From positions 124,001 to 188,000 of the forward strand of contig NZ_SMAK01000006.1 of assembly GCF_004346195.1 (NCBI RefSeq): a DNA stretch of 64,000 nt, given 5' to 3'. The notes below the pieces were generated by a model. It saw only the letters and a program-made list of their open reading frames with translations. It was not told the origin of the DNA and did not search any database. The stretch is from Tepidamorphus gemmatus (GTDB taxonomy: Bacteria > Pseudomonadota > Alphaproteobacteria > Rhizobiales > Tepidamorphaceae). Both the position numbers and the translations under genes were made by a program. Shown here piece by piece: positions 1 to 64,000 of this stretch; positions within the stretch are counted from its first letter, which is position 1; each line of letters begins with the position of its first letter.

Positions 1-1455
1 GACACTGGCCTCGGCAGCCGCGGCCTTGGCGCGTTCCTCGGCCAGCGCCACGACGCGCGCCTGCTCGGCGGCCTCGACCACGCGGCGGCGCTCGATGTCG
101 ATCACCTCGCGGCTGCGCTGGCTCGCGATCCGCTCCTGCTCGAGCTTGAGCTCGGTGGCGATGCGTGCGACTTCCACGGCCTCGCGGCGGGCGATCTCGG
201 CCGCTTCGACCTGCTTCTCGCGGGCGATGTCGCGGGCGCGGATTGCCTCCTCGGCCTCGATGCGGGCCGCCTCGAGCGCCTTCTGGCGCTCGATCTCGAG
301 GGTGCGGGTCGCCTGCTCGGCGGCAATCCGCTCGGCATCGAGCTTCTTGCGCTGGGCGATGCGTGCCGCCTCGACCGCCTCTTCGGCGGCGACGCGGGCC
401 TCGTCGATCGCCTGGTTGCGGCTGATCTCGCGCTCGCGGGTCTCCTCCTCGGCCTCGATGCGCTCCACTGCCAGCGCCTTCTCGCGGGCGATCCGCTGTG
501 CCTCGATTGCCCGCTGCATGGCGATCTCGGCGGCCTCGAGGGCCTCGGCGCGGGCAATCTCCAGCGCCCGGGTCTCCTGTTCGGCGGCAATGCGCTCGGC
601 GTCGAGCTTCTTGCGCTGGGCGATCCGCGCTGCCTCGACCGCCTCGTCCGCGGCCACACGGGCCTCCTCGAGCGCGCGATCGCGGGCGATCTCCTGCTCG
701 CGGGTCTCGGCCTCGGCGGCAATGCGCTCGGCGGCAAGCTCCTTCTCGCGGGCGATACGCGCGGCTTCGGTCGCCTTGCCGGCGGCGATCTCGGCGGCCT
801 CGACGGCCTTCTGCCGCTCGATCTCGAGTTCCCGGATGCGCCGGTCCTCGGCGATACGCGCCTCGTTGACCTCGGCGGCCTGGGCAATGCGGGCCCTCTC
901 GACGGCCTCGCGGGCGGCGATCTCGGCCTCGTCGAGCGCCTTCTGCCGCGCGATCTCCTGCAGTCGGACCTTCTCCTCGCCGGAGATGCGGGTCTGGTTG
1001 AGCAGCAGGGTCTGCGCCATGCGGCGCTTCTCGGTGGCTTCCCTGGCCTCGATCTCGGCCTGTTCGATCTCGCGCTGGCGGGCGATCTCGGCAGCCTGGG
1101 TCTCGCGCTCCTTGGCGATACGGGCCTCGGTGATCGCCTTTTCCTGGGCAATGCGGGCGCGTTCGGTCGCCTCGCGAGCGAGGATCTCGGCCTCCTCCAG
1201 CGCCCTCTGCTTTTCGATCTCGCGCGCCTGGGTCTCGCGTTCGTGCTCGATACGGGCCTCGCGGATGGCACGCTCCTGCAGGATGCGCGCCTTCTCGATC
1301 TCCTCGCGGGCGGCGATCTCCTCGGCCTCGATGGCACGCTGGCGCGCGATCTCGCGGGCGCGGATCTCGCGTTCGGAGGCGATCCGCTCCTCGGCGATCG
1401 CCTTCTCGTTGAGAATCCGCTTGCGCTCGATCACCTCGCGCGCAGTGATCTCGGC
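1..1455 (-). repeat. Coding repeat array: 44 hendecads (33 bp) in a 132-bp super-repeat
   Basis: Translated on the minus strand in the flotillin frame, bases 1455 to 1 split into 44 consecutive 11-codon units with no phase slip, plus one codon. Units follow a four-step pattern: ARIA..K.L.A, ERIAAE.ETR., .EIAR..ALEA and AEIA....AEA. This gives a 44-residue (132 bp) super-repeat seen about ten times. Units starting at 630 and 366 are identical in protein (ARIAQRKKLDA) and nearly so in DNA, exactly 264 bp apart, suggesting duplication of a two-super-repeat block. Confidence 0.9.
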
Positions 1456-2301
1456 CTCCTGCGCCTCGGTCTCGCGCTGCGCGCGCTCGCGGGCGAGCTC
1501 GGCGCGCTGCTGGGCACGGCGGAACTCGATCTCACGCTCCTGTTCGAGGCGCGCCGTCTCGCTCTCGCGCTCGATCTCCAGAGCCTGCTTCTCGGCCTCC
1601 AGGTTGCGCGTGCGGATCTGGATCATCGAGTCCTGCTCGATGTCGTTGCGCAGCTTGCGCTTGGCCTCGATGTCGCGGATCAGCTCGGTCAGACCTTCGG
1701 CGTCGAAGCGGTTCGACGGATTGAAGAATTCGAGGCCGGTCTGGTCGATGTCGAGGATGGCGACGGATTCGAGCTCGAGACCGTTCTTCTCCAGATCCTC
1801 CTGGGCGAGCTCGCGGACGCGGGCGACATAGGCCGCGCGGTTCTCGTGGATGCCGCTCATGTCCATCTCGGCGGCAATCGCGCGCAGGGCGCTCTCGAAC
1901 TTGCCGGACAGCAGCGCATGGAGCCGCTCCGGCTCCAGCGTGCGACGACCGAGGGTGGAGGCGGCGATGGCGACCGCGCGCCGCTCGGGCCGGACGCGGA
2001 CATAGAATTCCGCCTCCACGTCGACGCGCATGCGGTCCTTGGTGATCAGCGCGTCGGTGCCGGTGCGGCTGACCTTCAACGGCAGCACGTTCATGTTGAC
2101 CGGCGTGATGTCGTGGATGATCGGCCAGACGAAGGCGCCGCCGTCGATGACGACCTTCTCGCCCAGGAAGCCGGTCCGCACGAAGGCGACCTCCTTGGTC
2201 GAGCGGCGATAGAGCCATTGCATCACCCAGTAGACGATGGCGATGACCACCACCGCCACGATCAGCCAGAGGATGAGCTGTCCGATGAGTTGCCCGGTCA
2301 T
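1..2301 (-). CDS. Flotillin/SPFH-domain membrane scaffold protein with giant hendecad coiled coil (3' end beyond window)
   Basis: Only the first 767 codons are in the window; the frame is open to base 1. One N-terminal membrane helix (about residues 5-27) is followed by an SPFH/Band 7 domain (about 32-225) with flotillin-like sequence. From residue 283 to the edge the protein is an uninterrupted array of 11-residue units of the form x-[R/E]-I-A-x-x-x-x-[A/L/I/V]-x-x, 44 copies in view. Flotillins form oligomeric membrane microdomain scaffolds; their C-terminal Glu/Ala-rich helices build the cage wall. Ordinary flotillins are about 430-550 residues, so this one is unusually long. ATG at 2301 is preceded by a GGGGAAG ribosome-binding site. 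The gene lies 31 bases after the PEP-hydrolase-family gene on the same strand, so co-transcription with the transporter cluster is possible. Family call sure; partner unknown. Confidence 0.9.
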   Translation of the reverse strand, partial: MTGQLIGQLILWLIVAVVVIAIVYWVMQWLYRRSTKEVAFVRTGFLGEKVVIDGGAFVWPIIHDITPVNMNVLPLKVSRTGTDALITKDRMRVDVEAEFYVRVRPERRAVAIAASTLGRRTLEPERLHALLSGKFESALRAIAAEMDMSGIHENRAAYVARVRELAQEDLEKNGLELESVAILDIDQTGLEFFNPSNRFDAEGLTELIRDIEAKRKLRNDIEQDSMIQIRTRNLEAEKQALEIERESETARLEQEREIEFRRAQQRAELARERAQRETEAQEAEITAREVIERKRILNEKAIAEERIASEREIRAREIARQRAIEAEEIAAREEIEKARILQERAIREARIEHERETQAREIEKQRALEEAEILAREATERARIAQEKAITEARIAKERETQAAEIARQREIEQAEIEAREATEKRRMAQTLLLNQTRISGEEKVRLQEIARQKALDEAEIAAREAVERARIAQAAEVNEARIAEDRRIRELEIERQKAVEAAEIAAGKATEAARIAREKELAAERIAAEAETREQEIARDRALEEARVAADEAVEAARIAQRKKLDAERIAAEQETRALEIARAEALEAAEIAMQRAIEAQRIAREKALAVERIEAEEETREREISRNQAIDEARVAAEEAVEAARIAQRKKLDAERIAAEQATRTLEIERQKALEAARIEAEEAIRARDIAREKQVEAAEIARREAVEVARIATELKLEQERIASQRSREVIDIERRRVVEAAEQARVVALAEERAKAAAAEASV

Positions 2302-2332
2302 TGGTCGTATCTTCCCCGTCTTGGCCCGCTGG

Positions 2333-3160
2333 TCAGCGCCTCGAAATGCGCTTGAAGGCGCGCGTCTGATTGGTCAGTGCCACTTCCGCCGGCAGCCGCT
2401 CCATCGAGGAGGCACCGTAGAAGCCGTGGCAGGTGGTGGTGTTCTTCAGGATGAATTCCGCGTCTTCCGGCATCGCCACCGGCCCGCCATGCACCAGGAT
2501 GATGGTGTCGCGCTTGACCTTCAGCGCCGCCTCAGCCCAGCGATCGACGATCTCCGGGCAGTCGGCGAGCTTCAGGGCGGTCTCCGCGCCGATGCTGCCG
2601 CCGGTCGTCAGCCCCAGATGCACGACGATGATGTCGGCGCCGGCGCCGGCCATCGCCGCGGCGGTATCCTCGCAGAAGACATACGGCGTGGTGAGCAGAC
2701 CCTTGGCGCGGGCCTTGGCGATCATGTCGACCTCGAGACCGTAGCCCATGCCGGTCTCCTCGAGATTGGCGCGGAAGACGCCGTCGATCAGCCCGACCGT
2801 CGGAAAATTCTGGACGCCGGCAAAGCCGAGCCGGGCGATCTCGTCGAGAAACACGTCCATGTTGCGGAACGGGTCGGTGGCGCACACCCCGGCCAGTACC
2901 GGGGTGTGCCTGACCACCGTCAGCACCTCGCGGGCCATCTCGACGACGATGGCGTTGGCATCGCCATAGGGCATCAGCCCGGCGAGGCTGCCGCGCCCGG
3001 CCATGCGAAAGCGGCCCGAGTTGTAGATCACGATCAGGTCGATGCCGCCGGCTTCCTCGCACTTGGCCGACAGGCCGGTGCCGGCGCCGCCGCCGACGAT
3101 CGGTTCGCCGCGCGCGATCATGGCACGGAATTTTTCCAGGATACCGGCGCGATCCATCAT
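2333..3160 (-). CDS. Phosphoenolpyruvate hydrolase family protein (Tm-1 C-terminal-like TIM barrel)
   Basis: This 275-residue TIM-barrel protein belongs to the PEP-hydrolase-like family that also forms the C-terminal half of the tomato virus-resistance protein Tm-1. Visible family features are a glycine-rich segment near residues 23-33 ([11 protein letters not shown]), [13 protein letters not shown] at about 46-58, and [12 protein letters not shown] towards the C-terminus. The family fold resembles PEP mutase/isocitrate lyase-type barrels; its reaction in bacteria is not firmly known to me. The ATG at 3160 overlaps the stop of the upstream LivF-UPF0261 fusion gene as ATGA, so the two are translationally coupled. 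A second ATG at 3157 is an alternative start. The coupled pair reproduces the two halves of Tm-1. Confidence 0.88.
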
Positions 3161-5343
3161 CGGTGACTGTCCCTTCTGCGGGCCGGGCGCGGCCCCTGAT
3201 GCAGGCTGCGGAAGGCCGCGACGATGGCGGCGGCGAACTGCGGATCGTTGATGTTGTGCGGCACGCGCAGCAGCTGGCGCGCAGGGGTCTGGCGGACCGT
3301 TGCCTCGAGCGCCTGGAACAGGGCTTCGCGCGCCGCCGGATCATGGAAGGGCTGGCCGGGCGCATCCAGCGCCGAGACACCGCCCTCGGGCAGGAAGAAG
3401 CGCACCGGCCCTTCCATCCGGTTGAGCCGTTCGCCGATCCACCGGCCCATCGCGGCGCATTCCTCCGCCGTGGTGCGCATCAGCGTCACCTGGGGATTGT
3501 GCTGGTAGAAGACCCGGCCGGCATACTTGGCCGGCACGGTGTCCGGCGGACCGAAATTGACCATGTCGAGCGCGCCCACGGATCCGATATAGGGGATGCG
3601 GGTGCGGATCACGGCACCGAAACGGTCATCGGTGCAGGGGAACACCCCGCCCATCATCATGTCGCAGACCTCGGTGGTGGTGAGGTCGATGACGCCGGTC
3701 ATCTTGCCGCCGTCGATCAGCTTCTCCATCGCCTGGCCGCCAATGCCGGTGGCGTGGAACACCAGACAGTCCCACTCGCCATGCAGCGCCTCGACGACCT
3801 GCTGGACGCAGCGCGTGGTGACGCCGAACATCGTCAGTCCGATCGCCGGCCTGGCGGCGCCGCGCGGACGGGCGGCGCGGCGCGCCTGGACCATGCCGAC
3901 CATGGCGTGCGCGGCGTTGGCGAGCACCTCCTCGGTGATCGCGTTCAGCCCCTGAACGTCCGCGACCGAATGCATCATGGTGATGTCGGCCGGACCGACA
4001 TAGCGGCGCACATCGCCCGAGGCGACGGTCGAGACGATGAGCTTGGGCACCCCGACCGGCAGCGCCCGCATCGCCGGCGCAACGATTGCCGTGCCGCCCG
4101 ATCCGCCTGCACTGATGATGCCGGCGATGCCCTGCTGGCGGACGATCCAGCGGGCGAACGCCTCGGTCATGCCGGCGACGGCCTGGCCGCGATCGCCGGT
4201 GAAGACGCCGGACGCGCCGCGCGGATGGAAGGCCGCGATCTGATGGGCGGGAATCTCGGCGCCGGAGTGGCCGCCGGTCGTCGACAGGTCGACCAGCCGC
4301 ACCGGCAGACCGGCGGCACGGATCAGGTCGCGGATGTAGCGCAGTTCGGCGCCCTTGGTATCGAGCGTGCCCGCCACCAGCACGACCTCCGCGCCGGGCG
4401 CGGCAAGCGGGCGCAGTTCGGTCTGTGCCGAGGCGAGTGGGGCCACCGGCGCGGTCGTCACGATCCGGGCGGTCCGCTCGATGGTCGCCACCGGTACCGG
4501 CTGCGACCAGCGGGTCGGCGGATGCGGGTTCGACAGGTAGATGCGGACCGGTCCGCCGGCCGGCTCCTGCTGGCGTGCGGGCGAAGCCTCGGGCGCGGCG
4601 GGCATCGGCGTGTCGTCGTGGCCGTGGCGCCCGACCCCGAGCAGGCGTTGCTGCAGATCGCGGTCAGCGGCCAGTTCGCGCGCCGGGGCCGTGCGGTTGA
4701 TCCGGCCGTTGACCATGATCGCGACCTGCTGCGCCACCTCGCAGGCCACGCCGATGTTCTGCTCGATCACCAGGACGTCGATCTCGCCGTCCTCGGCGAG
4801 GCGGATCATCATCTCCTCGACCTGGGCGACGATCACCGGGGCAAGGCCCTCGGTCGGCTCGTCCATGACCAGCAGCTGCGGATTCTGCAGCAGCGCGCGC
4901 GAGATCGCCAGCATCTGCTGCTCACCGCCCGACAGCTGGGCGCCGCCATTGTTGCGCCGCTCGGCCAGCCTCGGGAAGGTCGCGTAGATGCGCTCGATGG
5001 TCCATGCGCCCTTGCGCCCGGCGACGACGCGCAGGTGCTCGTCCACCGTCAGCGAGCGCCACAGCCGCCGTCCCTGCGGGACATAGCCGATGCCGAGCCT
5101 GGCAATCTCCGCCGGCGAGCGGCCAACCAGCGGCTGGCCGCGGAAGGAGATGGTGCCCGACGCGACGGGGACGAGGCCCATGATTGCCTTGCACAGCGTG
5201 GTCTTGCCCATGCCGTTCCGGCCGACCACCGACAGCACGCCGGAGTCGAGCCGCAGATCGACCCCCTGCAGCGCGTGCGACGCGCCGTAGAAGACATTGA
5301 GACCGCGGATCTCCAGGGCGGGCGGACCGACACGCTCAGCCAT
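3157..5343 (-). CDS. Fusion protein: LivF-type ABC ATPase + UPF0261 (Tm-1-like ATP-binding) domain
   Basis: A 728-residue protein with two clear parts. Residues 1-240 are a branched-chain amino acid/amide-type ABC ATPase: Walker [10 protein letters not shown] at 41-49, signature LSGGEQQ at 137-143, Walker B LLVMDEP at 157-163. A proline- and alanine-rich linker of about 75 residues follows. From about residue 318 ([13 protein letters not shown]) to the end lies a full UPF0261/Tm-1-like domain, a family normally encoded as a stand-alone protein of about 400 residues. The gene overlaps the LivG-type gene upstream by 8 bases and the PEP-hydrolase-family gene downstream by 4 bases. The ATPase half presumably completes the LivHMG transporter; what the UPF0261 half does there is unknown. 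The reading frame is continuous across the linker. Confidence 0.9.
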
Positions 5344-6130
5344 GGCCGCCTCCCAGATAGAGTTCCTGGACCTCCGGATCGTTCTCGATCTCGGCCGGCG
5401 TTCCTTCCTTGAAGATCCGACCGTTGTGCATCATCGTGACGCTCTCCGCGACACGCAGCGCCACGTCCATGTCGTGCTCGATGATGATGAAGCCGATGTG
5501 CGGCGGCAGGCCGGTAAGGATCGCGACCAGCTCGGCCCGTTCGGTCGGCGACAGGCCGGCAGCCGGCTCGTCGAACAGGATGAGGCGCGGCGCACCAGCC
5601 AGCGCCAGCGCGATCTCGAGCTGGCGCTGCTGTCCGTAGCTGAGCTCGCTGACCAGCGTCTGGCTGGAGGCGGTGAGGTGGACCGCCTCGATCAGCTCGG
5701 CGGCACGCGCCACCAGGACGTCGCCGCGGCGCGGGCGCAGCAGCGAGAACCGCCCGCGGCTGACGCCACGACAGGCGAGATAGACGTTGTCGGCGACCGT
5801 GAGGCCACCTAACAGCAGGCTGATCTGATAAGTGCGGCGCAGGCCGCGCCTGATCCGCTCGTGCGCCGGGAAGCGGGTGACATCCTCGCCGAACAGCCGG
5901 ATCGTGCCGGACGTCGGAAGGAAATCGCCGGTGATGCAGTTGAACAGCGTGGTCTTGCCAGCGCCGTTCGAGCCCAGCACCGCCCGCCGCTCGCCGGCGC
6001 GCACGGTCATCGTCACGTCGCCGATCGCCGCGAGCGCGCCGAACATCTTGGTGACGCCGCGCAATTCGAGCGCCGCGTCGGTGCTGACCGAGCCGAGACG
6101 ACCGGCGGTGGCAGCGACGATCGCCATCAC
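5336..6130 (-). CDS. Branched-chain amino acid-type ABC transporter ATP-binding protein (LivG-like)
   Basis: A 264-residue ABC ATPase with Walker [10 protein letters not shown] at 53-61, signature LSYGQQRQ at 163-170, Walker B LILFDEP at 183-189 and the LivG-type C-terminal segment that ends near EVQELYLGG. The LSYGQQR form of the signature is typical of the hydrophobic amino acid/amide uptake family. It would sit on the inner face of the membrane and pair with the LivF-type half of the following fusion protein. The frame opens with GTG at 6130 directly followed by ATG at 6127; the ATG overlaps the LivM stop as TGATG, and either codon could be the start. The true substrate is unlikely to be leucine given the catabolic neighbours. 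Confidence 0.93.
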
Positions 6131-7179
6131 TCGGCCTCCCTGCCGGTCAGCGGGTCACGCCGGCGCATCCGCGCCCGCCAGCGGTCCCACAGGCCCAGGA
6201 CGCCATCCGGCGAGAAGAACACCACCGCCAGGAAGCCAAGGCCGATCAACAGCTTGAACCGCTCGGTGGACAGTCCGAAACTGGACAGGATGTCGGGCGT
6301 GAACGTGCGCAGCAGAATGTAGATCAGCGCGCCGATGAACGGGCCGATTGGCCGGCGCAGTCCTCCGACGACGGCGATCACGAGGATGTCGATCACCGCC
6401 GGAATGCCCACGGTGCCGGGCGAGATCTGCGCATTCTGCCAGACCAGCAGGATGCCGCCGATCGACGCCAGCACACTGGCGAAGGCATAGGCCGCGATGC
6501 GATGGGCGGTGACGTTGAAGCCAAGCGCCGCCATGCGCCGCGGATTGTCGCGCACCCCCTGCAGCGCAAGCCCGAACGGCGAGCGCGACACATAGACCAC
6601 CGCCGCATAGGCGAGCACCGCGCAGCCGAGCGAAAGATAGTAGAACGGGACCGGCTGGCGCCAGTCGATGCCGAACAGTTGCGGCGGCAGGATCAGGTTG
6701 AAGCCGGTATATCCGTTGAAGATCACGTAGTTCTGGCGGGCGAAGTAGAAGAAGGCCGCGGCGATCGCCAGCGTGATCATGATCGTGTAGATGCCCTCGG
6801 TGCGCACCGCGAGGGCACCGACGACGGTGCCGAACACTGCCGCGATGATGATCGCGAGCGGGATGTAGAGCCACCAGGCAAGCCCGAGGCTGATCGTCTC
6901 GACGCCCGACGGTCCCAGAATCGCGACCATGTAGCCGCCGACGCCGGCGACCGTCATCTGCACCAGGCTGACCATGCCGCCGTAGCCGGCCAGGAACATC
7001 AGGCTGAGCGCGATGATGCCAAGGATGAACGTCCAGCCGAACACCTGAAACAGCCAGAAACTGTTGGCGAAGGCCGGCATCAGCAACATCACGAAGCCGA
7101 CAACCCACCAGGCCGGAGGGATGCGCTCGAACCAGGCCGGAGCCAGTCCGCCGCGCGCCGCGTGCTCGATCACCGCCAT
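6127..7179 (-). CDS. Branched-chain amino acid-type ABC transporter permease (LivM-like)
   Basis: A 350-residue integral membrane protein with the LivM layout: several hydrophobic helices, the conserved stretch FNGYTGFN near the middle, the RDNPRRMAALGFNV segment typical of this permease family, and a charged C-terminus. It forms the inner-membrane channel with LivH. It starts 13 bases after the LivH-type gene and ends inside the start of the LivG-type gene, so all four transporter genes read as one transcript. Confidence 0.93.
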   Translation of the reverse strand: MAVIEHAARGGLAPAWFERIPPAWWVVGFVMLLMPAFANSFWLFQVFGWTFILGIIALSLMFLAGYGGMVSLVQMTVAGVGGYMVAILGPSGVETISLGLAWWLYIPLAIIIAAVFGTVVGALAVRTEGIYTIMITLAIAAAFFYFARQNYVIFNGYTGFNLILPPQLFGIDWRQPVPFYYLSLGCAVLAYAAVVYVSRSPFGLALQGVRDNPRRMAALGFNVTAHRIAAYAFASVLASIGGILLVWQNAQISPGTVGIPAVIDILVIAVVGGLRRPIGPFIGALIYILLRTFTPDILSSFGLSTERFKLLIGLGFLAVVFFSPDGVLGLWDRWRARMRRRDPLTGREAE

Positions 7180-7192
7180 GTCAGCCTCCCGC

Positions 7193-8206
7193 TCATCGCC
7201 GGCTGCCCAGGAGGCCCTGCGGCCGGAAGGCCAGCACCGCCGCCATGATCAGGAACGTGAACACGACCGAATAGGTCGGCGCATAGACGAGGCCGATCTG
7301 CTCGGCGAGACCGATGATCAGCGCGCCGAGCGCCGCGCCGGGGATCGACCCCATGCCGCCGACGATTACCACGACCAGCGAGGCCAGCAGGAAGCGGGTA
7401 TCCTCGCCGGGGCTCAGGCTCTGGAAGGTGCCGCCGACGATGCCGCCGATGCCGGCCAGGCCCGCGCCGAAGGCAAACACGGCAAGAAAGACGTACTGAA
7501 TGCGGATGCCCGAGGCGGTCAGCATCTCGCGGTCATCGACGCCGGCGCGGATCAGCATGCCGAGCTTCGTGCGGTTGAGCACCACCCACATGGCGATGCC
7601 CATGACGATCGCCGCGATGAGGATCACGATGCGCACCTGCGGGTAGCGCAGATAGGAATATTCGCCCGACCGGTCGACACCCGAGATAATCGGTAGCTCC
7701 ATCGGACCCGACAGCCATTGCGGCGCCAGGATGGTGTAGGACTGGCCGCCCCAGATCCACAGCATGATGTCGGCCAGCACGACCGACAGGCCGATCGTGA
7801 CCATGGTCTGGCGCAGTTCCTCGCCTTCCATCCGCCGGAAGACCTGATGCTGGAGGACGACGCCGATCAATGCGACGATCAGGAACACCAGCGGAAAGGC
7901 CAGCAGCCACCAGCCCGTCGCCTCGGAAATCTCGAAGCCCAGATAGCCGCCGAGCAGATACAGCGAGCCATGCGCCAGGTTGACATTGCGCATCAGGCCG
8001 AAGATCAGCGTGAATCCGGTCGCGATCAGGAAGTACAGGGCACCGAGCGTGATGCCGGAGAAGATTGCGTTGAGGAAGATGCGCTTGCGCCCCATCGCCT
8101 CCTCCAGACCCGGCGGCCACGGGGCAAGGATCAGCCACAGGATCACCGCCGCGACGAGCGCGATGATGACCGACCAGATCGGGTGGCGCCTGACATAGTC
8201 CTGCAT
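7193..8206 (-). CDS. Branched-chain amino acid-type ABC transporter permease (LivH-like)
   Basis: A 337-residue membrane protein with LivH signatures: LIFGLMRNVNLAHG near residues 70-85, RAGVDDREM in the cytoplasmic loop, and a glycine-rich VVVIVGGMGSIPGA stretch that is the coupling/EAA-like region. It carries an extra N-terminal hydrophobic helix (about residues 10-30) before the part normally conserved. It heads the livHMGF-type unit. Between it and the upstream AraC gene lie 141 bases with a 9-bp hairpin (8239-8259), so the permease genes may have their own promoter or be attenuated. Confidence 0.93.
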   Translation of the reverse strand: MQDYVRRHPIWSVIIALVAAVILWLILAPWPPGLEEAMGRKRIFLNAIFSGITLGALYFLIATGFTLIFGLMRNVNLAHGSLYLLGGYLGFEISEATGWWLLAFPLVFLIVALIGVVLQHQVFRRMEGEELRQTMVTIGLSVVLADIMLWIWGGQSYTILAPQWLSGPMELPIISGVDRSGEYSYLRYPQVRIVILIAAIVMGIAMWVVLNRTKLGMLIRAGVDDREMLTASGIRIQYVFLAVFAFGAGLAGIGGIVGGTFQSLSPGEDTRFLLASLVVVIVGGMGSIPGAALGALIIGLAEQIGLVYAPTYSVVFTFLIMAAVLAFRPQGLLGSRR

Positions 8207-8238
8207 CGCCGCCGCGTTCCTCTCCTCAGCCGACCCGG

Positions 8239-8259
8239 CCCGTGCGCCCGGCGCACGGG
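8239..8259 (-). terminator. Hairpin between AraC-family gene and livH-like gene
   Basis: Perfect 9-bp inverted repeat (CCCGTGCGC / GCGCACGGG) with a 3-base loop, 89 bases after the AraC-gene stop on the minus strand. No T-run follows, so it may act as an attenuator or a Rho-dependent or weak terminator. Confidence 0.45.
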
Positions 8260-8347
8260 TTGCGTCGCGCCGCAGAGCCTATCCGGCCGGGGCGAACGAT
8301 ACATACCCGACAGTCTCGCCGTTGCGCGGGCGGTCGGGAAAACCGCC

Positions 8348-9187
8348 TCAATGAAGCTGGAGCTGCTGCACGCTGCGCCTGTAGGCACTCGGCGCCACAA
8401 CTCCGTTGGCGATAAAGAAGCGGGAGAAGCTCGCCTGACTGGAGAAACCCAGATCGAGCCCGATGTCCGAGACTGCCTCGTGCGAAGCGGTCAGCCGATC
8501 GATCGCCTGCTCCATGCGCAGGGCATTGAGGTAGACGTTCGGCGTCACGCCGACCTGACTGCGGAACAACTTGTAGAAGTGCGGCCGCGACAGTCCCGCC
8601 TCGCGCGCCACCATGTCCAGTTGCAGCGGTTCGCCCAGCCGGTCCTGCAACAGCCGGATCGCCTTGCGGATGCGGAAGTCGCGCGCCGGCAAGGCGGGCC
8701 CGGTGAAGCCGAGGCCGCGCGCGGTCCATTGCCAGGACTGGTCGAACGCCCCCTGAGTGAGCGACCAGATCCGCTCCTCGAGCAGCGGATCCTCGTGCTC
8801 CGGATCCATCATCGCATGGGCCGTCGCATAGACGTTCCTGGCAAGCGGATCGGTCACTTCGATACCGACCCTGCCGAACCGCAGCGACGACGAGGCCCGG
8901 CGGCTGGCTTCCAGGAACCATCCCGGCCGGATGTAGAGAACCAGGACCAGCGTCGGGTTCTGCAGGTCGAGCGGTCGGTAGTAATGGGTCTGCCACGGGC
9001 TGATCGCCACCGCCTGCCCGGCGGACAGCGGATAATACCGGTCGTCGGCCATCACGGTCGCGGCCGGACCATCGACGTGAAAGATCAGATGACCTTCGCG
9101 ATGGGCATGGGGCGCCATCTGCCGGTCCATCGCGTAGAGGCAGACACGCCCGAAGGCGCCGTGGAACACGGCAAAAGCTGAACTCAT
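8348..9187 (-). CDS. AraC-family transcriptional regulator
   Basis: A 279-residue protein. The N-terminal half is a cupin-like effector domain, with HAHREGHLIFHVDG near residues 27-40 and SPWQTHYYRP at about 63-72. The C-terminal 100 residues are a double helix-turn-helix AraC domain (RIRKAIRLLQDRLGEPLQL, then DIGLDLGFSSQASFSRFF, ending SAYRRS). It is encoded inside the transporter cluster in the same direction, 108 bases after the alcohol dehydrogenase, and is the obvious local regulator. The ligand is unknown; the cupin histidines suggest a small acid or sugar. Confidence 0.92.
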   Translation of the reverse strand: MSSAFAVFHGAFGRVCLYAMDRQMAPHAHREGHLIFHVDGPAATVMADDRYYPLSAGQAVAISPWQTHYYRPLDLQNPTLVLVLYIRPGWFLEASRRASSSLRFGRVGIEVTDPLARNVYATAHAMMDPEHEDPLLEERIWSLTQGAFDQSWQWTARGLGFTGPALPARDFRIRKAIRLLQDRLGEPLQLDMVAREAGLSRPHFYKLFRSQVGVTPNVYLNALRMEQAIDRLTASHEAVSDIGLDLGFSSQASFSRFFIANGVVAPSAYRRSVQQLQLH

Positions 9188-9295
9188 GTGTTTCCTCCCC
9201 GCATTCTTCCGATGCTTTGGTCAAGACAGTAAACCGATTTCCGCCATCCGCAAGGCGGCACCTGACGTTCGGTGAACGGACTACCCGCCGCTGCA

Positions 9296-10369
9296 TCACA
9301 ACGCCTCCTGCAGCAGCACGCGATAGTCGGCCGTCGTCGCGTGTCGGGGGTTGGTATGGTTGGCGACGTCCTCAGCAGCCAGTCCAGCGATGCGATCCAT
9401 GATCGCGGCGTCGAGTCCGAGCGCTGCGAGACGATTCGGCAGGCCGATCCGGGCACCCATGCGCGCCAGGGCCTCGCCGAGATCGGTTCCGGGCGGCAAT
9501 CGCATCGCTTCTGCAAGCGACTGGTAGCGGTCGCCCACCGCCGGCGCATTGAAGGCCAGCACAGGGGGCAGCAAGGCTGCATGCAGCGCGCCGTGCGCCG
9601 GCACCCTGCCGGGCGGGTCGCCGCGAGCGGCCAGCTCGGCCTCGATGGCGTGGGCGAGCGCATGTACTCCGCCGAGGCCCTTCTGACCGGCAAGGGCACC
9701 GTTCAGCGCAACCGCGAGGATCTCGCGTCGGGCCTCGATGTCGCGACCATCGTCCACCGCGCGCTGCAGCCAGGCGGCGGCACGCCGGACCCCCTCGAGG
9801 GCGATGCCGTCGGCGGGCGGGTTCCAGGCGGTCGCGAGGTAGGTTTCGATGCAGTGCACCAGCGCATCCATGCCGGCTGCCGCCGTGGCCGCCGGGCCAG
9901 CATGCAGCGTCAGGGTCGGATCACAGAGCACGACCGACGGCAGCCGGGCGGTGCGGCGTGTGCCGGCGGCGCCCGACGAGCCCGGCGTCATCGACGCGAT
10001 GCCGACACAGGCGGTGGTGGTTGGCACAGCCAGTATCGGGACGGCTTCGCCGAGGGCTTCCGCAGTCTGCCGAGCGAGACCGAGGGCGCGGGATCCGCCG
10101 AGCCCGAGCACGCCGGCGCGGCCCGAACCATCGACCCGATCCTGGGTCGCGCTGCCGCCGGAACCAAGGGTGTCCGCCGCCACTACCGAGGCCTCGCAAT
10201 GAGGTGGCAACACATACAGCACGCGGTCGAGTGCCTCACCGGCTCCCGCCTCGGCGTCATGCACGACGAGGAGGCGATCGAGCTTCAGCCGGTCGATCTC
10301 CTCGGGCAGCGCGTCCTCGAGCACCCGGTCGGCGAAGTGGATCCGCGTCAGGTAGGTGATCAGCGACAT
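9296..10369 (-). CDS. Iron-containing alcohol dehydrogenase (maleylacetate reductase-like)
   Basis: About 357 residues of the group III Fe-ADH/glycerol dehydrogenase superfamily. Visible are a nucleotide-binding glycine motif (GLGGSRALGLA), the PTTTACVG segment, and the metal ligands: Asp and His in AGMDALVHCIE, His in HALAHAIE, His in AHGALHAALLP. Such enzymes interconvert an alcohol and a carbonyl with NAD(P)H, or reduce maleylacetate. ATG at 10369 begins the first conserved segment (MSLITYLTRIHF); an in-frame ATG at 10402 is possible but adds unlike sequence. The gene sits between the binding-protein gene and the AraC gene, which suggests it acts on the imported solute or a product of it. 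Confidence 0.88.
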   Translation of the reverse strand: MSLITYLTRIHFADRVLEDALPEEIDRLKLDRLLVVHDAEAGAGEALDRVLYVLPPHCEASVVAADTLGSGGSATQDRVDGSGRAGVLGLGGSRALGLARQTAEALGEAVPILAVPTTTACVGIASMTPGSSGAAGTRRTARLPSVVLCDPTLTLHAGPAATAAAGMDALVHCIETYLATAWNPPADGIALEGVRRAAAWLQRAVDDGRDIEARREILAVALNGALAGQKGLGGVHALAHAIEAELAARGDPPGRVPAHGALHAALLPPVLAFNAPAVGDRYQSLAEAMRLPPGTDLGEALARMGARIGLPNRLAALGLDAAIMDRIAGLAAEDVANHTNPRHATTADYRVLLQEAL

Positions 10370-10433
10370 CGGCCGGCCCGCACCGCACCGCTGCGCATCC
10401 ACGCCCGTGGATGCGATGCGATCGTTCCAGACA

Positions 10434-10466
10434 CTGGCCCGGCGTGCCGGGGGGACGCCGGGCCAG
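10434..10466 (-). terminator. Strong hairpin after the binding-protein gene
   Basis: Perfect 12-bp stem (CTGGCCCGGCGT / ACGCCGGGCCAG) with a 9-base loop, 15 bases past the stop of the substrate-binding gene on the minus strand. No U-tract follows. Such hairpins after a binding-protein gene commonly protect its mRNA and lower expression of the genes downstream; that role is inferred here. Confidence 0.6.
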
Positions 10467-10480
10467 CAGTGCGCGTCGGA

Positions 10481-11743
10481 TCAGCGTCCGGCGAGCTTGT
10501 CGCAGTCCGGCGTGTCGCGCGAGGGCAGACCCATGGCGCGGAACTCTTCAGGGGTCATGCCGAGGGTCTGCGTCACACCCTCAACCTTCGCGACCATCTT
10601 GCTCGTCAGATTCCCATCCTCCCCCTCGACGATCTCGGTGATGTACACCGTGCCGGTCGCCTGGCGGTTCTCGTTGAGCGTGATGGTGCCGAGCGGAGTC
10701 TCCAGCGGCAGCGTCGCAAGAGCCTCCTTGAACTTCGCCTGACCATTGCTCAGATCACCGTCAACGGCATTGAGGGCGTTGATTGCCGCGAGCGTGGCGA
10801 CGTAGTAACCGACGCCGAACAGCGAGGGCGTCGGCAGGCGCTCGTTCTCGGGGAAGGCCTCCTGATAGGCCTTGACGTAGTTCTGCCAGGCCGGATCCGG
10901 ATTATCGACGGCGAAGGCGCCCGAGGTCGGAGTGCCGATCAGCGCCTCCTTGGCGCGCCCCTTCGAAGCCAGCACCGTCGAGTCGGCCATGATCGTGCCG
11001 CCGATCAGGTTGGTGTCGGCTCCGGCCTGCTCGTACTGGTTCAGGAAGTTAATTGCGTCCGTGCCGCCCATGCCGAGATAGATCGCATCGACATCGTCGG
11101 GAAGCTGGGCGATCACGCCGGAGAAGTCGGACGAACCGAGCGGTATCCAGAAGCGCTCGACGATATCGCCGCCGGCGCGGCAGAAGTCGACCGCAAAGCC
11201 GAGGAAATTGGTGTAGCCGAACGAATAGTCGGCCGCGATCGAGGCAACGGTCTTCCAGCCCTTCTCGTTGAACACGTAGGTACCGAGGCCGGCACCCCAT
11301 TGCGCGCCGTCCAGGTTGAACCGGAAGAAGTTCGGCGCCGGGTCGACCCAGGTGGTCTCGAGCGCACCGGAAATGCCGTTGATCACGGTCTTGTCCGGAA
11401 TCGTCTTGGCATAGTCGCGCATGGCGATGCCCTCGGACCCGGACAGCGGGCCGATGATGAAGTCGACGCCGTCCTGCTCGATCAGCTTGCGCGCCTGACG
11501 GATCGTGGTGTCGGGCGTGGTGTCGGTCGGCGCGACGATCGTCTCGATCTTCTTGCCGCCGGCCATGTGGTTGACCTGCTTCAACGCAAGTTCGACATTG
11601 CGGACGCCGTCGGCACCGCCGGTCGCGAAGGCACCTTCGAGCGCGACGAGAATGCCGACCTTGATCGTGTCGTTCTGAGCCAGCGCAGCGCCCGGCAACA
11701 TCAAGGCGGCCATCGAGACGGTCGCCACCAGCAGTCGTTTCAT
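10481..11743 (-). CDS. ABC transporter substrate-binding protein, LivJ/amide-urea type
   Basis: A 420-residue periplasmic protein. Residues 1-22 are a signal peptide ending ALAQ. The mature part opens with IKVGILVALEGAFA, the typical type I periplasmic binding fold start, and contains GVDFIIGPLSGSEGIAM, a family hallmark that contacts ligand. It delivers the solute to the LivHMGF-type permease encoded about 2.3 kb downstream on the same strand. The 222-base upstream gap is the largest in the cluster and probably holds a promoter. The ligand cannot be read from the sequence; the neighbouring aldolase and dehydrogenase point to a small organic acid or polyol. Confidence 0.93.
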   Translation of the reverse strand: MKRLLVATVSMAALMLPGAALAQNDTIKVGILVALEGAFATGGADGVRNVELALKQVNHMAGGKKIETIVAPTDTTPDTTIRQARKLIEQDGVDFIIGPLSGSEGIAMRDYAKTIPDKTVINGISGALETTWVDPAPNFFRFNLDGAQWGAGLGTYVFNEKGWKTVASIAADYSFGYTNFLGFAVDFCRAGGDIVERFWIPLGSSDFSGVIAQLPDDVDAIYLGMGGTDAINFLNQYEQAGADTNLIGGTIMADSTVLASKGRAKEALIGTPTSGAFAVDNPDPAWQNYVKAYQEAFPENERLPTPSLFGVGYYVATLAAINALNAVDGDLSNGQAKFKEALATLPLETPLGTITLNENRQATGTVYITEIVEGEDGNLTSKMVAKVEGVTQTLGMTPEEFRAMGLPSRDTPDCDKLAGR

Positions 11744-11965
11744 GCCGTTTCCTCCCTAGGTGAGCCCCGCCATCGGCCCCCGGTCCGGGGTGGGCCGCGA
11801 CTAAAGTCAGCGGTCGGGACCTTGTTCAGCGAGACCACATCTTACGCTGCAAGGACATTTCGGGACGATCTCCGGGCGTTTCACGCCATACCCTCAGGTC
11901 TCTTTTTCGATCCCTGCGTCGCCCCCCGGGAACGGCTTCAGCGGCTCATCGCGCCGCGCACATGC

Positions 11966-12649
11966 TCAAAGGATGCCGTATTTCGCGAACACCTCGCGCA
12001 ACGGCCGACCCTGCGCGAGTTCGGCGCGGGTGTGGTCCTCGCCGGCAACCTTCTCGTAGGCTGCGGCAAGCACCTTGCCGATCATGTCGCGCGGGATGAA
12101 GACCACGCCGTCGGCATCGCCGAACACGAGGTCGCCCGTGCATACCGGCACGCCGGCGACCTCGACCGGAACGTCGATGGCTGCCACGACGCCCCTGCCC
12201 CTGGAATCGAGCGGGGCAATGCCGCCATGGAAGACCGGGAAGCCCATCCTGCGGATCGCCCGGACGTCGCGCACGCAGCCGTCTGTGACACATCCGGCCG
12301 CCTTGCGGGCGCGGGCGGCGGTCGTCAGCAGCTCCCCCCACGGCGCGATGCGTCCGCTCGTCCCGCATGCGAGCACCGCCACCTCGTCGGGCTTCAGATC
12401 GTCGATCAGCGCGATCTCGAGCTCGTACGGATTCTCGCCTTCAGCGACGTGATAGACGTCCCGGTAAAGACCGGTGCGGGCATAGCCGACCAGCACCGTC
12501 TCATCGTCGAGCGGACGGATGCGGGACGGCAACGCGCGGTCCCGGATGCCGTAGCCATCGAGCACATCGGAAATCACCGACACGTACAGCGTCGTACGGG
12601 CGCGATCGAGATCGTCGCGGTGGCGCCGGCGAGCCTCCTGCGTCATCAC
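11966..12649 (-). CDS. RraA-family protein / 4-hydroxy-4-methyl-2-oxoglutarate aldolase-like
   Basis: A 227-residue protein of the RraA/HMG-aldolase superfamily. The catalytic signature is present: GE at 105-106 and, after about 20 residues, D123-G-C-V-R127-D128, which binds the divalent metal and the 2-oxoacid carbonyl in the aldolases. The true RNase E regulator RraA lacks this full set, so a class II aldolase or decarboxylase that releases pyruvate is more likely than an RNase E inhibitor. It is the first gene of the minus-strand catabolic cluster. ATG 12649 is preceded by a GGGAGGACAG-type ribosome-binding site; a second ATG follows immediately. Confidence 0.88.
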   Translation of the reverse strand: MMTQEARRRHRDDLDRARTTLYVSVISDVLDGYGIRDRALPSRIRPLDDETVLVGYARTGLYRDVYHVAEGENPYELEIALIDDLKPDEVAVLACGTSGRIAPWGELLTTAARARKAAGCVTDGCVRDVRAIRRMGFPVFHGGIAPLDSRGRGVVAAIDVPVEVAGVPVCTGDLVFGDADGVVFIPRDMIGKVLAAAYEKVAGEDHTRAELAQGRPLREVFAKYGIL

Positions 12650-12810
12650 TGTCCTCCCTCGGGAGGCCCCTCGTTAAGGGACCGGTACGAGGCAGGCTAA
12701 GGCAATTCCCAGAGCATGGGAAACCGGATCTCCGTCCGCAAGGGCGACGGAACAAGGAGTCGGAGCGGATCACCGATGTCGTGACACGATGATCCGCTGG
12801 CCGTCGGAAC

Positions 12811-12829
12811 GCCGGTTCAGGGAACCGGC
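12811..12829 (-). terminator. Hairpin downstream of small membrane protein gene
   Basis: Inverted repeat GCCGGTTC / GAACCGGC, 8-bp stem with 3-base loop, 17 bases after the stop of the 74-residue membrane protein gene on the minus strand. There is no clear T-run. Confidence 0.45.
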
Positions 12830-12845
12830 GCGGGGCGGCGGCCGG

Positions 12846-13070
12846 TCAGCCCGCCACCCAAAGGGCGAGCCCGCCGTTCCACAGCTGCACCGCTCCGAGC
12901 ACGGCGAGCGCCGCGCCGAAAACGAGCGCGGTCGTGAAGCCGAGCGCGAACGCGGTGGCCACCGCGTCATGCTGCAGGAAAGCGGCGCCGGGGCGGCCGT
13001 CGCGCGGGCGTATCCGCTGCAACAGCCAGATCGAACCGACCAGCAGGGCAAGTCCGATGATGACGTTCAC
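12846..13070 (-). CDS. Small membrane protein, unknown function (74 aa)
   Basis: Begins at GTG 13070, whose last bases overlap the TGA of the upstream gene (GTGA), a pattern of translational coupling. The 74 residues contain two hydrophobic helices (about 2-18 and 38-62) separated by a short basic loop (RIRPRDGR). I do not recognise the family. Coupling to another two-helix protein suggests the two work as a pair in the inner membrane. Confidence 0.7.
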   Translation of the reverse strand: MNVIIGLALLVGSIWLLQRIRPRDGRPGAAFLQHDAVATAFALGFTTALVFGAALAVLGAVQLWNGGLALWVAG

Positions 13071-13330
13071 AGCACCACCCCCCCTTCCGAAAGGTGCCCG
13101 GCCGTCTCGTCGAAGGCCGGTTCGACCTCGAACACACCGCGAGCAAAGACCGCACTGACGGCAAGACCGCCGACCAAGGCGATTGCCATCAGCACCATTT
13201 CGGCGATGGGGGCGAGATTGAGCAGGCCGGAGATGGCCCATGCGGTTGCGGCGAAGGCCGCCAGGACCTCCGAGCCGACGAGTATGACGGCGGAGCAGCC
13301 GGTCCAGATATTGAGCCAGTTGGGTTTCAT
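13067..13330 (-). CDS. Small membrane protein, unknown function (87-90 aa)
   Basis: Two membrane helices (roughly residues 12-37 and 41-64 from the start used here), then an acidic tail (VEPAFDETAGHLSEGG). An in-frame ATG at 13339 is an alternative start; the one at 13330 is preferred because a GGGA sequence lies about 10 bases before it. The stop overlaps the GTG start of the next small membrane gene. No family recognised. It is transcribed toward the RraA-type gene but separated from it by about 200 bases and a hairpin. Confidence 0.7.
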   Translation of the reverse strand: MKPNWLNIWTGCSAVILVGSEVLAAFAATAWAISGLLNLAPIAEMVLMAIALVGGLAVSAVFARGVFEVEPAFDETAGHLSEGGVVL

Positions 13331-13456
13331 GTTCGGCATGTCCCGCGTGTCGGCGCCCAGGGACGCACGACCCGCTTCAGCATTCCTCGCTCGGGCACGG
13401 ACACGGCGGACCCTCGGTCCGGAGCGGTCGCGCCCGGTTCAGTCGTCGGGGATGCT

Positions 13457-13894
13457 TCAGACGGGGGGCGCCCGGACCGGATGATCGGGCGGGCAGACGC
13501 CATCGGGCAGTGCGGCGTCAGGGTCGAGGCCAAGGATCGTCCGCAGGCGAACGACGGCAAGGCGATCCTGCCGGCCGAAAGAACGCGCGAGGGCCGGCGG
13601 CGATCGGTCGTCGTCGGCGGAGGCCGGCTGCACCGGGGCGCCGGTCCGCACTTCCGCCTGCGGTCGGCCGGGCAGAACGGTGTCCTCGCCGGACGGTTGC
13701 AATCCCGTCTCATGCGTGACGATGGCCCGGACCGGACCGGCCATCGCGGTGCCGAAATCGAAAGCTGCGGCGAGAAGCAGCAGCGACAGCGCAGCCGCAA
13801 GCCAGCGGCGCGGGTCACCCCACGCGAACCTGGGACGGGCAATACTGCGGATCGACACCCGGATGATCCCCGGCGCGCACCCTGCTGGCGCCAT
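13457..13894 (-). CDS. Hypothetical protein with one membrane anchor (145 aa)
   Basis: An ORF of 145 codons with a basic N-terminus, a hydrophobic helix at about residues 32-47 (WLAAALSLLLLAAAF) and a low-complexity Pro/Ala/Asp-rich periplasmic-looking tail that carries two cysteines near the N- and C-terminal ends. Codon use matches the neighbours (mostly G or C in third position). It lies between the Rrf2 regulator and the small membrane pair, all on the minus strand. No recognised family; overlapping frames are also open, so it may not be real. Confidence 0.45.
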   Translation of the reverse strand: MAPAGCAPGIIRVSIRSIARPRFAWGDPRRWLAAALSLLLLAAAFDFGTAMAGPVRAIVTHETGLQPSGEDTVLPGRPQAEVRTGAPVQPASADDDRSPPALARSFGRQDRLAVVRLRTILGLDPDAALPDGVCPPDHPVRAPPV

Positions 13895-13999
13895 CGCCTA
13901 CCTGCGCTGTCCGTGAAGATAGGCGCATCGGACAGGCTCCGCAATCGGCCCGCTGACCGCGTCGACCGGCCGGCTGCGAGTCGTCCATTCGCCCGTCGT

Positions 14000-14458
14000 C
14001 TACTCGACGCCGGCGAGATCGCGCATCCGCGCGGGGCGCGCGCCTGGCTCGGCGATCGCGTCGGCGAGCGTGGCTGTGTCGAGCACCCGCCGCGTTGCGT
14101 CGGTGACCTCGGCGAAGACACGACGCACCTCGCACTCGGTCTCGCTGACACAGTCCTCGCAGCGCCGGTAGGCGATCTTGGACAGGCATGGGAGCGGCGC
14201 AATCGGCCCGTCGATGATGCGAAGCACCTGCCCGAAGGTGATCTCGGCGGGATCCTTGAGCAACTGGTAGCCGCCCGCGCGCCCGCGCCGGCTCACGACG
14301 ATGCCGTGATGCTTCAGGTCGAGCAGGATCTGTTCGAGAAACTTCTTGGGGATCGACTGGTCCTCGGCGATGTCGGAGATCAGCACCGGCTCGCCACGCG
14401 GCGCGCGCGCCAGCGCCACCAGGGCTCGCAGCGCGTACTTCGCCTTCTGTGAAATCAT
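14000..14458 (-). CDS. Rrf2-family transcriptional regulator with four-cysteine cluster
   Basis: A 152-residue protein with the Rrf2 winged helix: MISQKAKYALRAL start, then IPKKFLEQILLDLKHHGIV and the wing SRRGRAGGYQL. Cysteines at 91, 100, 103 and 109 (C-x8-C-x2-C-x5-C) could bind an iron-sulfur cluster as in IscR- and RirA-type members. CymR-type relatives regulate sulfur genes. The gene follows cysA on the same strand after 185 bases, so control of the adjacent sulfate importer is a reasonable inference but not shown. Confidence 0.9.
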   Translation of the reverse strand: MISQKAKYALRALVALARAPRGEPVLISDIAEDQSIPKKFLEQILLDLKHHGIVVSRRGRAGGYQLLKDPAEITFGQVLRIIDGPIAPLPCLSKIAYRRCEDCVSETECEVRRVFAEVTDATRRVLDTATLADAIAEPGARPARMRDLAGVE

Positions 14459-14643
14459 CGAAGGAAGAGCCTTGAAAATGCAATAGTACGGTCGCGGCCC
14501 GGTGCCGCGTCCGAGACCAGTCCCGATCGGGATGCGCCGCGATATACGTCGGCCTGCCCGGAAAGGGAAGACCGACCACGCGCAAATCCGCGTAATCGTG
14601 AACGGTTTCGCTGGCCGTCGCGGTTCGCCCCGCGGGACGGATC

Positions 14644-15792
14644 TCAGCGGATCCCGGCCGGGTAGAGGATGAACCGCGTCGGGCGGATGGCGAGCCGTCC
14701 ATGTCCGGGGATGGCGTCGTCGACCGGGATGTCGATTTCGGCGCGATGGCGGGCCAGCCCGATCTCGAGCTCGAGGCGGCGGGTGCCGCCGTGGCGGCGG
14801 CGGGCGACGACGATGGCGGGGATGGCGCCGACACCATCCGGATCGCGGGCGACCTCCGCGTGGTGTGGCCGGAAGGCAAGCGTATAGCGCCCGTCCGGCT
14901 TGCCCGGCGCGCCGATGTCGAGGGGACGGTCATCCATCAGAACGCGTCCGGATTCGACGGTGACAGGGATCATCGAGGACTCGCCGATGAAGTCGAACAC
15001 GAAGGGCGTGGCCGGGCGGTCGTAGATGTCGTCCGCCGTGCCGACCTGCTCGATGCGGCCCTGGCGCATCACCACGACGCGGTCGGCCAGTTCGAGCGCC
15101 TCCTCCTGGTCGTGGGTGACGAACACGGTGGTGTGGCCGGTGTGGTCGTGGATTTCCCTCAGCCACCGCCGGAGATCCTTGCGCACCTTCGCGTCGAGCG
15201 CGCCGAACGGCTCGTCGAGGAGCAGGATGCGCGGCTCGATGGCGAGCGCGCGGGCGAGCGCGACACGCTGGCGCTGGCCGCCCGACAGCTGCGCGGGGAA
15301 GCGTCGCTCGAGTCCGGAAAGCTGTACGAGCTCGATGAGCCTCATCACCCGCTCGCGAATCGCCGCGGCCGAAGGCCGCTGCCCGCGCGGGCGCACCCTG
15401 AGGCCGAAGGCGATATTGTCGAACACCCGCATGTGCCGGAACAGCGCGTAGTGCTGGAACACGAAGCCGACATTGCGCTCCTGCACGCGCCTGGCCGAGG
15501 CATCCTCGCCATCGAAGAAGATCGCGCCGGATGTCGGAACATCGAGACCGGCGACCAGGCGCAACAGCGTCGTCTTGCCGGAGCCGGACGGACCGAGGAG
15601 CGCGATCAGCTCGCCACCGGCGATGTCGAGCGACACCCCGTGCAGCGCCGGCGTCTCGCCGAAGTCCTTGGTCAGGTTGCGAACACCGACCTCGACCGGC
15701 GTCCCCTGGCGGCGGCCCGCAGGAATGCCGCCCGGAAACGAAGCCGCCGTCCCGGCGCGGAAGCTGAGCCCAGTCTGCATATCGGTGTCCAT
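14644..15792 (-). CDS. cysA: Sulfate/thiosulfate ABC transporter ATP-binding protein
   Basis: A 382-residue ATPase with Walker [10 protein letters not shown] at 67-75, signature LSGGQRQRV at 169-177, Walker B ILLLDEP at 189-195, and a C-terminal TOBE-like regulatory segment ([14 protein letters not shown]). CysA membership is supported by [17 protein letters not shown] and [18 protein letters not shown], and by the preceding cysW, cysT and sbp genes. It energises uptake of sulfate. The N-terminus has about 30 poorly conserved residues before the ATPase core. ATG at 15792 or 15780 may start the protein. The 83-base gap after cysW is made mostly of a 27-bp tandem repeat. Confidence 0.95.
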
Positions 15793-15824
15793 CCTGTCCC
15801 ACGCCAAGTTCGGCGTCGCGTTCC

Positions 15825-15897
15825 ATGCCGACGTCCGCCGGAGGTGCTTCAATGCCGGCGTCCGCCGGAGATGCTTCAATGCCGGCGTCCGCCGGCG
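15825..15897. repeat. 27-bp tandem repeat across the cysW stop codon
   Basis: Copies at 15825-15851 and 15852-15878 plus a partial copy at 15879-15897. Each carries the palindromic core CCGGCGTCCGCCGG or a one-base variant. The cysW TGA (15876-15878) is the end of copy two, and the unit repeats the TGA in frame. This looks like a short mobile or slipped repeat, not a CRISPR: units adjoin with no spacers. Confidence 0.85.
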
Positions 15898-16754
15898 GCG
15901 AGATGCTCGCCGAATTGCCATTCCAGCAGCGACTTGATGACCAAGGTGAAGAGCGCCAGCAGCGCCAGCAGCGAGGCAACCGCAAAGGCGGCAATCCAGT
16001 TGTATTCGTTGTAGAGGATCTCGATCTGCAGCGGCATGGTGTTGGTCTGGCCGCGGATGTGGCCGGAGACCACCGACACCGCCCCGAACTCGCCCATCGC
16101 CCGGGCATTGCACAGCAGTACCCCGTACATCAGCCCCCACTTGATGTTGGGCAGCGTCACCCGCAGGAAGGTCTGCCATCCTGTCGCACCCAGCGACAGC
16201 GCCGCCTCCTCGTCCTTCGTGCCCTGCTCCTGCATCAGCGGGACCAGTTCGCGCGCGACGAAGGGAAAGGTGACGAACACCGTCGCCAGCACGATGCCGG
16301 GCACCGCGAAGACGATCTGCAGCCCGTGCGACTGCAACCAGGTGCCCAGATAACCCTGCGTTCCGAACAGGATCACATAGGTCAACCCGGCGATCACCGG
16401 TGAAACCGAGAACGGCAGATCGATCAGCGTGATCAGGATGGCCTTGCCGCGGAACTCGAACTTGGCGATCGCCCAGGCCGCTGCGACCCCGAACACCAGG
16501 TTGGCCGGCACCGCGATGGCCGCCACCATCAGGGTGAGCCGGATGGCGGCCTGCGCCTCAGGATCGGCGAGCGCCGCAAGAAACGTGCCGACGCCGCCCC
16601 TGAACGCCTCCGAGAACACCACCGTCAGCGGAAAGGCGAGGAACAGCACCAGGAAACCGAGCGAGACCGCGATCAGCAGCGCCCTGACGCCGCGTGCCTC
16701 GCTCACCGGCGAGCCAAGCTGTGCAGAGGCGGGATGGCGCATCCGATCAGACAT
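15876..16754 (-). CDS. cysW: Sulfate ABC transporter permease CysW
   Basis: A 292-residue inner-membrane permease with six predicted helices and the ABC permease coupling motif region ([20 protein letters not shown], followed by [16 protein letters not shown]), which matches CysW. With CysT it forms the sulfate channel. Its start overlaps the cysT end by 8 bases. The C-terminus ([11 protein letters not shown]) is encoded by the first copy of a 27-bp tandem repeat, so the last residues may be recently acquired. Confidence 0.94.
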
Positions 16755-17604
16755 CGCCGAACCTCCGCCGCGCCCAGGCCTGGATCAGGTTGATGACAAG
16801 GAACATCACGAACGAGATCAGAAGCATCAGCGTCGCGATCGCGGTCGCACCCGCATAGTCGAACTCCTCCAGCCGGATGACGATCAGCAGCGGCGCGATC
16901 TCGGTCCGGTAGGGAATGTTGCCGGCGATGAAGATAACCGAACCGTACTCCCCGACGGCGCGCGCCAGGGCCAGCACGAAGCCAGTCATCAGCGCCGGCG
17001 TCAGCGAGGGCAGCAGCACCCGGAACACCGTCTGGAAGCGGTTCGCCCCGAGGCTCGCGGAAGCCTCCTCGACCTCGCGGTCGATCTCCTCGATCACCGG
17101 CTGCACGGTCCTGACCACGAAGGGCAGGCCGATGAAGACCAGCGCGACGACGATACCCGCCGGCGTGTAGGCGACCTTGAGACCCATCGGCTCGAGGATC
17201 CCGCCGATCCAGCCGTTGCGCGACAGCAGCGCGGTCAGCGCGATGCCGGCAACGGCGGTCGGCAGCGCGAAGGGCAGGTCGACCATCGCATCGAGCACCC
17301 GGCGGCCGGGAAACCGGTAGCGCACCAGCACCCAGGCCACCACCGTCCCGAACACCAGGTTCACCGCGGCTGCCGTCAGCGAGGCGCCGAAGGACAACCT
17401 GAGGGCAGCGACCACGCGTTCGCTCGCGGCAATCGCCGCAAACTCGGCCCAGGTCAGCGTCGTCGTCCTGAGGATCAGCGCCGCGATCGGAATCAGCACG
17501 ATCAGGCCGAGATATGTCAGCGCGAAGCCGAGCGTCAGGCCGAAGCCCGGCAGGATGCCCGGTCTGCGCCACCGCCCGGGCGCCGCCGCCGCGACAGCTG
17601 CCAT
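16747..17604 (-). CDS. cysT: Sulfate ABC transporter permease CysT (CysU)
   Basis: A 285-residue permease with six helices. [19 protein letters not shown] near the start and [21 protein letters not shown] with [16 protein letters not shown] in the loop are characteristic of CysT. It pairs with CysW. It starts 16 bases after the binding-protein gene and overlaps cysW, so the four genes form an operon in the order sbp-cysT-cysW-cysA. Confidence 0.94.
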
Positions 17605-17620
17605 GGCGCCTCACCTCCGC

Positions 17621-18688
17621 TCAGCGCCGGTAGATCTGGTCGAACACGCCGCCGTCGCCGAAATGCTCCGGCTGCACCTTCGCCCAGCCGCCGAAGATCG
17701 GGTCGTCGATCCTCACCAGCTTCAGCTGGGGAAAGCGGGCAGCATCCTCGGGCGCGGCATCCTGCATCCGGTATGGCCGGTAGAAGTGCCTGGCGGCGAT
17801 CGCCTGGCCCTCGGGCGCGTAGAGATAGTTCAGATAGGCCTCGGCGACCGCGCGGGTGCCCTTGCGGTCGACGTTCGCATCGACCACGGCGACGACCGGC
17901 TCGGCCAGCATCGACATGGATGGCATGACGATCTCGAACTGGTCGGGGCCGAGTTCCTCGATCGCGAGCAACGCCTCGTTCTCCCAGGCGAGCAGCACGT
18001 CGCCGATGCCGCGCTGCACGAAGGTCGTGGTCGAGCCACGCGCCGCCGTGTCGAGAACCGGCACGTTGCGGTAGAGCCTGGCGAGGAAATCGCGCACCTT
18101 CGCCGTGTCGCCGCCAAACGCTTCGCTGGCGAAGGCCCAGGCCGCCAGATAGGCCCAGCGCGCCGCCCCCGACGTCTTCGGATTGGGCGCGACGACCTCG
18201 ACGCCCTCCTTCACCAGATCGTCCCAGTCCTTCAGGCCCTTCGGGTTGCCCCTCCTGACCAGAAACACGATTGTCGAGGTGTAGGGCGCCGCGTTGTTCG
18301 GCAGCCTTGCCCGCCAGTCTTCCGCGATCTTGCCGGAGTTTTGCACGATCGCGTCGACATCCGACTGCATCGCCAGCGTCACAACGTCGGCATCGAGCCC
18401 GTCGATCACCGCACGCGCCTGTGCGCCGGAGCCGCCATGCGACTGGCGCACCGTCACGTCGTCGCCGGTGGTCGCTTTCCAGTGGGCGGCAAAGGCCGCG
18501 TTGAAGTCCCGGTAGAGTTCCCGTGTCGGGTCGTAGCTGACGTTCAGAAGCGTCGTCTGCGCAAACGCAACGACCGAGAGAACGAGCATGATGGCCGCCG
18601 TGAAAGTCGCGGTGGCGAGCCCGTTCCGGAGGCGGCTGCCGCGCCCGGCGGCGCGGACGGTCTGCGGCGAAGGGGACGCGGCACGCAT
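17621..18688 (-). CDS. sbp: Sulfate ABC transporter substrate-binding protein
   Basis: A periplasmic sulfate-binding protein of 355 residues. ATG at 18688 is chosen because GGGAG lies just upstream; an in-frame ATG 39 bases earlier has none. The signal peptide has its hydrophobic core at about residues 22-43 and ends near VVAFAQ. The mature part begins [20 protein letters not shown] and contains [18 protein letters not shown], the oxyanion-binding segment of Sbp/Cys[22 protein letters not shown] near the end is a further family signature. Sulfate and thiosulfate specificity cannot be separated by eye. Confidence 0.94.
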
Positions 18689-18705
18689 CGGACATCTCCC
18701 GGATG

Positions 18706-18731
18706 GATCGTTAATGCCTATAATCACGATC
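18706..18731. promoter_or_regulatory. Dyad upstream of sulfate-binding gene (candidate operator)
   Basis: Inverted repeat GATCGT / ACGATC with 14 A/T-rich bases between (TAATGCCTATAATC), 18 bases before the sbp start in an otherwise GC-rich sequence. It could be the target of the adjacent Rrf2 regulator or another sulfur regulator. The evidence is symmetry and position only. Confidence 0.35.
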
Positions 18732-18964
18732 TATTCGGTCGGGATTGTCAATTGCAAAATGCGACACATGTCCGGAAAACCGTTCCGGCCGTTTGCAAGG
18801 ATACGCAACGCGCATTGCGCAGCGGGCGCAAACTCGGCCGGGACCGGCCGGTGGCCTGCATCGAGCCGCAGCCGCCGGTCATGTTGTACGCCACCCGTTG
18901 CGGAATCGCGGGCATTGCCATCGGCCAGGGCATGGCGACAGCGACGGCGACCCGACTTCCCGCC

Positions 18965-20209
18965 TCAGAAGGGTCGGCCAAACCGTTCCAGGATGTCCCG
19001 GTCACCGACTTGCCCGCCCTTGAGCAGCAGGAATGCCCCCTCGAGGGCATGACCCGGCATATGACCGCTGCAGACGGCGACTCCGGGCGCTGCACGTCGC
19101 ACGAAGGAGAGGCTTCTGAAGCCGAGACGCTTGACCACGGCGCTGGCGGTATCGCCGCCGGCGACGGCGATGGCGCCCACCGGGCAGCGACCCGCGATGG
19201 CTGCCGTCAGTTTGGCAAGTCGTCCCGAGAGACTGGCCGGCGGCATCCCGTAGTCATGGTCCCGCCTCAGGTGGATGAGCACGTCCCGCCCGGTGGCGAG
19301 CAGATCCGCGCAGTGCCGAACCAGCCGGTCCGCCCCCGCGTCGAGATCGCAGGGCTCGATCGGCAAACGAACATAGCTGGCCGCCGCCTCCACCTGATCG
19401 GCCGTCACGGCGGACCGGCTGCCGGCAACTGCCAGCCGCGGCCCGACGCCGGTGACGGCCCGTGAGCGGGACTGGGCGAGCCGCGGACACAACGCTTCGG
19501 CGACACTGCTGGCACCGACCACCAGCAACGGTGCGGTTGCAGCTTCCAGGGTCGTCAGAATGCGTCCTATCCTGTCCACGTCGGACGGCGACAGGGCATC
19601 GATGAGAGCGCGGCCCGCCCCGTTGCGCATCGCTGGCGGCAGCTCTTCCGTTCTGTTCAGTTCGAGGCAGTCGATCAAGGCGAGATCGTCGAGCCCCTGC
19701 AGCGCGAGATGAGCCCGAATGTCGGCTTCGCCCATCGGCGTCGTGGGATGCCGGCTCATCACCGGATGTCGGTCGATCCGGCAGACCCTGCCGTCAGCCG
19801 CCCGTGCGAAGAGCGTTCCGAAGATGCAATAGCGGCCGAGGCTAGGCTGACCGCCAACGACGACGGTGCGGCCGGTCGCGAGCAGGCGCTCGAGTGTCAG
19901 AACCGCCGCGCCGATGCTGCCGACATGCCGCGCGGAGTCGAACGTCGAACAGATCTTGTAGTGCAGGATGCGCGGCGACAGCCTTCGCAGGCCCGGTGCA
20001 AGCTCTTCGAGCCGCCGGACGATGATGTCCGGCGAAAGGGGGCGCAGGTCGGTGGCAATACCGATGACGTCGAGCCCGTCCGCTTCGGCCGGATCCGGCA
20101 CATCCAGAAACAGCCGGACCGCCGCACCTCGCTCGGCGAAGGTGGCGAGGGTGTCCGATGCGCCGGTGAAGTCGTCGCCGAGGAAAACGATCCTGGCCAA
20201 GTCAGCCAC
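18965..20209 (-). CDS. Four-carbon acid sugar kinase family protein (DUF1537, OtnK/OiaK-like)
   Basis: About 414 residues from GTG 20209, which overlaps the end of the RuBisCO-like gene by 8 bases. The N-terminal domain starts IVFLGDDFTGASD (residues 7-19), the DUF1537 substrate-domain hallmark. The C-terminal domain has AIAVAGGDTASAV, the nucleotide-binding glycine motif. Family members phosphorylate four-carbon acid sugars (erythronate, threonate), and relatives phosphorylate 3-oxo-isoapionate ahead of a RuBisCO-like decarboxylase. The coupling to a RuBisCO-like gene favours the latter kind of chemistry; substrate not determined. Confidence 0.88.
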   Translation of the reverse strand: MADLARIVFLGDDFTGASDTLATFAERGAAVRLFLDVPDPAEADGLDVIGIATDLRPLSPDIIVRRLEELAPGLRRLSPRILHYKICSTFDSARHVGSIGAAVLTLERLLATGRTVVVGGQPSLGRYCIFGTLFARAADGRVCRIDRHPVMSRHPTTPMGEADIRAHLALQGLDDLALIDCLELNRTEELPPAMRNGAGRALIDALSPSDVDRIGRILTTLEAATAPLLVVGASSVAEALCPRLAQSRSRAVTGVGPRLAVAGSRSAVTADQVEAAASYVRLPIEPCDLDAGADRLVRHCADLLATGRDVLIHLRRDHDYGMPPASLSGRLAKLTAAIAGRCPVGAIAVAGGDTASAVVKRLGFRSLSFVRRAAPGVAVCSGHMPGHALEGAFLLLKGGQVGDRDILERFGRPF

Positions 20210-21476
20210 CGAAGACGCGCAACGCCGCGGCAAGTTCTGGCCGCGTCGCGGCCGCAGCCTCGATCTCCTCCCCGCTCGCGACCGCATCCCATGCCTGGCG
20301 AAGGCTCGTCACGCCGGCGGCCGGCCCGTCGGGATGGGCGAGAATGCCGCCGCCTGCCATGAACAGGAAGTCGGCCGAGTCGGCGGCGCGCGCTGCCAGC
20401 GGCAGCGTGCCTGCCCATTGGCCGGAGGAAAAGGCGGGCATGACCGCGTCCGTCGCATCCGGCGCATCGACCGCAAGCGGCTTCAGACAACGCCGTGCCG
20501 CCTGCTCGACGTCTTCCGGCCGGTCACAGAACTTGCCGCCGATGCCATGCACATGCAGATGGTCGATGCCGGCCAGCCGGTACAGCGCCTGATAGGCATC
20601 GAAGCCGATCCCAAGCAACGGGTGGCGCGACAGGGCGCCGAAACCGTTACGGTGTCCGTGAATGGCGAGTGGCGTCGATCGGCGCAGCGACTGGATCGCC
20701 GATAGCCCGCACCAGTTGAGACTCACCATCACACAGGATCCGCCCTCGCGCTCGACCAGATCGGCATGGCGGCGCATCGCATCGGTCTCGTCGGTGACAT
20801 TGAAGGCGACCATCACATTACGGCCGGTGCGGTCGCGATGGGCGCGCACCCGCGCCATGACGGCGGGAACGCGCTCGGCGAGCGGCGCATGGTCGGGGTT
20901 GGCGCAGACCTCGTCGTCCTTGATGAAGTCGACGCCTGCCCTGCACAGGAGATCGACCAGATCCGCTATCTCGTCGGCCCGCAGGCCGACATTGGGCTTG
21001 ATGATCGTGCCGAACAACGGCCGGCCGAATACCCCGACGCGCTCGCGCGTGCCGCGCACGCCGACGCCGGGCAGATCGAACCGGCAGCGCACGATCTGTG
21101 GCAGACGCAGGTCGAGCAGCCGCAGTCCGGTGACCTCGCCCAGGTCGAAGAGATTACCGGCAACGGTCGCGGCAAGCGTCGGTAGGTTGGTGCCGATATT
21201 GGCGAGCGGGAAGGCGATGCGAACCCTCGCGCGCCGCCACGGACCTGCAACTCCCCTGCGATCGAGCCAGGAACTCGCAAGGCTGGGTCCGGTTGCGCTC
21301 TCGAGTTCCTCAAGCTCCAATACCTCGGCGGCAGCGCGGGCCCGCAGCGCGTCGGTTTCTCCGGCGACGCGGACAAAGGTGCCGCTCGACTGCTCGCCGG
21401 CCAAGATGTCGGCAACCCTCGCCGGATCCAGCGGAGTCTCGATGAGATAGATCGCTTCGATCGTATCGACACGCAT
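20202..21476 (-). CDS. RuBisCO-like protein (form IV), probable sugar-acid phosphate enzyme
   Basis: A 424-residue protein homologous to the RuBisCO large subunit. The metal site is intact: K186 (the residue carbamylated in RuBisCO) with D188 and E189 in GVDFIKDDE. K160 in GTIIKPNVGL matches the catalytic lysine near strand 1; the second lysine of the RuBisCO KPK motif is replaced by Asn. H273-G-H275-R276 and the loop-6 lysine K315 (GIGGK) are present, as are phosphate-site glycines (MAGGGILAHPDG). It is therefore likely an active enzyme of a sugar-acid pathway (decarboxylase, isomerase or transcarboxylase), not a CO2-fixing RuBisCO. It lies between the VOC gene and the kinase gene in one operon. 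Confidence 0.92.
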   Translation of the reverse strand: MRVDTIEAIYLIETPLDPARVADILAGEQSSGTFVRVAGETDALRARAAAEVLELEELESATGPSLASSWLDRRGVAGPWRRARVRIAFPLANIGTNLPTLAATVAGNLFDLGEVTGLRLLDLRLPQIVRCRFDLPGVGVRGTRERVGVFGRPLFGTIIKPNVGLRADEIADLVDLLCRAGVDFIKDDEVCANPDHAPLAERVPAVMARVRAHRDRTGRNVMVAFNVTDETDAMRRHADLVEREGGSCVMVSLNWCGLSAIQSLRRSTPLAIHGHRNGFGALSRHPLLGIGFDAYQALYRLAGIDHLHVHGIGGKFCDRPEDVEQAARRCLKPLAVDAPDATDAVMPAFSSGQWAGTLPLAARAADSADFLFMAGGGILAHPDGPAAGVTSLRQAWDAVASGEEIEAAAATRPELAAALRVFGG

Positions 21477-21483
21477 CGGCGCT

Positions 21484-22023
21484 TCAGAGGGTCGACAGAT
21501 CGGGAAAGGGCCGGATCGGATCGGTACCGTCCCAATCCTGCGACGCGGCCCGGATCATGTCGAACATCCGCCCTTTCGGACCGATCACCTCCGACAGTTC
21601 GATCACCGTGCCGGGATGCGCCTCGCGATCGAAATAGACGAAGCGGCCGTTTGCGCCCACCCTGCCACTCATCCTGGGGCGGAATCCCTCAGCCACCATG
21701 CGGGCCAGATCGCGATCGAAGTCTTGCGTCCAGTAGGCGACATGCTGGAGGCCACGGTTGCCCGCCTCGAGGAAGTCGCGATACATCGACGGAACGTCGT
21801 TGCGGCACTGGATCAGCTCGACCTGGATGAAGCCACTGTTGGCGAGCGCAACCGAGTTGTGAGGCTGATAGGCGACGCCGTCATAGAGGTAATCCTCGAT
21901 CGGCACCCTTGGGTTGTAGAACCATGGCCCGACACCCATTACCGCGTGCCAATGCGCCATGCCTGCCTCGATGTCGTCCACGACATAGCCGAGTTGGCGG
22001 ATTGCGCCGAGAAACCTGCTCAT
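21484..22023 (-). CDS. VOC (glyoxalase/dioxygenase fold) family protein
   Basis: A 179-residue protein with the paired beta-alpha-beta-beta-beta layout of the vicinal oxygen chelate fold. It starts IRQLGYVVDDIEAGMAHW and repeats the pattern at GLQHVAYWTQDFDRDLARM. Probable metal ligands are Q10, H94 and E142 (TVIELSE); the first position is more often His. Such enzymes are epimerases, lyases or dioxygenases acting on vicinal oxygens. It is 8 bases after dctM and 7 bases before the RuBisCO-like gene, so it is part of the same pathway. The exact reaction is unknown. Confidence 0.85.
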   Translation of the reverse strand: MSRFLGAIRQLGYVVDDIEAGMAHWHAVMGVGPWFYNPRVPIEDYLYDGVAYQPHNSVALANSGFIQVELIQCRNDVPSMYRDFLEAGNRGLQHVAYWTQDFDRDLARMVAEGFRPRMSGRVGANGRFVYFDREAHPGTVIELSEVIGPKGRMFDMIRAASQDWDGTDPIRPFPDLSTL

Positions 22024-22031
22024 GAACTGTC

Positions 22032-23309
22032 CTATTGCGCGAGGAACTGGGGTAGCCAGGTCGAGATGGCGGGAACCATCGAGACGACCAGCAGCGACAG
22101 CAGCAGCGGCATGAAGAACGGCAGGACGCCGCGGATCACCTCGTGCACCGGCATTCTGGCAACGATCGCCACCATGTAGAGACTCATCCCGACCGGTGGC
22201 GTCAGCAGGCCGATCATCAGATTGAGGACGAACACGATGCCGAGCTGGAGCGGATCGACGCCCGCGGCGTGAAGCGCCGGCGCGACGATCGGTGCGATGA
22301 TGAGAATCGCGGCGATCGATTCGAGCACCATGCCGACGACGAGCAGGAGCAGGTTGACCAGCAGCAGCAGCACCAGCGGATTGTCGGATATGCCGAGCAG
22401 CCACCTGCCGGCGATGGCTGGTACCTGGTCGAGCGTCAGGACCCAGGCGAACAGCGCCGCCGTCGCGACGATGAACAGGATGCCGGCCGTCGCCTCGGTC
22501 GTCTCGCGAAGGCAAGCCCAGACCGCGCGAACGGTAAGGGTGCGATAGACCAGGAACCCGATCACCAGCGCATAGGCGACGGTGACCCCGGCAACCTCGG
22601 TCGGACCGAAATAGCCGCTCAGCAGACCGCCGATCAGCAGGACTGGCGCTGCGAGCGCCGGCAGCGAAACGACCGCCTTGGCGGCGATGGCACGCACTGA
22701 CGGGCTGATGGTGTCGCGCGGCAGGTCGAACAGCCGCGCCATCACCGCGACCTGCGCCATCAGCAGGACCGTGATGACCAGCGCCGGCACAATCCCGGCA
22801 ATCAGCAGCTGCACCGCCGAGACATTGGTGACACTCGCGTAGATGATGATCGGTATCGACGGCGGGAATATCGGACCGATGGTGGCGGCGGCGATGGTGA
22901 TGCCGGCGCCGAACCGGCGCCTGTAGCCCTGCGCCACCATCTGGTCGATCTGGATCTTGCCGAGCGCACCGATGTCGGCGAGCGCTGCACCCGACATTCC
23001 CGAGAAGATGAGGCTGACCAGGATCGACACCTGGGCGACGGCGCCGCGGATGCGCCCGACCAGCAGCCGCACGAGATCGAAGATGTGCCCGGTCACGCCC
23101 ATCGCATTCAGAAGGCTGGCGGCGAGGATGAACAAGGGCACCGCCAGCAATGGCGTCGAATCGAGCGCATTGACGCAGCGCTGGACCAGCACATGCACCG
23201 GCAGGCCGAAGGCAACCACGGTTACGGCGGAAGCAAGTCCGAGTGCCACGGCGATCGGCGCTCCAAGGAGAAGCGCGGCGACAAAGACGGCGACAAGGAC
23301 CAGACTCAT
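22032..23309 (-). CDS. dctM: TRAP transporter large permease subunit (DctM-like)
   Basis: A 425-residue membrane protein of the DctM/SiaM family with about 12 hydrophobic helices. Conserved landmarks are IFSGMSGAALADIGALG (residues about 95-111), IGPIFPPSIPIIIYA and LNLMIGLLTPPVGMSLYMV. It drives ion-coupled uptake of a carboxylate delivered by the periplasmic DctP. Its ATG overlaps the dctQ stop by 4 bases, and it is followed by the VOC gene after 8 bases. Confidence 0.95.
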   Translation of the reverse strand: MSLVLVAVFVAALLLGAPIAVALGLASAVTVVAFGLPVHVLVQRCVNALDSTPLLAVPLFILAASLLNAMGVTGHIFDLVRLLVGRIRGAVAQVSILVSLIFSGMSGAALADIGALGKIQIDQMVAQGYRRRFGAGITIAAATIGPIFPPSIPIIIYASVTNVSAVQLLIAGIVPALVITVLLMAQVAVMARLFDLPRDTISPSVRAIAAKAVVSLPALAAPVLLIGGLLSGYFGPTEVAGVTVAYALVIGFLVYRTLTVRAVWACLRETTEATAGILFIVATAALFAWVLTLDQVPAIAGRWLLGISDNPLVLLLLVNLLLLVVGMVLESIAAILIIAPIVAPALHAAGVDPLQLGIVFVLNLMIGLLTPPVGMSLYMVAIVARMPVHEVIRGVLPFFMPLLLSLLVVSMVPAISTWLPQFLAQ

Positions 23310-23830
23310 GGCACCGGGCTGCCGTTACCATCCGGAAGGCGGCCGGCGACGATCGCCCGGATCCGGGCCACAGCGACAAGGGCCAGCAGGGCGAGGCCGA
23401 CTAGCGCGGGCGCATAGAACACCCAGTTGGGAATCCCCAGTGTCGGCGTCGCGAACTTCCATGCCCGGCCGAGAAAGGCATGGAGCGACCAGAGCCCCAG
23501 GCAGGCGAAGGCGAGCACGGTCAGTTCGATCACCAGCGCGACCGGCCGCCGCAGCCGCCCCCGCAGCACCAGCGATGCGAGGTCCATCGCGACGTGCTGG
23601 CCGCGCAACGCCAGCAGCGGCACGCACAGGAAGACGATTGCCACGCCGCAGAAGCGCGCGAGCTCGTCGGCCCAGGGCATTCCCGTATTGAACAGGTTGC
23701 GGCCGGCAACCTGAGCTGCGATCAGGACGCAGATCAGCGCGAGCAGCAGCGAAGCCAGGCTGCGGCAGGCGACGGCAGCAATCTGCAGCAGCCGGCCACC
23801 CGCCGGAACCGAGACCCCGCCCTGCATCAC
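23306..23830 (-). CDS. dctQ: TRAP transporter small permease subunit (DctQ-like)
   Basis: A 174-residue protein with four hydrophobic helices and the DctQ hallmark NLFNTGMPWADELARFC, with the conserved Trp-Ala-Asp-Glu, near residues 49-62. It bridges the large subunit in the membrane. Located 25 bases after dctP and overlapping dctM. Confidence 0.94.
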   Translation of the reverse strand: MMQGGVSVPAGGRLLQIAAVACRSLASLLLALICVLIAAQVAGRNLFNTGMPWADELARFCGVAIVFLCVPLLALRGQHVAMDLASLVLRGRLRRPVALVIELTVLAFACLGLWSLHAFLGRAWKFATPTLGIPNWVFYAPALVGLALLALVAVARIRAIVAGRLPDGNGSPVP

Positions 23831-23855
23831 CGCAGCCTCCCTAGCCGTTCGGGGC

Positions 23856-24875
23856 TCAGCTGATCGCCCGAATCTTGTCGTAGAGCGATCCGAACTTCTC
23901 GCCGAAGCGCTGGTCCACCAGCTTCGATACCGAGGCCCGGAAGGCCTCGAGATCGAGCCCGTCCTCGGGACCGATCACCGTCATTCCGAGCTTGCGCAGC
24001 TCCTCGGTCTCGCGTTCCTCGTTGTCCTGGATGGCCCTTGTGGCGCGCTCGCGGATCTCCTGAGCGGCGGTTTCGACAGCCACCTTCTGGGCGGGCGTGA
24101 GGGCCTGCCAGGCATCCTCGTTCATCACGACGACTTCCGCATTCGACATGTGCCCGGTCAGCATCAGATGCGACTGGACCTCGTAGAGCTTGACATTGAG
24201 GATGACATTCACCGGGTTTTCCTGCCCGGCGACGATGCCGGTGGCAAGCGCCGTCGGCACCTCGGACCAGTCCACAGGCACGGGCGCGGCCCCCATGCCC
24301 TCGACGGCGGTCTGGTAGATGGGGAACGGCACGGCGCGGATCTTCACCCCGGCAAGATCGGCGGGCGAATAGACGGCCTTGTTCGCTGTCAGGTTCCGGC
24401 GGCCGAAATAGTGCGCATAGATGACGCGGACATTCGCCGCCTCGATCAGCCCCCTGTTCAGCTCCTGCATGACCGGCGAGTTGACGTCCATCACCTTCAT
24501 GAGGTGATCGACATCACGATAGAGATAGGGCGTGTCGAGGGCGCCGAACGGCTCGTACAGAGAGCCGATCCCGCCGGCGGTATTGTGCGAGAAGGCGATG
24601 GTGCCAAGCGAGACCGCCTCGGCCAGCTCCTGAAGCTTCCCCAGCTGGGATGACGGGAAGACCTGCACCTGGATGTCGCCGCCCGAATGCCTGTTGACGG
24701 CTTCCGCGAACCAGTCGGCCTGGGCGCCGGCGACACTGGCCGGCTCGTTGTTGTGCCCGTAGCGCAGCGTCAGCGATTGCGCCGATGCCCGATACGGCGA
24801 CAGGACGAATGCTCCGGCGCCCAGCCCGAGCCCCAAGGCACCGCGCCGCGTGATCGATTGCAGTTGCTTGGCCAT
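23856..24875 (-). CDS. dctP: TRAP transporter solute-binding protein (DctP-like) with twin-arginine signal
   Basis: A 339-residue periplasmic protein. The N-terminus has SITRRGALGLGLGAGAF followed by an ASAQ cleavage site, a plausible Tat signal. The mature protein begins LRYGHNNEPASVAGAQADWFAE. The family arginine that clamps a carboxylate lies in GVKIRAVPFPIYQ, and the VPVDWSEVPTAL segment forms the ligand pocket wall. First gene of the TRAP-VOC-RLP-kinase operon, with a 123-base divergent gap to the lacI-type gene. The ligand is expected to be a sugar acid. Confidence 0.94.
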   Translation of the reverse strand: MAKQLQSITRRGALGLGLGAGAFVLSPYRASAQSLTLRYGHNNEPASVAGAQADWFAEAVNRHSGGDIQVQVFPSSQLGKLQELAEAVSLGTIAFSHNTAGGIGSLYEPFGALDTPYLYRDVDHLMKVMDVNSPVMQELNRGLIEAANVRVIYAHYFGRRNLTANKAVYSPADLAGVKIRAVPFPIYQTAVEGMGAAPVPVDWSEVPTALATGIVAGQENPVNVILNVKLYEVQSHLMLTGHMSNAEVVVMNEDAWQALTPAQKVAVETAAQEIRERATRAIQDNEERETEELRKLGMTVIGPEDGLDLEAFRASVSKLVDQRFGEKFGSLYDKIRAIS

Positions 24876-24936
24876 GCGAACCTCCCGTGATGTCTTTTGA
24901 TGGGTGGCGTCCGTGTATCGCGCCCATTTATCGGCC

Positions 24937-24973
24937 TTGACAGAAGGTTAGGTGGCGTGATCCTTCAGGTCAA
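24937..24973. promoter_or_regulatory. Inverted repeat in dctP/lacI intergenic region (candidate LacI operator)
   Basis: TTGACAGAAGG at 24937-24947 and CCTTCAGGTCAA at 24962-24973 are reverse complements except for a one-base indel and one substitution, with 14 bases between. The dyad lies midway between the divergent starts of dctP (24875) and the LacI-family gene (24999). The left arm includes a TTGACA that could also be a -35 element for the plus strand. Confidence 0.5.
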
Positions 24974-24998
24974 AGAATAGTTTCTGAGGTGTTTTGAG

Positions 24999-26054
24999 GT
25001 GCATCCGAGACCCTCGACCCTTCCCTCCATGGCCGACGTGGCGCAATTGGCCGGAGTCTCGCTGGCCACGGTCGATCGCGTGCTCAACCGGCGCAAGGGC
25101 GTGAGGGCGCGCACGGTCGACCGGGTTCTCAAGGCCGCGGTGGAGCTCGGCTACCTGGATCGCGAGGAGTGCAGGAAGCTGTCCGGCCCGCGTTTGCCCA
25201 ATATCGCGTTCCTGTTGCCCAAGGGCACGAACCCCTATCTCAGGCTTCTCGGCGAGAAGGTCCGCGCCACCGCCGCGACAGGCTCCCGCGACGACTCGCC
25301 GGTCCGCTGCTTCTTCATCGAGAGCTTCGACGCCGGGGCGCTCGCCTCGGCGCTGCACCACCATGCCCGTTGGGCGGATGGCATTGCCTTCATGGCGATC
25401 GACCACCCTCTGGTGCGTGAAGCGGTCGAGGAGGTCGGCGCCGGCGGGACGCGCCTGGTCACCATCGTGTCGGACCTGCCCCATTCGGCCCGCGAGGCCT
25501 ATATCGGGCTTGATAACCAGGCGGCCGGGCGAACGGCCGCCTACCTCCTGGCGCGCTTCTGCCATGTGCGGGAGGGCAGCGTGGCCGTGGTGGCAGGCAG
25601 CCGCAGCTACCGGGCCCATTCCGAGCGCGAGATGGGATTCCACAGCCTGCTCGACGAGGCGCATCCGGGCCTGCGTGTCGTTGGCATGCGCGAGGGCCAC
25701 GACGACCGAAACGAGAATTACCTGCATACGCTGTCATTGCTCGACCAGAACCCCGATCTGGTCGGCATCTACAATGTCGGCGGCTCCTCCGATGGCATCG
25801 GCAGGGCGCTGCGCGAACGTCAGAAGGCCGGCAAGGTGGTGTTCATCGGCCATGGAATGACCAGGGACACGCGGCGCCTACTGATCGACGGCATAATGGA
25901 CGCGGTCATCAACTCCGATCCCGACCAGATCATCGCGCTCACGCTGGCGCGGTTCAGACGACCACCGCATTCGCGGACGCATGGCGACGGGCACAGCGTC
26001 CCGCTGAGCATGGAGATCATCTTCCGCGAGAACATACCGGCGCAGATCAGGTAG
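24999..26054 (+). CDS. LacI-family transcriptional regulator
   Basis: A 351-residue regulator: helix-turn-helix and hinge at about residues 11-60 (MADVAQLAGVSLATVDRVL, then RARTVDRVLKAAVELGY), then a periplasmic-binding-protein-like effector domain that resembles sugar-responsive members (SDLPHSAREAYIGLDNQAAG, YNVGGSSDGIGRAL). GTG at 24999 has GAGG nine bases upstream; ATG at 25029 would still keep the HTH but has no ribosome-binding site. Divergent from the TRAP/RuBisCO-like operon, which it most likely represses until the sugar acid or its derivative binds. Confidence 0.93.
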   Translation: MHPRPSTLPSMADVAQLAGVSLATVDRVLNRRKGVRARTVDRVLKAAVELGYLDREECRKLSGPRLPNIAFLLPKGTNPYLRLLGEKVRATAATGSRDDSPVRCFFIESFDAGALASALHHHARWADGIAFMAIDHPLVREAVEEVGAGGTRLVTIVSDLPHSAREAYIGLDNQAAGRTAAYLLARFCHVREGSVAVVAGSRSYRAHSEREMGFHSLLDEAHPGLRVVGMREGHDDRNENYLHTLSLLDQNPDLVGIYNVGGSSDGIGRALRERQKAGKVVFIGHGMTRDTRRLLIDGIMDAVINSDPDQIIALTLARFRRPPHSRTHGDGHSVPLSMEIIFRENIPAQIR

Positions 26055-26173
26055 CGGCCCCTGCGAGCAAGCGGCCTTGCGCCCTGTCGTCAATGACAGA
26101 ACGCCGCCTGGGTGTTACCCATGCGCCCGGAAAGAACCGTCACCCATGTCCCCGGGTCGTACCCTCTGCAGGA

Positions 26174-26247
26174 TGGCTGGGGCGCCAGGATTCGAACCTG
26201 GGATCACGGGACCAAAACCCGTTGCCTTACCGCTTGGCCACGCCCCA
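26174..26247 (-). tRNA. tRNA-Gln (anticodon TTG)
   Basis: The minus strand folds as a full tRNA. The acceptor TGGGGCG (from 26247) pairs with CGCCCCA, the anticodon loop TTTTGGT carries TTG, the T-loop is GGTTCGAATCC, the discriminator is G and CCA is encoded. About 74 bases including CCA. Confidence 0.95.
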
Positions 26248-26279
26248 ATGCACGCCGGATGTGCCGGTGAGGGTGCGTT

Positions 26280-26309
26280 CCTATATCGTCGGCCGGGGGC
26301 TGGCGGCAA
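26280..26309 (-). promoter_or_regulatory. Candidate sigma-70-type promoter of tRNA-Gln
   Basis: On the minus strand TTGCCG (26309-26304), 18 bases, then TATAGG (26285-26280). It would give a short leader of roughly 26 bases before the tRNA 5' end at 26247. Each hexamer matches four of six consensus bases. Confidence 0.5.
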
Positions 26310-26397
26310 GCGGTGGCCGGAAGAAATGCGCTCCAGGCCTTGCAACCTGCCGCGCGGCGGCCTAGGGCTCGGCCCGCCAGATGCAGATGTCCCAACG

Positions 26398-27309
26398 ATG
26401 AGTGACGATATTCCCTTCAATCGCGACTTCGACCCCAGGCCCGGCGCGGTTCAGGAGGTGGCGGCAGGAGTGCGCCGCATCCTGGCGCCCAATCCATCGC
26501 CCTTCACCTTCCGCGGCACCAACACCTATCTGGTGGGTCACGGCGAGGTGGCGGTGATCGACCCGGGACCCGATGATCCGGACCATCTTGCCGCGATCGA
26601 GCGGGCGGTCGCAGGTGAGCGGGTGACGGCTGTCATCGTGACCCACACCCATCGCGACCACTCGCCGCTCGCCGGTCCGCTGGCATCGGCCCACGGCGCC
26701 ACGACCTACGGCTTCGGCCCGCACCGGCCCGCACGCCAGCCGCTGCCCGGCGAGGAGGCGCGGCTCGATGCCTCCAACGACAGCGCATTCCGGCCAGATG
26801 TTGCGCTGGCGGACGGCGCCGGCATCGAGGGCGAAGGCTGGCAGCTGACCGCAGTACACACGCCGGGCCACACTTCGAACCACATCTCGCTTGCGCTCGA
26901 CGGAACCGGGCTCTTGTTCAGCGGCGACCATGTCATGGGCTGGTCCACCACCATCGTCGCGCCCCCGGACGGCCGCATGGCCGATTTCATGGCCTCGCTC
27001 GACCGACTGGCCGATCGCGACGAGACCCTGTACCTGCCGGGCCACGGCGCTCCGATCCCGGATCCACGCCGTTTCGTCCGGCTGCTCGCCCTGCACCGTC
27101 GCCAGCGCGAGGCGTCGATCCTGAAGCGCCTGGAGGAAGGCGACCGGCGCATCCCCGAGATCGTCGCGGCAATCTACAAGGGGCTCGACCCACGCCTGAC
27201 GAGCGCGGCCGGCCTGTCGGTTCTTGCCCATATCGAGGATCTGATGGAGCGCGGCGCCGTGGTCGCGGCGGATGGCTGCGGGCTGTCGGCGGTCTACCGC
27301 CCCGCGTGA
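26398..27309 (+). CDS. MBL-fold metallo-hydrolase (LACTB2/glyoxalase II-like)
   Basis: A 303-residue metallo-beta-lactamase-fold hydrolase. Metal ligands are H83-T-H85-R-D87-H88, H154 (VHTPGHTSNH) and D177 (FSGDH); a C-terminal winged segment (YKGLDPRLTSAAGLSVLAHIEDL) is typical of the LACTB2-like group. These enzymes hydrolyse thioesters or nucleic-acid-type substrates; the exact substrate is unknown. ATG 26398 starts MSDDIPFNRDFDPRPG, a conserved beginning in related proteins; upstream codons run into the tRNA. It ends facing the peroxiredoxin gene with a hairpin around its stop. Confidence 0.92.
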   Translation: MSDDIPFNRDFDPRPGAVQEVAAGVRRILAPNPSPFTFRGTNTYLVGHGEVAVIDPGPDDPDHLAAIERAVAGERVTAVIVTHTHRDHSPLAGPLASAHGATTYGFGPHRPARQPLPGEEARLDASNDSAFRPDVALADGAGIEGEGWQLTAVHTPGHTSNHISLALDGTGLLFSGDHVMGWSTTIVAPPDGRMADFMASLDRLADRDETLYLPGHGAPIPDPRRFVRLLALHRRQREASILKRLEEGDRRIPEIVAAIYKGLDPRLTSAAGLSVLAHIEDLMERGAVVAADGCGLSAVYRPA

Positions 27310-27321
27310 GCCGCGGGGCGG
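27297..27321. terminator. Bidirectional hairpin between convergent MBL and peroxiredoxin genes
   Basis: CCGCCCCGCG / CGCGGGGCGG, a perfect 10-bp stem with a 5-base loop. The loop contains most of the TGA stop of the MBL gene. The symmetric stem between convergent genes suggests termination in both directions, although neither side has a T-run. Confidence 0.5.
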
Positions 27322-27331
27322 CCGGTCGTCG

Positions 27332-27814
27332 TCAGATTGCGGCCAGCAGCGCCTCGGCGCTGGAAATTTCCGCCTTGCCGGGCATGTCCTCGACCAGCAG
27401 CGCCTTGACCACGCCATCGTCGACCAGCATCGCGTAACGCTTCGAGCGGATGCCGAGACCGCGGGCCGTGGCGTCGAGCTCAAGCCCCGTCGCCTTGGCG
27501 AATTCGGCGCTGCCGTCGGCGAGGAACTCGATCGTCCCTTCTCCGCCAGTGGCCTTCGCCCAGGCCCCCATCACGAAGACATCGTTCACGGACACGCACA
27601 CCACCGCATCGACTCCCTTCGCCTTGAATGCATCGACATTGGCGAGAAAGCCCGGCAGATGGGCGTTGTGGCAGGTCGGCGTGAACGCGCCAGGAACCGC
27701 GAACAGCGCCACCTTGCGCCCGCCGAACACCTCTGCAGTCCGCCGTTCGACCGGACCGGAGTCGGTCATCACCGCGAAGGTTGCGTCCGGAAGCTTGTCG
27801 CCGACTTTGATCAT
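27332..27814 (-). CDS. Peroxiredoxin (Prx5/AhpE-like, thiol-specific)
   Basis: 160 residues from ATG 27814, which has AGGAG seven bases upstream; an in-frame ATG 27 bases earlier lacks one. The peroxidatic cysteine is C48 in PGAFTPTC, the Prx5 signature, and SVNDVFVMGAW follows as expected. It reduces hydrogen peroxide and organic hydroperoxides using glutaredoxin or thioredoxin electrons. Alone in its unit, between the convergent MBL gene and the DsbD-like gene on the same strand. Confidence 0.95.
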   Translation of the reverse strand: MIKVGDKLPDATFAVMTDSGPVERRTAEVFGGRKVALFAVPGAFTPTCHNAHLPGFLANVDAFKAKGVDAVVCVSVNDVFVMGAWAKATGGEGTIEFLADGSAEFAKATGLELDATARGLGIRSKRYAMLVDDGVVKALLVEDMPGKAEISSAEALLAAI

Positions 27815-27887
27815 TCCCGTCTCCTGGTTGAGGTGCGCCATGGGACCGCGACGAGGCAGTCAGCCGCAAGATAGGGCCGACGCCTGT

Positions 27888-28700
27888 CTAGTCGATACGC
27901 AGCGTGCGCTCAAAGGAAAAGCCGTCGGAAACGCCGGTCAGCCTGAGATCGACGCCCGACCCGGCGGGCAGCGGCAGCGCGAATCGGTAGCGGCCGTTTC
28001 CGTCTCCGCCGAGACGTTCCGCAACCGGAGTCGGCCATCCGGCCGGTCCCTCGACGAGCAGGAAGGGGTCGTCGGTCTGCGGCGGGAAGCGGAGCTCGAT
28101 CTCGAGCCTTGCATCCTCGCCCTCGCCGATCCTGGCCACCGAGACGACGCCACCGCGCGGATCGTCGCCGGACACCGGCACCGGCACGCGCCGCCGGAAC
28201 AGCTCGATGGCCGACGCCTGCGGCGTCCCCTCGCCGAGCCGGGCAGAAAGATCGGCGTCGGCGGGAACACAGATGTCCTTGCACACGCCGAAATGCATGG
28301 CGAGCCGCAGACCCACCGGCTTGCCGGGATCGACGGGCGTGACCCGCAACGGCAGCACCACCGTGTCGGCATAGCCGACGATCCAGCCGTAACCGTCGTT
28401 GAACAGCTCCGGCGCAGGCCACTCCACCGCGACGCCGGCAACGTTCTGCGAGCCCGAGAAATCGAAACGCGGCGGGATGCCGGACTCGCCGGGTTGGCGC
28501 CAGTAGGTCTTCCAGCCCGGGGCCAGCGTGATCTCGAGCCCGGCGAGCCGGTCTGCACTGCCCTGCACGGCCCCGCCGTCGAGGACCCGAACCTCTACCG
28601 GTTCGTCCCAGGCGCCGGCCAACGCCATGCCGACGGCAAGGCAACTGCCCGCCGAAACGACGAGTAGACCGACGAGCGAGGCCAAGCGTTGGGACAGCAT
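27888..28700 (-). CDS. Periplasmic DsbD N-terminal-domain (ScsB/DsbD-alpha-like) protein
   Basis: 270 residues from ATG 28700 (GGAG upstream). A signal peptide spans about residues 1-30 and the rest is one or two immunoglobulin-like domains. WKTYWRQPGESGIPP and FNDGYGWIVGY match the N-terminal domain family of DsbD/ScsB proteins. A cysteine pair C140-x3-C144 (GVCKDICVP) is the expected redox pair. There is no transmembrane electron-shuttling part and no thioredoxin domain, so this is a stand-alone periplasmic module. Its partner is not obvious here. The next gene upstream, yqgE, is divergent. Confidence 0.85.
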   Translation of the reverse strand: MLSQRLASLVGLLVVSAGSCLAVGMALAGAWDEPVEVRVLDGGAVQGSADRLAGLEITLAPGWKTYWRQPGESGIPPRFDFSGSQNVAGVAVEWPAPELFNDGYGWIVGYADTVVLPLRVTPVDPGKPVGLRLAMHFGVCKDICVPADADLSARLGEGTPQASAIELFRRRVPVPVSGDDPRGGVVSVARIGEGEDARLEIELRFPPQTDDPFLLVEGPAGWPTPVAERLGGDGNGRYRFALPLPAGSGVDLRLTGVSDGFSFERTLRID

Positions 28701-28885
28701 CCCGATCGTCTCCATCGACCGATGCGCGGCAGACCGTTCGGCCGCAGGATCGGTTGGCGCAGCGGCCTTGGGACCCTACTTTTAGTTCAAAGACGCGTCG
28801 CGGCGCATCAACCGGTTTCACGGCTCAGTGAGATCCGCCAACAGTCGGCATTTCCAAATCGCATCAGCAGGGTTAGCATTCGACC

Positions 28886-29503
28886 ATGATCGGAGCGGCA
28901 ACTGGCAGGATCGGTGCAGGCGGTCGGAGCTACCTCGACGGCCAGCTCCTCGTCGCCATGCCGTCGATGAGCGATCCGCGCTTCGAGCGGAGCGTCATCT
29001 ATGTATGCGCCCACTCCGAGGACGGGGCGATGGGGATCATCGTCAACCAGGCAGCCGAGCATATCGGCTTCACGGAGCTGTTGCGCCAGCTCGACGTCAT
29101 CGGTGCCGGTGAGGAGATCCGCCTGCCGCCGGCGGTCAATGCCATGAGGGTGCATGTCGGCGGGCCGGTGGAAACAGGCCGCGGCTTCGTGCTCCACACC
29201 GCGGACTGGTTCGTGGAGAATTCGACGCTGCCGATCGACGACGGCATCTGCCTGACCGCGACGCTCGACATCCTCAAGGCGATTGCCCGTGGCCAGGGTC
29301 CGTCGAACTCGCTTCTGGCACTCGGCTATTCGGGATGGGCGCCGGGCCAGCTCGAGCGGGAGATCCAGGCGAACGGCTGGCTGCATTGCAGTGCCGATCC
29401 CCGGATCGTGTTCGGGGGCGATCTTGCCTCGAAGTACGATCTCGCGCTGCGCAAGATCGGGATCGATCCGGGCTTCCTGGCCAGCGAGGCCGGACACGCC
29501 TGA
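28886..29503 (+). CDS. YqgE/AlgH family protein (UPF0301)
   Basis: 205 residues with the UPF0301 hallmarks: [25 protein letters not shown], the AMGIIVNQ segment, [15 protein letters not shown], and [14 protein letters not shown]. The fold is known; the function is not settled, with proposed roles in gene regulation. Divergent from the DsbD-like gene and convergent with the EAL-domain gene. Directly after its stop is a perfect 11-bp tandem repeat. Confidence 0.95.
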
Positions 29504-29507
29504 CACC

Positions 29508-29529
29508 TCACATCTGAATCACATCTGAA
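29508..29529. repeat. 11-bp perfect tandem repeat after yqgE
   Basis: TCACATCTGAA twice in a row, beginning five bases after the yqgE stop codon. One of several short duplications at gene ends in this window. Confidence 0.85.
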
Positions 29530-29589
29530 GCCCGAGCTCTCGAGGGACCGCCGGCAACAGGGCTGCACGGCGGATGTCGTGCGGCCGGC

Positions 29590-32505
29590 TCAGTGCCGCA
29601 TCATCGCCGACTGACGGGCCAGCAGATGCCGGCACTCGTCGGCGGACATCGGCTCGCCAAACAGGAAGCCCTGCGCATACTCGCAGCCGAGCGCGTAGAG
29701 TTCGATCGCATCCTCGTCCGTCTCGGCACCCTCGGCAACCACCTCCATGCCGAGATCATGGGCAAGCCCGACGATCGAGCGAAGGATCACCGGCCGGGCG
29801 CCGTTTCCGTTCTGGCGCACGAAGCTGCGGTCGACCTTGATCGTGTCGAAGGGAAATCGCTGCAGATAGGCAAGCGAGGAGTAGCCGGTGCCGAAATCGT
29901 CGAGCGCCAGGCCCGCGCCGAGCTCGCGCACCTTCTCGAGCACCTGGGCGGCGTATTCCGGGTTCTCCATCACCAGCGACTCGGTGACCTCGAGCTTGAG
30001 CGTGCCCGGCAGGACGTCGTTGCGCGCCAGCACGGCGCGGATGTCGTTGATCAGATCGTGGCGCAGCAGCTGCCGGCTCGACACATTGACCGAGGCGAAG
30101 ATCGGCAGGTGGCCGCCCATCGCCCGTTGCCAGGCGCCGAGCTGGCGTGCGGCGCGCTCAAGAACGAACAGGCCGATCTCGACGATCAGGCCGGTCTCCT
30201 CGGCGATCGTGAGGAATTCCTTCGGGCTCAGCCGACCATGGCGCGGATGATCCCAGCGCACCAGTGCCTCGAAACCGGCGATCCGCTTGTCCTCGAGCCG
30301 CATGATCGGCTGGAACACCAGCTTGATCTCTTCGCGCTCCAGCGCCCGACGCAGGTCGGATTCCAGCGAGACGCGGTCACCGCCCATCGAGCGCATCACG
30401 GGCTTGAATGCCTCGGCGCGATCCGGACCGAAGCGCTTGGCATGGTACATCGCGATCTCGGCATCCTCGAGCAGCTCTTCCTTGCGCTTGTCTGCCCCGT
30501 CATGGACGGCGATGCCGACACAGGCGGTCAGGAACACCTCCCGGTCGGAGAAGGTGATGGGCGTGCGCACGGTGCGGCGGATGGCCTCGGCGAAGGCGGC
30601 AAGACGCTGCGGCTCGCGCTCGGACACCAGTATGATGCCGAACTGGTCACCCGCCATCCGCGCGAGCGTATCGCCCGGCTTCAACTGGCGCTGCAGGCGC
30701 CGGGCCACGGTCAGCAGCAGCGAGTCGCCGACAGCGATGCCGAACCCGTCATTGACCTGGCGAAAGCGGTCGATGTCGATGATGAAGATCGTCGGCCGGT
30801 TGCCCTCGCCGGCGCGGGCGCGCAGGATCGCCGCCTCGAGCCGATCGAGAAACAGTTGGCGGTTGGGCAGACCGGTCAGGTTGTCGTGCACGGCGTCGTG
30901 CAGCAGCCGCTCCTCGGCGTTCTTGATCTCGGTGACGTCGACCAGCGTGCCGACCAGCCGCGCCACCTCGCCGTCATCGCCAAGGATCGGACGGGCGCGC
31001 ATGCGGAACCAGAAATAGTGGCCGTCGGCAGCGCGCACTCGGAAATCCTGAGCGATGCGTCCGCGTCGCTGTTCGACCACGGCGTCGATCATGGCGCGGA
31101 AGCGGTCGCGGTCGCCGGCGTGCAGGATGTCGATCCAACGGCGGATGCTGCCTTCCAGGGACCCGGGTTTGAGACCGAGCTTCTCCTCGAATTCCGGCGC
31201 GACATAGACCCGGTCGCGCGGCACTTCCCAGTCCCAGACGAGATCGCCGGCGCCGATCAGCGCCAGCGCCTTGCGGTGGAAATCGTTGAGCAGCCCGTGG
31301 GCGATCGGCCCGCCAGCGAAGGCATGCTGCATGACGGTGAACCCGACGAGCAGGACCAGCACCACCAGGCCGCCGTTCAGTGCCGGCGCCACGAGATCGT
31401 TGTCGAGCCGCCCGGTGACCACCATGCCCGCGGCGAACAGCCATGCGAGCAGCAGCAGCCAGGTCGGGATCAGCAGGATCGCCCGGTCGAACCCGCGCAC
31501 CGCCAGGAACACGATGAGCATCAGACCGACGATACCGATCAGGCCGAGCGACAGCCGGGCGATGCCGGCGGCAAGCGAGGCATCGATCACGGCTATGCCG
31601 ACGACACCGACGAGCGCCAGCAGCCAGACCGCGACGACGAGCAGCAGGCGCACATGCCAGCGCATCAGGCTCAGATAGGAAGTGAGGAAGATCAGCAGCG
31701 TCGCCGCCAGGATCGCCTCGGCGCCGGCCCTGAACACCTGGTCGCCGGCGGCGGGCACGTCGATGATGCGGTTCAGGAAGTTGAAATCGATGGACAGGTA
31801 GAGCAGCACGGCCCAGGCGAGGCTTGCGGCCGCCGGGAAGATCAGTGTGCCCTTGACCACGAACAGCACCGTCAGGAACAGCGCCAGCAGCCCGGCGATC
31901 CCGATCACCATGCCCTGATACAGCGTATAGCTGTTCACATGTTCCTTGTAGGCGTCGGGTTGCCAGAGCCGCAGCTGCGGCAGTGTGTCGCCTTCGAGTT
32001 CGACGACGTAGGTGACGACGGCGCCGGGATCGAGCGTGATCAGATAGATGTCGGAATCGTCGCTGTCCTCACGCTCCGGACGAAAGCCTTGGCTCGGCGT
32101 GATCGCACTCATGCGCTGGTGGCCGAGATCGGGGCGCAGGATGCCTGATCCCGGCATGCGGAAATTCGGAGCCACCAGCAGCCGGTCGATCTGCTCGTCG
32201 GACTCGTTCTTGAGCGCGAAAACCGCCCAGGACGCCGAGCGGCCCGGCTCGCGGGCGCGTACCTCGATGCGGCGCACGAAACCGTCGGCGTCGGGAGCGG
32301 TCGAGATCTGGATGCGGTCGCCGTAGCGCAGGTAGAGATCGACCGCACTGGTGAGGTCAATCGCCGGTACGTCCACCGGGACGGATATGGCCTCGAGCGC
32401 GCGCGCGGCCGGACTCGAGGCCGCGAGCAGCACGACGACGAGCAGCACCGCCTGAATCGCGCCTGCGATCCCGCGTCCGACCTGCCCCCCGCGTGTTGAA
32501 CTCAT
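29590..32505 (-). CDS. Membrane-bound PAS / degenerate GGDEF / EAL protein (probable c-di-GMP phosphodiesterase)
   Basis: 971 residues from ATG 32505. A signal helix spans about 13-36 and a periplasmic sensory region runs to about 195. Seven membrane helices lie between about 196 and 395. A PAS domain is at about 408-530, GGDEF at about 535-700 and EAL at about 712-960. The GGDEF signature reads A618-G-D-Q-F622, so diguanylate cyclase activity is unlikely. The EAL domain keeps E746, N807, E839, D869, D870, K890, E925 and Q945, the full set for Mg-dependent c-di-GMP hydrolysis. The degenerate GGDEF may bind GTP as a regulator. Upstream in-frame ATGs (32535, 32589) lack a clear ribosome-binding site. 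Confidence 0.93.
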   Translation of the reverse strand: MSSTRGGQVGRGIAGAIQAVLLVVVLLAASSPAARALEAISVPVDVPAIDLTSAVDLYLRYGDRIQISTAPDADGFVRRIEVRAREPGRSASWAVFALKNESDEQIDRLLVAPNFRMPGSGILRPDLGHQRMSAITPSQGFRPEREDSDDSDIYLITLDPGAVVTYVVELEGDTLPQLRLWQPDAYKEHVNSYTLYQGMVIGIAGLLALFLTVLFVVKGTLIFPAAASLAWAVLLYLSIDFNFLNRIIDVPAAGDQVFRAGAEAILAATLLIFLTSYLSLMRWHVRLLLVVAVWLLALVGVVGIAVIDASLAAGIARLSLGLIGIVGLMLIVFLAVRGFDRAILLIPTWLLLLAWLFAAGMVVTGRLDNDLVAPALNGGLVVLVLLVGFTVMQHAFAGGPIAHGLLNDFHRKALALIGAGDLVWDWEVPRDRVYVAPEFEEKLGLKPGSLEGSIRRWIDILHAGDRDRFRAMIDAVVEQRRGRIAQDFRVRAADGHYFWFRMRARPILGDDGEVARLVGTLVDVTEIKNAEERLLHDAVHDNLTGLPNRQLFLDRLEAAILRARAGEGNRPTIFIIDIDRFRQVNDGFGIAVGDSLLLTVARRLQRQLKPGDTLARMAGDQFGIILVSEREPQRLAAFAEAIRRTVRTPITFSDREVFLTACVGIAVHDGADKRKEELLEDAEIAMYHAKRFGPDRAEAFKPVMRSMGGDRVSLESDLRRALEREEIKLVFQPIMRLEDKRIAGFEALVRWDHPRHGRLSPKEFLTIAEETGLIVEIGLFVLERAARQLGAWQRAMGGHLPIFASVNVSSRQLLRHDLINDIRAVLARNDVLPGTLKLEVTESLVMENPEYAAQVLEKVRELGAGLALDDFGTGYSSLAYLQRFPFDTIKVDRSFVRQNGNGARPVILRSIVGLAHDLGMEVVAEGAETDEDAIELYALGCEYAQGFLFGEPMSADECRHLLARQSAMMRH

Positions 32506-32600
32506 CCGGAATCCGTCTGTCGAGTTCGATCCCATGCGGCTGCGGACCGCCACCCCCGTCGCCTCGCCGCAACCGGTCCGGAACAGCACACAAGACCGCT

Positions 32601-33194
32601 CTAGCGCGCCATCGGACGCAGATCTTCACTCAGCATCGCGTAGAGGAGGTGGTCCTGCCACATGCCGTTGATGCGCAGATACCGCCGGGCGAACCCTTCA
32701 CGCGTAAAACCGACTTTTTCAAGGAGCCGTATAGACGCCGTGTTCGTCGGAAGGCAAGCCGCTTCCAGCCGGTGCAGCCGGAGCTGGTCGAAGACGAATC
32801 CGAGGCAGGCCGACACCGCTGCGGTCATGTGGCCCTGACGCGCGAACGGCTCGCCGATCCAGTAGCCGAGCGAGGCGGACTGGGTGACGCCACGGCGCAC
32901 GTTGGAGAGGGTCAGGCCGCCGATCAGCACGTGGTCGCTGCTGCGAAAGACGAAGAAGGGATAGGCGGCATCGTCGCGGATATCCTGCATATAGCGGCGG
33001 ATCCGCCGCCGGAAGGCCGATCTGGTCAGGTCGTCGAGCGGCCAGGTCGGCTCCCAGGGCGTCAGGAACGGCCGGCTCTCCTCCCTGAGCGCCGCCCAGG
33101 CGGCATGGTCGGACATCTGCGGCGTCCTCAGAAAGACGCCGTTGCCATGAATCGCCGGCCCCGTATCCGCGCTTGCCGAACGCAGGAAGACCAT
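32601..33194 (-). CDS. GNAT family N-acetyltransferase (RimJ-like)
   Basis: 197 residues from ATG 33194. GNAT core features are GNGVFLRTPQMSDHAAW at the start, YWIGEPFARQGHMTAAV (acetyl-CoA pyrophosphate loop, Q/R-x-x-G) and NTASIRLLEKVGFTREG near the end, as in RimI/RimJ alanine acetyltransferases. It could acetylate ribosomal protein S5 or other N-termini; the substrate cannot be read. A TTG at 33215, overlapping the M16 peptidase stop as TTGA, is an alternative start. Confidence 0.9.
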   Translation of the reverse strand: MVFLRSASADTGPAIHGNGVFLRTPQMSDHAAWAALREESRPFLTPWEPTWPLDDLTRSAFRRRIRRYMQDIRDDAAYPFFVFRSSDHVLIGGLTLSNVRRGVTQSASLGYWIGEPFARQGHMTAAVSACLGFVFDQLRLHRLEAACLPTNTASIRLLEKVGFTREGFARRYLRINGMWQDHLLYAMLSEDLRPMAR

Positions 33195-33211
33195 GTGAAG
33201 AACCGCCGAGT

Positions 33212-34492
33212 TCAAGCCGCCGGGCGCGCGGCCATCCTCAATCTTGCACGTATATCGGCCGCCGATTCAAGCCGTGCGACTGGTCCGACCGCGGCAAGGG
33301 CTGGCATGTCTGTCCAGATGATGGAGGCAAGCATGGCGCGCACGGCGGCTGCATCGACGGCGTCGATACGGGAGACGAGTTCGGCCATCGGCACGACCCG
33401 GCCGAGGAACAGCATCTGGCGGGCGATCTGCTCGGCCCTGACCGCGCAGCTCTCCAGGCTCATCAGCAGTCCAGCCTTGGCCTGTGCCCGAGCGCGGGAG
33501 ACCTCGTCCTCGTCGATCTCGTCGATCGCCCGGACGATCTCGGATGTCGTCACCTCGATGAGTTCCTCGATATCCGCTTCGCCCGTCGCCGCGGAAATGC
33601 CGAACAGCCCGACATCGGAGAAGGCCCAGTTGAAGGCATAGATCGAATAGCACAGGCCGCGTTCCTCGCGGACGCGCTGGAACAGCCGTGACGACATGCC
33701 GCCGCCGAGGACGGACGCGGCGATCCGGGCAGCGTAGAAGGTCTCGTCGGCGAAAGACGGCGCCGGGAAGGCGAACAGCAGGTTGGCTTCGGAGAGATCC
33801 CGTTCCGCACGCCGTTCCCCGCCGGTGAAGCGGGCGCGGGCCGTCGCCGGCATCGGATCGGCGGGCATGTCGCCGAACAGCCGCTCGACATCGGCAACAA
33901 TCCTGTCATGGTCGACCGCGCCAGCCGCGCCGACGACGATGCCGGGCGCGCGGTAATGCGTCGCCAGATAGTCGCGCAGGCTCTCCGCCGTCTGGGCGCG
34001 GACCGTCTCGACGGTGCCGAGGATCGGCCGGCCGATCGGCTGCCCCTCGAATGCGGCCTCCTGCAGGAGGTCGTGCACGAGATCTTCCGGATCGTCGAGC
34101 GCGGCGCCGATCTCCTGGACGATGACGTGCTGCTCGCGCTGCAGCTCGGCCGGATCGAACCGGCTGTCGCGCAGGATGTCGGCAAGAATGTCGAGACCGA
34201 GCGGCACGTCCTCCTTCAGCACCCGGGCATAGTAGGCGGTGGTCTCGTGGCTGGTCGCGGCATTCAGATCGCCGCCGACGGATTCGATCTCCTCGGCGAT
34301 CTGCCGGGCGCTGCGTCGGCCGGTGCCCTTGAAGGCCATGTGCTCGAGCAGATGCGAGAGACCATGCTCCTCCGGCCGCTCGTGACGCGCGCCGGTTCCG
34401 ACCCAGACGCCGAGCGCCGCGGTCTCGACGTGGCTCATCGTGTCGGTGACGACGCGGATTCCGTTGCCGATGCTTGTGGTGCGCACGGTCAT
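33212..34492 (-). CDS. M16 family zinc peptidase (mitochondrial-processing-peptidase-like)
   Basis: 426 residues with the inverted zinc motif H47-L-L-E50-H51 (HLLEHMAFKGT) and two M16 halves; the C-terminal half is catalytically silent as usual. SHETTAYYARVLKEDV and RLFQRVREERGLCYSIYAF are typical of bacterial MPP-like proteases. Its place downstream of thrC and near the cytochrome oxidase genes is a conserved arrangement in this order of bacteria. Likely a cytoplasmic or periplasmic peptide-degrading protease. Confidence 0.95.
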   Translation of the reverse strand: MTVRTTSIGNGIRVVTDTMSHVETAALGVWVGTGARHERPEEHGLSHLLEHMAFKGTGRRSARQIAEEIESVGGDLNAATSHETTAYYARVLKEDVPLGLDILADILRDSRFDPAELQREQHVIVQEIGAALDDPEDLVHDLLQEAAFEGQPIGRPILGTVETVRAQTAESLRDYLATHYRAPGIVVGAAGAVDHDRIVADVERLFGDMPADPMPATARARFTGGERRAERDLSEANLLFAFPAPSFADETFYAARIAASVLGGGMSSRLFQRVREERGLCYSIYAFNWAFSDVGLFGISAATGEADIEELIEVTTSEIVRAIDEIDEDEVSRARAQAKAGLLMSLESCAVRAEQIARQMLFLGRVVPMAELVSRIDAVDAAAVRAMLASIIWTDMPALAAVGPVARLESAADIRARLRMAARPAA

Positions 34493-34525
34493 GCTTGCTA
34501 TCCGGTGCTCGCGGAAAGGTCGGGT

Positions 34526-35935
34526 TCAGATCGCGTCGACGGTGACGCGGGTGGACCTGAGGATATGGCGCGCGATCGCGTCGCGATCGGCGGGCAGCAC
34601 GTCGTAGCGCTCGGGACGCTCGCCGAGATCGGCAAGCCAGTCCGGCAGGGCGGGACGCAGGCCGGTCGCCGCCGCAACGGCATCCGGAAACTTGGCCGGA
34701 TGGGCCGTCGACAGCGCGATCATCGGGGTCGCCGGGCCGCGGGGCGCGAGGCGCCCCGCGGCGATGCCGATGGCGGTGTGCGGGTCGGCCAGGTAGCCGG
34801 CCTCGCGCAGCAGCCCGCCCATCGTCGCTGCACATGATGCCTCGTCGACGCGGACGGCCGAGAAGACGCCGGTGATCTCGCGCAGGGTCGCCGGGTCGAT
34901 CGCGAATGCACCCGATTGCCTGAGACCGTCCATCCAGCGCCCGACCGCCGCCGCGTCGCGGCCCGACGCCTCGAACAGCAGCCGCTCGAAGTTGCTGGAG
35001 ACCTGGATGTCCATGCTCGGGCTCATGGTCGCAATCACCGAGCGCACCTCGTAGCGGCCATGAGCGAGCGCGCGGGCGAGGATGTCGTTGACATTGGTCG
35101 CGATCACCAGCCGCTCGACGGGCAAGCCCATGCGGCGCGCCACCCATCCGGCGAAGATGTCGCCGAAGTTGCCCGTCGGCACGCAGAAGCCGACCGGTCG
35201 GTGCGGCGCGCCGAGCGCCACGGCCGATGTGACGTAGTAGACCACCTGGGCGACAATACGCGCCCAGTTGATCGAGTTGACCCCGGACAGCGCCACCCGG
35301 CGGCGGAAGGCCTCATCGGCGAACAGGCTCTTCACGATCGCCTGGCAGTCGTCGAACGTTCCCTCGACGGCGATCGCGTGGACATTGTCCTCGGTCGGGG
35401 TCGTCATCTGGCGACGCTGCACGTCGCTGACCCGGCCATGCGGATAGAGAATGAACACATCGACACGCTCGCGGCCGCGGAAGGCCTCGATCGCCGCTCC
35501 ACCCGTATCGCCGGAGGTCGCGCCGACGATGGTGGCGCGGCTGCCGCGACGGGCAAGGGCATGGTCCATCAGCCGCGCCAGCAGCAACATGGCGACGTCC
35601 TTGAAGGCAAGGCTCGGCCCGTGCGACAGCTCGAGCACGAAATCGTTCGGCGCGATCTGCACGAGCGGCGCGACGGCCGGATGGCGGAACTGGGCATATG
35701 CCTCGCCAATCATGTCGCGGAGTGCCGCACGGTCGATGGCGGCGCCGACAAACGGCGCGATTACCCGTTCAGCGACCTGCGCATAGCTGAGCCCCGCAAG
35801 CCCGGCGATCTCCTCGCGGCTAAGCCTCGGCCAGCTTTCGGGAACGTAAAGCCCTCCGTCCGCAGCGAGGCCTGCCAGCATTGCTTCGGCGAAGTCGGGT
35901 GCGGATGCCTGTCCGCGGGTGCTCACATATCTCAC
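34526..35935 (-). CDS. thrC: Threonine synthase
   Basis: 469 residues from GTG 35935 (starts VRYVSTRGQASAPDFAEAML, the usual ThrC beginning). The PLP lysine is K112 in SLAFKDVAML, and GATSGDTGGAAIEAF binds the cofactor phosphate. It converts O-phosphohomoserine to threonine. No ATG fits the conserved N-terminus, so GTG is the start. Sits 71 bases after surf1 and 33 bases before the M16 peptidase gene. Confidence 0.96.
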   Translation of the reverse strand: MRYVSTRGQASAPDFAEAMLAGLAADGGLYVPESWPRLSREEIAGLAGLSYAQVAERVIAPFVGAAIDRAALRDMIGEAYAQFRHPAVAPLVQIAPNDFVLELSHGPSLAFKDVAMLLLARLMDHALARRGSRATIVGATSGDTGGAAIEAFRGRERVDVFILYPHGRVSDVQRRQMTTPTEDNVHAIAVEGTFDDCQAIVKSLFADEAFRRRVALSGVNSINWARIVAQVVYYVTSAVALGAPHRPVGFCVPTGNFGDIFAGWVARRMGLPVERLVIATNVNDILARALAHGRYEVRSVIATMSPSMDIQVSSNFERLLFEASGRDAAAVGRWMDGLRQSGAFAIDPATLREITGVFSAVRVDEASCAATMGGLLREAGYLADPHTAIGIAAGRLAPRGPATPMIALSTAHPAKFPDAVAAATGLRPALPDWLADLGERPERYDVLPADRDAIARHILRSTRVTVDAI

Positions 35936-35983
35936 GTCGTCCGTCCGATGCTCGCTTCCGGCTCCCTGCCCGCGCCGGTCCGC

Positions 35984-36017
35984 CGGACCCTGTTGCCGGG
36001 CGGACCCTATTGCCGCG
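35984..36017. repeat. 17-bp imperfect tandem repeat across the surf1 stop
   Basis: CGGACCCTGTTGCCGGG followed at once by CGGACCCTATTGCCGCG (15 of 17 identical). The second copy holds the surf1 TAG stop (36009-36007 on the minus strand); in the first copy the same codon is CAG. Confidence 0.7.
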
Positions 36018-36792
36018 CCGAGCCTGCCGCAAGGATGCGCGCCCCGCGGATCTGGCTCCACGCCCACGCCAGATAGACCCCGACCAGGGCAACAGCCAGT
36101 CCGAACCAGGTGATCGCATAGCCCAGATGATCGTTGCGGAACGCCACACGCGTCGCCCCTCCCAGCGGCAGGCCGCCGGGATTGGGCGTTGAATCGGCAT
36201 CGACGAAGAACGGCGCAACCCGATCAAGCCGTTCGGCGGCGGCGATCGCCTGCGGATCGCGGACATACCAGGTGCGGGTGCCGGGCTGATTGTCAGGGGT
36301 GAAGATGTTCCCCGCTTCCGGCAGGCGCAGAAGGCCGGTGATCTCGACCTCGCCGGCCAGCTGCCCCGCCGCCCGCGTCGCCGGATCCCGGAACGCGTGG
36401 GGCACGAAGCCGCGGTTGACGAAGACGATGGCTCCGCTGTCCAGTCTCAATGGCGTCATCACCCACCAGCCGGGACCGGATACCTCGAACCGGTCATCCT
36501 GCAGCGAGGTGAAGACCTGCACCTCATGGCCATGGTCGAAGCGGCCGACGAGCGTCACCTTGCGATATTCGTCGCTGTCCCGGGTCAGCGCCGGCCAGTC
36601 GGCCTCCGCAGGCACGGGCACGGCGGGTGCCTGCGCGCGCGCCTCGACCATCGCGACGAGGTTCTGCTTCCAGGCCAGCCGCTGCAGCTGCCAGAGTCCG
36701 AGCCCGCACAGGACGACCGTGCCGAGGATCGTCAGGGCGCCGGCGACGACCACCGACCGCGGAACCGCGCGCGCCGCAACCGCCATCGCCAT
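36007..36792 (-). CDS. surf1: SURF1 family cytochrome oxidase biogenesis protein
   Basis: 261 residues with two membrane helices (about 10-30 near the N-terminus and 233-252 near the C-terminus) enclosing a periplasmic domain. Family signatures are WQLQRLAWKQNLVA, GRFDHGHEV, GPGWWVMTPLRLDSG, VNRGFVP and NDHLGYAITWFGLAVAL. SURF1 assists heme a insertion into CtaD. The ATG at 36792 overlaps the DUF983 stop as TGATG, so the two are coupled. Confidence 0.94.
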   Translation of the reverse strand: MAMAVAARAVPRSVVVAGALTILGTVVLCGLGLWQLQRLAWKQNLVAMVEARAQAPAVPVPAEADWPALTRDSDEYRKVTLVGRFDHGHEVQVFTSLQDDRFEVSGPGWWVMTPLRLDSGAIVFVNRGFVPHAFRDPATRAAGQLAGEVEITGLLRLPEAGNIFTPDNQPGTRTWYVRDPQAIAAAERLDRVAPFFVDADSTPNPGGLPLGGATRVAFRNDHLGYAITWFGLAVALVGVYLAWAWSQIRGARILAAGSARQ

Positions 36793-37169
36793 CAGCCGCC
36801 CGACCGGTGTTCGGCCGCCTTGCGCCGGTACTGGACAGCGATCATCAGGCCCTTCAGCGGCCGCAGCAGGCCGAGCGACAAGAGCAGGATCGCCGGCCCC
36901 CACAGGACGATGTGGACCCAGTAGGCGGGGCGCCAGGTGAACTCGACGAAGAAGGCCGCGGCGACGACGACGATGCCGACGATGAAGATCACGAAGACCG
37001 CCGGCCCGTCACCGGAGTCGATGAAGGAGTAGTCGAGCCCGCAGGTCTCGCAGCGCGGGGCGGTGGCGAGAAAGCCATCGAACAGACGGCCCTGGCCGCA
37101 GCGCGGACACCGCCCTGCCAGACCCGTCGACAGCGCGGATCGAGACGAATAGGCGTCGAACTCGTTCAT
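36792..37169 (-). CDS. DUF983 family membrane protein
   Basis: 125 residues. It opens with two CxxC pairs (RCPRCGQG and RCETCGLDYS), a small zinc-ribbon-like element, then DSGDGPAVFVIFIVG and two membrane helices. DUF983 genes are regularly found between ctaE and surf1 in Alphaproteobacteria, so a role in oxidase assembly is suspected. Translationally coupled to surf1. Its ribosome-binding region lies directly behind a terminator-like hairpin. Confidence 0.92.
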   Translation of the reverse strand: MNEFDAYSSRSALSTGLAGRCPRCGQGRLFDGFLATAPRCETCGLDYSFIDSGDGPAVFVIFIVGIVVVAAAFFVEFTWRPAYWVHIVLWGPAILLLSLGLLRPLKGLMIAVQYRRKAAEHRSGG

Positions 37170-37181
37170 CGAAGCCGAAAA

Positions 37182-37200
37182 GGGCGGCCCGTGGCCGCCC
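37182..37200 (-). terminator. Rho-independent terminator-like hairpin after ctaE
   Basis: On the minus strand GGGCGGCC, a 3-base loop, GGCCGCCC, then TTTT. This is the only hairpin I saw in the window with a T-run. It ends 13 bases before the DUF983 start, so it may attenuate DUF983-surf1 relative to ctaE. Confidence 0.65.
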
Positions 37201-37233
37201 CCCCCCGAAGCTGTGGCGGTGGGCCGGCAGGTC

Positions 37234-38070
37234 TCAGTAGACCTCGTGCGTGCCCGCCCCCCAGACATATATCGCCGCGAACAGGAACAGCCAGACCACG
37301 TCGACGAAATGCCAGTACCACGCTGCCGCCTCGAAACCGAAATGGTGGTTCGGCTTGAAGTGGCCGGCATAGACGCGCAGCAGGCAGACGATCAGGAAGA
37401 TCGTCCCGATCAGCACGTGTGCGCCATGGAAGCCGGTCGCCATGAAGAAGGTGGCGCCGTAGATATGGCCGCTGAAGGCGAATTCGGCGTGGGTGTACTC
37501 GAAGATCTGCACCATGGTGAACAGCACGCCGAGGGCAATCGTGCAGATCAGGCCCCACTTGACGCCGTTGCGGTCACCCTGCAGCAGCGCATGGTGCGCC
37601 CAGGTGACCGTGGTTCCCGAGGTCAGCAGGATCAGCGTATTGAGCAGCGGCAGGTGCCAGGGATCGAATGTCTCGATGCCGACCGGCGGCCAGACGCCGC
37701 CCGTCACCTCGACGCGGGAATACTGGGCGGCGGCATCCGGCCACAGCGCCACGTCGAAATAGGCCCAGAACCAGGCGACGAAGAACATCACCTCGGAGGC
37801 GATGAACAGGATCATCCCGTAGCGCAGGTGCAGCTGCACGACCGGCGTGTGGTAGCCGCCGTGCTCGGCCTCGTTGATGACGTCCCGCCACCAGGAGATC
37901 ATCGTGTAGAAGATGCCGAGCATGCCGACGATGAGCACCCAGGGGCCCATGTCGTGCATGAACATCACCATGCCTGTCGCCGCGACGAGGCCCGACAGGG
38001 CGCCGACGAACGGCCAGGGGCTCGGATCGACAAGATGGTAGTCGTGGTTCTTAGCGTGGGCGTCCGCCAT
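37234..38070 (-). CDS. ctaE: Cytochrome c oxidase subunit III
   Basis: 278 residues, seven membrane helices. Subunit III landmarks are HDYHLVDPSPWPFVGA at the start, FWAYFDVALWP, GTTVTWAHHALLQGDR, GFHGAHVLIGTIFL, and a C-terminal AWYWHFVDVVWLFLFAAIYVWG. It is the third core subunit of the aa3 oxidase. ATG 38070 has GAGGA upstream. Confidence 0.97.
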   Translation of the reverse strand: MADAHAKNHDYHLVDPSPWPFVGALSGLVAATGMVMFMHDMGPWVLIVGMLGIFYTMISWWRDVINEAEHGGYHTPVVQLHLRYGMILFIASEVMFFVAWFWAYFDVALWPDAAAQYSRVEVTGGVWPPVGIETFDPWHLPLLNTLILLTSGTTVTWAHHALLQGDRNGVKWGLICTIALGVLFTMVQIFEYTHAEFAFSGHIYGATFFMATGFHGAHVLIGTIFLIVCLLRVYAGHFKPNHHFGFEAAAWYWHFVDVVWLFLFAAIYVWGAGTHEVY

Positions 38071-38133
38071 GGTTCCTCGTCCCCTCGTCAGGTCGCGCCT
38101 CCGATTAGCGCGGCCTGCTCTGACTATCAAGCC

Positions 38134-38757
38134 TCACAGCCGGCCCGTTCCGGGCGCCGCCCGGTCGTCCGACGCTGCCGCGTACGGCCTGTCCGCCGAC
38201 CCGTCCGTCACCGGATAGAAGGTGTAGGACAGGGTGATCTCGCCGATGCCGCGGGCGTTCTTGTCCTCGACGATCGCCGGATCGACAAAGAACACCACGG
38301 GCATATCGACATCCTCACCAGGCGCCAGTGGCTGCTCGGTGAAGCAGAAGCACTCGATCTTGTTGAAGTAGATGCCCGCCGCCGGCGGTGACACGTTGAA
38401 CGTCGAGGTGCCGACCGTCGGCGCCGCGCCGAGATTGCGCGCATGGTAGGCGACCTGACCCGTCTCGCCGATGCGCAGGGTCATGGTACGGCGCTCGGGA
38501 CCGAAGCTCCACGGCAGGCTGCCCGCCACATTGGCATCGAAGCGGATGGTGATGGTGCGGTCGAGAACCGTGTCGGAGGCTGCCTCGGCGCGCTGCGTCG
38601 TGCCGCCATAGCCGGTGACCTGGCAGAACAGCCGGTAGAGCGGAACCGCGGCGTAGGCCATCGCGACCATGCCGGCGACGAGGATCGCAAGCGACAGCGC
38701 GACGCGCGCATTGGCGCGGCTGTTGCGGCGTCCGGGATCGGCGGACGGGTGCATCAT
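38134..38757 (-). CDS. ctaG: Cytochrome c oxidase assembly protein CtaG/Cox11
   Basis: 207 residues: one membrane helix (about 20-40) and a periplasmic immunoglobulin-like domain with the copper-binding pair C136-F-C138 (KIECFCFTEQ). GYGGTTQRAE and IYFNKIECFCF are Cox11 signatures. It delivers copper to the CuB centre of CtaD. It follows the small coxF-like gene by 10 bases. Confidence 0.96.
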   Translation of the reverse strand: MMHPSADPGRRNSRANARVALSLAILVAGMVAMAYAAVPLYRLFCQVTGYGGTTQRAEAASDTVLDRTITIRFDANVAGSLPWSFGPERRTMTLRIGETGQVAYHARNLGAAPTVGTSTFNVSPPAAGIYFNKIECFCFTEQPLAPGEDVDMPVVFFVDPAIVEDKNARGIGEITLSYTFYPVTDGSADRPYAAASDDRAAPGTGRL

Positions 38758-38767
38758 CGCCAGGTCC

Positions 38768-38935
38768 TCATATCGGTCTCTGCAGCACGCCCGGCCCGAG
38801 CCGGACCAGCGTGACCAGATAGAACAGGATCACCAGGCCGGCGAGCGCCAGGCCGATGGCGACGGAGCGGCGGCGGCGGCGGCGCTGCTGCTCCTCGGTG
38901 AGGACGATTCCGTCTTCGGGCGTGTTGCCGGTCAT
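38768..38935 (-). CDS. CoxF-like small membrane protein of the cytochrome oxidase operon (55 aa)
   Basis: A 55-residue protein: acidic N-terminus (MTGNTPEDGIVLTEEQQ), a run of six arginines, and a single membrane helix (VAIGLALAGLVILFYLVTLV) ending RLGPGVLQRPI. The small gene between ctaB and ctaG is a conserved feature of alphaproteobacterial cta operons, usually called CoxF or cytochrome c oxidase assembly protein. It starts 3 bases after ctaB and ends 10 bases before ctaG, so it belongs to the operon. It is too short for many gene finders. Confidence 0.85.
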   Translation of the reverse strand: MTGNTPEDGIVLTEEQQRRRRRRSVAIGLALAGLVILFYLVTLVRLGPGVLQRPI

Positions 38936-38938
38936 CCG

Positions 38939-39874
38939 TCACGCTCCGATCGCCGGAAGACCCGCGAGCCGCTCGGCAAGCAGTGCCGCAAACAGGGCGA
39001 ACAGATACAGGATCGAGAACCCGAACAGCCGTCTGGCGACCGGCCCGACCACCTGACCACCGCCCCACCGCAGTCTCCAGGCAAGGCGCAGAAAGATCGC
39101 GCCAAGGCCCGCGGCGACGGCCAGATACAGCCAGCCGGCGAACCCGAGACCGGCCGGCACCAGACCGAGCATCACCAGGATCAGCGCGTAGACGAAGATC
39201 TGCCGACGGGTCTCGTCGATACCGGCCACCACCGGCAGCATCGGCACGCCTACGCGCGCGTAGTCGCCCGAGCGCACCAGCGCCAGCGCCCAGAAATGCG
39301 GCGGCGTCCAGAAGAAGATGATCGCGAACAGCACCAGCGGCTCGAGTGAAATCTGGCCCGTCGCCGCCGCCCAGGCGATGACCGGCGGGAAGGCTCCGGC
39401 AGCGCCGCCGATGACGATGTTGTGCGGTGTCGAACGCTTCAGCCACATCGTGTAGACGACGGCATAGAAGAAGATGGTGAAGGCGAGCAGCCCCGCCGCC
39501 AGCCAGTTGGTCGCCAGACCCAGCACCACAACGGAGACGGCGGACAGGACGAGACCGAACGACAGCGCCTCGCTGGGCTCGACCGCGCCCGTCGGGATCG
39601 GCCGCTCGCGGGTGCGAACCATCACCCGGTCGATGTCCGCGTCGTACCACATGTTCAGCGCCCCGGCCGCGCCGGCGCCCACCGCGATCGCGAGGATCGT
39701 GGCGAAGGCGATCACAGGGTGCGGCACGGTGGGGGCGAGCGCGAGGCCGACGACCGCCGTGAACACCACCAGCGACATCACCCGCGGCTTCAGCAGCGCG
39801 ACGAAATCGCCGACGCCGCCGCGCCCCACGAGCTCGGAGGCGGTCGCGTCAAGGTTCAGTCTGGCATCGCTCAT
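38939..39874 (-). CDS. ctaB: Protoheme IX farnesyltransferase (heme O synthase)
   Basis: 311 residues, UbiA superfamily, nine predicted helices. The first Asp-rich motif is [19 protein letters not shown], and [20 protein letters not shown] is the second family signature. It farnesylates heme b to heme O for the aa3 oxidase. Follows ctaD after 66 bases that contain a GC-rich hairpin. Confidence 0.96.
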
Positions 39875-39906
39875 CGGGCGTCGGGGTCCGTCCGGAGGTC
39901 ATCTGG

Positions 39907-39931
39907 TGCCGCCGGCCCGGGGCCGGCGGCA
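39907..39931 (-). terminator. GC-rich hairpin between ctaD and ctaB
   Basis: TGCCGCCGGCC / GGCCGGCGGCA, a perfect 11-bp stem with a 3-base loop, ten bases past the ctaD stop. There is no T-run. It may stabilise the ctaCD mRNA or reduce transcription into the assembly genes. Confidence 0.55.
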
Positions 39932-39940
39932 GCGGCTGCC

Positions 39941-41548
<1,608 letters not shown>

Positions 41549-41581
41549 TCAGTCCCTGTTGTCCCGTGTTCCGCCCGAAGC

Positions 41582-42415
41582 TCAGTCCGTCACCCGCAGG
41601 CTGGCGACTGCGCTGCCGCCCTTGCCGAGCGACGCCGTCTGCTCCTGGATCCAGGCCTCGTACTCCTCCTGCGTCACCACCCGGACGGCGATCGGCATGA
41701 AGGCGTGATCGCGGCCGCACAGTTCCGAGCACTGCCCGTAATAGACGCCGGTCTTCTCGGCGCGGAACCAGGTCTCGTTCATCCGGCCCGGCACGGCATC
41801 TACCTTCGAGCCGAACGAGGGAATCGTCCAGGAGTGGATGACGCCCATCGGATCGGCGGTCACCAGAAGCTTCACCACCTTGCCGACCGGCACGACCATC
41901 TCGTTGTCGACCGCCAGCAGTCGCGGCTGGCCGGGCTGCAGCTCGTCGTCGGTCAGCATCAGCGAATCGAAGCTGATGCCGTGGTCGGGATATTCGTAGC
42001 TCCAGTACCACTGGTAGCCGGTGGTCTTGATCGTGACGTCGGGCTCCGGGGTCTCCATCTGAAAGTAGAGCAGCCGGAACGACGGGATGGCGATGATCAC
42101 CAGGATCAGCACGGGGATGACCGTCCAGGCGACCTCGAGCAGCGTGTTGTGCGAGGTGCGCGAGGGTACGGGATTGCGCGCCGCGTTGAAGCGCAGGATG
42201 CAGTATGTCAGCAGCGCCAGGACGAACAGCACGATCAGCGTGATGATGACCAGCAGCATGTTGTGGAAGCTGATGATCGACTCCATCACCGGCGAACCCG
42301 CCGGCTGGAGACCGAGCTGCCAGTCGCGCGGCTGCTGCGCCAGCGCCGCCGTCGCCGCCGTCGCCATTGCCGAGGCGGTTGCCAGAACCGCGGCGAAACG
42401 CCGTGTCGAAGCCAT
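41582..42415 (-). CDS. ctaC: Cytochrome c oxidase subunit II
   Basis: 277 residues: signal peptide (about 1-26, ALAQ), two membrane helices, and a cupredoxin domain with the CuA site CSELCGRDHAFMP. It accepts electrons from cytochrome c. First gene of the oxidase operon. In the 283-base divergent gap upstream a TTGCCG followed 17-18 bases later by an A/T-rich ATTTTAA (near 42510-42535, minus strand) could be its promoter. Confidence 0.98.
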   Translation of the reverse strand: MASTRRFAAVLATASAMATAATAALAQQPRDWQLGLQPAGSPVMESIISFHNMLLVIITLIVLFVLALLTYCILRFNAARNPVPSRTSHNTLLEVAWTVIPVLILVIIAIPSFRLLYFQMETPEPDVTIKTTGYQWYWSYEYPDHGISFDSLMLTDDELQPGQPRLLAVDNEMVVPVGKVVKLLVTADPMGVIHSWTIPSFGSKVDAVPGRMNETWFRAEKTGVYYGQCSELCGRDHAFMPIAVRVVTQEEYEAWIQEQTASLGKGGSAVASLRVTD

Positions 42416-42615
42416 CTAGAGTCGCTCCCTTGCCCTTGCTTCCGGCTGCCCGTCACTGCCCCTTCCGCACATGGCGCGATCGACGATGCGGGGGGCAGGA
42501 GCGGGCCTGCCTTAAAATCACACTTCCGCCATGCTCGGCAATGACCTTGCCCAGCTTCCGGCGCGACAAATTTCCGCACGGCGCGTTGCCCGGTACCCGA
42601 CTGTCGGGGAGCCGC

Positions 42616-42643
42616 TTGACAGGTTCGGGGCGTTTGCTACGCA
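42616..42643 (+). promoter_or_regulatory. Candidate promoter of the IalB-like gene
   Basis: CTTGACA with the -35 hexamer at 42616-42621, then 16 bases to TACGCA at 42638-42643. It lies 56 bases before the ATG of the IalB-like gene, within the 283-base gap that separates it from ctaC. The -10 match is weak. Confidence 0.35.
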
Positions 42644-42698
42644 CCACGCCAGATGCCCGGCGCGCAGGCGCAGGCGCAACAGCGAAGGACGACCGAAC

Positions 42699-43238
42699 AT
42701 GGCACACGGATCTGGGCCGGATCGGACGGCGACGTTTCGCCGCAGGCTGATCGCGGCTGCCGGACTGGCAGGGGCGGGATTGATGGGAATGCTCGCGCCC
42801 GCGGCGGCGCAGGGCGAACTCAAGACCCAGTACGGCGACTGGCAGATTCGCTGCGACACGCCGCCCGGCGCGCAGAATCAGCAATGCGCCCTGATCCAGA
42901 GCGTGACCGCCGAGGACCGTCAGAATGTCGGGCTGACCGTCATCGTGCTGAAGACGGCCGACGGGCGCGACCACATCCTCAGGGTGTTGGCGCCGCTCGG
43001 CGTGCTGCTGCCAACCGGCCTCGGGCTGAAGATCGACGACAAGGATATCGGGCGGGCGCAGTTCATCCGCTGCCTGCCGAATGGCTGCGTCGCCGAGGTG
43101 ATCATCGACGAGGAGCTGGTCAGGACGCTCGAGGGCGGCAATCTGGCGACCTTCATCATCTTCCAGACGCCGGAGGAAGGCATCGGCATCCCGATGTCGC
43201 TCGGCGGCTTCACCGAGGGCTACGCAGCCCTGCCGTGA
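42699..43238 (+). CDS. Invasion-associated locus B (IalB) family protein
   Basis: 179 residues from ATG 42699 (GAAGGA upstream). A signal peptide with a twin-arginine-like start (FRRRLIAAAGLAGAGL) ends APAAAQ. The domain begins LKTQYGDWQIRCDTPPG and has the family pattern of two cysteine pairs (RCDTPPGAQNQQC and RCLPNGCVAEV), which probably form disulfides. Despite its name the family is common in free-living Alphaproteobacteria; its function is unclear. Confidence 0.92.
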   Translation: MAHGSGPDRTATFRRRLIAAAGLAGAGLMGMLAPAAAQGELKTQYGDWQIRCDTPPGAQNQQCALIQSVTAEDRQNVGLTVIVLKTADGRDHILRVLAPLGVLLPTGLGLKIDDKDIGRAQFIRCLPNGCVAEVIIDEELVRTLEGGNLATFIIFQTPEEGIGIPMSLGGFTEGYAALP

Positions 43239-43269
43239 CCTGACGGCCAATCAACGGAAAGGGTTCGTG

Positions 43270-43881
43270 ATGGGACGGATTGCCGACGAGGCTGCGCTGC
43301 GGGCGATCTACGGCGAGCCGAGCACGGTCGCCGTCGGCAAGCAGCTCGACCGGCTCGATGCCCATTGCCGCGCCTTCATCGCGTTGTCGCCGTTCTGCGT
43401 GGTCGCCACGCAAGGGCCGGACGGCCTCGGCGATGCGACACCGCGCGGCGATGCGCCCGGCTTCGTCGGAGTGCTCGATGAGCGGACCGTGGCGCTGCCC
43501 GACCGGCCAGGTAACCGACGGCTCGACACGATCACCAACGTCCTCGGGAATCCGGGTGTCGGCCTGCTGTTCCTGATCCCGGGATTCGACGACACGCTCC
43601 GCGTCAACGGCATCGCCGAGATCCGCGACGACGAGGACCTCCGCCAGCGGTTCGCTGTTGCGGACAAGCTGCCCGCGACCGTGATGCTGGTGCATGTGCG
43701 AGAGGCCTACCTGCACTGCGCCAAGGCGTTCATCCGCTCCAGACTGTGGGATCCTGCGGGGCGCGTCGAACGGTCGCGGCTGCCGAGCCTCGGCCAGATG
43801 ATCAAGGATCAGGTCAACGGCGAGATCACCGTTCCCGATGACGCCGAGCTCGCCGCGCTCTACCGCAACGAACTGTACTGA
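43270..43881 (+). CDS. Pyridoxamine 5'-phosphate oxidase-family FMN-binding protein (MSMEG_1061-like)
   Basis: 203 residues from ATG 43270 (GGAAAGGG upstream; a GTG sits one codon earlier). Split-barrel flavin fold: FCVVATQGPDGLGDATPRGDAPGFV, LPDRPGNRRLDTITNVLGNPGVGLLF and LRVNGIAEI match the MSMEG_1061 type. The final NGEITVPDDAELAALYRNELY is also typical. Probably a flavin-dependent oxidoreductase; the substrate is unknown. It starts 31 bases after the IalB-like gene. Confidence 0.9.
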   Translation: MGRIADEAALRAIYGEPSTVAVGKQLDRLDAHCRAFIALSPFCVVATQGPDGLGDATPRGDAPGFVGVLDERTVALPDRPGNRRLDTITNVLGNPGVGLLFLIPGFDDTLRVNGIAEIRDDEDLRQRFAVADKLPATVMLVHVREAYLHCAKAFIRSRLWDPAGRVERSRLPSLGQMIKDQVNGEITVPDDAELAALYRNELY

Positions 43882-43973
43882 GCTGCGCGGCACCCGCGAC
43901 GGTGGAAATCCGCGCTCCGCGGGATTATCTAGCGCAGTTGCCGGCATCGGCCGGCAAGGGCCAGGCTCACGGG

Positions 43974-44210
43974 ATGATGAACCGCTACGAACGACCGACC
44001 GCGCAGGGTGAGGCCGTGATCCAGTATCTGGACGGCGACTACCGCCTGCTGAAGCCCGGCGCCTATGTGCGCTGCGCGGTCACCGGCAAGCAGATCCCGC
44101 TGGCCGAGTTGCGCTACTGGAGCGTCGAGCGCCAGGAGGCCTATGCCGGGCCGGAGATCGCCGCACAGGTCTACGAGGAGAAGCTGCGGCGCCGGCCGGC
44201 CGGATCCTGA
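43974..44210 (+). CDS. DUF2093 family protein
   Basis: 78 residues. MMNRYERPTAQGEAVIQYLDGDY starts the family-conserved part, and KPGAYVRCAVTGKQIPL with LRYWSVERQEAYAGPE are its signatures. A DUF2093 gene next to lpxK is a conserved layout in Hyphomicrobiales. Function unknown. An in-frame upstream ATG (43902) would add unlike sequence and is not used. Confidence 0.92.
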   Translation: MMNRYERPTAQGEAVIQYLDGDYRLLKPGAYVRCAVTGKQIPLAELRYWSVERQEAYAGPEIAAQVYEEKLRRRPAGS

Positions 44211-44295
44211 TCGCCCGCCCCGCCCGGCAGCAGCGGGGTCACCCACCGCGGCCCGGCGCCCGGAAGCGCCGCCGATCCGAGCAAGCGCATGGCCG

Positions 44296-45321
44296 TCACA
44301 TGGCTCGCGGCGACGTCAGGCGGGCGTTCAGCAGGGCATGCAGCGCGATTGCCGAGGGCTCGTCGAGGGCGAGCGTGACCGGAACCGCCACGGCAGCATC
44401 GGCAAGCGCCTTCAGGGCGCCGGACACCGGGGCGCCCAGCCGGACACGATCCTTTTCCGTGGTCACCGGGATCGCGCCGCTGCGCCGGAGGATCGCGAGG
44501 AGGCCGCGCGCATCGGCCTCGCTGAAGCGATGATGGTCCGGGAAGCCCCTCGCCTCCAGCACCTTCGCGCCGATGTCGCCCAGGGTGGCGAAGAATTTCT
44601 CCGGCCGGCCGATACCGGCAAAGGCGACGACCGGCCGAGCTGCAAGGGCGGTGGCCATCGCCGCATCCGGCCGGAGCACCCCGCGCAGCACCGTCAGACC
44701 GCGTGCACGCGCCATCGCCGCGACCTGTTCGCCCGGTTCGCCGGCACCGACGATGATCACCGCCTGCGCACGGGACAGCTGCGGGCCGAGCGGCAGCCGC
44801 AGCGGACCTGCCGGCAGGCACCAGCCGTTGCCGATCCCGTAGCCACCATCGATGACCAGCAGCGACAGATCCTTGGCGAGCCCCGGGTTCTGGAAACCGT
44901 CGTCCATGACGACGACATCGCCCAGCGTGGCCGCCAGACCGGCCCCGGCCGTCCGGTCGGGCGACACGACCACCGGCGCGTGCCGGGCGAGCAACAGCGG
45001 TTCGTCGCCGACCTCCGCGGCACCATGGACGGCGGCATCCACGACTGTCGGCTGCGCGACATTGGCGCCATATCCCCGGCTGAGGAACACCGGGCGTCGG
45101 CCGAGCGCCGCGAGCAGCCGGGCGATCAGGATCGCGGCCGGGGTCTTGCCCGACCCGCCGACCGTCGGATTTCCGACGCAGACGACCGGGACCGGCGCTC
45201 GTGCGGTCGGCGGACGGGCGAACCGACGGCCGGCGATCGCCGCATAGGGCAGCGACAGCGGCCACAGACAGGCGGCGCGCCAGTCCGGCCGCGGGCCGCT
45301 CCAGAAGCGGGGCGCCCGCAC
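44296..45321 (-). CDS. lpxK: Tetraacyldisaccharide 4'-kinase
   Basis: 341 residues from GTG 45321. An N-terminal membrane-associated helix is followed by the P-loop GNPTVGGSGKTP at 50-61, FLSRGYGANV, VVMDDGFQNPGLAKDLSLLVID and FAGIGRPEKFF. It phosphorylates the lipid A precursor at the inner membrane. Starts 4 bases after waaA; no ATG fits the conserved start MRAPRFW. Confidence 0.96.
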   Translation of the reverse strand: MRAPRFWSGPRPDWRAACLWPLSLPYAAIAGRRFARPPTARAPVPVVCVGNPTVGGSGKTPAAILIARLLAALGRRPVFLSRGYGANVAQPTVVDAAVHGAAEVGDEPLLLARHAPVVVSPDRTAGAGLAATLGDVVVMDDGFQNPGLAKDLSLLVIDGGYGIGNGWCLPAGPLRLPLGPQLSRAQAVIIVGAGEPGEQVAAMARARGLTVLRGVLRPDAAMATALAARPVVAFAGIGRPEKFFATLGDIGAKVLEARGFPDHHRFSEADARGLLAILRRSGAIPVTTEKDRVRLGAPVSGALKALADAAVAVPVTLALDEPSAIALHALLNARLTSPRAM

Positions 45322-45325
45322 TGCG

Positions 45326-46630
45326 CTACTCCCGCGCCATGGCGAGGAGCAGCGGGTCGAGAGCCGTGACCACGCGGTCGAGGGCACCGGCGAAGGCGGC
45401 GACGGCGCGGCGCGCCGCATCGGCCCGCAGCGCCGCCGAGGCCGGTGTCTCGATGAGCCGTTGCACCTTGCTGGCCAGGTCGATCGCGCTGGTAACGAGC
45501 TCGGCGCCGCCGGCAGCCTGAAGTGCCGCATAGACCTCGGCAAAATTGCCGATATGCGGCCCATGCAGGATGGCGGTGGACAGCTTGGCAGGCTCGATCG
45601 GGTTCTGCCCGCCGTGGCGGACCAGCGAGCCGCCCATGAATGCGACCGGCGCGAGCGCATAGACGAGACCGAGTTCGCCGATGGTGTCGACGACATAGAC
45701 GTCGATTTCCGGCCCCGGCAGTGCCCCCGACGACCGCAGCATGGCCGACAGGCCACGCGCAGCGGCAGCAGCGACGATGTCGGAGCCGCGTTCGGGGTGG
45801 CGGGGCGCGACGATTGCCAGCATGCCCGGGTGCCGCTCGCGCAGCAGCCGCTCGGCATCGAGCACCGCCTCATCCTCGCCGGGGTGGATGCTGGCCACCG
45901 CCCAGCGCGGACGGTCGCGCAGGACTGCCCTCAGTCGGCCGAGCTCCACCGCCGAGGCGCGTGGCGGCGGCACGTCGTACTTGAGGTTGCCCGTCCAGCA
46001 GACCGGCCCGGCGCCGAGCTCGACCAGGCGCCCGGCGTCGAGCTCTGATTGGGCCAGGCACAAGTCGAAGCGCCCGAGCAGCGTCCGGGCCATGCCCGGC
46101 GCCCGCCCCTGCCAGCGCCGGAACGAGCGGTCGGACATCCGCGCGTTGACCAGGGCCAGGGAAGCTCCGAAAGCCCCGGTCTCAAGGATCATGTTGGGCC
46201 AGAGCTCGGATTCGACGAACACCGCCAGCCCAGGCCGCCAATGATCCAGAAAGCGTCGGACGAAGCGACGGGCATCGAGCGGCGCGTACTGATGCACGGC
46301 ATGGTCGCCGAGCCGGGCTGCAGCGAGGCGGGCGGAGGTCACCGTCCCCGTCGTCAGCACCACCGACACGGCGTGACGGGCGATGATGGCGTCGATCAGC
46401 GGCAGCACGGAGACGGTCTCGCCGACGCTCGCCGCATGTACCCAGACGAGCGGTCCGGGCGGACGATCGACGGTCGCGATGCCGTAGCGTTCGCTGCGCC
46501 GTCGCGGATCTTCCTTGCCGCGCCGGGTCCGCCAACCGAGAATCGGACCGGCCAGCGGATCGGCGAGGGCGGTCGCCGCGCGATAGACGATCAGCAGGGG
46601 CGAGCGGCCGGTTTCAACGGGCGGGGCCAT
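45326..46630 (-). CDS. waaA: 3-deoxy-D-manno-octulosonic acid transferase (Kdo transferase)
   Basis: 434 residues with an N-terminal membrane anchor and two Rossmann-like domains: WVHAASVGETVSVLPLI, FVESELWPNMIL, CWTGNLKYDVPPP, HPGEDEAVLDAERLL and the C-terminal FMGGSLVRHGGQNPIEPA, which binds CMP-Kdo. It adds Kdo to lipid A. ATG 46630 lies 17 bases inside the upstream DUF374 gene. Confidence 0.97.
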   Translation of the reverse strand: MAPPVETGRSPLLIVYRAATALADPLAGPILGWRTRRGKEDPRRRSERYGIATVDRPPGPLVWVHAASVGETVSVLPLIDAIIARHAVSVVLTTGTVTSARLAAARLGDHAVHQYAPLDARRFVRRFLDHWRPGLAVFVESELWPNMILETGAFGASLALVNARMSDRSFRRWQGRAPGMARTLLGRFDLCLAQSELDAGRLVELGAGPVCWTGNLKYDVPPPRASAVELGRLRAVLRDRPRWAVASIHPGEDEAVLDAERLLRERHPGMLAIVAPRHPERGSDIVAAAAARGLSAMLRSSGALPGPEIDVYVVDTIGELGLVYALAPVAFMGGSLVRHGGQNPIEPAKLSTAILHGPHIGNFAEVYAALQAAGGAELVTSAIDLASKVQRLIETPASAALRADAARRAVAAFAGALDRVVTALDPLLLAMARE

Positions 46631-47306
46631 CGACGATCTCGTAGGCACGGGCCGTGCAGGCCTCGAGGGCCTGCTCGACGGCCAGCCGGGCCGCTTCGAG
46701 CCCGTCGCGGTCGGCATCGGCGGCCACGAAGATGGGATCTCCGGCGACGGCGGCTCCGGGGCCGAACGGCAGATTGACCGCCGCCCTGTCCCAGCTGCGC
46801 ATAACCTTGCGATAGCGGGTGGCGATGGCGACCGGGACGATCGGCCGTCCCGATTGCTGGGCCAGCTTGACGACACCGAGCCCGCAGCGGCGCGAGATCT
46901 TCGGCACGTCGGCGGTCAGCGCCACGTTGATGCCCTGCTCGAGCGACTGCAGCATGGCGCGGAAGGCGGTTGCGCCACCCTTGACGTGGAACTTGCCCTT
47001 GGTGTCGCCGGAGCCGCGGATTGTGCCGATGCCAAGACGCTCGGCCGCCTGGGCATTGATCTCTCCATCGCGGTGACGCGAGATCAGCACCCTGGCGCGA
47101 TGGTACGGCCGCTTGATGAACGGCGTCAGGAAATGCTGTCCATGCCAGAATGCCAGGATCACCGGCTGTTCGCGATCGATCCGCTCGTAGATGTCGGGCG
47201 GTTCGATGGTGAATCGGCTGGTCCGGTAGACCAGCTTCAGATAGGCGGCGATCAGCACACCCGCCGCAACCTGGACCGACCGGGCGGACGTGATCCGCTT
47301 CAGCAT
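46614..47306 (-). CDS. Lysophospholipid acyltransferase family protein (DUF374)
   Basis: 230 residues: a hydrophobic N-terminal helix, then VILAFWHGQHFL with the acyltransferase His, RDGEINAQAAERLGIGTIRGSG and IVPVAIATRYRKVMRSWDRA. DUF374 proteins lie next to waaA and msbA in many Hyphomicrobiales and probably add an acyl chain to lipid A or a related lipid. Fifteen bases after the MsbA-type gene. Confidence 0.93.
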   Translation of the reverse strand: MLKRITSARSVQVAAGVLIAAYLKLVYRTSRFTIEPPDIYERIDREQPVILAFWHGQHFLTPFIKRPYHRARVLISRHRDGEINAQAAERLGIGTIRGSGDTKGKFHVKGGATAFRAMLQSLEQGINVALTADVPKISRRCGLGVVKLAQQSGRPIVPVAIATRYRKVMRSWDRAAVNLPFGPGAAVAGDPIFVAADADRDGLEAARLAVEQALEACTARAYEIVDGPAR

Positions 47307-47321
47307 CGCTCCGCGCCGGAC

Positions 47322-49178
47322 TCAGGCACTGGCCGCGCCCGCGCGGCGAGGCTTGCCGTGCTTCGGCGTGTCGTCGTTGCTGCCGAACTGGGTGCGATGC
47401 AGGCGCGCATAGGCGCCGCCGAGGGCGACCAGCTCGTCGTGGCTGCCGCTCTCGATGACCCGGCCGGCCTCCATGACGTGGATGACATCGGCCTTCTTCA
47501 CAGTCGACAGCCGGTGCGCGATCATGATCACCGTGCGGCCCTTCAGAAGCTCGTCGAGCGCCTTCTGGATCTGCGCCTCGGCCTCGGAATCGAGCGAGCT
47601 GGTCGGCTCGTCGAGCAGCAGGATCGGGGCGTCGCGCAACATCGCGCGCGCGAAGGCGATGCGCTGGCGCTGGCCGCCGGACAACAGACCGCCCGCCTCG
47701 CCGACCGGCGTGTCGTACCCCTTGGGGAAGTTCATGATGAAGTCATGCGCATAGGCCGCCTTGGCGGCCGCGATCATCGCTTCTTCGCTCGCCCCCTCCG
47801 AGCCGTACATGATGTTGGCGCGGATCGTGTCATCGAACAGCACCGGCTCCTGGGTGACGAGCGCGCTGGCAAGGCGCACGCTGGAGATGGTGGCGTCGGC
47901 GATCGGCTGGCCGTCGATCAGGATGCGGCCCGACTGCGGGTCGTAGAAGCGCAGCAGCAGGTTCAGAACCGTGCTCTTGCCCGCACCCGACGGCCCGACC
48001 AGCGCCACGCGCTGGCCCGGCCTGACCAGCAGGTCGAGCGCCCGCAGCACCGGCTCGCCGTCGCGGTAGGCGAACGACACCTGCTCGAAGCGAATCTCCC
48101 CGGAAGTAACCTTCAGCGGCAACGCCCCGGGCACCTCGCGGACGCGGCTGTCGAGATCGATGATTCCGAAGACGCGGTTGGCAGCGGCCACCCCCTCCTG
48201 AAGCATCGTCTGCAGCGCGGCGACCGCCTTCATCGGCTGGTACATCAGCATCGCGGCGGTGACGAAACCCATGAAGTGGCCGGCGGTCAGCGCGCCGTGA
48301 ATGCCCTGATAGCCGCCATAGAATATGGCGAGCGCAAAGCCGACGCCAGTCAGCGCCTCGACGATCGGTCCGGACGAGGCCTTGGTGCGCACCGAGCGCA
48401 TGATGAACTCGAGCGTGCGGTCGATGATCCGGCGCGCCCGCTCCGTCTCGTGCTCCTCGCGGTCGTAGGCCTTGACGACGCGGATGCCGGTCAGCGTCTG
48501 CGAGACCAGGATGCCGAGATCGCCGGTCTCCTGGAAGGTCTTGGTGGCAGAGACATGCACCCGCCGACGCTGGCGGCCGAGCACGCGGATGGCGAAGGGA
48601 ATGGTTATCATCGCCACGATCGAGAGGCGCCAGTCCATGTAGACCATCGCGCCGGTCAGCATGACCACCTTGAGGATGTTCTGGCCGAGCGCCACGATCG
48701 CGAGGCTTGCCGCCTCGCGGATCGCCAGCACGTCGTTCATGAAGCTCGAGACGAAACGGCCGGAATGGGTGCGCTGCAGCCAGCCGAGATCGGCCTGGGT
48801 CAGGCGCTCGAACATCTCGACACGCAGGTCGGCGACGATGCGGTTGCCGACATAAGCCTGACCGACGGTGGCGAAGTACTCCGAGCCGGCCTTCAATCCG
48901 ACAAGGATGACGACGAGCAGCGGCAGGACGTACAGCATCCGCTCGTCCTTGCCGAGAAAGACGTCGTCGGCAGCCATCTGCATCAGGAACGGCAGCGAAC
49001 CCGTCGTTGCCGCCGAGATGCCCATTGCCGCGAAGCAGCCGATCAGCAGCCGCTTGCGTGGCAGCAGGTGATCGCGCACCAGCCGCCGCACGACCTGCCA
49101 GGTCGACAGATTCGAGGCGTGCAGGCTGTCGTCGATCCGGTCGACCGCGCTGCTGTCGCTGAAGACGTTCGATACCAC
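47322..49178 (-). CDS. ABC transporter, MsbA-type lipid A/lipid exporter
   Basis: 618 residues: a six-helix exporter domain (about 45-330) followed by a nucleotide-binding domain with GPSGAGKST (Walker A), [16 protein letters not shown] (signature) and ILLLDEPTSSLD (Walker B). Context between DUF4170, DUF374 and waaA points to lipid A core flipping, so it is the probable MsbA equivalent. It acts as a homodimer in the inner membrane. The 165-base gap upstream probably holds a promoter. Confidence 0.93.
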   Translation of the reverse strand: MVSNVFSDSSAVDRIDDSLHASNLSTWQVVRRLVRDHLLPRKRLLIGCFAAMGISAATTGSLPFLMQMAADDVFLGKDERMLYVLPLLVVILVGLKAGSEYFATVGQAYVGNRIVADLRVEMFERLTQADLGWLQRTHSGRFVSSFMNDVLAIREAASLAIVALGQNILKVVMLTGAMVYMDWRLSIVAMITIPFAIRVLGRQRRRVHVSATKTFQETGDLGILVSQTLTGIRVVKAYDREEHETERARRIIDRTLEFIMRSVRTKASSGPIVEALTGVGFALAIFYGGYQGIHGALTAGHFMGFVTAAMLMYQPMKAVAALQTMLQEGVAAANRVFGIIDLDSRVREVPGALPLKVTSGEIRFEQVSFAYRDGEPVLRALDLLVRPGQRVALVGPSGAGKSTVLNLLLRFYDPQSGRILIDGQPIADATISSVRLASALVTQEPVLFDDTIRANIMYGSEGASEEAMIAAAKAAYAHDFIMNFPKGYDTPVGEAGGLLSGGQRQRIAFARAMLRDAPILLLDEPTSSLDSEAEAQIQKALDELLKGRTVIMIAHRLSTVKKADVIHVMEAGRVIESGSHDELVALGGAYARLHRTQFGSNDDTPKHGKPRRAGAASA

Positions 49179-49343
49179 GCGTGTGTTCCTCGGAGCCTTG
49201 CCCGTCCTGCAGCTGCCGGTGGCGGCAACTGCGTTCTATAGCGTAACCGCCGCCCCGTCATCCGCGACGCTGCATCCGCGACGCTGCGGCTGCCCCCTGC
49301 GGCGACCTCGCACCCCGCCCCGCCTCAGCACATGGTTCCTGCG

Positions 49344-49589
49344 TCAGCTCCCCGAGGCTGCATCAGGGTCCAGCAGGCGATGCAAATGGACGATGAAATA
49401 GCGCATCTCGGCGTTGTCGACAGTCCGCTGCGCCGCCTCCTTCCAGGCATCGTAGGCCGTCCGGTAGTTCGGAAAGATGCCCACGATGTCGAGCTTGCCC
49501 AGATCCTTGAACTCGATATCGGATACATCCTTCAGCTCGCCGCCGAAGACCAGATGCAGAAGCTGTCTGGAGTTGGTGTCTTCGCTCAT
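49344..49589 (-). CDS. DUF4170 family protein (81 aa)
   Basis: 81 residues; HLVFGGELKDVSDIEFKDL and VGIFPNYRTAYDAWK are typical of DUF4170, which in Hyphomicrobiales lies between cysQ and the msbA-type exporter. MRYFIVHLHRLLDP ends the domain. Function unknown. The ATG overlaps the cysQ stop by 4 bases. Confidence 0.92.
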   Translation of the reverse strand: MSEDTNSRQLLHLVFGGELKDVSDIEFKDLGKLDIVGIFPNYRTAYDAWKEAAQRTVDNAEMRYFIVHLHRLLDPDAASGS

Positions 49590-50404
49590 TGCGGTTTCCC
49601 CTGCAGACGGGCCGGCGACAGGCCGACCGCCGAAACGATGCTCGCATGCAGCGGCTCGCCGGCCGCCACCAGCGGCGGATGCCGCAGCGTCCCTGCGTTG
49701 AGCCGGACCGGCGCGCCGCTCGCGTCCGTGACGCGGCCGCCTGCCTCCTCGATCAGGACGAGGGCGGCCGCGATGTCCCAGTCGGCGCTGCCGGATGTCG
49801 CCAGGGCGCCGTCGACGGTCCCCGCGGCGACGTTGGCGAAGCGGTTGGCGAGCGACTTCATGAACACCTGCACCGGCGTGAAGCCGGGTGCCGACAGTCC
49901 CGTCTGACGCAGCGCCTTGCGGCTTGCGACAACCCGGGCGCGGGCCGCCTCGGCGGGATGGGAGACCGCCAGGGGAACGCCATTGCGGTAGGCCCCGCCG
50001 CCGGTGCGCGCGCTCCACAGTTCGTCGCGCACCGGGTTGTAGAGGACGCCGACGACTGCGGCCGGGCCTTCGGCGACGGCGATCGACACCACCCACTCGT
50101 CGCCGCGATCGATGAAGGCACGGGTGCCGTCGATCGGATCGACGATGAACCGCCGGCCCGGCCGCAGCCGCGATCCGTCATCGGGGTGTTCCTCCGAGAG
50201 CCAGCCATAGGCCGGCCGCGCCGCCATGAGCCGCTCGCGCAGGAACGCATCGACGGCGATATCGGCTTCGGTCACCGACGTGCTGTCCGGTTTGGTCCAC
50301 TGACGCGGTGCGCCCCGGAAATGGGCGAGCGCCAGCGCGCCGGCCGCACGGGCCGCCTCGGTGAGGAGCTCGAGATCGTCGATATCCTGGGAGGCCAAGT
50401 GCAT
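49586..50404 (-). CDS. cysQ: 3'(2'),5'-bisphosphate nucleotidase / inositol monophosphatase family protein (CysQ-like)
   Basis: 272 residues with the metal-dependent phosphatase motifs GWLSEE (E71/E72), D89-P-I-D92-G-T and SADWDIAAALVLIEEAGG. Family members remove phosphate from PAP or inositol phosphates; with a sulfate importer elsewhere in the window a PAP phosphatase is plausible, but the lipid A gene cluster is the conserved context. Coupled to DUF4170 through ATGA. Confidence 0.93.
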   Translation of the reverse strand: MHLASQDIDDLELLTEAARAAGALALAHFRGAPRQWTKPDSTSVTEADIAVDAFLRERLMAARPAYGWLSEEHPDDGSRLRPGRRFIVDPIDGTRAFIDRGDEWVVSIAVAEGPAAVVGVLYNPVRDELWSARTGGGAYRNGVPLAVSHPAEAARARVVASRKALRQTGLSAPGFTPVQVFMKSLANRFANVAAGTVDGALATSGSADWDIAAALVLIEEAGGRVTDASGAPVRLNAGTLRHPPLVAAGEPLHASIVSAVGLSPARLQGKPQ

Positions 50405-50440
50405 GTCCTTGCGGTGCGGCCTGCCGGCGGCCGGACCTTG

Positions 50441-50486
50441 GTCCGGAGGCCCGCCGGGGGTCCGGAGGCCCGCCGGGGGTCCGGAG
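50441..50486. repeat. 19-bp tandem repeat upstream of cysQ
   Basis: GTCCGGAGGCCCGCCGGGG at 50441-50459 and 50460-50478, then a partial third copy to 50486. In the 248-base gap between cysQ and the divergent DUF6101 gene. Confidence 0.8.
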
Positions 50487-50652
50487 AACTACCGGGCGTG
50501 TTTAGTGTCGCGCATGACGGCTATCAAGCGGCAGTCTCACGGTCACTGGGATTTAACTCAACCGTTTAAGCGGATTCGAAGATTTCCCTGCCATCCTGCG
50601 AACCCGAAGACGGGCACCAGACAAATCAACAGGGCCCGCAGGGAGAATTTCG

Positions 50653-51240
50653 ATGAGGCGTCAAACCGCGGGCACCTGCGAGGTGCCCCGGGGGTCGGGC
50701 CGGTCCATCCGGCTCGATCCCTTCGCGCTGCCGGCACGGGTGACGTTCACCAGCGTCGCCCGCAACGGCTCCGCGGTGCATACGGTGGTGCTTGGTCGGG
50801 AGACCGTGATGATCCACCGTGTCGGCGAGGGGCGGATCCCGCTGACCATCAGCGTGCCGGTCTCTTCATACCGCGGAATCCTGCTCAGTACAGGGGACGA
50901 CGGCGGGATGCCGTCGATCATGCTGAGGCTGTTGCACCGCAACAACGATCTGGTGGTGCCCCTGCGGGCCGGGGGCGACACGGACGATGCCGTCGTCGAC
51001 TGGAGCGCATGGGGCCGGATGCTGCGACGCCCGCTGCTGTTCGAGGACGCCGATGGCTGCATCCGCGAACCCTACGAGCGCTTGGGCGGTGTCATCCTGC
51101 GACCGGTCAAGGCGCGGCGCGTCAACAAGTTCTTCGCCGAACGCCGACCGATGATGCTGTGCAGGCGGCAGGTCGGCGGCCGCCCCTCCGGGGTCATCCA
51201 TCGCGAGGACGAGATCATCGCACGCGACGTTGCCGATTGA
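50653..51240 (+). CDS. DUF6101 family protein
   Basis: 195 residues, soluble, beta-rich. SIRLDPFALPARVTFTSVA, VGEGRIPLTISVPVSSYRGI, HRNNDLVVPLRAG and WSAWGRMLRRPLLFED recall the DUF6101 family of Hyphomicrobiales. No catalytic motif is visible. Preceded by a relatively A/T-rich stretch near 50550-50580 that may hold its promoter. Family call from memory, moderately sure. Confidence 0.75.
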   Translation: MRRQTAGTCEVPRGSGRSIRLDPFALPARVTFTSVARNGSAVHTVVLGRETVMIHRVGEGRIPLTISVPVSSYRGILLSTGDDGGMPSIMLRLLHRNNDLVVPLRAGGDTDDAVVDWSAWGRMLRRPLLFEDADGCIREPYERLGGVILRPVKARRVNKFFAERRPMMLCRRQVGGRPSGVIHREDEIIARDVAD

Positions 51241-51353
51241 GGCCATCGCGCCGGCTTGGCCGCCGCAAACGCTGATGCCGTCGAAGGTCGCGCGGGGCGC
51301 ATCGGTGCCCCGCGGAAACATCGCCGGGACGTCCCGGCTCCGGTAGGGACCGG

Positions 51354-52265
51354 TCATCCGGCAGCCCGGTCAGACGCGAGCCCGACGCTCAGGCCGGCCA
51401 TGTGGACCAGCAGGCCGGCCCCGAGGAAGCGCTCCACGGCATCGTGCAGCGCCGGCATCACGACGATCGCGGCGCCGCGCGGTCCGCCCCGTCGGATCAG
51501 CCCCTCACGCTCGGCATCACGCAGCACCGACAGCACGTGACCGCGCGAGACGTGGAATCGCCTGGCCAGCTCGCTGATCGTCAGACGGATCGGAGCACCG
51601 CACGGACCCGCCGCCGTCTGTGCCTCGGCGGCGACCGAGATCAGGATGATGAGGCCGGCATCCCGTGCCGCGGCTGCGCGCAATTCCGGCGCATAGTCGA
51701 TCATGCGCATGCCCTGCCAGTACATCGACGCCATGACACCGACCTGGGCCGCGACGAAAGCCGGATCGGCCAGGCGGTCGAGCGCGCGGCGCGCGCTCGG
51801 ATCGAGCAGCGCGATGGCCTCGATGAAATGGCGCCAGCGATCGGCGTGCGTCGCGAGCAGTTTCTTGGTGGGGACGAGTCGGCGGACGCGCCGATCCCTG
51901 CCCGGCACGACGGAAAGAAAGCCGAACAGCCTGAGCGCGCCGAGCATCGCGGTGACGCGACCGGGGCTGCAGACGCCGGTCTCGACGCACACCTGCTTGA
52001 GCCGCGTCGCCGTCAATCCTCCCGTGTCCGCGCCGTTGTGGTGCAAATCGAGGATCAGCAGTCCGATCAGCGCCCGGCCACGGTCGTTGAGAATGCGGTT
52101 GAGGATCCGGTTGCCGCCGTAGTGCGCGGTCAGTCCGGCCATCAGCCGGGAACAGGCCTCGGCGAATCCCGCCACATGGCGCAGCGCTTCGATCTCGGCG
52201 ATCGTCGGCGGCCGCACACTACCGACGCCGGCTGGACGACGGCCGACGAGATCAATCTTTGACAT
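51354..52265 (-). CDS. Probable winged-helix transcriptional regulator
   Basis: About 303 residues from ATG 52265; ATG 52283 and GTG 52346 are in-frame alternatives without a good ribosome-binding site. Two helix-turn-helix-like regions are visible: one in the first half (ATRLKQVCVETGVCSPGRVTAMLGAL, then GFLSVVPGRDRRVRR) and one near the end (SELARRFHVSRGHVLSVLRDA, then EGLIRRG). No ligand domain is recognised. Divergent from a small secreted protein gene. Confidence 0.65.
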   Translation of the reverse strand: MSKIDLVGRRPAGVGSVRPPTIAEIEALRHVAGFAEACSRLMAGLTAHYGGNRILNRILNDRGRALIGLLILDLHHNGADTGGLTATRLKQVCVETGVCSPGRVTAMLGALRLFGFLSVVPGRDRRVRRLVPTKKLLATHADRWRHFIEAIALLDPSARRALDRLADPAFVAAQVGVMASMYWQGMRMIDYAPELRAAAARDAGLIILISVAAEAQTAAGPCGAPIRLTISELARRFHVSRGHVLSVLRDAEREGLIRRGGPRGAAIVVMPALHDAVERFLGAGLLVHMAGLSVGLASDRAAG

Positions 52266-52360
52266 TGGCCGGAGCCGGCTCATCGCGCCAAAGTTCGTCC
52301 CGGCGGACGCCCAGCTTCCGGGCGGCCGCGGATCGATTCGAGGCACAGGAGATCCGATCC

Positions 52361-52669
52361 ATGCCCAGGACAGTTGCCGCCACGCTGGTGCTCGCCGCCG
52401 CCACGCTCTCCAGCGCCGAAGCTGCCGTCGTCTACTGCACCGCGCCCGGCATCCCGGTCGGCTGCGTGGTCGCGCCGAACACCGTCGTCGTCGATCCGGT
52501 CGTCGTCAACCCGGGCGGGGTCGGCGGGCCGGCGTCGGGCGTGGGCGTCCTGCCGGGCGCGGGCGCGGGAGCGGCCGGCGTCGGGCTGACGCGCGGCGTC
52601 GGCGTCGGCGCGCCGGGTGCAGCGCCCGTCAATCTCGGCGGTCCCGTCAATCGCGCCGGACGACGTTGA
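52361..52669 (+). CDS. Small secreted Gly/Val/Pro-rich protein
   Basis: 102 residues from ATG 52361 (AGGAGAT upstream). A signal peptide ends SSAEAA; then VYCTAPGIPVGCVV with a cysteine pair and a low-complexity tail rich in Gly, Val, Ala and Pro ending GGPVNRAGRR. I associate this layout with hypothetical secreted proteins of Hyphomicrobiales. Function unknown. Confidence 0.75.
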   Translation: MPRTVAATLVLAAATLSSAEAAVVYCTAPGIPVGCVVAPNTVVVDPVVVNPGGVGGPASGVGVLPGAGAGAAGVGLTRGVGVGAPGAAPVNLGGPVNRAGRR

Positions 52670-52764
52670 ACGCCGCGAGGGCGATCGGGCGGATTCTCGC
52701 GTCCTGCTGGTCATTGCCTCCCATCACACTCCAAACCGCGTCCAAAGCCAAGGAGGACTTGTAC

Positions 52765-53037
52765 ATGCTCCGCACCATGATTCTCGTTGCCGGCTGCCTT
52801 GCCGCCAGCGCCGCCGTCGCCGGCCAGCAGCAGGCCGACCAGTGCGCTGCCGGACTCAGCGGCGATTCGAAGACGATCTACGACGCTGTCGCACCGACCG
52901 CAGCCTCGGCGCCCGATCTGCGGGCCGCCATCACCGATGCCACCAAGTCTCTGGTGATGGCCGGCAAGGTCAGCCGCTCGTCGGCGAAGGGGGCGGCGGA
53001 AGCCGCCGGAGCCTGCCTGGCGCACCTGAAGTCCTGA
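52765..53037 (+). CDS. Small secreted protein, unknown function (90 aa)
   Basis: 90 residues from ATG 52765 with a strong AGGAGG nine bases upstream. Signal peptide about 1-18 (ending AAVAG), then a helical domain with two cysteines (ADQCAAGL and AAGACLAHL) likely joined by a disulfide, and KTIYDAVAPTAASAPDLRAAI between. Not a named family that I can recall. Confidence 0.8.
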   Translation: MLRTMILVAGCLAASAAVAGQQQADQCAAGLSGDSKTIYDAVAPTAASAPDLRAAITDATKSLVMAGKVSRSSAKGAAEAAGACLAHLKS

Positions 53038-53165
53038 ACTGCGCCTCACGCGCACGTCCAATTCCGCCTTGCCGCCGCGTCCGCGCTTACGCCGGGCGCG
53101 GCGTTGCCTATACTCGCCCGGCGAGGCTCGCAGCAACCGGCGCGGCCGCGACCGTGGCGACGACA

Positions 53166-53591
53166 ATGGAACCGATCCGAATCACCGCCTCGATCTCGAT
53201 CGAGGAGAGCGAACTGGAGGAGCGCTTCGTCCAGGCGTCGGGTCCGGGCGGACAGAACGTCAACAAGGTCGCATCGGCCGTCCAACTTCGCTTCGACGTC
53301 GCGGGCTCCAGGTCGCTGCCCGAGGATGTGCGCACACGGCTGAAGTCGCTCGCCGGTCGCCGGCTGACGCGGGACGGCGTCCTCGTCATCGACGCCCGCC
53401 GCCACCGCACCCAGGAGCGCAACCGCCAGGACGCGCGACAGCGGCTCATCGCGCTGATCCGGCGCGCCGCCGAGCGCCCCGCTCCCCGCCGCCCGACCCG
53501 GCCCACGCTCGCCTCCAAGAAGCGCCGGCTCGAGGCGAAGAGCGCGCGCTCGGCGATCAAGAACCGGCGGGCAAGACCCGAAGTCGAGTAG
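53166..53591 (+). CDS. arfB: Alternative ribosome-rescue peptidyl-tRNA hydrolase
   Basis: 141 residues. The release-factor catalytic motif ASGPGGQ (G28-G29-Q30) is followed by NVNKVASAVQLRF. The C-terminal tail is strongly basic (KKRRLEAKSARSAIKNRRA) and inserts into the empty mRNA channel of stalled ribosomes. Size and layout match ArfB/YaeJ. ATG 53166. Confidence 0.95.
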   Translation: MEPIRITASISIEESELEERFVQASGPGGQNVNKVASAVQLRFDVAGSRSLPEDVRTRLKSLAGRRLTRDGVLVIDARRHRTQERNRQDARQRLIALIRRAAERPAPRRPTRPTLASKKRRLEAKSARSAIKNRRARPEVE

Positions 53592-53726
53592 GCGGTGAGA
53601 CCGGAGAACGGCTTGATCGGCGAAACCAGCGGTAATAGTTCTCTGCTGGCGCCCGGCGCCGCGGCGAGAGCGCGTCGGGGAGCAGGAACGGGATCACGGT
53701 TCGCGTGGTTCTGGACGTGGTGGGGT

Positions 53727-54422
53727 ATGCCGATGTCGCAAGGACATGTCGATCTGTTGGCTGCGCATCAGCCACGCTTGGAGCGCCTCAGTCGCCGGTC
53801 GTTCCTGGCCGGAGCCGCTGCCGCACTCTGCGCGCCGGGGCTCGCCGGTTGCGCGACCTCCGGTGGCATGACCCGTGCCGAGGCGGCGCTCGCCTACGGG
53901 CCGTTGCCCGACGAGCCGTTTCCCGTTCCGGCCGTCGATCTCGATCGGCTCGACCCGAAATTCTATCGCCGCAGGGTCAAGTTCGAGACCGATGCGGCAC
54001 CCGGCACGATCGTCATCGACCCGGGCAACTACTACCTCTACTTCGTCGAGGAAGGCGGCTTCGCGACCCGCTATGGCGCAAATGTTCCTCGCCCCGAATT
54101 CCTGTGGCACGGAACCGCCTATGTCGGTCGCAAGGCGGAGTGGCCTGTCTGGACGCCGACCCGCGACCAGATCGGACGCGATCCCGAGCTCAAGAAGTAT
54201 GCCGGCGGGATGCCGCCCGGCCTCGACAACCCGCTCGGTGCGCGCGTCCTCTACCTGTATCAGGACGGCAGGTACACGCTCTGCACGATCTACAGCACGA
54301 TCTATCCGCATACGATCGGACAGGGCGTCTCCAGCGGTTGCGTCGGCCTCCTCACCCAAGACATGATACACCTCTACGCGCGCACGCCGGTCGACACCGA
54401 AGTCGTCATCCTGCCGGCATAG
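53727..54422 (+). CDS. L,D-transpeptidase (YkuD) fold protein with altered active site
   Basis: 231 residues from ATG 53727 (ATG 53733 also possible). A twin-arginine-type signal (LSRRSFLAGAAAALCAPGLAG) includes a lipobox-like LAGC. The YkuD domain spans about 75-231: PGTIVIDPGNYYLYFVEEG, FLWHGTAYVGRKAEWPVWTP. In related alphaproteobacterial enzymes the active site reads IHGTNEPWTIG...SSGCIRM; here it is IYSTIYPHTIG...SSGCVGL, so the catalytic His is Tyr189 and the Arg is Gly207, while Cys205 is kept. It may be inactive or use another residue (H195). Confidence 0.88.
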   Translation: MPMSQGHVDLLAAHQPRLERLSRRSFLAGAAAALCAPGLAGCATSGGMTRAEAALAYGPLPDEPFPVPAVDLDRLDPKFYRRRVKFETDAAPGTIVIDPGNYYLYFVEEGGFATRYGANVPRPEFLWHGTAYVGRKAEWPVWTPTRDQIGRDPELKKYAGGMPPGLDNPLGARVLYLYQDGRYTLCTIYSTIYPHTIGQGVSSGCVGLLTQDMIHLYARTPVDTEVVILPA

Positions 54423-54432
54423 GACGGATCTG

Positions 54433-54462
54433 CTAGAACACCCGCAGCTAGAACACCCGCAG
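54433..54462. repeat. 15-bp perfect tandem duplication across the ubiA stop codon
   Basis: CTAGAACACCCGCAG at 54433-54447 and again at 54448-54462. Read on the minus strand each copy is the last four codons of ubiA (Leu-Arg-Val-Phe) plus the TAG stop, so the stop is duplicated in frame. Confidence 0.95.
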
Positions 54463-55380
54463 CGCCGCATCCGCGACCAGGCCGGCGAACACGATCCAGC
54501 CGTAGTCGCGGTTGGCGCGGAACAGCGTCAGACAGCGGGCCGGATCGTCGTAGCGGAAGGTCGCGACCTGCCAGGCGAGGTGGACGGCGCCGAGCGCGAG
54601 GCCGAGGAAGGCCGGCAAGCCGCCATCTGCCGCCGCGATGGCAAGGCCGAACAGGATCGTCGCCACCGCATAGAACAGCGCCAGCATCTCGCGCGTCCGC
54701 GATCCGAACAGCCGGGCTGTCGAGTGGACGCCGACGAGGACGTCATCCTCGATGTCCTGATGGGCGTAGATCGTGTCGTAGCCGATGGTCCAGGCGATGC
54801 CGCTGAGATAGAGCAACACCGGGGCGAGATCGAGCGAGCCGAAGGCCGCCGCCCAGCCCATGAAGGCGCCCCAGTTGAAGGCGAGGCCGAGCACGAGCTG
54901 CGGCCACCACGTCACCCGCTTCATCAGCGGATAGACGAGCACGATTGCCACCGAGCCGAAGCCGACGGCGACCGCAAACGCGTTGAATTGCAAGAGCACC
55001 AGCAGACCGATCAGGCAGAGCCCGGCCATGAACGCGGCGGCCTCACGGACGCCGACCTGACCAGAGGGGATCGGCCTGAGCCGCGTCCGCTCGACCCTGG
55101 CGTCGATGTCGCGGTCGACGATGTCGTTCCAGACGCAACCGGCGCCGCGCATGGCGACCGCTCCGATCAGGAACAGCAGGAGGTGCCAAGGGTTCGGCCA
55201 TGGCAGGCCGCCGGCGATTGCCGCGAGCGCCGCCGACCACCAGCACGGCCACAGCAGCAGCCACCAGCCGATCGGCCGGTCGAGGCGGGCCATGCGCAGA
55301 TAGGGCTTCGCCCAGACCGGCGCGATGCGCGCCACCCAATGGTCCCGCACGGCGTCGATGGTGGCGGTGGGATCGCTCAT
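54448..55380 (-). CDS. ubiA: 4-hydroxybenzoate polyprenyltransferase
   Basis: 310 residues, eight to nine helices. The first Asp-rich motif N85-D-I-V-D89-R-D-I-D93 and the second YDTIYAHQDIEDD bind Mg-prenyl diphosphate; RLDRPIGWWLLLWPCWW is the UbiA start. It attaches the isoprenoid tail in ubiquinone synthesis. ATG 55380. The TAG stop is within a perfect 15-bp tandem duplication. Confidence 0.97.
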   Translation of the reverse strand: MSDPTATIDAVRDHWVARIAPVWAKPYLRMARLDRPIGWWLLLWPCWWSAALAAIAGGLPWPNPWHLLLFLIGAVAMRGAGCVWNDIVDRDIDARVERTRLRPIPSGQVGVREAAAFMAGLCLIGLLVLLQFNAFAVAVGFGSVAIVLVYPLMKRVTWWPQLVLGLAFNWGAFMGWAAAFGSLDLAPVLLYLSGIAWTIGYDTIYAHQDIEDDVLVGVHSTARLFGSRTREMLALFYAVATILFGLAIAAADGGLPAFLGLALGAVHLAWQVATFRYDDPARCLTLFRANRDYGWIVFAGLVADAALRVF

Positions 55381-55713
55381 CCCGCCAATCCCCGACTGAG
55401 CATCATCGGGCGCGATGGACGCGCGACCGATCGCTGTCTTCCGTTGCCCCCTGCGGCGCGGTCGGCACCGTCCATCCCCTGCCAAGGCCGGGCGCGCATA
55501 CCGTGCGCCGGGGTCGCCTCGGCCAGCGGGCCCAGAGCCCCCGACGCAACGCCGTGGCCCGCGAGCGGCTGACCGTTGGCGGGATCGTCGTCTGTCCTCG
55601 GCGTGATGTCTGGCTGCGCCATCGGTCCTGTTCGGGGCTTCAATCGGATCGCGGTGGACGGTAGACGAGGCCCCGGGAAAAATCGAGACCGGGCTGCACC
55701 GGCAGGAGCCGCC
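55381..55713. other. 333-base divergent intergenic region, ubiA / rsmE
   Basis: No gene is supported here. A minus-strand frame (55622 to 55377) ends in an ATGA overlap with ubiA but has no family resemblance or ribosome-binding site. The region should hold promoters for ubiA and rsmE; I see no convincing hexamer pair, riboswitch or strong hairpin. Confidence 0.5.
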
Positions 55714-56457
55714 ATGACCAAGCCGCCTCGCCTGTTCATCGACGCGCCGCTCGCCACCGAGGGCACGATCACGCTTGCGGCCGAGCAGGCGCATTACCTG
55801 ACCAATGTCATGCGCCGGCAGGAGGGCGATCCGGTCATGCTGTTCAACGGTCGCGACGGCGAATGGCTCGGCACAATCCGGCGGCGTGGCCGCAAGGTGG
55901 TAGAGGTGGCGCTCGCGAGGCAGGAGCGTGACCAGGCCAGCCCACCCGACATCCATTACTGCTTTGCGCCGATCAAGCGCGCGAGACTCGACTTCATCGC
56001 CCAGAAGGCGACCGAGATGGGCGCGTCGCGACTGCAACCGGTGCTGACACGACATACCGTGGCCGAGCGGGTCAATGTCGAGCGGCTTACCGCCAATGCG
56101 ATCGAGGCGGCGGAGCAATGCGGGGTCCTGTGGGTGCCCCAGGTGGCGGAACCGATCACCTTCGAGCGCTTCCTCGCGGATCGCGATCCGACCCGCGCGC
56201 TGGTCTTCTGCGACGAGGCGGCTGCGGTCGCCGATCCCATCGCCGCCCTGGCGCGGGTGCCGTTCGGGCCGCTTGCGGTGCTGATCGGCCCGGAAGGCGG
56301 CTTTGCGGACGAGGAGCGGACCGCGCTGCTGGCTGCGCCCAACGTCACGGCGATTTCGCTGGGGCCGAGGATCATGCGCGCCGACACCGCCGGCATCGCC
56401 GCGATGGCGCTGGTGCAGGCCGTGCTGGGCGATTGGCGCGGTCATCAAGGCCGCTGA
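55714..56457 (+). CDS. rsmE: 16S rRNA (uracil-1498-N3)-methyltransferase
   Basis: 247 residues; AGGAGC precedes ATG 55714. N-terminal PUA-like domain (RLFIDAPL, AEQAHYLTNVMRRQEGD), then a SPOUT knot domain with QKATEMGASRLQPVLTRHT, AIEAAEQCG, IGPEGGF and LGPRIMRADTA. It methylates U1498 in the decoding region. Followed by gshA after 83 bases. Confidence 0.96.
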   Translation: MTKPPRLFIDAPLATEGTITLAAEQAHYLTNVMRRQEGDPVMLFNGRDGEWLGTIRRRGRKVVEVALARQERDQASPPDIHYCFAPIKRARLDFIAQKATEMGASRLQPVLTRHTVAERVNVERLTANAIEAAEQCGVLWVPQVAEPITFERFLADRDPTRALVFCDEAAAVADPIAALARVPFGPLAVLIGPEGGFADEERTALLAAPNVTAISLGPRIMRADTAGIAAMALVQAVLGDWRGHQGR

Positions 56458-56540
56458 TGGTTCCGATCAGCATCCGATGATTGCTTGAACCGCTGCTCTA
56501 TGTATGGTGCGCGACCTGCCACGGTTCCTCCGAGTACCCA

Positions 56541-57911
56541 ATGGCCCGAGACCAGACCGACACGACGCCGCTCGAAACCCGCGACGAGCTGATCGACTAC
56601 ATCGCCGCCGGCGCCAAGCCGCGCTCCCGGTTCAGGATCGGGACGGAGCACGAGAAGTTCGGCTTCTACACCGCAGATTGCTCCCCGGTTCCCTATGGCG
56701 GCGACCGGGGCATCGAGAAGCTGCTTGAGAACATGCAGCTGCTGCTCGGCTGGGAGCCGGTGACGGATGGCGGCAGGATCATCGGCCTGCTCGATCCGAC
56801 CAAGGGCGGCGCGATCTCGCTCGAGCCGGGCGGCCAGTTCGAGCTTTCGGGCGCTCCGCTGGAGACGATCCACCAGACCTGCCGTGAGGTGAATTCCCAC
56901 CTCGCCCAGCTGCGCGAGGTGGCCGAGCCGCTCGGGATCGGCTTCCTCGGCCTCGGCTTCTCGCCGAAATGGACGCTCGCCGAGACGCCGCGCATGCCCA
57001 AGCAGCGTTACGACATCATGACCGCCTACATGCCGAAGGTCGGCAGCCTCGGCCTCGACATGATGTACCGAACCTGTACGGTGCAGGTGAATCTCGATTT
57101 CGAGTCCGAATCGGACATGGTCGAGAAGATGCGGATCGGGCTCGCGCTGCAGCCGATCGCCACCGCCCTGTTCGCCAATTCGCCCTTCACCGAGGGCAGG
57201 CCGAACGGCTTCCAGTCCTACCGCAGCGAGATCTGGCGGGATACCGATCCCGACCGTACCGGAATGCTGCCTTTCGTCTTCGACCAGGGGTTCGGTTACG
57301 AGGCCTATGTCGACTATGCGCTCGACGTGCCGATGTACTTCGTCAAGCGCGGCGACGTCTATCATGACGTGGCGGGGGCCTCGTTCCGCGACCTGATGGC
57401 GGGACGGCTGCCGCAGCTGCCCGGCGTGCGCGCCACGCGGTCGGACTGGGTGAATCACCTGACGACGATCTTTCCCGAGGTGCGGCTGAAGCGCTACATC
57501 GAGATGCGCGGTGCCGATGCCGGACCGTGGCGCAGCCTGTGCGCACTGCCGGCACTCTGGGTCGGGCTTCTCTACGACAGGACCGCCCAGGACGCGGCCT
57601 GGCAGCTGGTCCGGGACTGGACCGCCGAGGAGCGGCAGGCGCTGCGCGATCAGGTGCCGCGCACCGCGCTGAAGACGCGGTTCCGCAACCGCACCGTCCA
57701 GGACATCGCCCGCGAGGTCGTCGAGATCGCCTATCAGGGTCTCGTGCGTCGCGGCCGGGGACATGGCGGCGAGGCCAACGAGGCCCGCTTCATCGAGGAC
57801 CTGCGCGAGATCGCCGAAACCGGCGTGACGCCGGCCGACCGGCTGCTCGCGGCCTATGCCGGACCCTGGCAGGGCGACATCGACCGCGTCTTCCGCGAGC
57901 ACGCCTATTGA
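56541..57911 (+). CDS. gshA: Glutamate-cysteine ligase (plant/alphaproteobacterial type)
   Basis: 456 residues: [62 protein letters not shown] and the substrate-binding ANSPFTEG are all GshA class II signatures. It makes gamma-glutamylcysteine, the first step of glutathione synthesis. The stop TGA overlaps the TTG start of a DMT transporter, so the two are translationally coupled. Confidence 0.97.
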
Positions 57912-58834
57912 CCGCCGCCAGCGACCGGCAGGCGCCAGCGCCGGACTTCGGCTGGACCGGGTTCACGCTCTACGCGCTGACCGTGTTCTCGTGGTCGACC
58001 AGCTGGTTCGCGATCAAGATGCAGATCGGGCCGGTACCGGTGCTCGACTCGGTACTGTACCGGTTCGTCATTGCTGCGGCGGCGATGCTTGCCTGGGTGG
58101 TGCTGTCGGGCCGCAGGGTGCGCTTTCCGGCACGTCTGCACATCCGTTTCGCGCTGATGGGCGCGCTGATGTTCTCGACCAACTTCGCGCTGTTCTACGT
58201 GGCGGCGCAGTGGCTCACCTCCGGCCTGCTGGCCGTGGTGTTCTCCTTGGTGACGGTGCTCAACCCGATCAGCGCCGCGCTGTTCCTCAAGGAGCGGATC
58301 GAACCGCGGGTGCTGCTGGGCGCGCTGATCGGAATTTCGGGCATCGCCCTTATCTTCGGTCCCGAGGTGGCGCGCCCGCAGACCGGTCTTGCGGCGCTCG
58401 CCGGCCTCGCCTGCGCGGCCGCCGGCACCATCTGCTTCTCGCTCGGCAACATCGTCGCGACCACCGTCCACCGCGAAGGCCACCCGGTCATTTCCTCCAA
58501 CGCCTGGGGCATGATCTACGGCGTCGGCGTGCTGGCGGCGGTCGTCGCCGCGGTCGGCGATCCACCGGTATTCGACACCAGCACCAGCTATGTCGTCTCG
58601 CTCGTCTGGCTGGCGACGGTGGCGACCGTCGTGCCGATGTGGAGTTACCTGACGCTGATGCGACGCATCGGGCCGGGCCGGGCGGGCTACGCGACGGTCA
58701 TGTTCCCGATCGGAGCGCTTGTCATTTCGTGGCTTTTCGAGGGATACGAATGGAACTGGATGGCGATCGCAGGGCTGGGCCTGGCGATCGTCGGCAATCT
58801 GTTCGTGCTCGGGCGCATGCGGCGCCCGGTGTGA
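57908..58834 (+). CDS. DMT-superfamily transporter (two EamA domains)
   Basis: 308 residues from TTG 57908, overlapping the gshA stop (TTGA); any later ATG would remove the first helix. Ten predicted helices in two EamA repeats: the first holds [19 protein letters not shown], and [22 protein letters not shown] closes it; the second ends [19 protein letters not shown] proteins mostly export metabolites; coupling to gshA suggests cysteine, gamma-glutamylcysteine or a related thiol, but this is inference. Confidence 0.92.
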
Positions 58835-58859
58835 GGGCATAGGGCCGGGGGTTGATGCG

Positions 58860-59315
58860 ATGTTCCGGAAGACCGCGCTGCCGGCATGTCTGGCGACACT
58901 GCTTGCTGCCGGAACCGCTGACGCCGCCTGGCGGGTGGTCGGACCGGGCATCGCGGTTGACGAAGCGCGGTCCGGAACGGCGGCTCTTTCGGTCGAATGT
59001 CTCGGCCAGGGCATCGTGGTCGGCCTCTACAACGTTGCCCTGCCGTTCGATCACGAGGAGCGGCTCGACCTCGTCGTCGACGGAACCGCCTACCCGATGC
59101 GGATGTACGGATCGGGCGACCGGATCGTGCTGTCGGACGCGGACGCGGCCGATGGCGGACCGGACCTTTCGGCGGCGGTGCTTGCGGCGCTGAAGGCCGG
59201 CGCGCTGGCGCGCCTCGAGGGCGCTGCGGTCGCGGGGCTGGCGGCAGAGGCCGTCAGCTTCCGTCTCACCGGCTCGGCCCGCGCGATCGAGAATGTCGCG
59301 CGTCATTGCGGCTGA
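58860..59315 (+). CDS. Secreted hypothetical protein (151 aa)
   Basis: Signal peptide about 1-22 (ALPACLATLLAAGTADA), then a beta-rich domain with no recognised family: ALSVECLGQGIVVGLYNVALPF and LVVDGTAYPMRMYGSGDRIVLSD. Two cysteines in the mature part (near residues 47 and 150) may pair. Stands 25 bases after the DMT gene on the same strand and could be the last gene of that unit. The following 293 bases to the LysR gene hold no supported gene. Confidence 0.75.
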   Translation: MFRKTALPACLATLLAAGTADAAWRVVGPGIAVDEARSGTAALSVECLGQGIVVGLYNVALPFDHEERLDLVVDGTAYPMRMYGSGDRIVLSDADAADGGPDLSAAVLAALKAGALARLEGAAVAGLAAEAVSFRLTGSARAIENVARHCG

Positions 59316-59608
59316 CGCTCAGGCCGGTTCGCCGCCTCAGGGATCGAGACAACCGGACCAGCTGGATCTGGAAATCCTCTGTGACGTCGACAAGGCGGTG
59401 CCCGATGCCCGCCTCGTCGAAGCTGCGATCGCCCGACCCGTACGGTTCCCGCTCGCCGATCCTGATGAAGACGTCGCTGCCGGACCGGATGCTGCGGATC
59501 TCATCCTGATCGTGCGGCGACCGTGTGTCGCTGCCGCGCATGGCGGGGCGACCGATCCGGATCGAGCCGTGCCGGATCGAGCGGCGCGGTGCGGCCCGCC
59601 GCAGGCTG

Positions 59609-60490
59609 CTATTCGGCAGCGTCCGGCAGTTTCGACGGCAGGTTGCCGATCCGCGTCACGATGTGCTCGGCCAGCGCGTCGTGAATCGGCGAGCGGGCCT
59701 GACGCGCCCTGACGAAGCCGATGTCGCAGGGCGGCAGCGCCGGAAAGCCGTCGCGCTCGGTCAGGATGCGCATGTCCGGCCGGATCGCGCTTTCCGGCAG
59801 GATGCTGACCGCGAGGCCAGCCAGAACCGCACTCGACAGGGCAGCGGCGGCCGGGCTGGTGTAGGCGATGCGATAGCGGCGGCCGATCGAATCGAGCGCC
59901 GCCTGGGCGATGCCGCGCCAGGCGCAGGTGCGCGGCCCGACGGCGAGCGGCAGCGGATCGGCCAGATGCGTTGCATGTTCCTGGCTGCCGACGAAGTTCA
60001 ACGCCTCCCGCCGGATGACCTCGCTGCGCAGATCGGCGCAGTTGGTGACGATGGCCAGATCGAGCTCGCCCTTCTCGATCGACCGGTAGAGCCCGCTCGA
60101 CTGGTCGCAGTGCACTACGAGTTCGACATGCGGATGGCTGCGCGCAAAGGCCGACAGCACACGCGGCAGCAACCGATCGGCATAGTCGTCCGGAACGCCA
60201 AGCGTCACGGTGCCCTGCAGGGCGGGCTCGGTGAACACGGCGGCCGCCTCCTCGCTGAGTCTGACAATGCGCTGCGCGTAGTCGAGCAGGCGCAGTCCAT
60301 CGGGCGTGAGGCGGACCTGGCGCGCGCCCCGATCGAACAGCGGCCGGCCGACCTGGTCCTCCAGCTTCTTGACCTGCATGGAGACCGCCGACTGGGTCTT
60401 GTGCACCTCCTCGGCGGCGCGGGTGAAGCTGCCGGTGCCGGCAATCGCCAGGAAGGTCCTGAGAAGGTCAATGTCGATCAGGGCGGCCAT
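59609..60490 (-). CDS. LysR-family transcriptional regulator
   Basis: 293 residues: winged HTH at 1-65 (LLRTFLAIAGTGSFTRAAEEVHKTQSAVSMQVKKL) and an effector domain (TVTLGVPDDYADRLLPRVLSAF onwards). The VPDDYADRLLP form is typical of a group that often sits beside DUF1127 genes in Hyphomicrobiales. Divergent from a DUF1127 gene across 149 bases; regulation of that gene is inferred. Confidence 0.94.
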   Translation of the reverse strand: MAALIDIDLLRTFLAIAGTGSFTRAAEEVHKTQSAVSMQVKKLEDQVGRPLFDRGARQVRLTPDGLRLLDYAQRIVRLSEEAAAVFTEPALQGTVTLGVPDDYADRLLPRVLSAFARSHPHVELVVHCDQSSGLYRSIEKGELDLAIVTNCADLRSEVIRREALNFVGSQEHATHLADPLPLAVGPRTCAWRGIAQAALDSIGRRYRIAYTSPAAAALSSAVLAGLAVSILPESAIRPDMRILTERDGFPALPPCDIGFVRARQARSPIHDALAEHIVTRIGNLPSKLPDAAE

Positions 60491-60639
60491 CGCAAATCCA
60501 TCATTGTTTGTTATGGCTCAGATTAGAAACATTCGTTGGATAAATCAAGGATGCAGCGCCATCTTCCTCGCATCGCAACCGGCGACGGGCCGACACGGCC
60601 GACGGCCATCGACGCGCCGCCTCTGAACCGGAGACCGCC

Positions 60640-60918
60640 ATGCACACGACACCGACCGCGATCCGCGCCGCGACCCTGAGCGCCCTCGCCGCCGCCGCCG
60701 TCCGCTCCGCGTCGCGCCTCTGGACGGCGTGGCGGCACCGCCGCGAGCTGCTGATGCTGGTGGCGGCCGACGATCGGATGCTCGCCGACATCGGGCTGAG
60801 GCGCAGCGATCTCAACGCCGCCCTGTCCTTGCCGGTATCGGAGGATCCGTCCGCCCATCTGGTCCGCGCACGGCAGGAGCGGCTGGGCTACAGGGCGCGT
60901 CAGCGGATCGGCATGTAG
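60640..60918 (+). CDS. DUF1127 domain protein (92 aa)
   Basis: 92 residues; the DUF1127 core is WRHRRELLMLVAADDRMLADIGLRRSDLNAAL, an arginine-rich helix followed by a DIGL turn. Small DUF1127 proteins in Alphaproteobacteria affect RNA turnover and stress or nutrient responses. An Ala-rich N-terminus precedes the domain. Divergent from the LysR regulator gene. Confidence 0.92.
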   Translation: MHTTPTAIRAATLSALAAAAVRSASRLWTAWRHRRELLMLVAADDRMLADIGLRRSDLNAALSLPVSEDPSAHLVRARQERLGYRARQRIGM

Positions 60919-61063
60919 CGCACGCTGTCCGGCACCCAAGCGATGGGCAAGCCCCCTCGAAGGCGTCACGGCAGGTCGCGCCAAACGTTTGATGCATGGC
61001 AGCTTTTCATGCCCGGCATGACTCATTTCCGGCGCAATCGGCTAGGAGATATTGCGTCGCATA

Positions 61064-61100
61064 ACAAACGTCGTCCCGGTCACGCCGGGGCGACGTTTGT
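61064..61100 (+). promoter_or_regulatory. 16-bp hairpin in the leader of the second DUF1127 gene
   Basis: ACAAACGTCGTCCCGG (61064-61079), 5-base loop, CCGGGGCGACGTTTGT (61085-61100). All 16 pairs form, one being a G-U wobble in RNA. It ends 33 bases before the ATG at 61134 and is not followed by a T-run, so it is more likely a structured leader or small-RNA element than a terminator. Confidence 0.6.
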
Positions 61101-61133
61101 CGTCGAAGGCGACCCTTCTTGAAAGACACGATC

Positions 61134-61394
61134 ATGAGCACCGCCACCTATGCCGGCAACGATGCCCCCTCCCGCGCGACCCCGACGCCCGTCACCCGCC
61201 TGTCGCGGCTGATCGCGCGCATCGCCGCCGCCCGGCGCGCGCGCCGCGATCTCGAATCCCTGCGCGACGCCAACGAATATCTGCTCGCCGACATCGGCCT
61301 CACCCGCGGCCAGCTCGAAACCGCGCTTGCGGCGCCGTTCTGGATCGACCCCTCCGACAGACTCCGCTCGCTCAACCGGGGTCGTGGTCAGTAG
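61134..61394 (+). CDS. DUF1127 domain protein (86 aa)
   Basis: 86 residues from ATG 61134 (GAAAG upstream; a TTG at 61119 is in frame). The core is RRDLESLRDANEYLLADIGLTRGQLETAL, then APFWIDPSDRLRSLN. A second DUF1127 gene in tandem with the one at 60640, with low sequence identity outside the DIGL motif. A strong hairpin stands in its leader. Confidence 0.92.
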   Translation: MSTATYAGNDAPSRATPTPVTRLSRLIARIAAARRARRDLESLRDANEYLLADIGLTRGQLETALAAPFWIDPSDRLRSLNRGRGQ

Positions 61395-61518
61395 ATCCGC
61401 CCCCAGTTGAGCGTCGCTCGATTGGCTGATAGCCGCAGGGAATCGATGATCCGCCCCGCCCCTCGGTCTCGTCACGATTGATGACGGAGAACCGGTTTCC
61501 GCGTGCCCGCGGACGGCT

Positions 61519-62952
61519 CTAATCCTCGAACAGCCTCCCCTGCCGAACCGGCGCGGCCGACGCCCGCGGCGGCCGGGGACGCAGCCCCTCGATGGTGACC
61601 GGGATGCTGCCGTCGGCGAACTCGATCTCCAGACGCTCTCCCGGCGAGCGTCCGGCGGCGGAGCGCACCAGCGTGCCCGCCGCGTCATGGACCAGCGCAA
61701 AACCGCGCTCGAGCGTCGCCTTGTAGCCGAGCGTTTGCAGCAGCCGCGCCGCACGCTCGAGTTCGTGCCGCGCCCTCTCCAGCCGCACGCCGATCGCCCG
61801 TGCGGCGCGCCCGTCGAGGACCGTCAGCCGCTCGCGACAGCGCGACATCCGATCGGCAAGCCGGCCTGGCGACAACCGCGCCGAGGCACGCGCCAGCCGC
61901 ATGCCATGCGCCCGGGTGTTGGCGATCAGGGCGCGGCCGAGCCGCCCCGCCGCCTCGTCGAAACGCTGTCGCGGCAACGCCAGAAGATCCGCGGCGCGCG
62001 GCAGGCCGCGGACGGCAGCGCGCAACTGGCTGCGCCGTTCCTGCAACAGCCGCATCAGCCCGTTGACCAGCCGGCCGGCCCGGTCGGCGACCGCGGCCGC
62101 AAGCTCGGCGCGCACCGGCAACGCCATCTCGGCCGCCGCTGTGGGGGTCGGCGCGCGGACGTCGGCGGCATGGTCGATGAGCGTCCAGTCGGTCTCGTGT
62201 CCGACGGCGGAGACGAGCGGGATCGCGCTCTCGGCGGCGGCGCGCACGACGATCTCCTCGTTGAAGCACCACAGGTCCTCGAGGCTTCCACCGCCGCGCG
62301 CGACGATCAGCACGTCCGGTCGCGGTATGTCGCCGTCACCCGTGAGGGCGTTGAAGCCACGGATGCCGGCGGCGATCTCCTCGGCCGCGCCCTCGCCCTG
62401 GACCCTCACCGGCCAGACCAGCACGTGCACCGGGAAGCGGTCGGCGATCCGGTGCAGGATGTCGCGGATCACCGCCCCGGTGGGCGACGTCACGACGCCG
62501 ACGACGCGCGGCAGATGGGGCAGGCGCTGCTTGCGGGCGGGATCGAACAGTCCCTCGGCGGCAAGCTTGCGGCGACGTTCCTCGAGCAGTGCCATCAGCG
62601 CGCCGACGCCGGCCGGCTCGAGCTGCTCGATGACGAGCTGGTAGCTCGACCGCCCCGGATAGGTGGTCACCTTGCCGGTGGCGACGACCTCCATTCCCTC
62701 CTCGGGCTTGAAGCGCAGGCGGGAGAACACGCCCTTCCAGATGATGGCGTCGATCCTGGCGCCCTCATCCTTGAGGGCGAAGTAGCAATGGCCGGAGGAA
62801 TGCGGCCCCCGGTAGCCCGACACCTCGCCGCGCACCCGCACATAGGGGAACGCGTCCTCCATCGTGCGCTTCACGGCAAACGACAGTTCGGAGACCGTCA
62901 GCTCCTGCAGATTGCCCTGCGCGGCGGCATGCTGTGCGGCGGTGTCGGCCAT
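61519..62952 (-). CDS. xseA: Exodeoxyribonuclease VII large subunit
   Basis: 477 residues: N-terminal OB fold ([41 protein letters not shown]), a catalytic domain ([66 protein letters not shown] with line breaks of the conserved core) and a long helical C-terminus that binds XseB. It degrades single-stranded DNA. ATG 62952. Divergent from purD across 133 bases. Confidence 0.97.
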
Positions 62953-63085
62953 GCTCCTGTGTACGCTACCGGCGGCAACGGCGCGAGGGCGGAGTATGAT
63001 CTGCCCGCGTCTTTCCACAAAGGGTGACGATGGCTGCGACGCGTGCTAGTCGGAACGCTCCCGCAATGAGGTGGCACGAGGCCGG

Positions 63086-64000
63086 ATGAACGTCCTTCTG
63101 ATCGGATCGGGCGGGCGCGAGCACGCCCTCGCCTGGGCACTGTCGGCAAGCCCGATGCTGACGCGCCTGTTCGTGGCGCCCGGCAATGCCGGAATCGCCG
63201 AGATCGCCGAGTGCGTCGCGCTCGACGTGGCCGACCATGCAGCCGTGGCACGCTTCTGCAAGGCCAACGACATCCGCCTCGTGGTGGTCGGGCCGGAGGG
63301 GCCACTGGTCGCGGGCATCGTCGACGATCTCCTGGCCGCCGGCATCCGCACCTTCGGTCCGACGGCGGCGGCGGCACGGCTGGAGGGCTCCAAGGCCTTC
63401 ACCAAGGATCTGTGCGCCCGCCACGGCATCCCCACCGCCGCCTTTGGCGTCTTCACGGACTCCGAAACGGCAAAGGCCTTCGTGCGCACCCAGGGGGCGC
63501 CGATCGTCGTGAAGGCCGACGGACTCGCCGCCGGCAAGGGCGTGGTCGTTGCACAGACGGTCGCCGAGGCGGATGCTGCCATCGACGACATGCTCGGCGG
63601 CGGATTCGGGGCGGCCGGCGCCCGTATCGTCGTCGAGGAGTTCATGGAGGGGGAGGAGGCGAGCTTCTTCGCGCTGTGCGACGGACGCACCGCCCTGCCG
63701 CTCGCAACCGCCCAGGACCACAAGCGCGTCCATGACGGCGATACCGGACCGAACACCGGCGGCATGGGCGCCTATTCGCCGGCCCCGGTGATGAGCGAGG
63801 AGCTGATCCGCCGGACGATGGACGAGATCATCCGCCCGACGCTGAGGGCGATGCGGGCCGAGGGCTCGCCGTTCACCGGCATCCTCTACGCGGGACTGAT
63901 GATCACGGCGCGAGGGCCGCGCCTCGTCGAATACAATGTCCGCTTCGGCGACCCGGAGGCGCAGGTGCTGATGATGCGCCTCAAGGACGACCTGATGCTC
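63086..64000 (+). CDS. purD: Phosphoribosylamine-glycine ligase (3' end beyond window)
   Basis: The first 305 codons of PurD (usually about 420): [48 protein letters not shown] (ATP-grasp), [21 protein letters not shown] with TGGMGAYSP, and [11 protein letters not shown] with the metal ligands. It makes glycinamide ribonucleotide in purine synthesis. ATG 63086 has GAGG nearby. Truncated only by the window edge. Confidence 0.97.

What the first reader, a model, noticed from the sequence alone, without database searches (positions are those of the whole stretch)
1..1455. Flotillin with at least 44 consecutive perfect-phase hendecads in a 44-residue super-repeat
Reading the minus-strand frame shows 485 codons that split into 11-residue units without one insertion or deletion. 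The positions cycle RI, RI, EI, EI, giving a 4 x 11 super-repeat about ten times. Hendecads favour near-straight helical bundles, not left-handed heptad coils, and 485 residues of helix would be about 70 nm long. Known flotillins have far shorter Glu/Ala-rich helices, so this could build an unusually tall cage or a spacer that reaches other structures.
Basis: partly seen in the sequence, partly recalled or inferred. Interest (0 to 1): 0.8.

Follow-up and report, generated by a model that had tools for sequence, protein, structure and literature searches.

The report
Giant flotillin built in 11-residue steps
A membrane-scaffold protein, a flotillin, has a helical wall about four times longer than in solved relatives; across bacterial relatives this wall grows almost only in steps of 11 amino acids, which suggests that it builds taller versions of the known flotillin cage.

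Summary
The full gene (942 bp run past the window) codes for 1080 aa: hydrophobic N-terminal helix, SPFH domain, ~600 residues of 11-residue repeats, flotillin C-terminal domain. The repeat keeps one phase from residue ~268 to ~763, shifts by 3 residues, then keeps phase to ~869.

Long relatives carry about 20-71 repeats (87 complete proteins). New here: the SPFH-to-Flot distance is quantised in 11s. In 154 of 156 flotillins, about 530-1259 aa long, it equals 4 or 7 modulo 11; 41 of 43 distinct lengths (224-920) obey. A neighbouring linker in the same proteins is not quantised. The 4 x 11 super-repeat is a ++-- charge wave at repeat position 8, but 11, not 44, is the length step.

Giant flotillins were described in 2009 (PMC2636767); four searches of the held library listed no 11-residue rule. 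The published flotillin wall is a right-handed barrel (PMC11260169), which suits 11-residue repeats. Best reading: a taller cage, perhaps 50-75 nm (extrapolated). AlphaFold2 gives long helices with two low-confidence breaks. Assembly and function are inferred.

The parts
1..2301 (-). flotillin gene, residues 1-767 of 1080; the 3' end lies 942 bp beyond the window (G000:C6:123059-126301)
   Evidence: Pfam Band_7 and Flot
2212..2283 (-). N-terminal hydrophobic helix (residues about 7-30), read as a membrane anchor
   Evidence: sequence; helix 2-36 in the model of the relative L058; no topology predictor was run
1744..2193 (-). SPFH / Band_7 domain, residues 37-186
   Evidence: Pfam PF01145, E 4.4e-14
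13..1500 (-). 11-residue repeat array in one phase, residues about 268-763
   Evidence: in 84 arrays Ile mostly at position 9, I/L/V/T at 4, charge wave at 8
1..87 (-). zone of the conserved 3-residue phase shift (residues about 739-767); a further ~10 repeats follow, mostly outside the window, to about residue 869
   Evidence: same shift in 61 of 87 complete long proteins
976..1011 (-). odd landmark repeat, residues 431-442 (TRIxGE); one AlphaFold2 break (436-442) falls here
   Evidence: motif in 39 of 87 giants
245..940 (.). DNA-level tandem repeats of 132 and 264 bp (44 and 88 codons), 67-81% matching; a further 132-bp pair at 1083-1320
2333..3160 (-). PEP_hydrolase-like gene, conserved neighbour
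   Evidence: PF09370; present at 85 of 90 long-flotillin loci
3157..5343 (-). ABC ATPase fused to UPF0261, conserved neighbour
   Evidence: PF00005, PF06792, PF23189; UPF0261 part found at 85 of 90 loci
5336..8206 (-). ABC ATPase and two branched-chain-type permeases of the same gene cluster
   Evidence: synteny

Best explanation
It is a flotillin whose cage wall has been lengthened by adding 11-residue units. Each unit is three turns of a helix at about 3.67 residues per turn, so an added unit returns the chain to almost the same rotational position. The cap domain at one end and the SPFH domain at the other then stay in phase with the neighbouring subunits. Many copies would stand side by side as staves of one right-handed barrel fixed to the inner membrane by the N-terminal helix. 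Rows of Ile/Val side chains on two faces and a ++-- charge wave would hold neighbours together. Shown: the repeat, its phase, the step size, the conservation. Inferred: the cage, its height (about 50-75 nm if the geometry of the human cage is kept) and the stave contacts. Its job in the conserved transport / molybdenum-hydroxylase gene cluster is a guess: a compartment or membrane platform for these enzymes.
For: Domains at both ends. SPFH-Flot interval modulo 11 is 4 or 7 in 154 of 156 flotillins and 41 of 43 distinct lengths; of the moduli 5-19 no other fits (next 20 of 43), and simulated random lengths reach at most 31 of 43 at their best modulus in 2000 draws. Three more flotillins fetched later conform, one from a phage. 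The linker just after the Flot anchor is not quantised (21 lengths over all 11 remainders) and the interval inside the SPFH domain is fixed (159 residues in 154 of 156). Two-sided helix: position 9 is 94% and position 4 is 74% large hydrophobic, about 130 degrees apart; ++-- wave at position 8 (-0.71 at 2 units, +0.64 at 4; 84 arrays, 3387 units). Published flotillin wall: one-layer right-handed barrel without heptads, glued by charges (PMC11260169). The FLOT1 wall has its main hydrophobic period at 2.216, near 2.2.
Against: No oligomer could be modelled. AlphaFold2 monomer models have low to middling confidence (mean pLDDT 61 and 80) and break the helix twice. Human FLOT1 does not fit the 4/7 classes with anchors that I placed by hand on the alignments (interval about 170-177, remainder 5 or 1; alignment uncertain). 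Two of 156 fail (L081, L204). Four distant SPFH proteins with weak C-domain matches (L237, L238, L241, L242) gave remainders 7, 3, 2 and 0 and were not counted. The rule was tested in Pseudomonadota only (plus one phage of such a host). Repeat slippage alone could produce steps of 11 in the giants, though less easily in the short flotillins.
Confidence: 0.68

Rival explanations
1. Mutation bias only: tandem 33-bp or 132-bp repeats gain and lose whole units by slippage or unequal crossing-over, and the 11-step needs no structural selection.
For: 132- and 264-bp tandem repeats remain visible in the DNA at 67-81%; close relatives mostly share lengths and distant ones do not.
Against: Short flotillins, which have at most about one ++-- period, also step by 11 (224, 235, 246, 257, 268). 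Apart from the +3 shift no non-11 shift was detected in arrays of 45,230 residues (two compensating indels within the 33-residue scan could be missed), although the linker next door varies freely. The +3 state recurs (at least 6 changes on the tree).
Confidence: 0.2
2. The repeat region folds back into an antiparallel bundle or breaks into separate helices, so that the particle is thicker rather than taller.
For: AlphaFold2 shows two breaks (413-428 and 604-619 in L058; 436-442 and 611-621 in the window protein); Gly441 lies in one.
Against: The breaks have pLDDT near or under 50 and the first does not fall at the same place in the two models; no proline there; the 11-phase runs unbroken through both; lengths change by units that keep the relation of both ends, which a hairpin would not need.
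Confidence: 0.15
3. Membrane-lying amphipathic helix: an 11-residue repeat that coats a lipid surface, as recalled for perilipin 4, synuclein or LEA proteins.
For: 11-residue period; the protein is probably membrane-anchored.
Against: Large hydrophobics flank a charged stripe and sit on two faces, rather than one continuous greasy face; position 2 (71% charged) lies at the edge of the weak Ala face. The second angular harmonic exceeds the first (period 2.20 power 31 against 3.66 power 6.6).
Confidence: 0.06
4. Single, isolated alpha-helix stabilised by E/R pairs, acting as a stiff spacer.
For: E 20%, R 15%, A 19%; attractive i to i+4 charges.
Against: 85% Ile at position 9 is costly for an exposed single helix.
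Confidence: 0.05

Closest known systems
Giant SPFH2b proteins (Hinderhofer et al. 2009, PMC2636767; passages seen; first author's name recalled)
   Same: Flotillin-like proteins of about 800-1000 aa with a strongly expanded coiled-coil region; very probably this group.
   Different: The passages seen give no repeat unit, phase, length rule or structure. Here proteins reach 1259 aa and the unit is 11 residues.
Flotillin 1/2 cage (PMC11260169; passages and section 7 seen; PDB 9bq2 by matching chain lengths)
   Same: SPFH domain, long wall helix, cap domain; wall is a right-handed one-layer helical barrel without heptads, held by charges.
   Different: Wall 186 aa against an SPFH-Flot interval of 744 here; heteromer of two proteins; the 11-residue length rule could not be confirmed for FLOT1.
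Other bacterial flotillins, about 530-755 aa (relatives found here)
   Same: Same domains, same 11-step rule; several show one ++-- period.
   Different: Mostly about 5-7 clearly marked repeats (seven examined; one 755-aa protein has 22); mostly other gene neighbours (29 of 40 class-level loci show none of the cluster).
Hendecad coiled coils in general
   Same: 11-residue period near 3.67 residues per turn.
   Different: Hydrophobics at positions 4 and 9 on two faces, not one core stripe. A literature list was seen as titles and abstract starts only.

Membership tests
Flotillin (PF15975 / SPFH2) | SPFH/Band_7 domain near the N terminus | tested here: met
   PF01145 at 37-186, 53.3 bits, cut-off 23.6
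Flotillin (PF15975 / SPFH2) | Flot C-terminal domain | tested here: met
   PF15975 at 914-1029, 111.3 bits, cut-off 27; the only match in this genome
Flotillin (PF15975 / SPFH2) | NfeD-type partner gene | tested here: inconclusive
   None among the ten neighbours scanned with Pfam; the rest of the genome was not searched for NfeD
Flotillin (PF15975 / SPFH2) | membrane-bound oligomeric cage | not testable with these tools
   no oligomer prediction available
NCBIfam FloT equivalog NF058507 | score above 700 bits | tested here: not met
   36.3 bits
SPFH cage wall as in PMC11260169 | wall helix of 44-189 aa | tested here: not met
   SPFH-Flot interval 744 residues; the published range is
Hendecad (11-residue) repeat protein | 11-residue period kept over many units | tested here: met
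Heptad coiled coil | hydrophobic period 3.5 / 7 | tested here: not met
   not among the five strongest periods in residues 283-767
Single alpha-helix (ER/K) domain | few large hydrophobics, no periodic hydrophobic face | tested here: not met
   position 9 94% ILVMF, position 4 74%
Encapsulin compartment | Linocin_M18 shell protein in the genome | tested here: not met
   0 matches to PF04454 at E <= 10 in this genome

The most novel reading that the evidence does not exclude
Flotillin cages obey a length code: the wall can change only by whole 11-residue units (or one 14-residue variant), because each stave is offset from its neighbour by about one such unit in a right-handed barrel, and the ++-- wave sets this offset. 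One bacterial lineage used the code to grow cages 3-4 times taller, which enclose or dock a split molybdenum hydroxylase through its proline-rich tail and conserved end peptide.
Probability: 0.15. Interest if true: 0.88.

Novelty: new variant of a known kind. Interest (0 to 1): 0.66.

Why it matters
How SPFH cages set their size is open. If wall length is quantised, sequence lengths alone tell the handedness and register of the wall, and give a ready series of natural cages from 224 to 920 residues of SPFH-Flot interval with which to test how height depends on sequence. The rule is simple, was checked against an internal control, and predicts that a 3-6 residue insertion should harm assembly while an 11-residue one should not.

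Tried and rejected
A 44-residue unit of length: rejected, the interval differences divided by 11 take all remainders modulo 4. Heptad coiled coil: rejected. Encapsulin shell as docking partner for the CoxL end peptide: no shell gene found in this genome. FLOT1 as a test of the rule outside bacteria: anchors could not be placed safely, left inconclusive. Distant SPFH proteins on plasmids (L237, L238, L241, L242): C-domain matches too weak, not counted. Fold search with the models: not run, since one model is low-confidence and the other is plain helix. Papers on the gene cluster together with flotillin: nothing relevant listed (listings and abstract starts seen only).

Rows dropped before counts: from the 101 proteins (own, 20 and 80), three duplicates (L098, L101, L113), four open-ended genes (L039, L067, L106, L127) and, L075 (no C-terminal anchor). 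From loci L207-L239, 23 of 33 had both anchors; the rest were mostly long genes cut by the flank. In one search short weak runs of phase 4 (seen in L039, L048, L094) were set aside, and short shifts inside the 33-residue scan could have been missed; the anchor method does not depend on that scan. In the neighbour counts the two SRPBCC queries can hit one gene (seen at L081 and L125), so the second count may be slightly high.

Full report
What is there. The window lies at G000:C6:124001-188000 and cuts the gene; the rest was fetched. The whole gene codes for 1080 residues on the minus strand: a hydrophobic N-terminal helix, a Band_7/SPFH domain at 37-186 and a Flot domain at 914-1029, with the repeats between. 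The only solved chains found by sequence at E 0.001 are two flotillin-1 chains, 9l3g and 9bq2. It is the only Flot match in this genome; three other Band_7 matches are present.

The repeat. In residues 283-767 self-identity is 0.50 at lag 44 and 0.52 at lag 88, about 0.29-0.32 at the other multiples of 11 up to 99, against a maximum of 0.25 at any lag in 2000 shuffles. Hydrophobicity has periods 5.50, 2.75 and 2.20, all harmonics of 11; 3.5 and 7 are not among the five strongest. One phase holds from about residue 268 to 763; a second, 3 residues on, from about 740-755 to 869. Residues 204-960 hold no proline and two glycines, 441 and 508.

Relatives. A search of 61 related genomes (own included) with the first 225 residues found matches in 19. 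A scan of genome contigs kept the best 80 of at least 394 relatives, with titles from Rhodobacteraceae, Hyphomicrobiales, Roseomonas and others. Of 94 long proteins 91 are distinct and 87 complete: 61 have the phase shift of 3, 26 have none, and no other shift was detected once weak phase-4 runs were set aside; arrays hold about 20 to 71 repeats (median 46), with 1 proline and 411 glycines in 45,230 residues.

The length rule. I measured the distance from a conserved Gly at the end of the SPFH domain (residue 203) to a conserved Asn at the start of the Flot domain (residue 947). Nothing in that measurement knows about repeats. For 156 flotillins (155 of bacteria of Pseudomonadota by the search scope or record, with this one) the remainder modulo 11 is 4 in 89 and 7 in 65; two fail, L081 and L204. 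L081 differs from its sister by a 6-residue gap close to the cap. There are 43 distinct lengths from 224 to 920, of which 41 obey; for other moduli from 5 to 19 the best is 20, and random lengths reach at most 31 at their best modulus in 2000 draws. The sequences are not independent, which is why I count distinct lengths. The 40 class-level flotillins, most of them short, obey in 39 cases. Three further flotillins, one from the 469-kb phage Phosso, obey; four more distant SPFH proteins with weak C-domain matches gave remainders 7, 3, 2 and 0 and were left out. As an internal control the linker after the Flot anchor takes 21 lengths spread over every remainder.

The two states. The 7-class is the 4-class plus 3 residues (or plus 14, four turns of a 3.5-residue helix). 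On a tree of the SPFH domain the state needs 7 changes, 6 of them forced by well-supported branches; the bootstrap had not fully settled. Two nearly identical genes, L078 and L082, differ by one 14-residue deletion that removes the shift. Among long proteins, intervals are shared by 86% of 43 pairs above 95% SPFH-region identity but by 2% or fewer of pairs below 80%, so length evolves, in steps.

The charge wave. In 84 arrays (3387 repeats) position 9 is Ile in 85% and large hydrophobic in 94%, position 4 large hydrophobic in 74% and Thr in 20%. Position 8 is Arg/Lys in 50% and Glu/Asp in 42%, with autocorrelation -0.71 at two repeats and +0.64 at four. Printed out this is ++--++-- for up to eight periods without a slip, with single-repeat slips elsewhere; some short flotillins show one period, for example ++.++--.--. 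The 44-residue super-repeat is therefore this wave, probably grown by tandem duplication of 132-bp blocks still visible in the DNA. In one group of seven sequences (Silicimonas, Boseongicola) lag 77 exceeds lag 44, so the wave is not equally regular in all.

How it may work. The flotillin wall solved from human cells is a single-layer right-handed barrel of 44 helices, 186 residues long, without heptads, with charges gluing neighbours; the cage is 32 to 19 nm wide and 22 nm high (PMC11260169; passages and section 7 read). Eleven residues per three turns is the repeat of a slightly right-handed helix (general knowledge of hendecads). From the published sizes, side-by-side helices about 1 nm apart (assumed) must tilt by 48-64 degrees, which offsets neighbours by 8-13 residues, about one repeat, and gives 0.066-0.099 nm of height per residue. 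With 744 residues that is 49-74 nm. This is extrapolation: the subunit number is unknown here. The strongest hydrophobic period of the FLOT1 wall, 2.216, and of 61 short bacterial walls, 2.221, imply about 3.64 residues per turn, and the matching peak of 87 giants, 2.201, about 3.67 (conversion mine).

Structure prediction. AlphaFold2 on the relative L058 (1064 aa, same interval, 19 sequences) gave mean pLDDT 61 with helices 204-412, 429-603 and 620-948. The window part alone, residues 201-767 with two gapless relatives, gave pLDDT 80 with helices at residues 202-435, 443-610 and 622-766. The breaks score near or under 50; the second overlaps in both models, the first does not. This neither proves nor refutes one continuous helix.

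Gene neighbours. The gene sits in a conserved cluster: two branched-chain-type permeases, an ABC ATPase, an ABC ATPase fused to UPF0261, a PEP_hydrolase-like protein, the flotillin, two SRPBCC-type proteins (Pfam Polyketide_cyc2), CoxM, CoxS, CoxL (Cox and SRPBCC names are mine, from the Pfam hits and from neighbouring records). Of 90 long-flotillin loci 85 have the UPF0261 part, 85 the PEP_hydrolase-like gene, 86 each SRPBCC query, and 77-82 the Cox genes; 89 have the PEP_hydrolase-like or first SRPBCC gene and the last is a 3-kb contig. Of 40 class-level loci, fetched with short flanks, 11 have immediate neighbours of the cluster and 29 show none. Within the cluster the interval runs from 235 (L201) and 246 (L178, L185, L195, L236) to 920, so the wall probably grew inside one gene neighbourhood.

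Novelty. Giant SPFH2 proteins of 800-1000 aa with expanded coiled coils were reported in 2009 (PMC2636767; passages seen). Searches of the held library for flotillin with hendecad, SPFH with hendecad or 11-residue terms, giant or long flotillin and flotillin with residues per turn listed no account, in titles and abstract starts, of an 11-residue register or length rule; papers outside that library were not searched. The giants are known; the 11-residue anatomy and the length rule appear to be new.

Noticed in passing
L006:2125-4853 (outside the window, 3' of the flotillin): CoxL is encoded as two adjacent genes. The first ends in a proline-rich tail and a conserved end peptide, RFSS(L/I)SG(F/L)RRR; it ends so in 10 of 12 cases whose end is held (own and 11 of 77 loci; 66 were cut), with near variants in the other two. 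It looks like a docking peptide.
   Followed up: partly
L240 (Sinorhizobium phage Phosso, PV764938.1): A 469-kb phage carries a short flotillin with interval 224, obeying the 11-residue rule.
   Followed up: partly
window 976-1011 (residues 431-442): A conserved odd repeat with Gly (TRIxGE), in 39 of 87 giants, 31 of them at the same residue number; possible hinge or landmark.
   Followed up: no
L078 and L082: Near-identical giant flotillins differ by one 14-residue deletion that abolishes the +3 phase shift.
   Followed up: no
L006:148-2123: Two ORFs read from recall as VWA (coxE-like) and MoxR (coxD-like) proteins follow CoxL, suggesting a Mo-hydroxylase maturation set (not tested with a library).
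   Followed up: no
L236 (Variovorax paradoxus plasmid) 579-4584: The same neighbour set (permease, PEP hydrolase, flotillin, two SRPBCC) with a short 562-aa flotillin.
   Followed up: yes
L075: A long flotillin (917 aa) without a recognisable Flot end; left out of the length count. Cause not examined.
   Followed up: no
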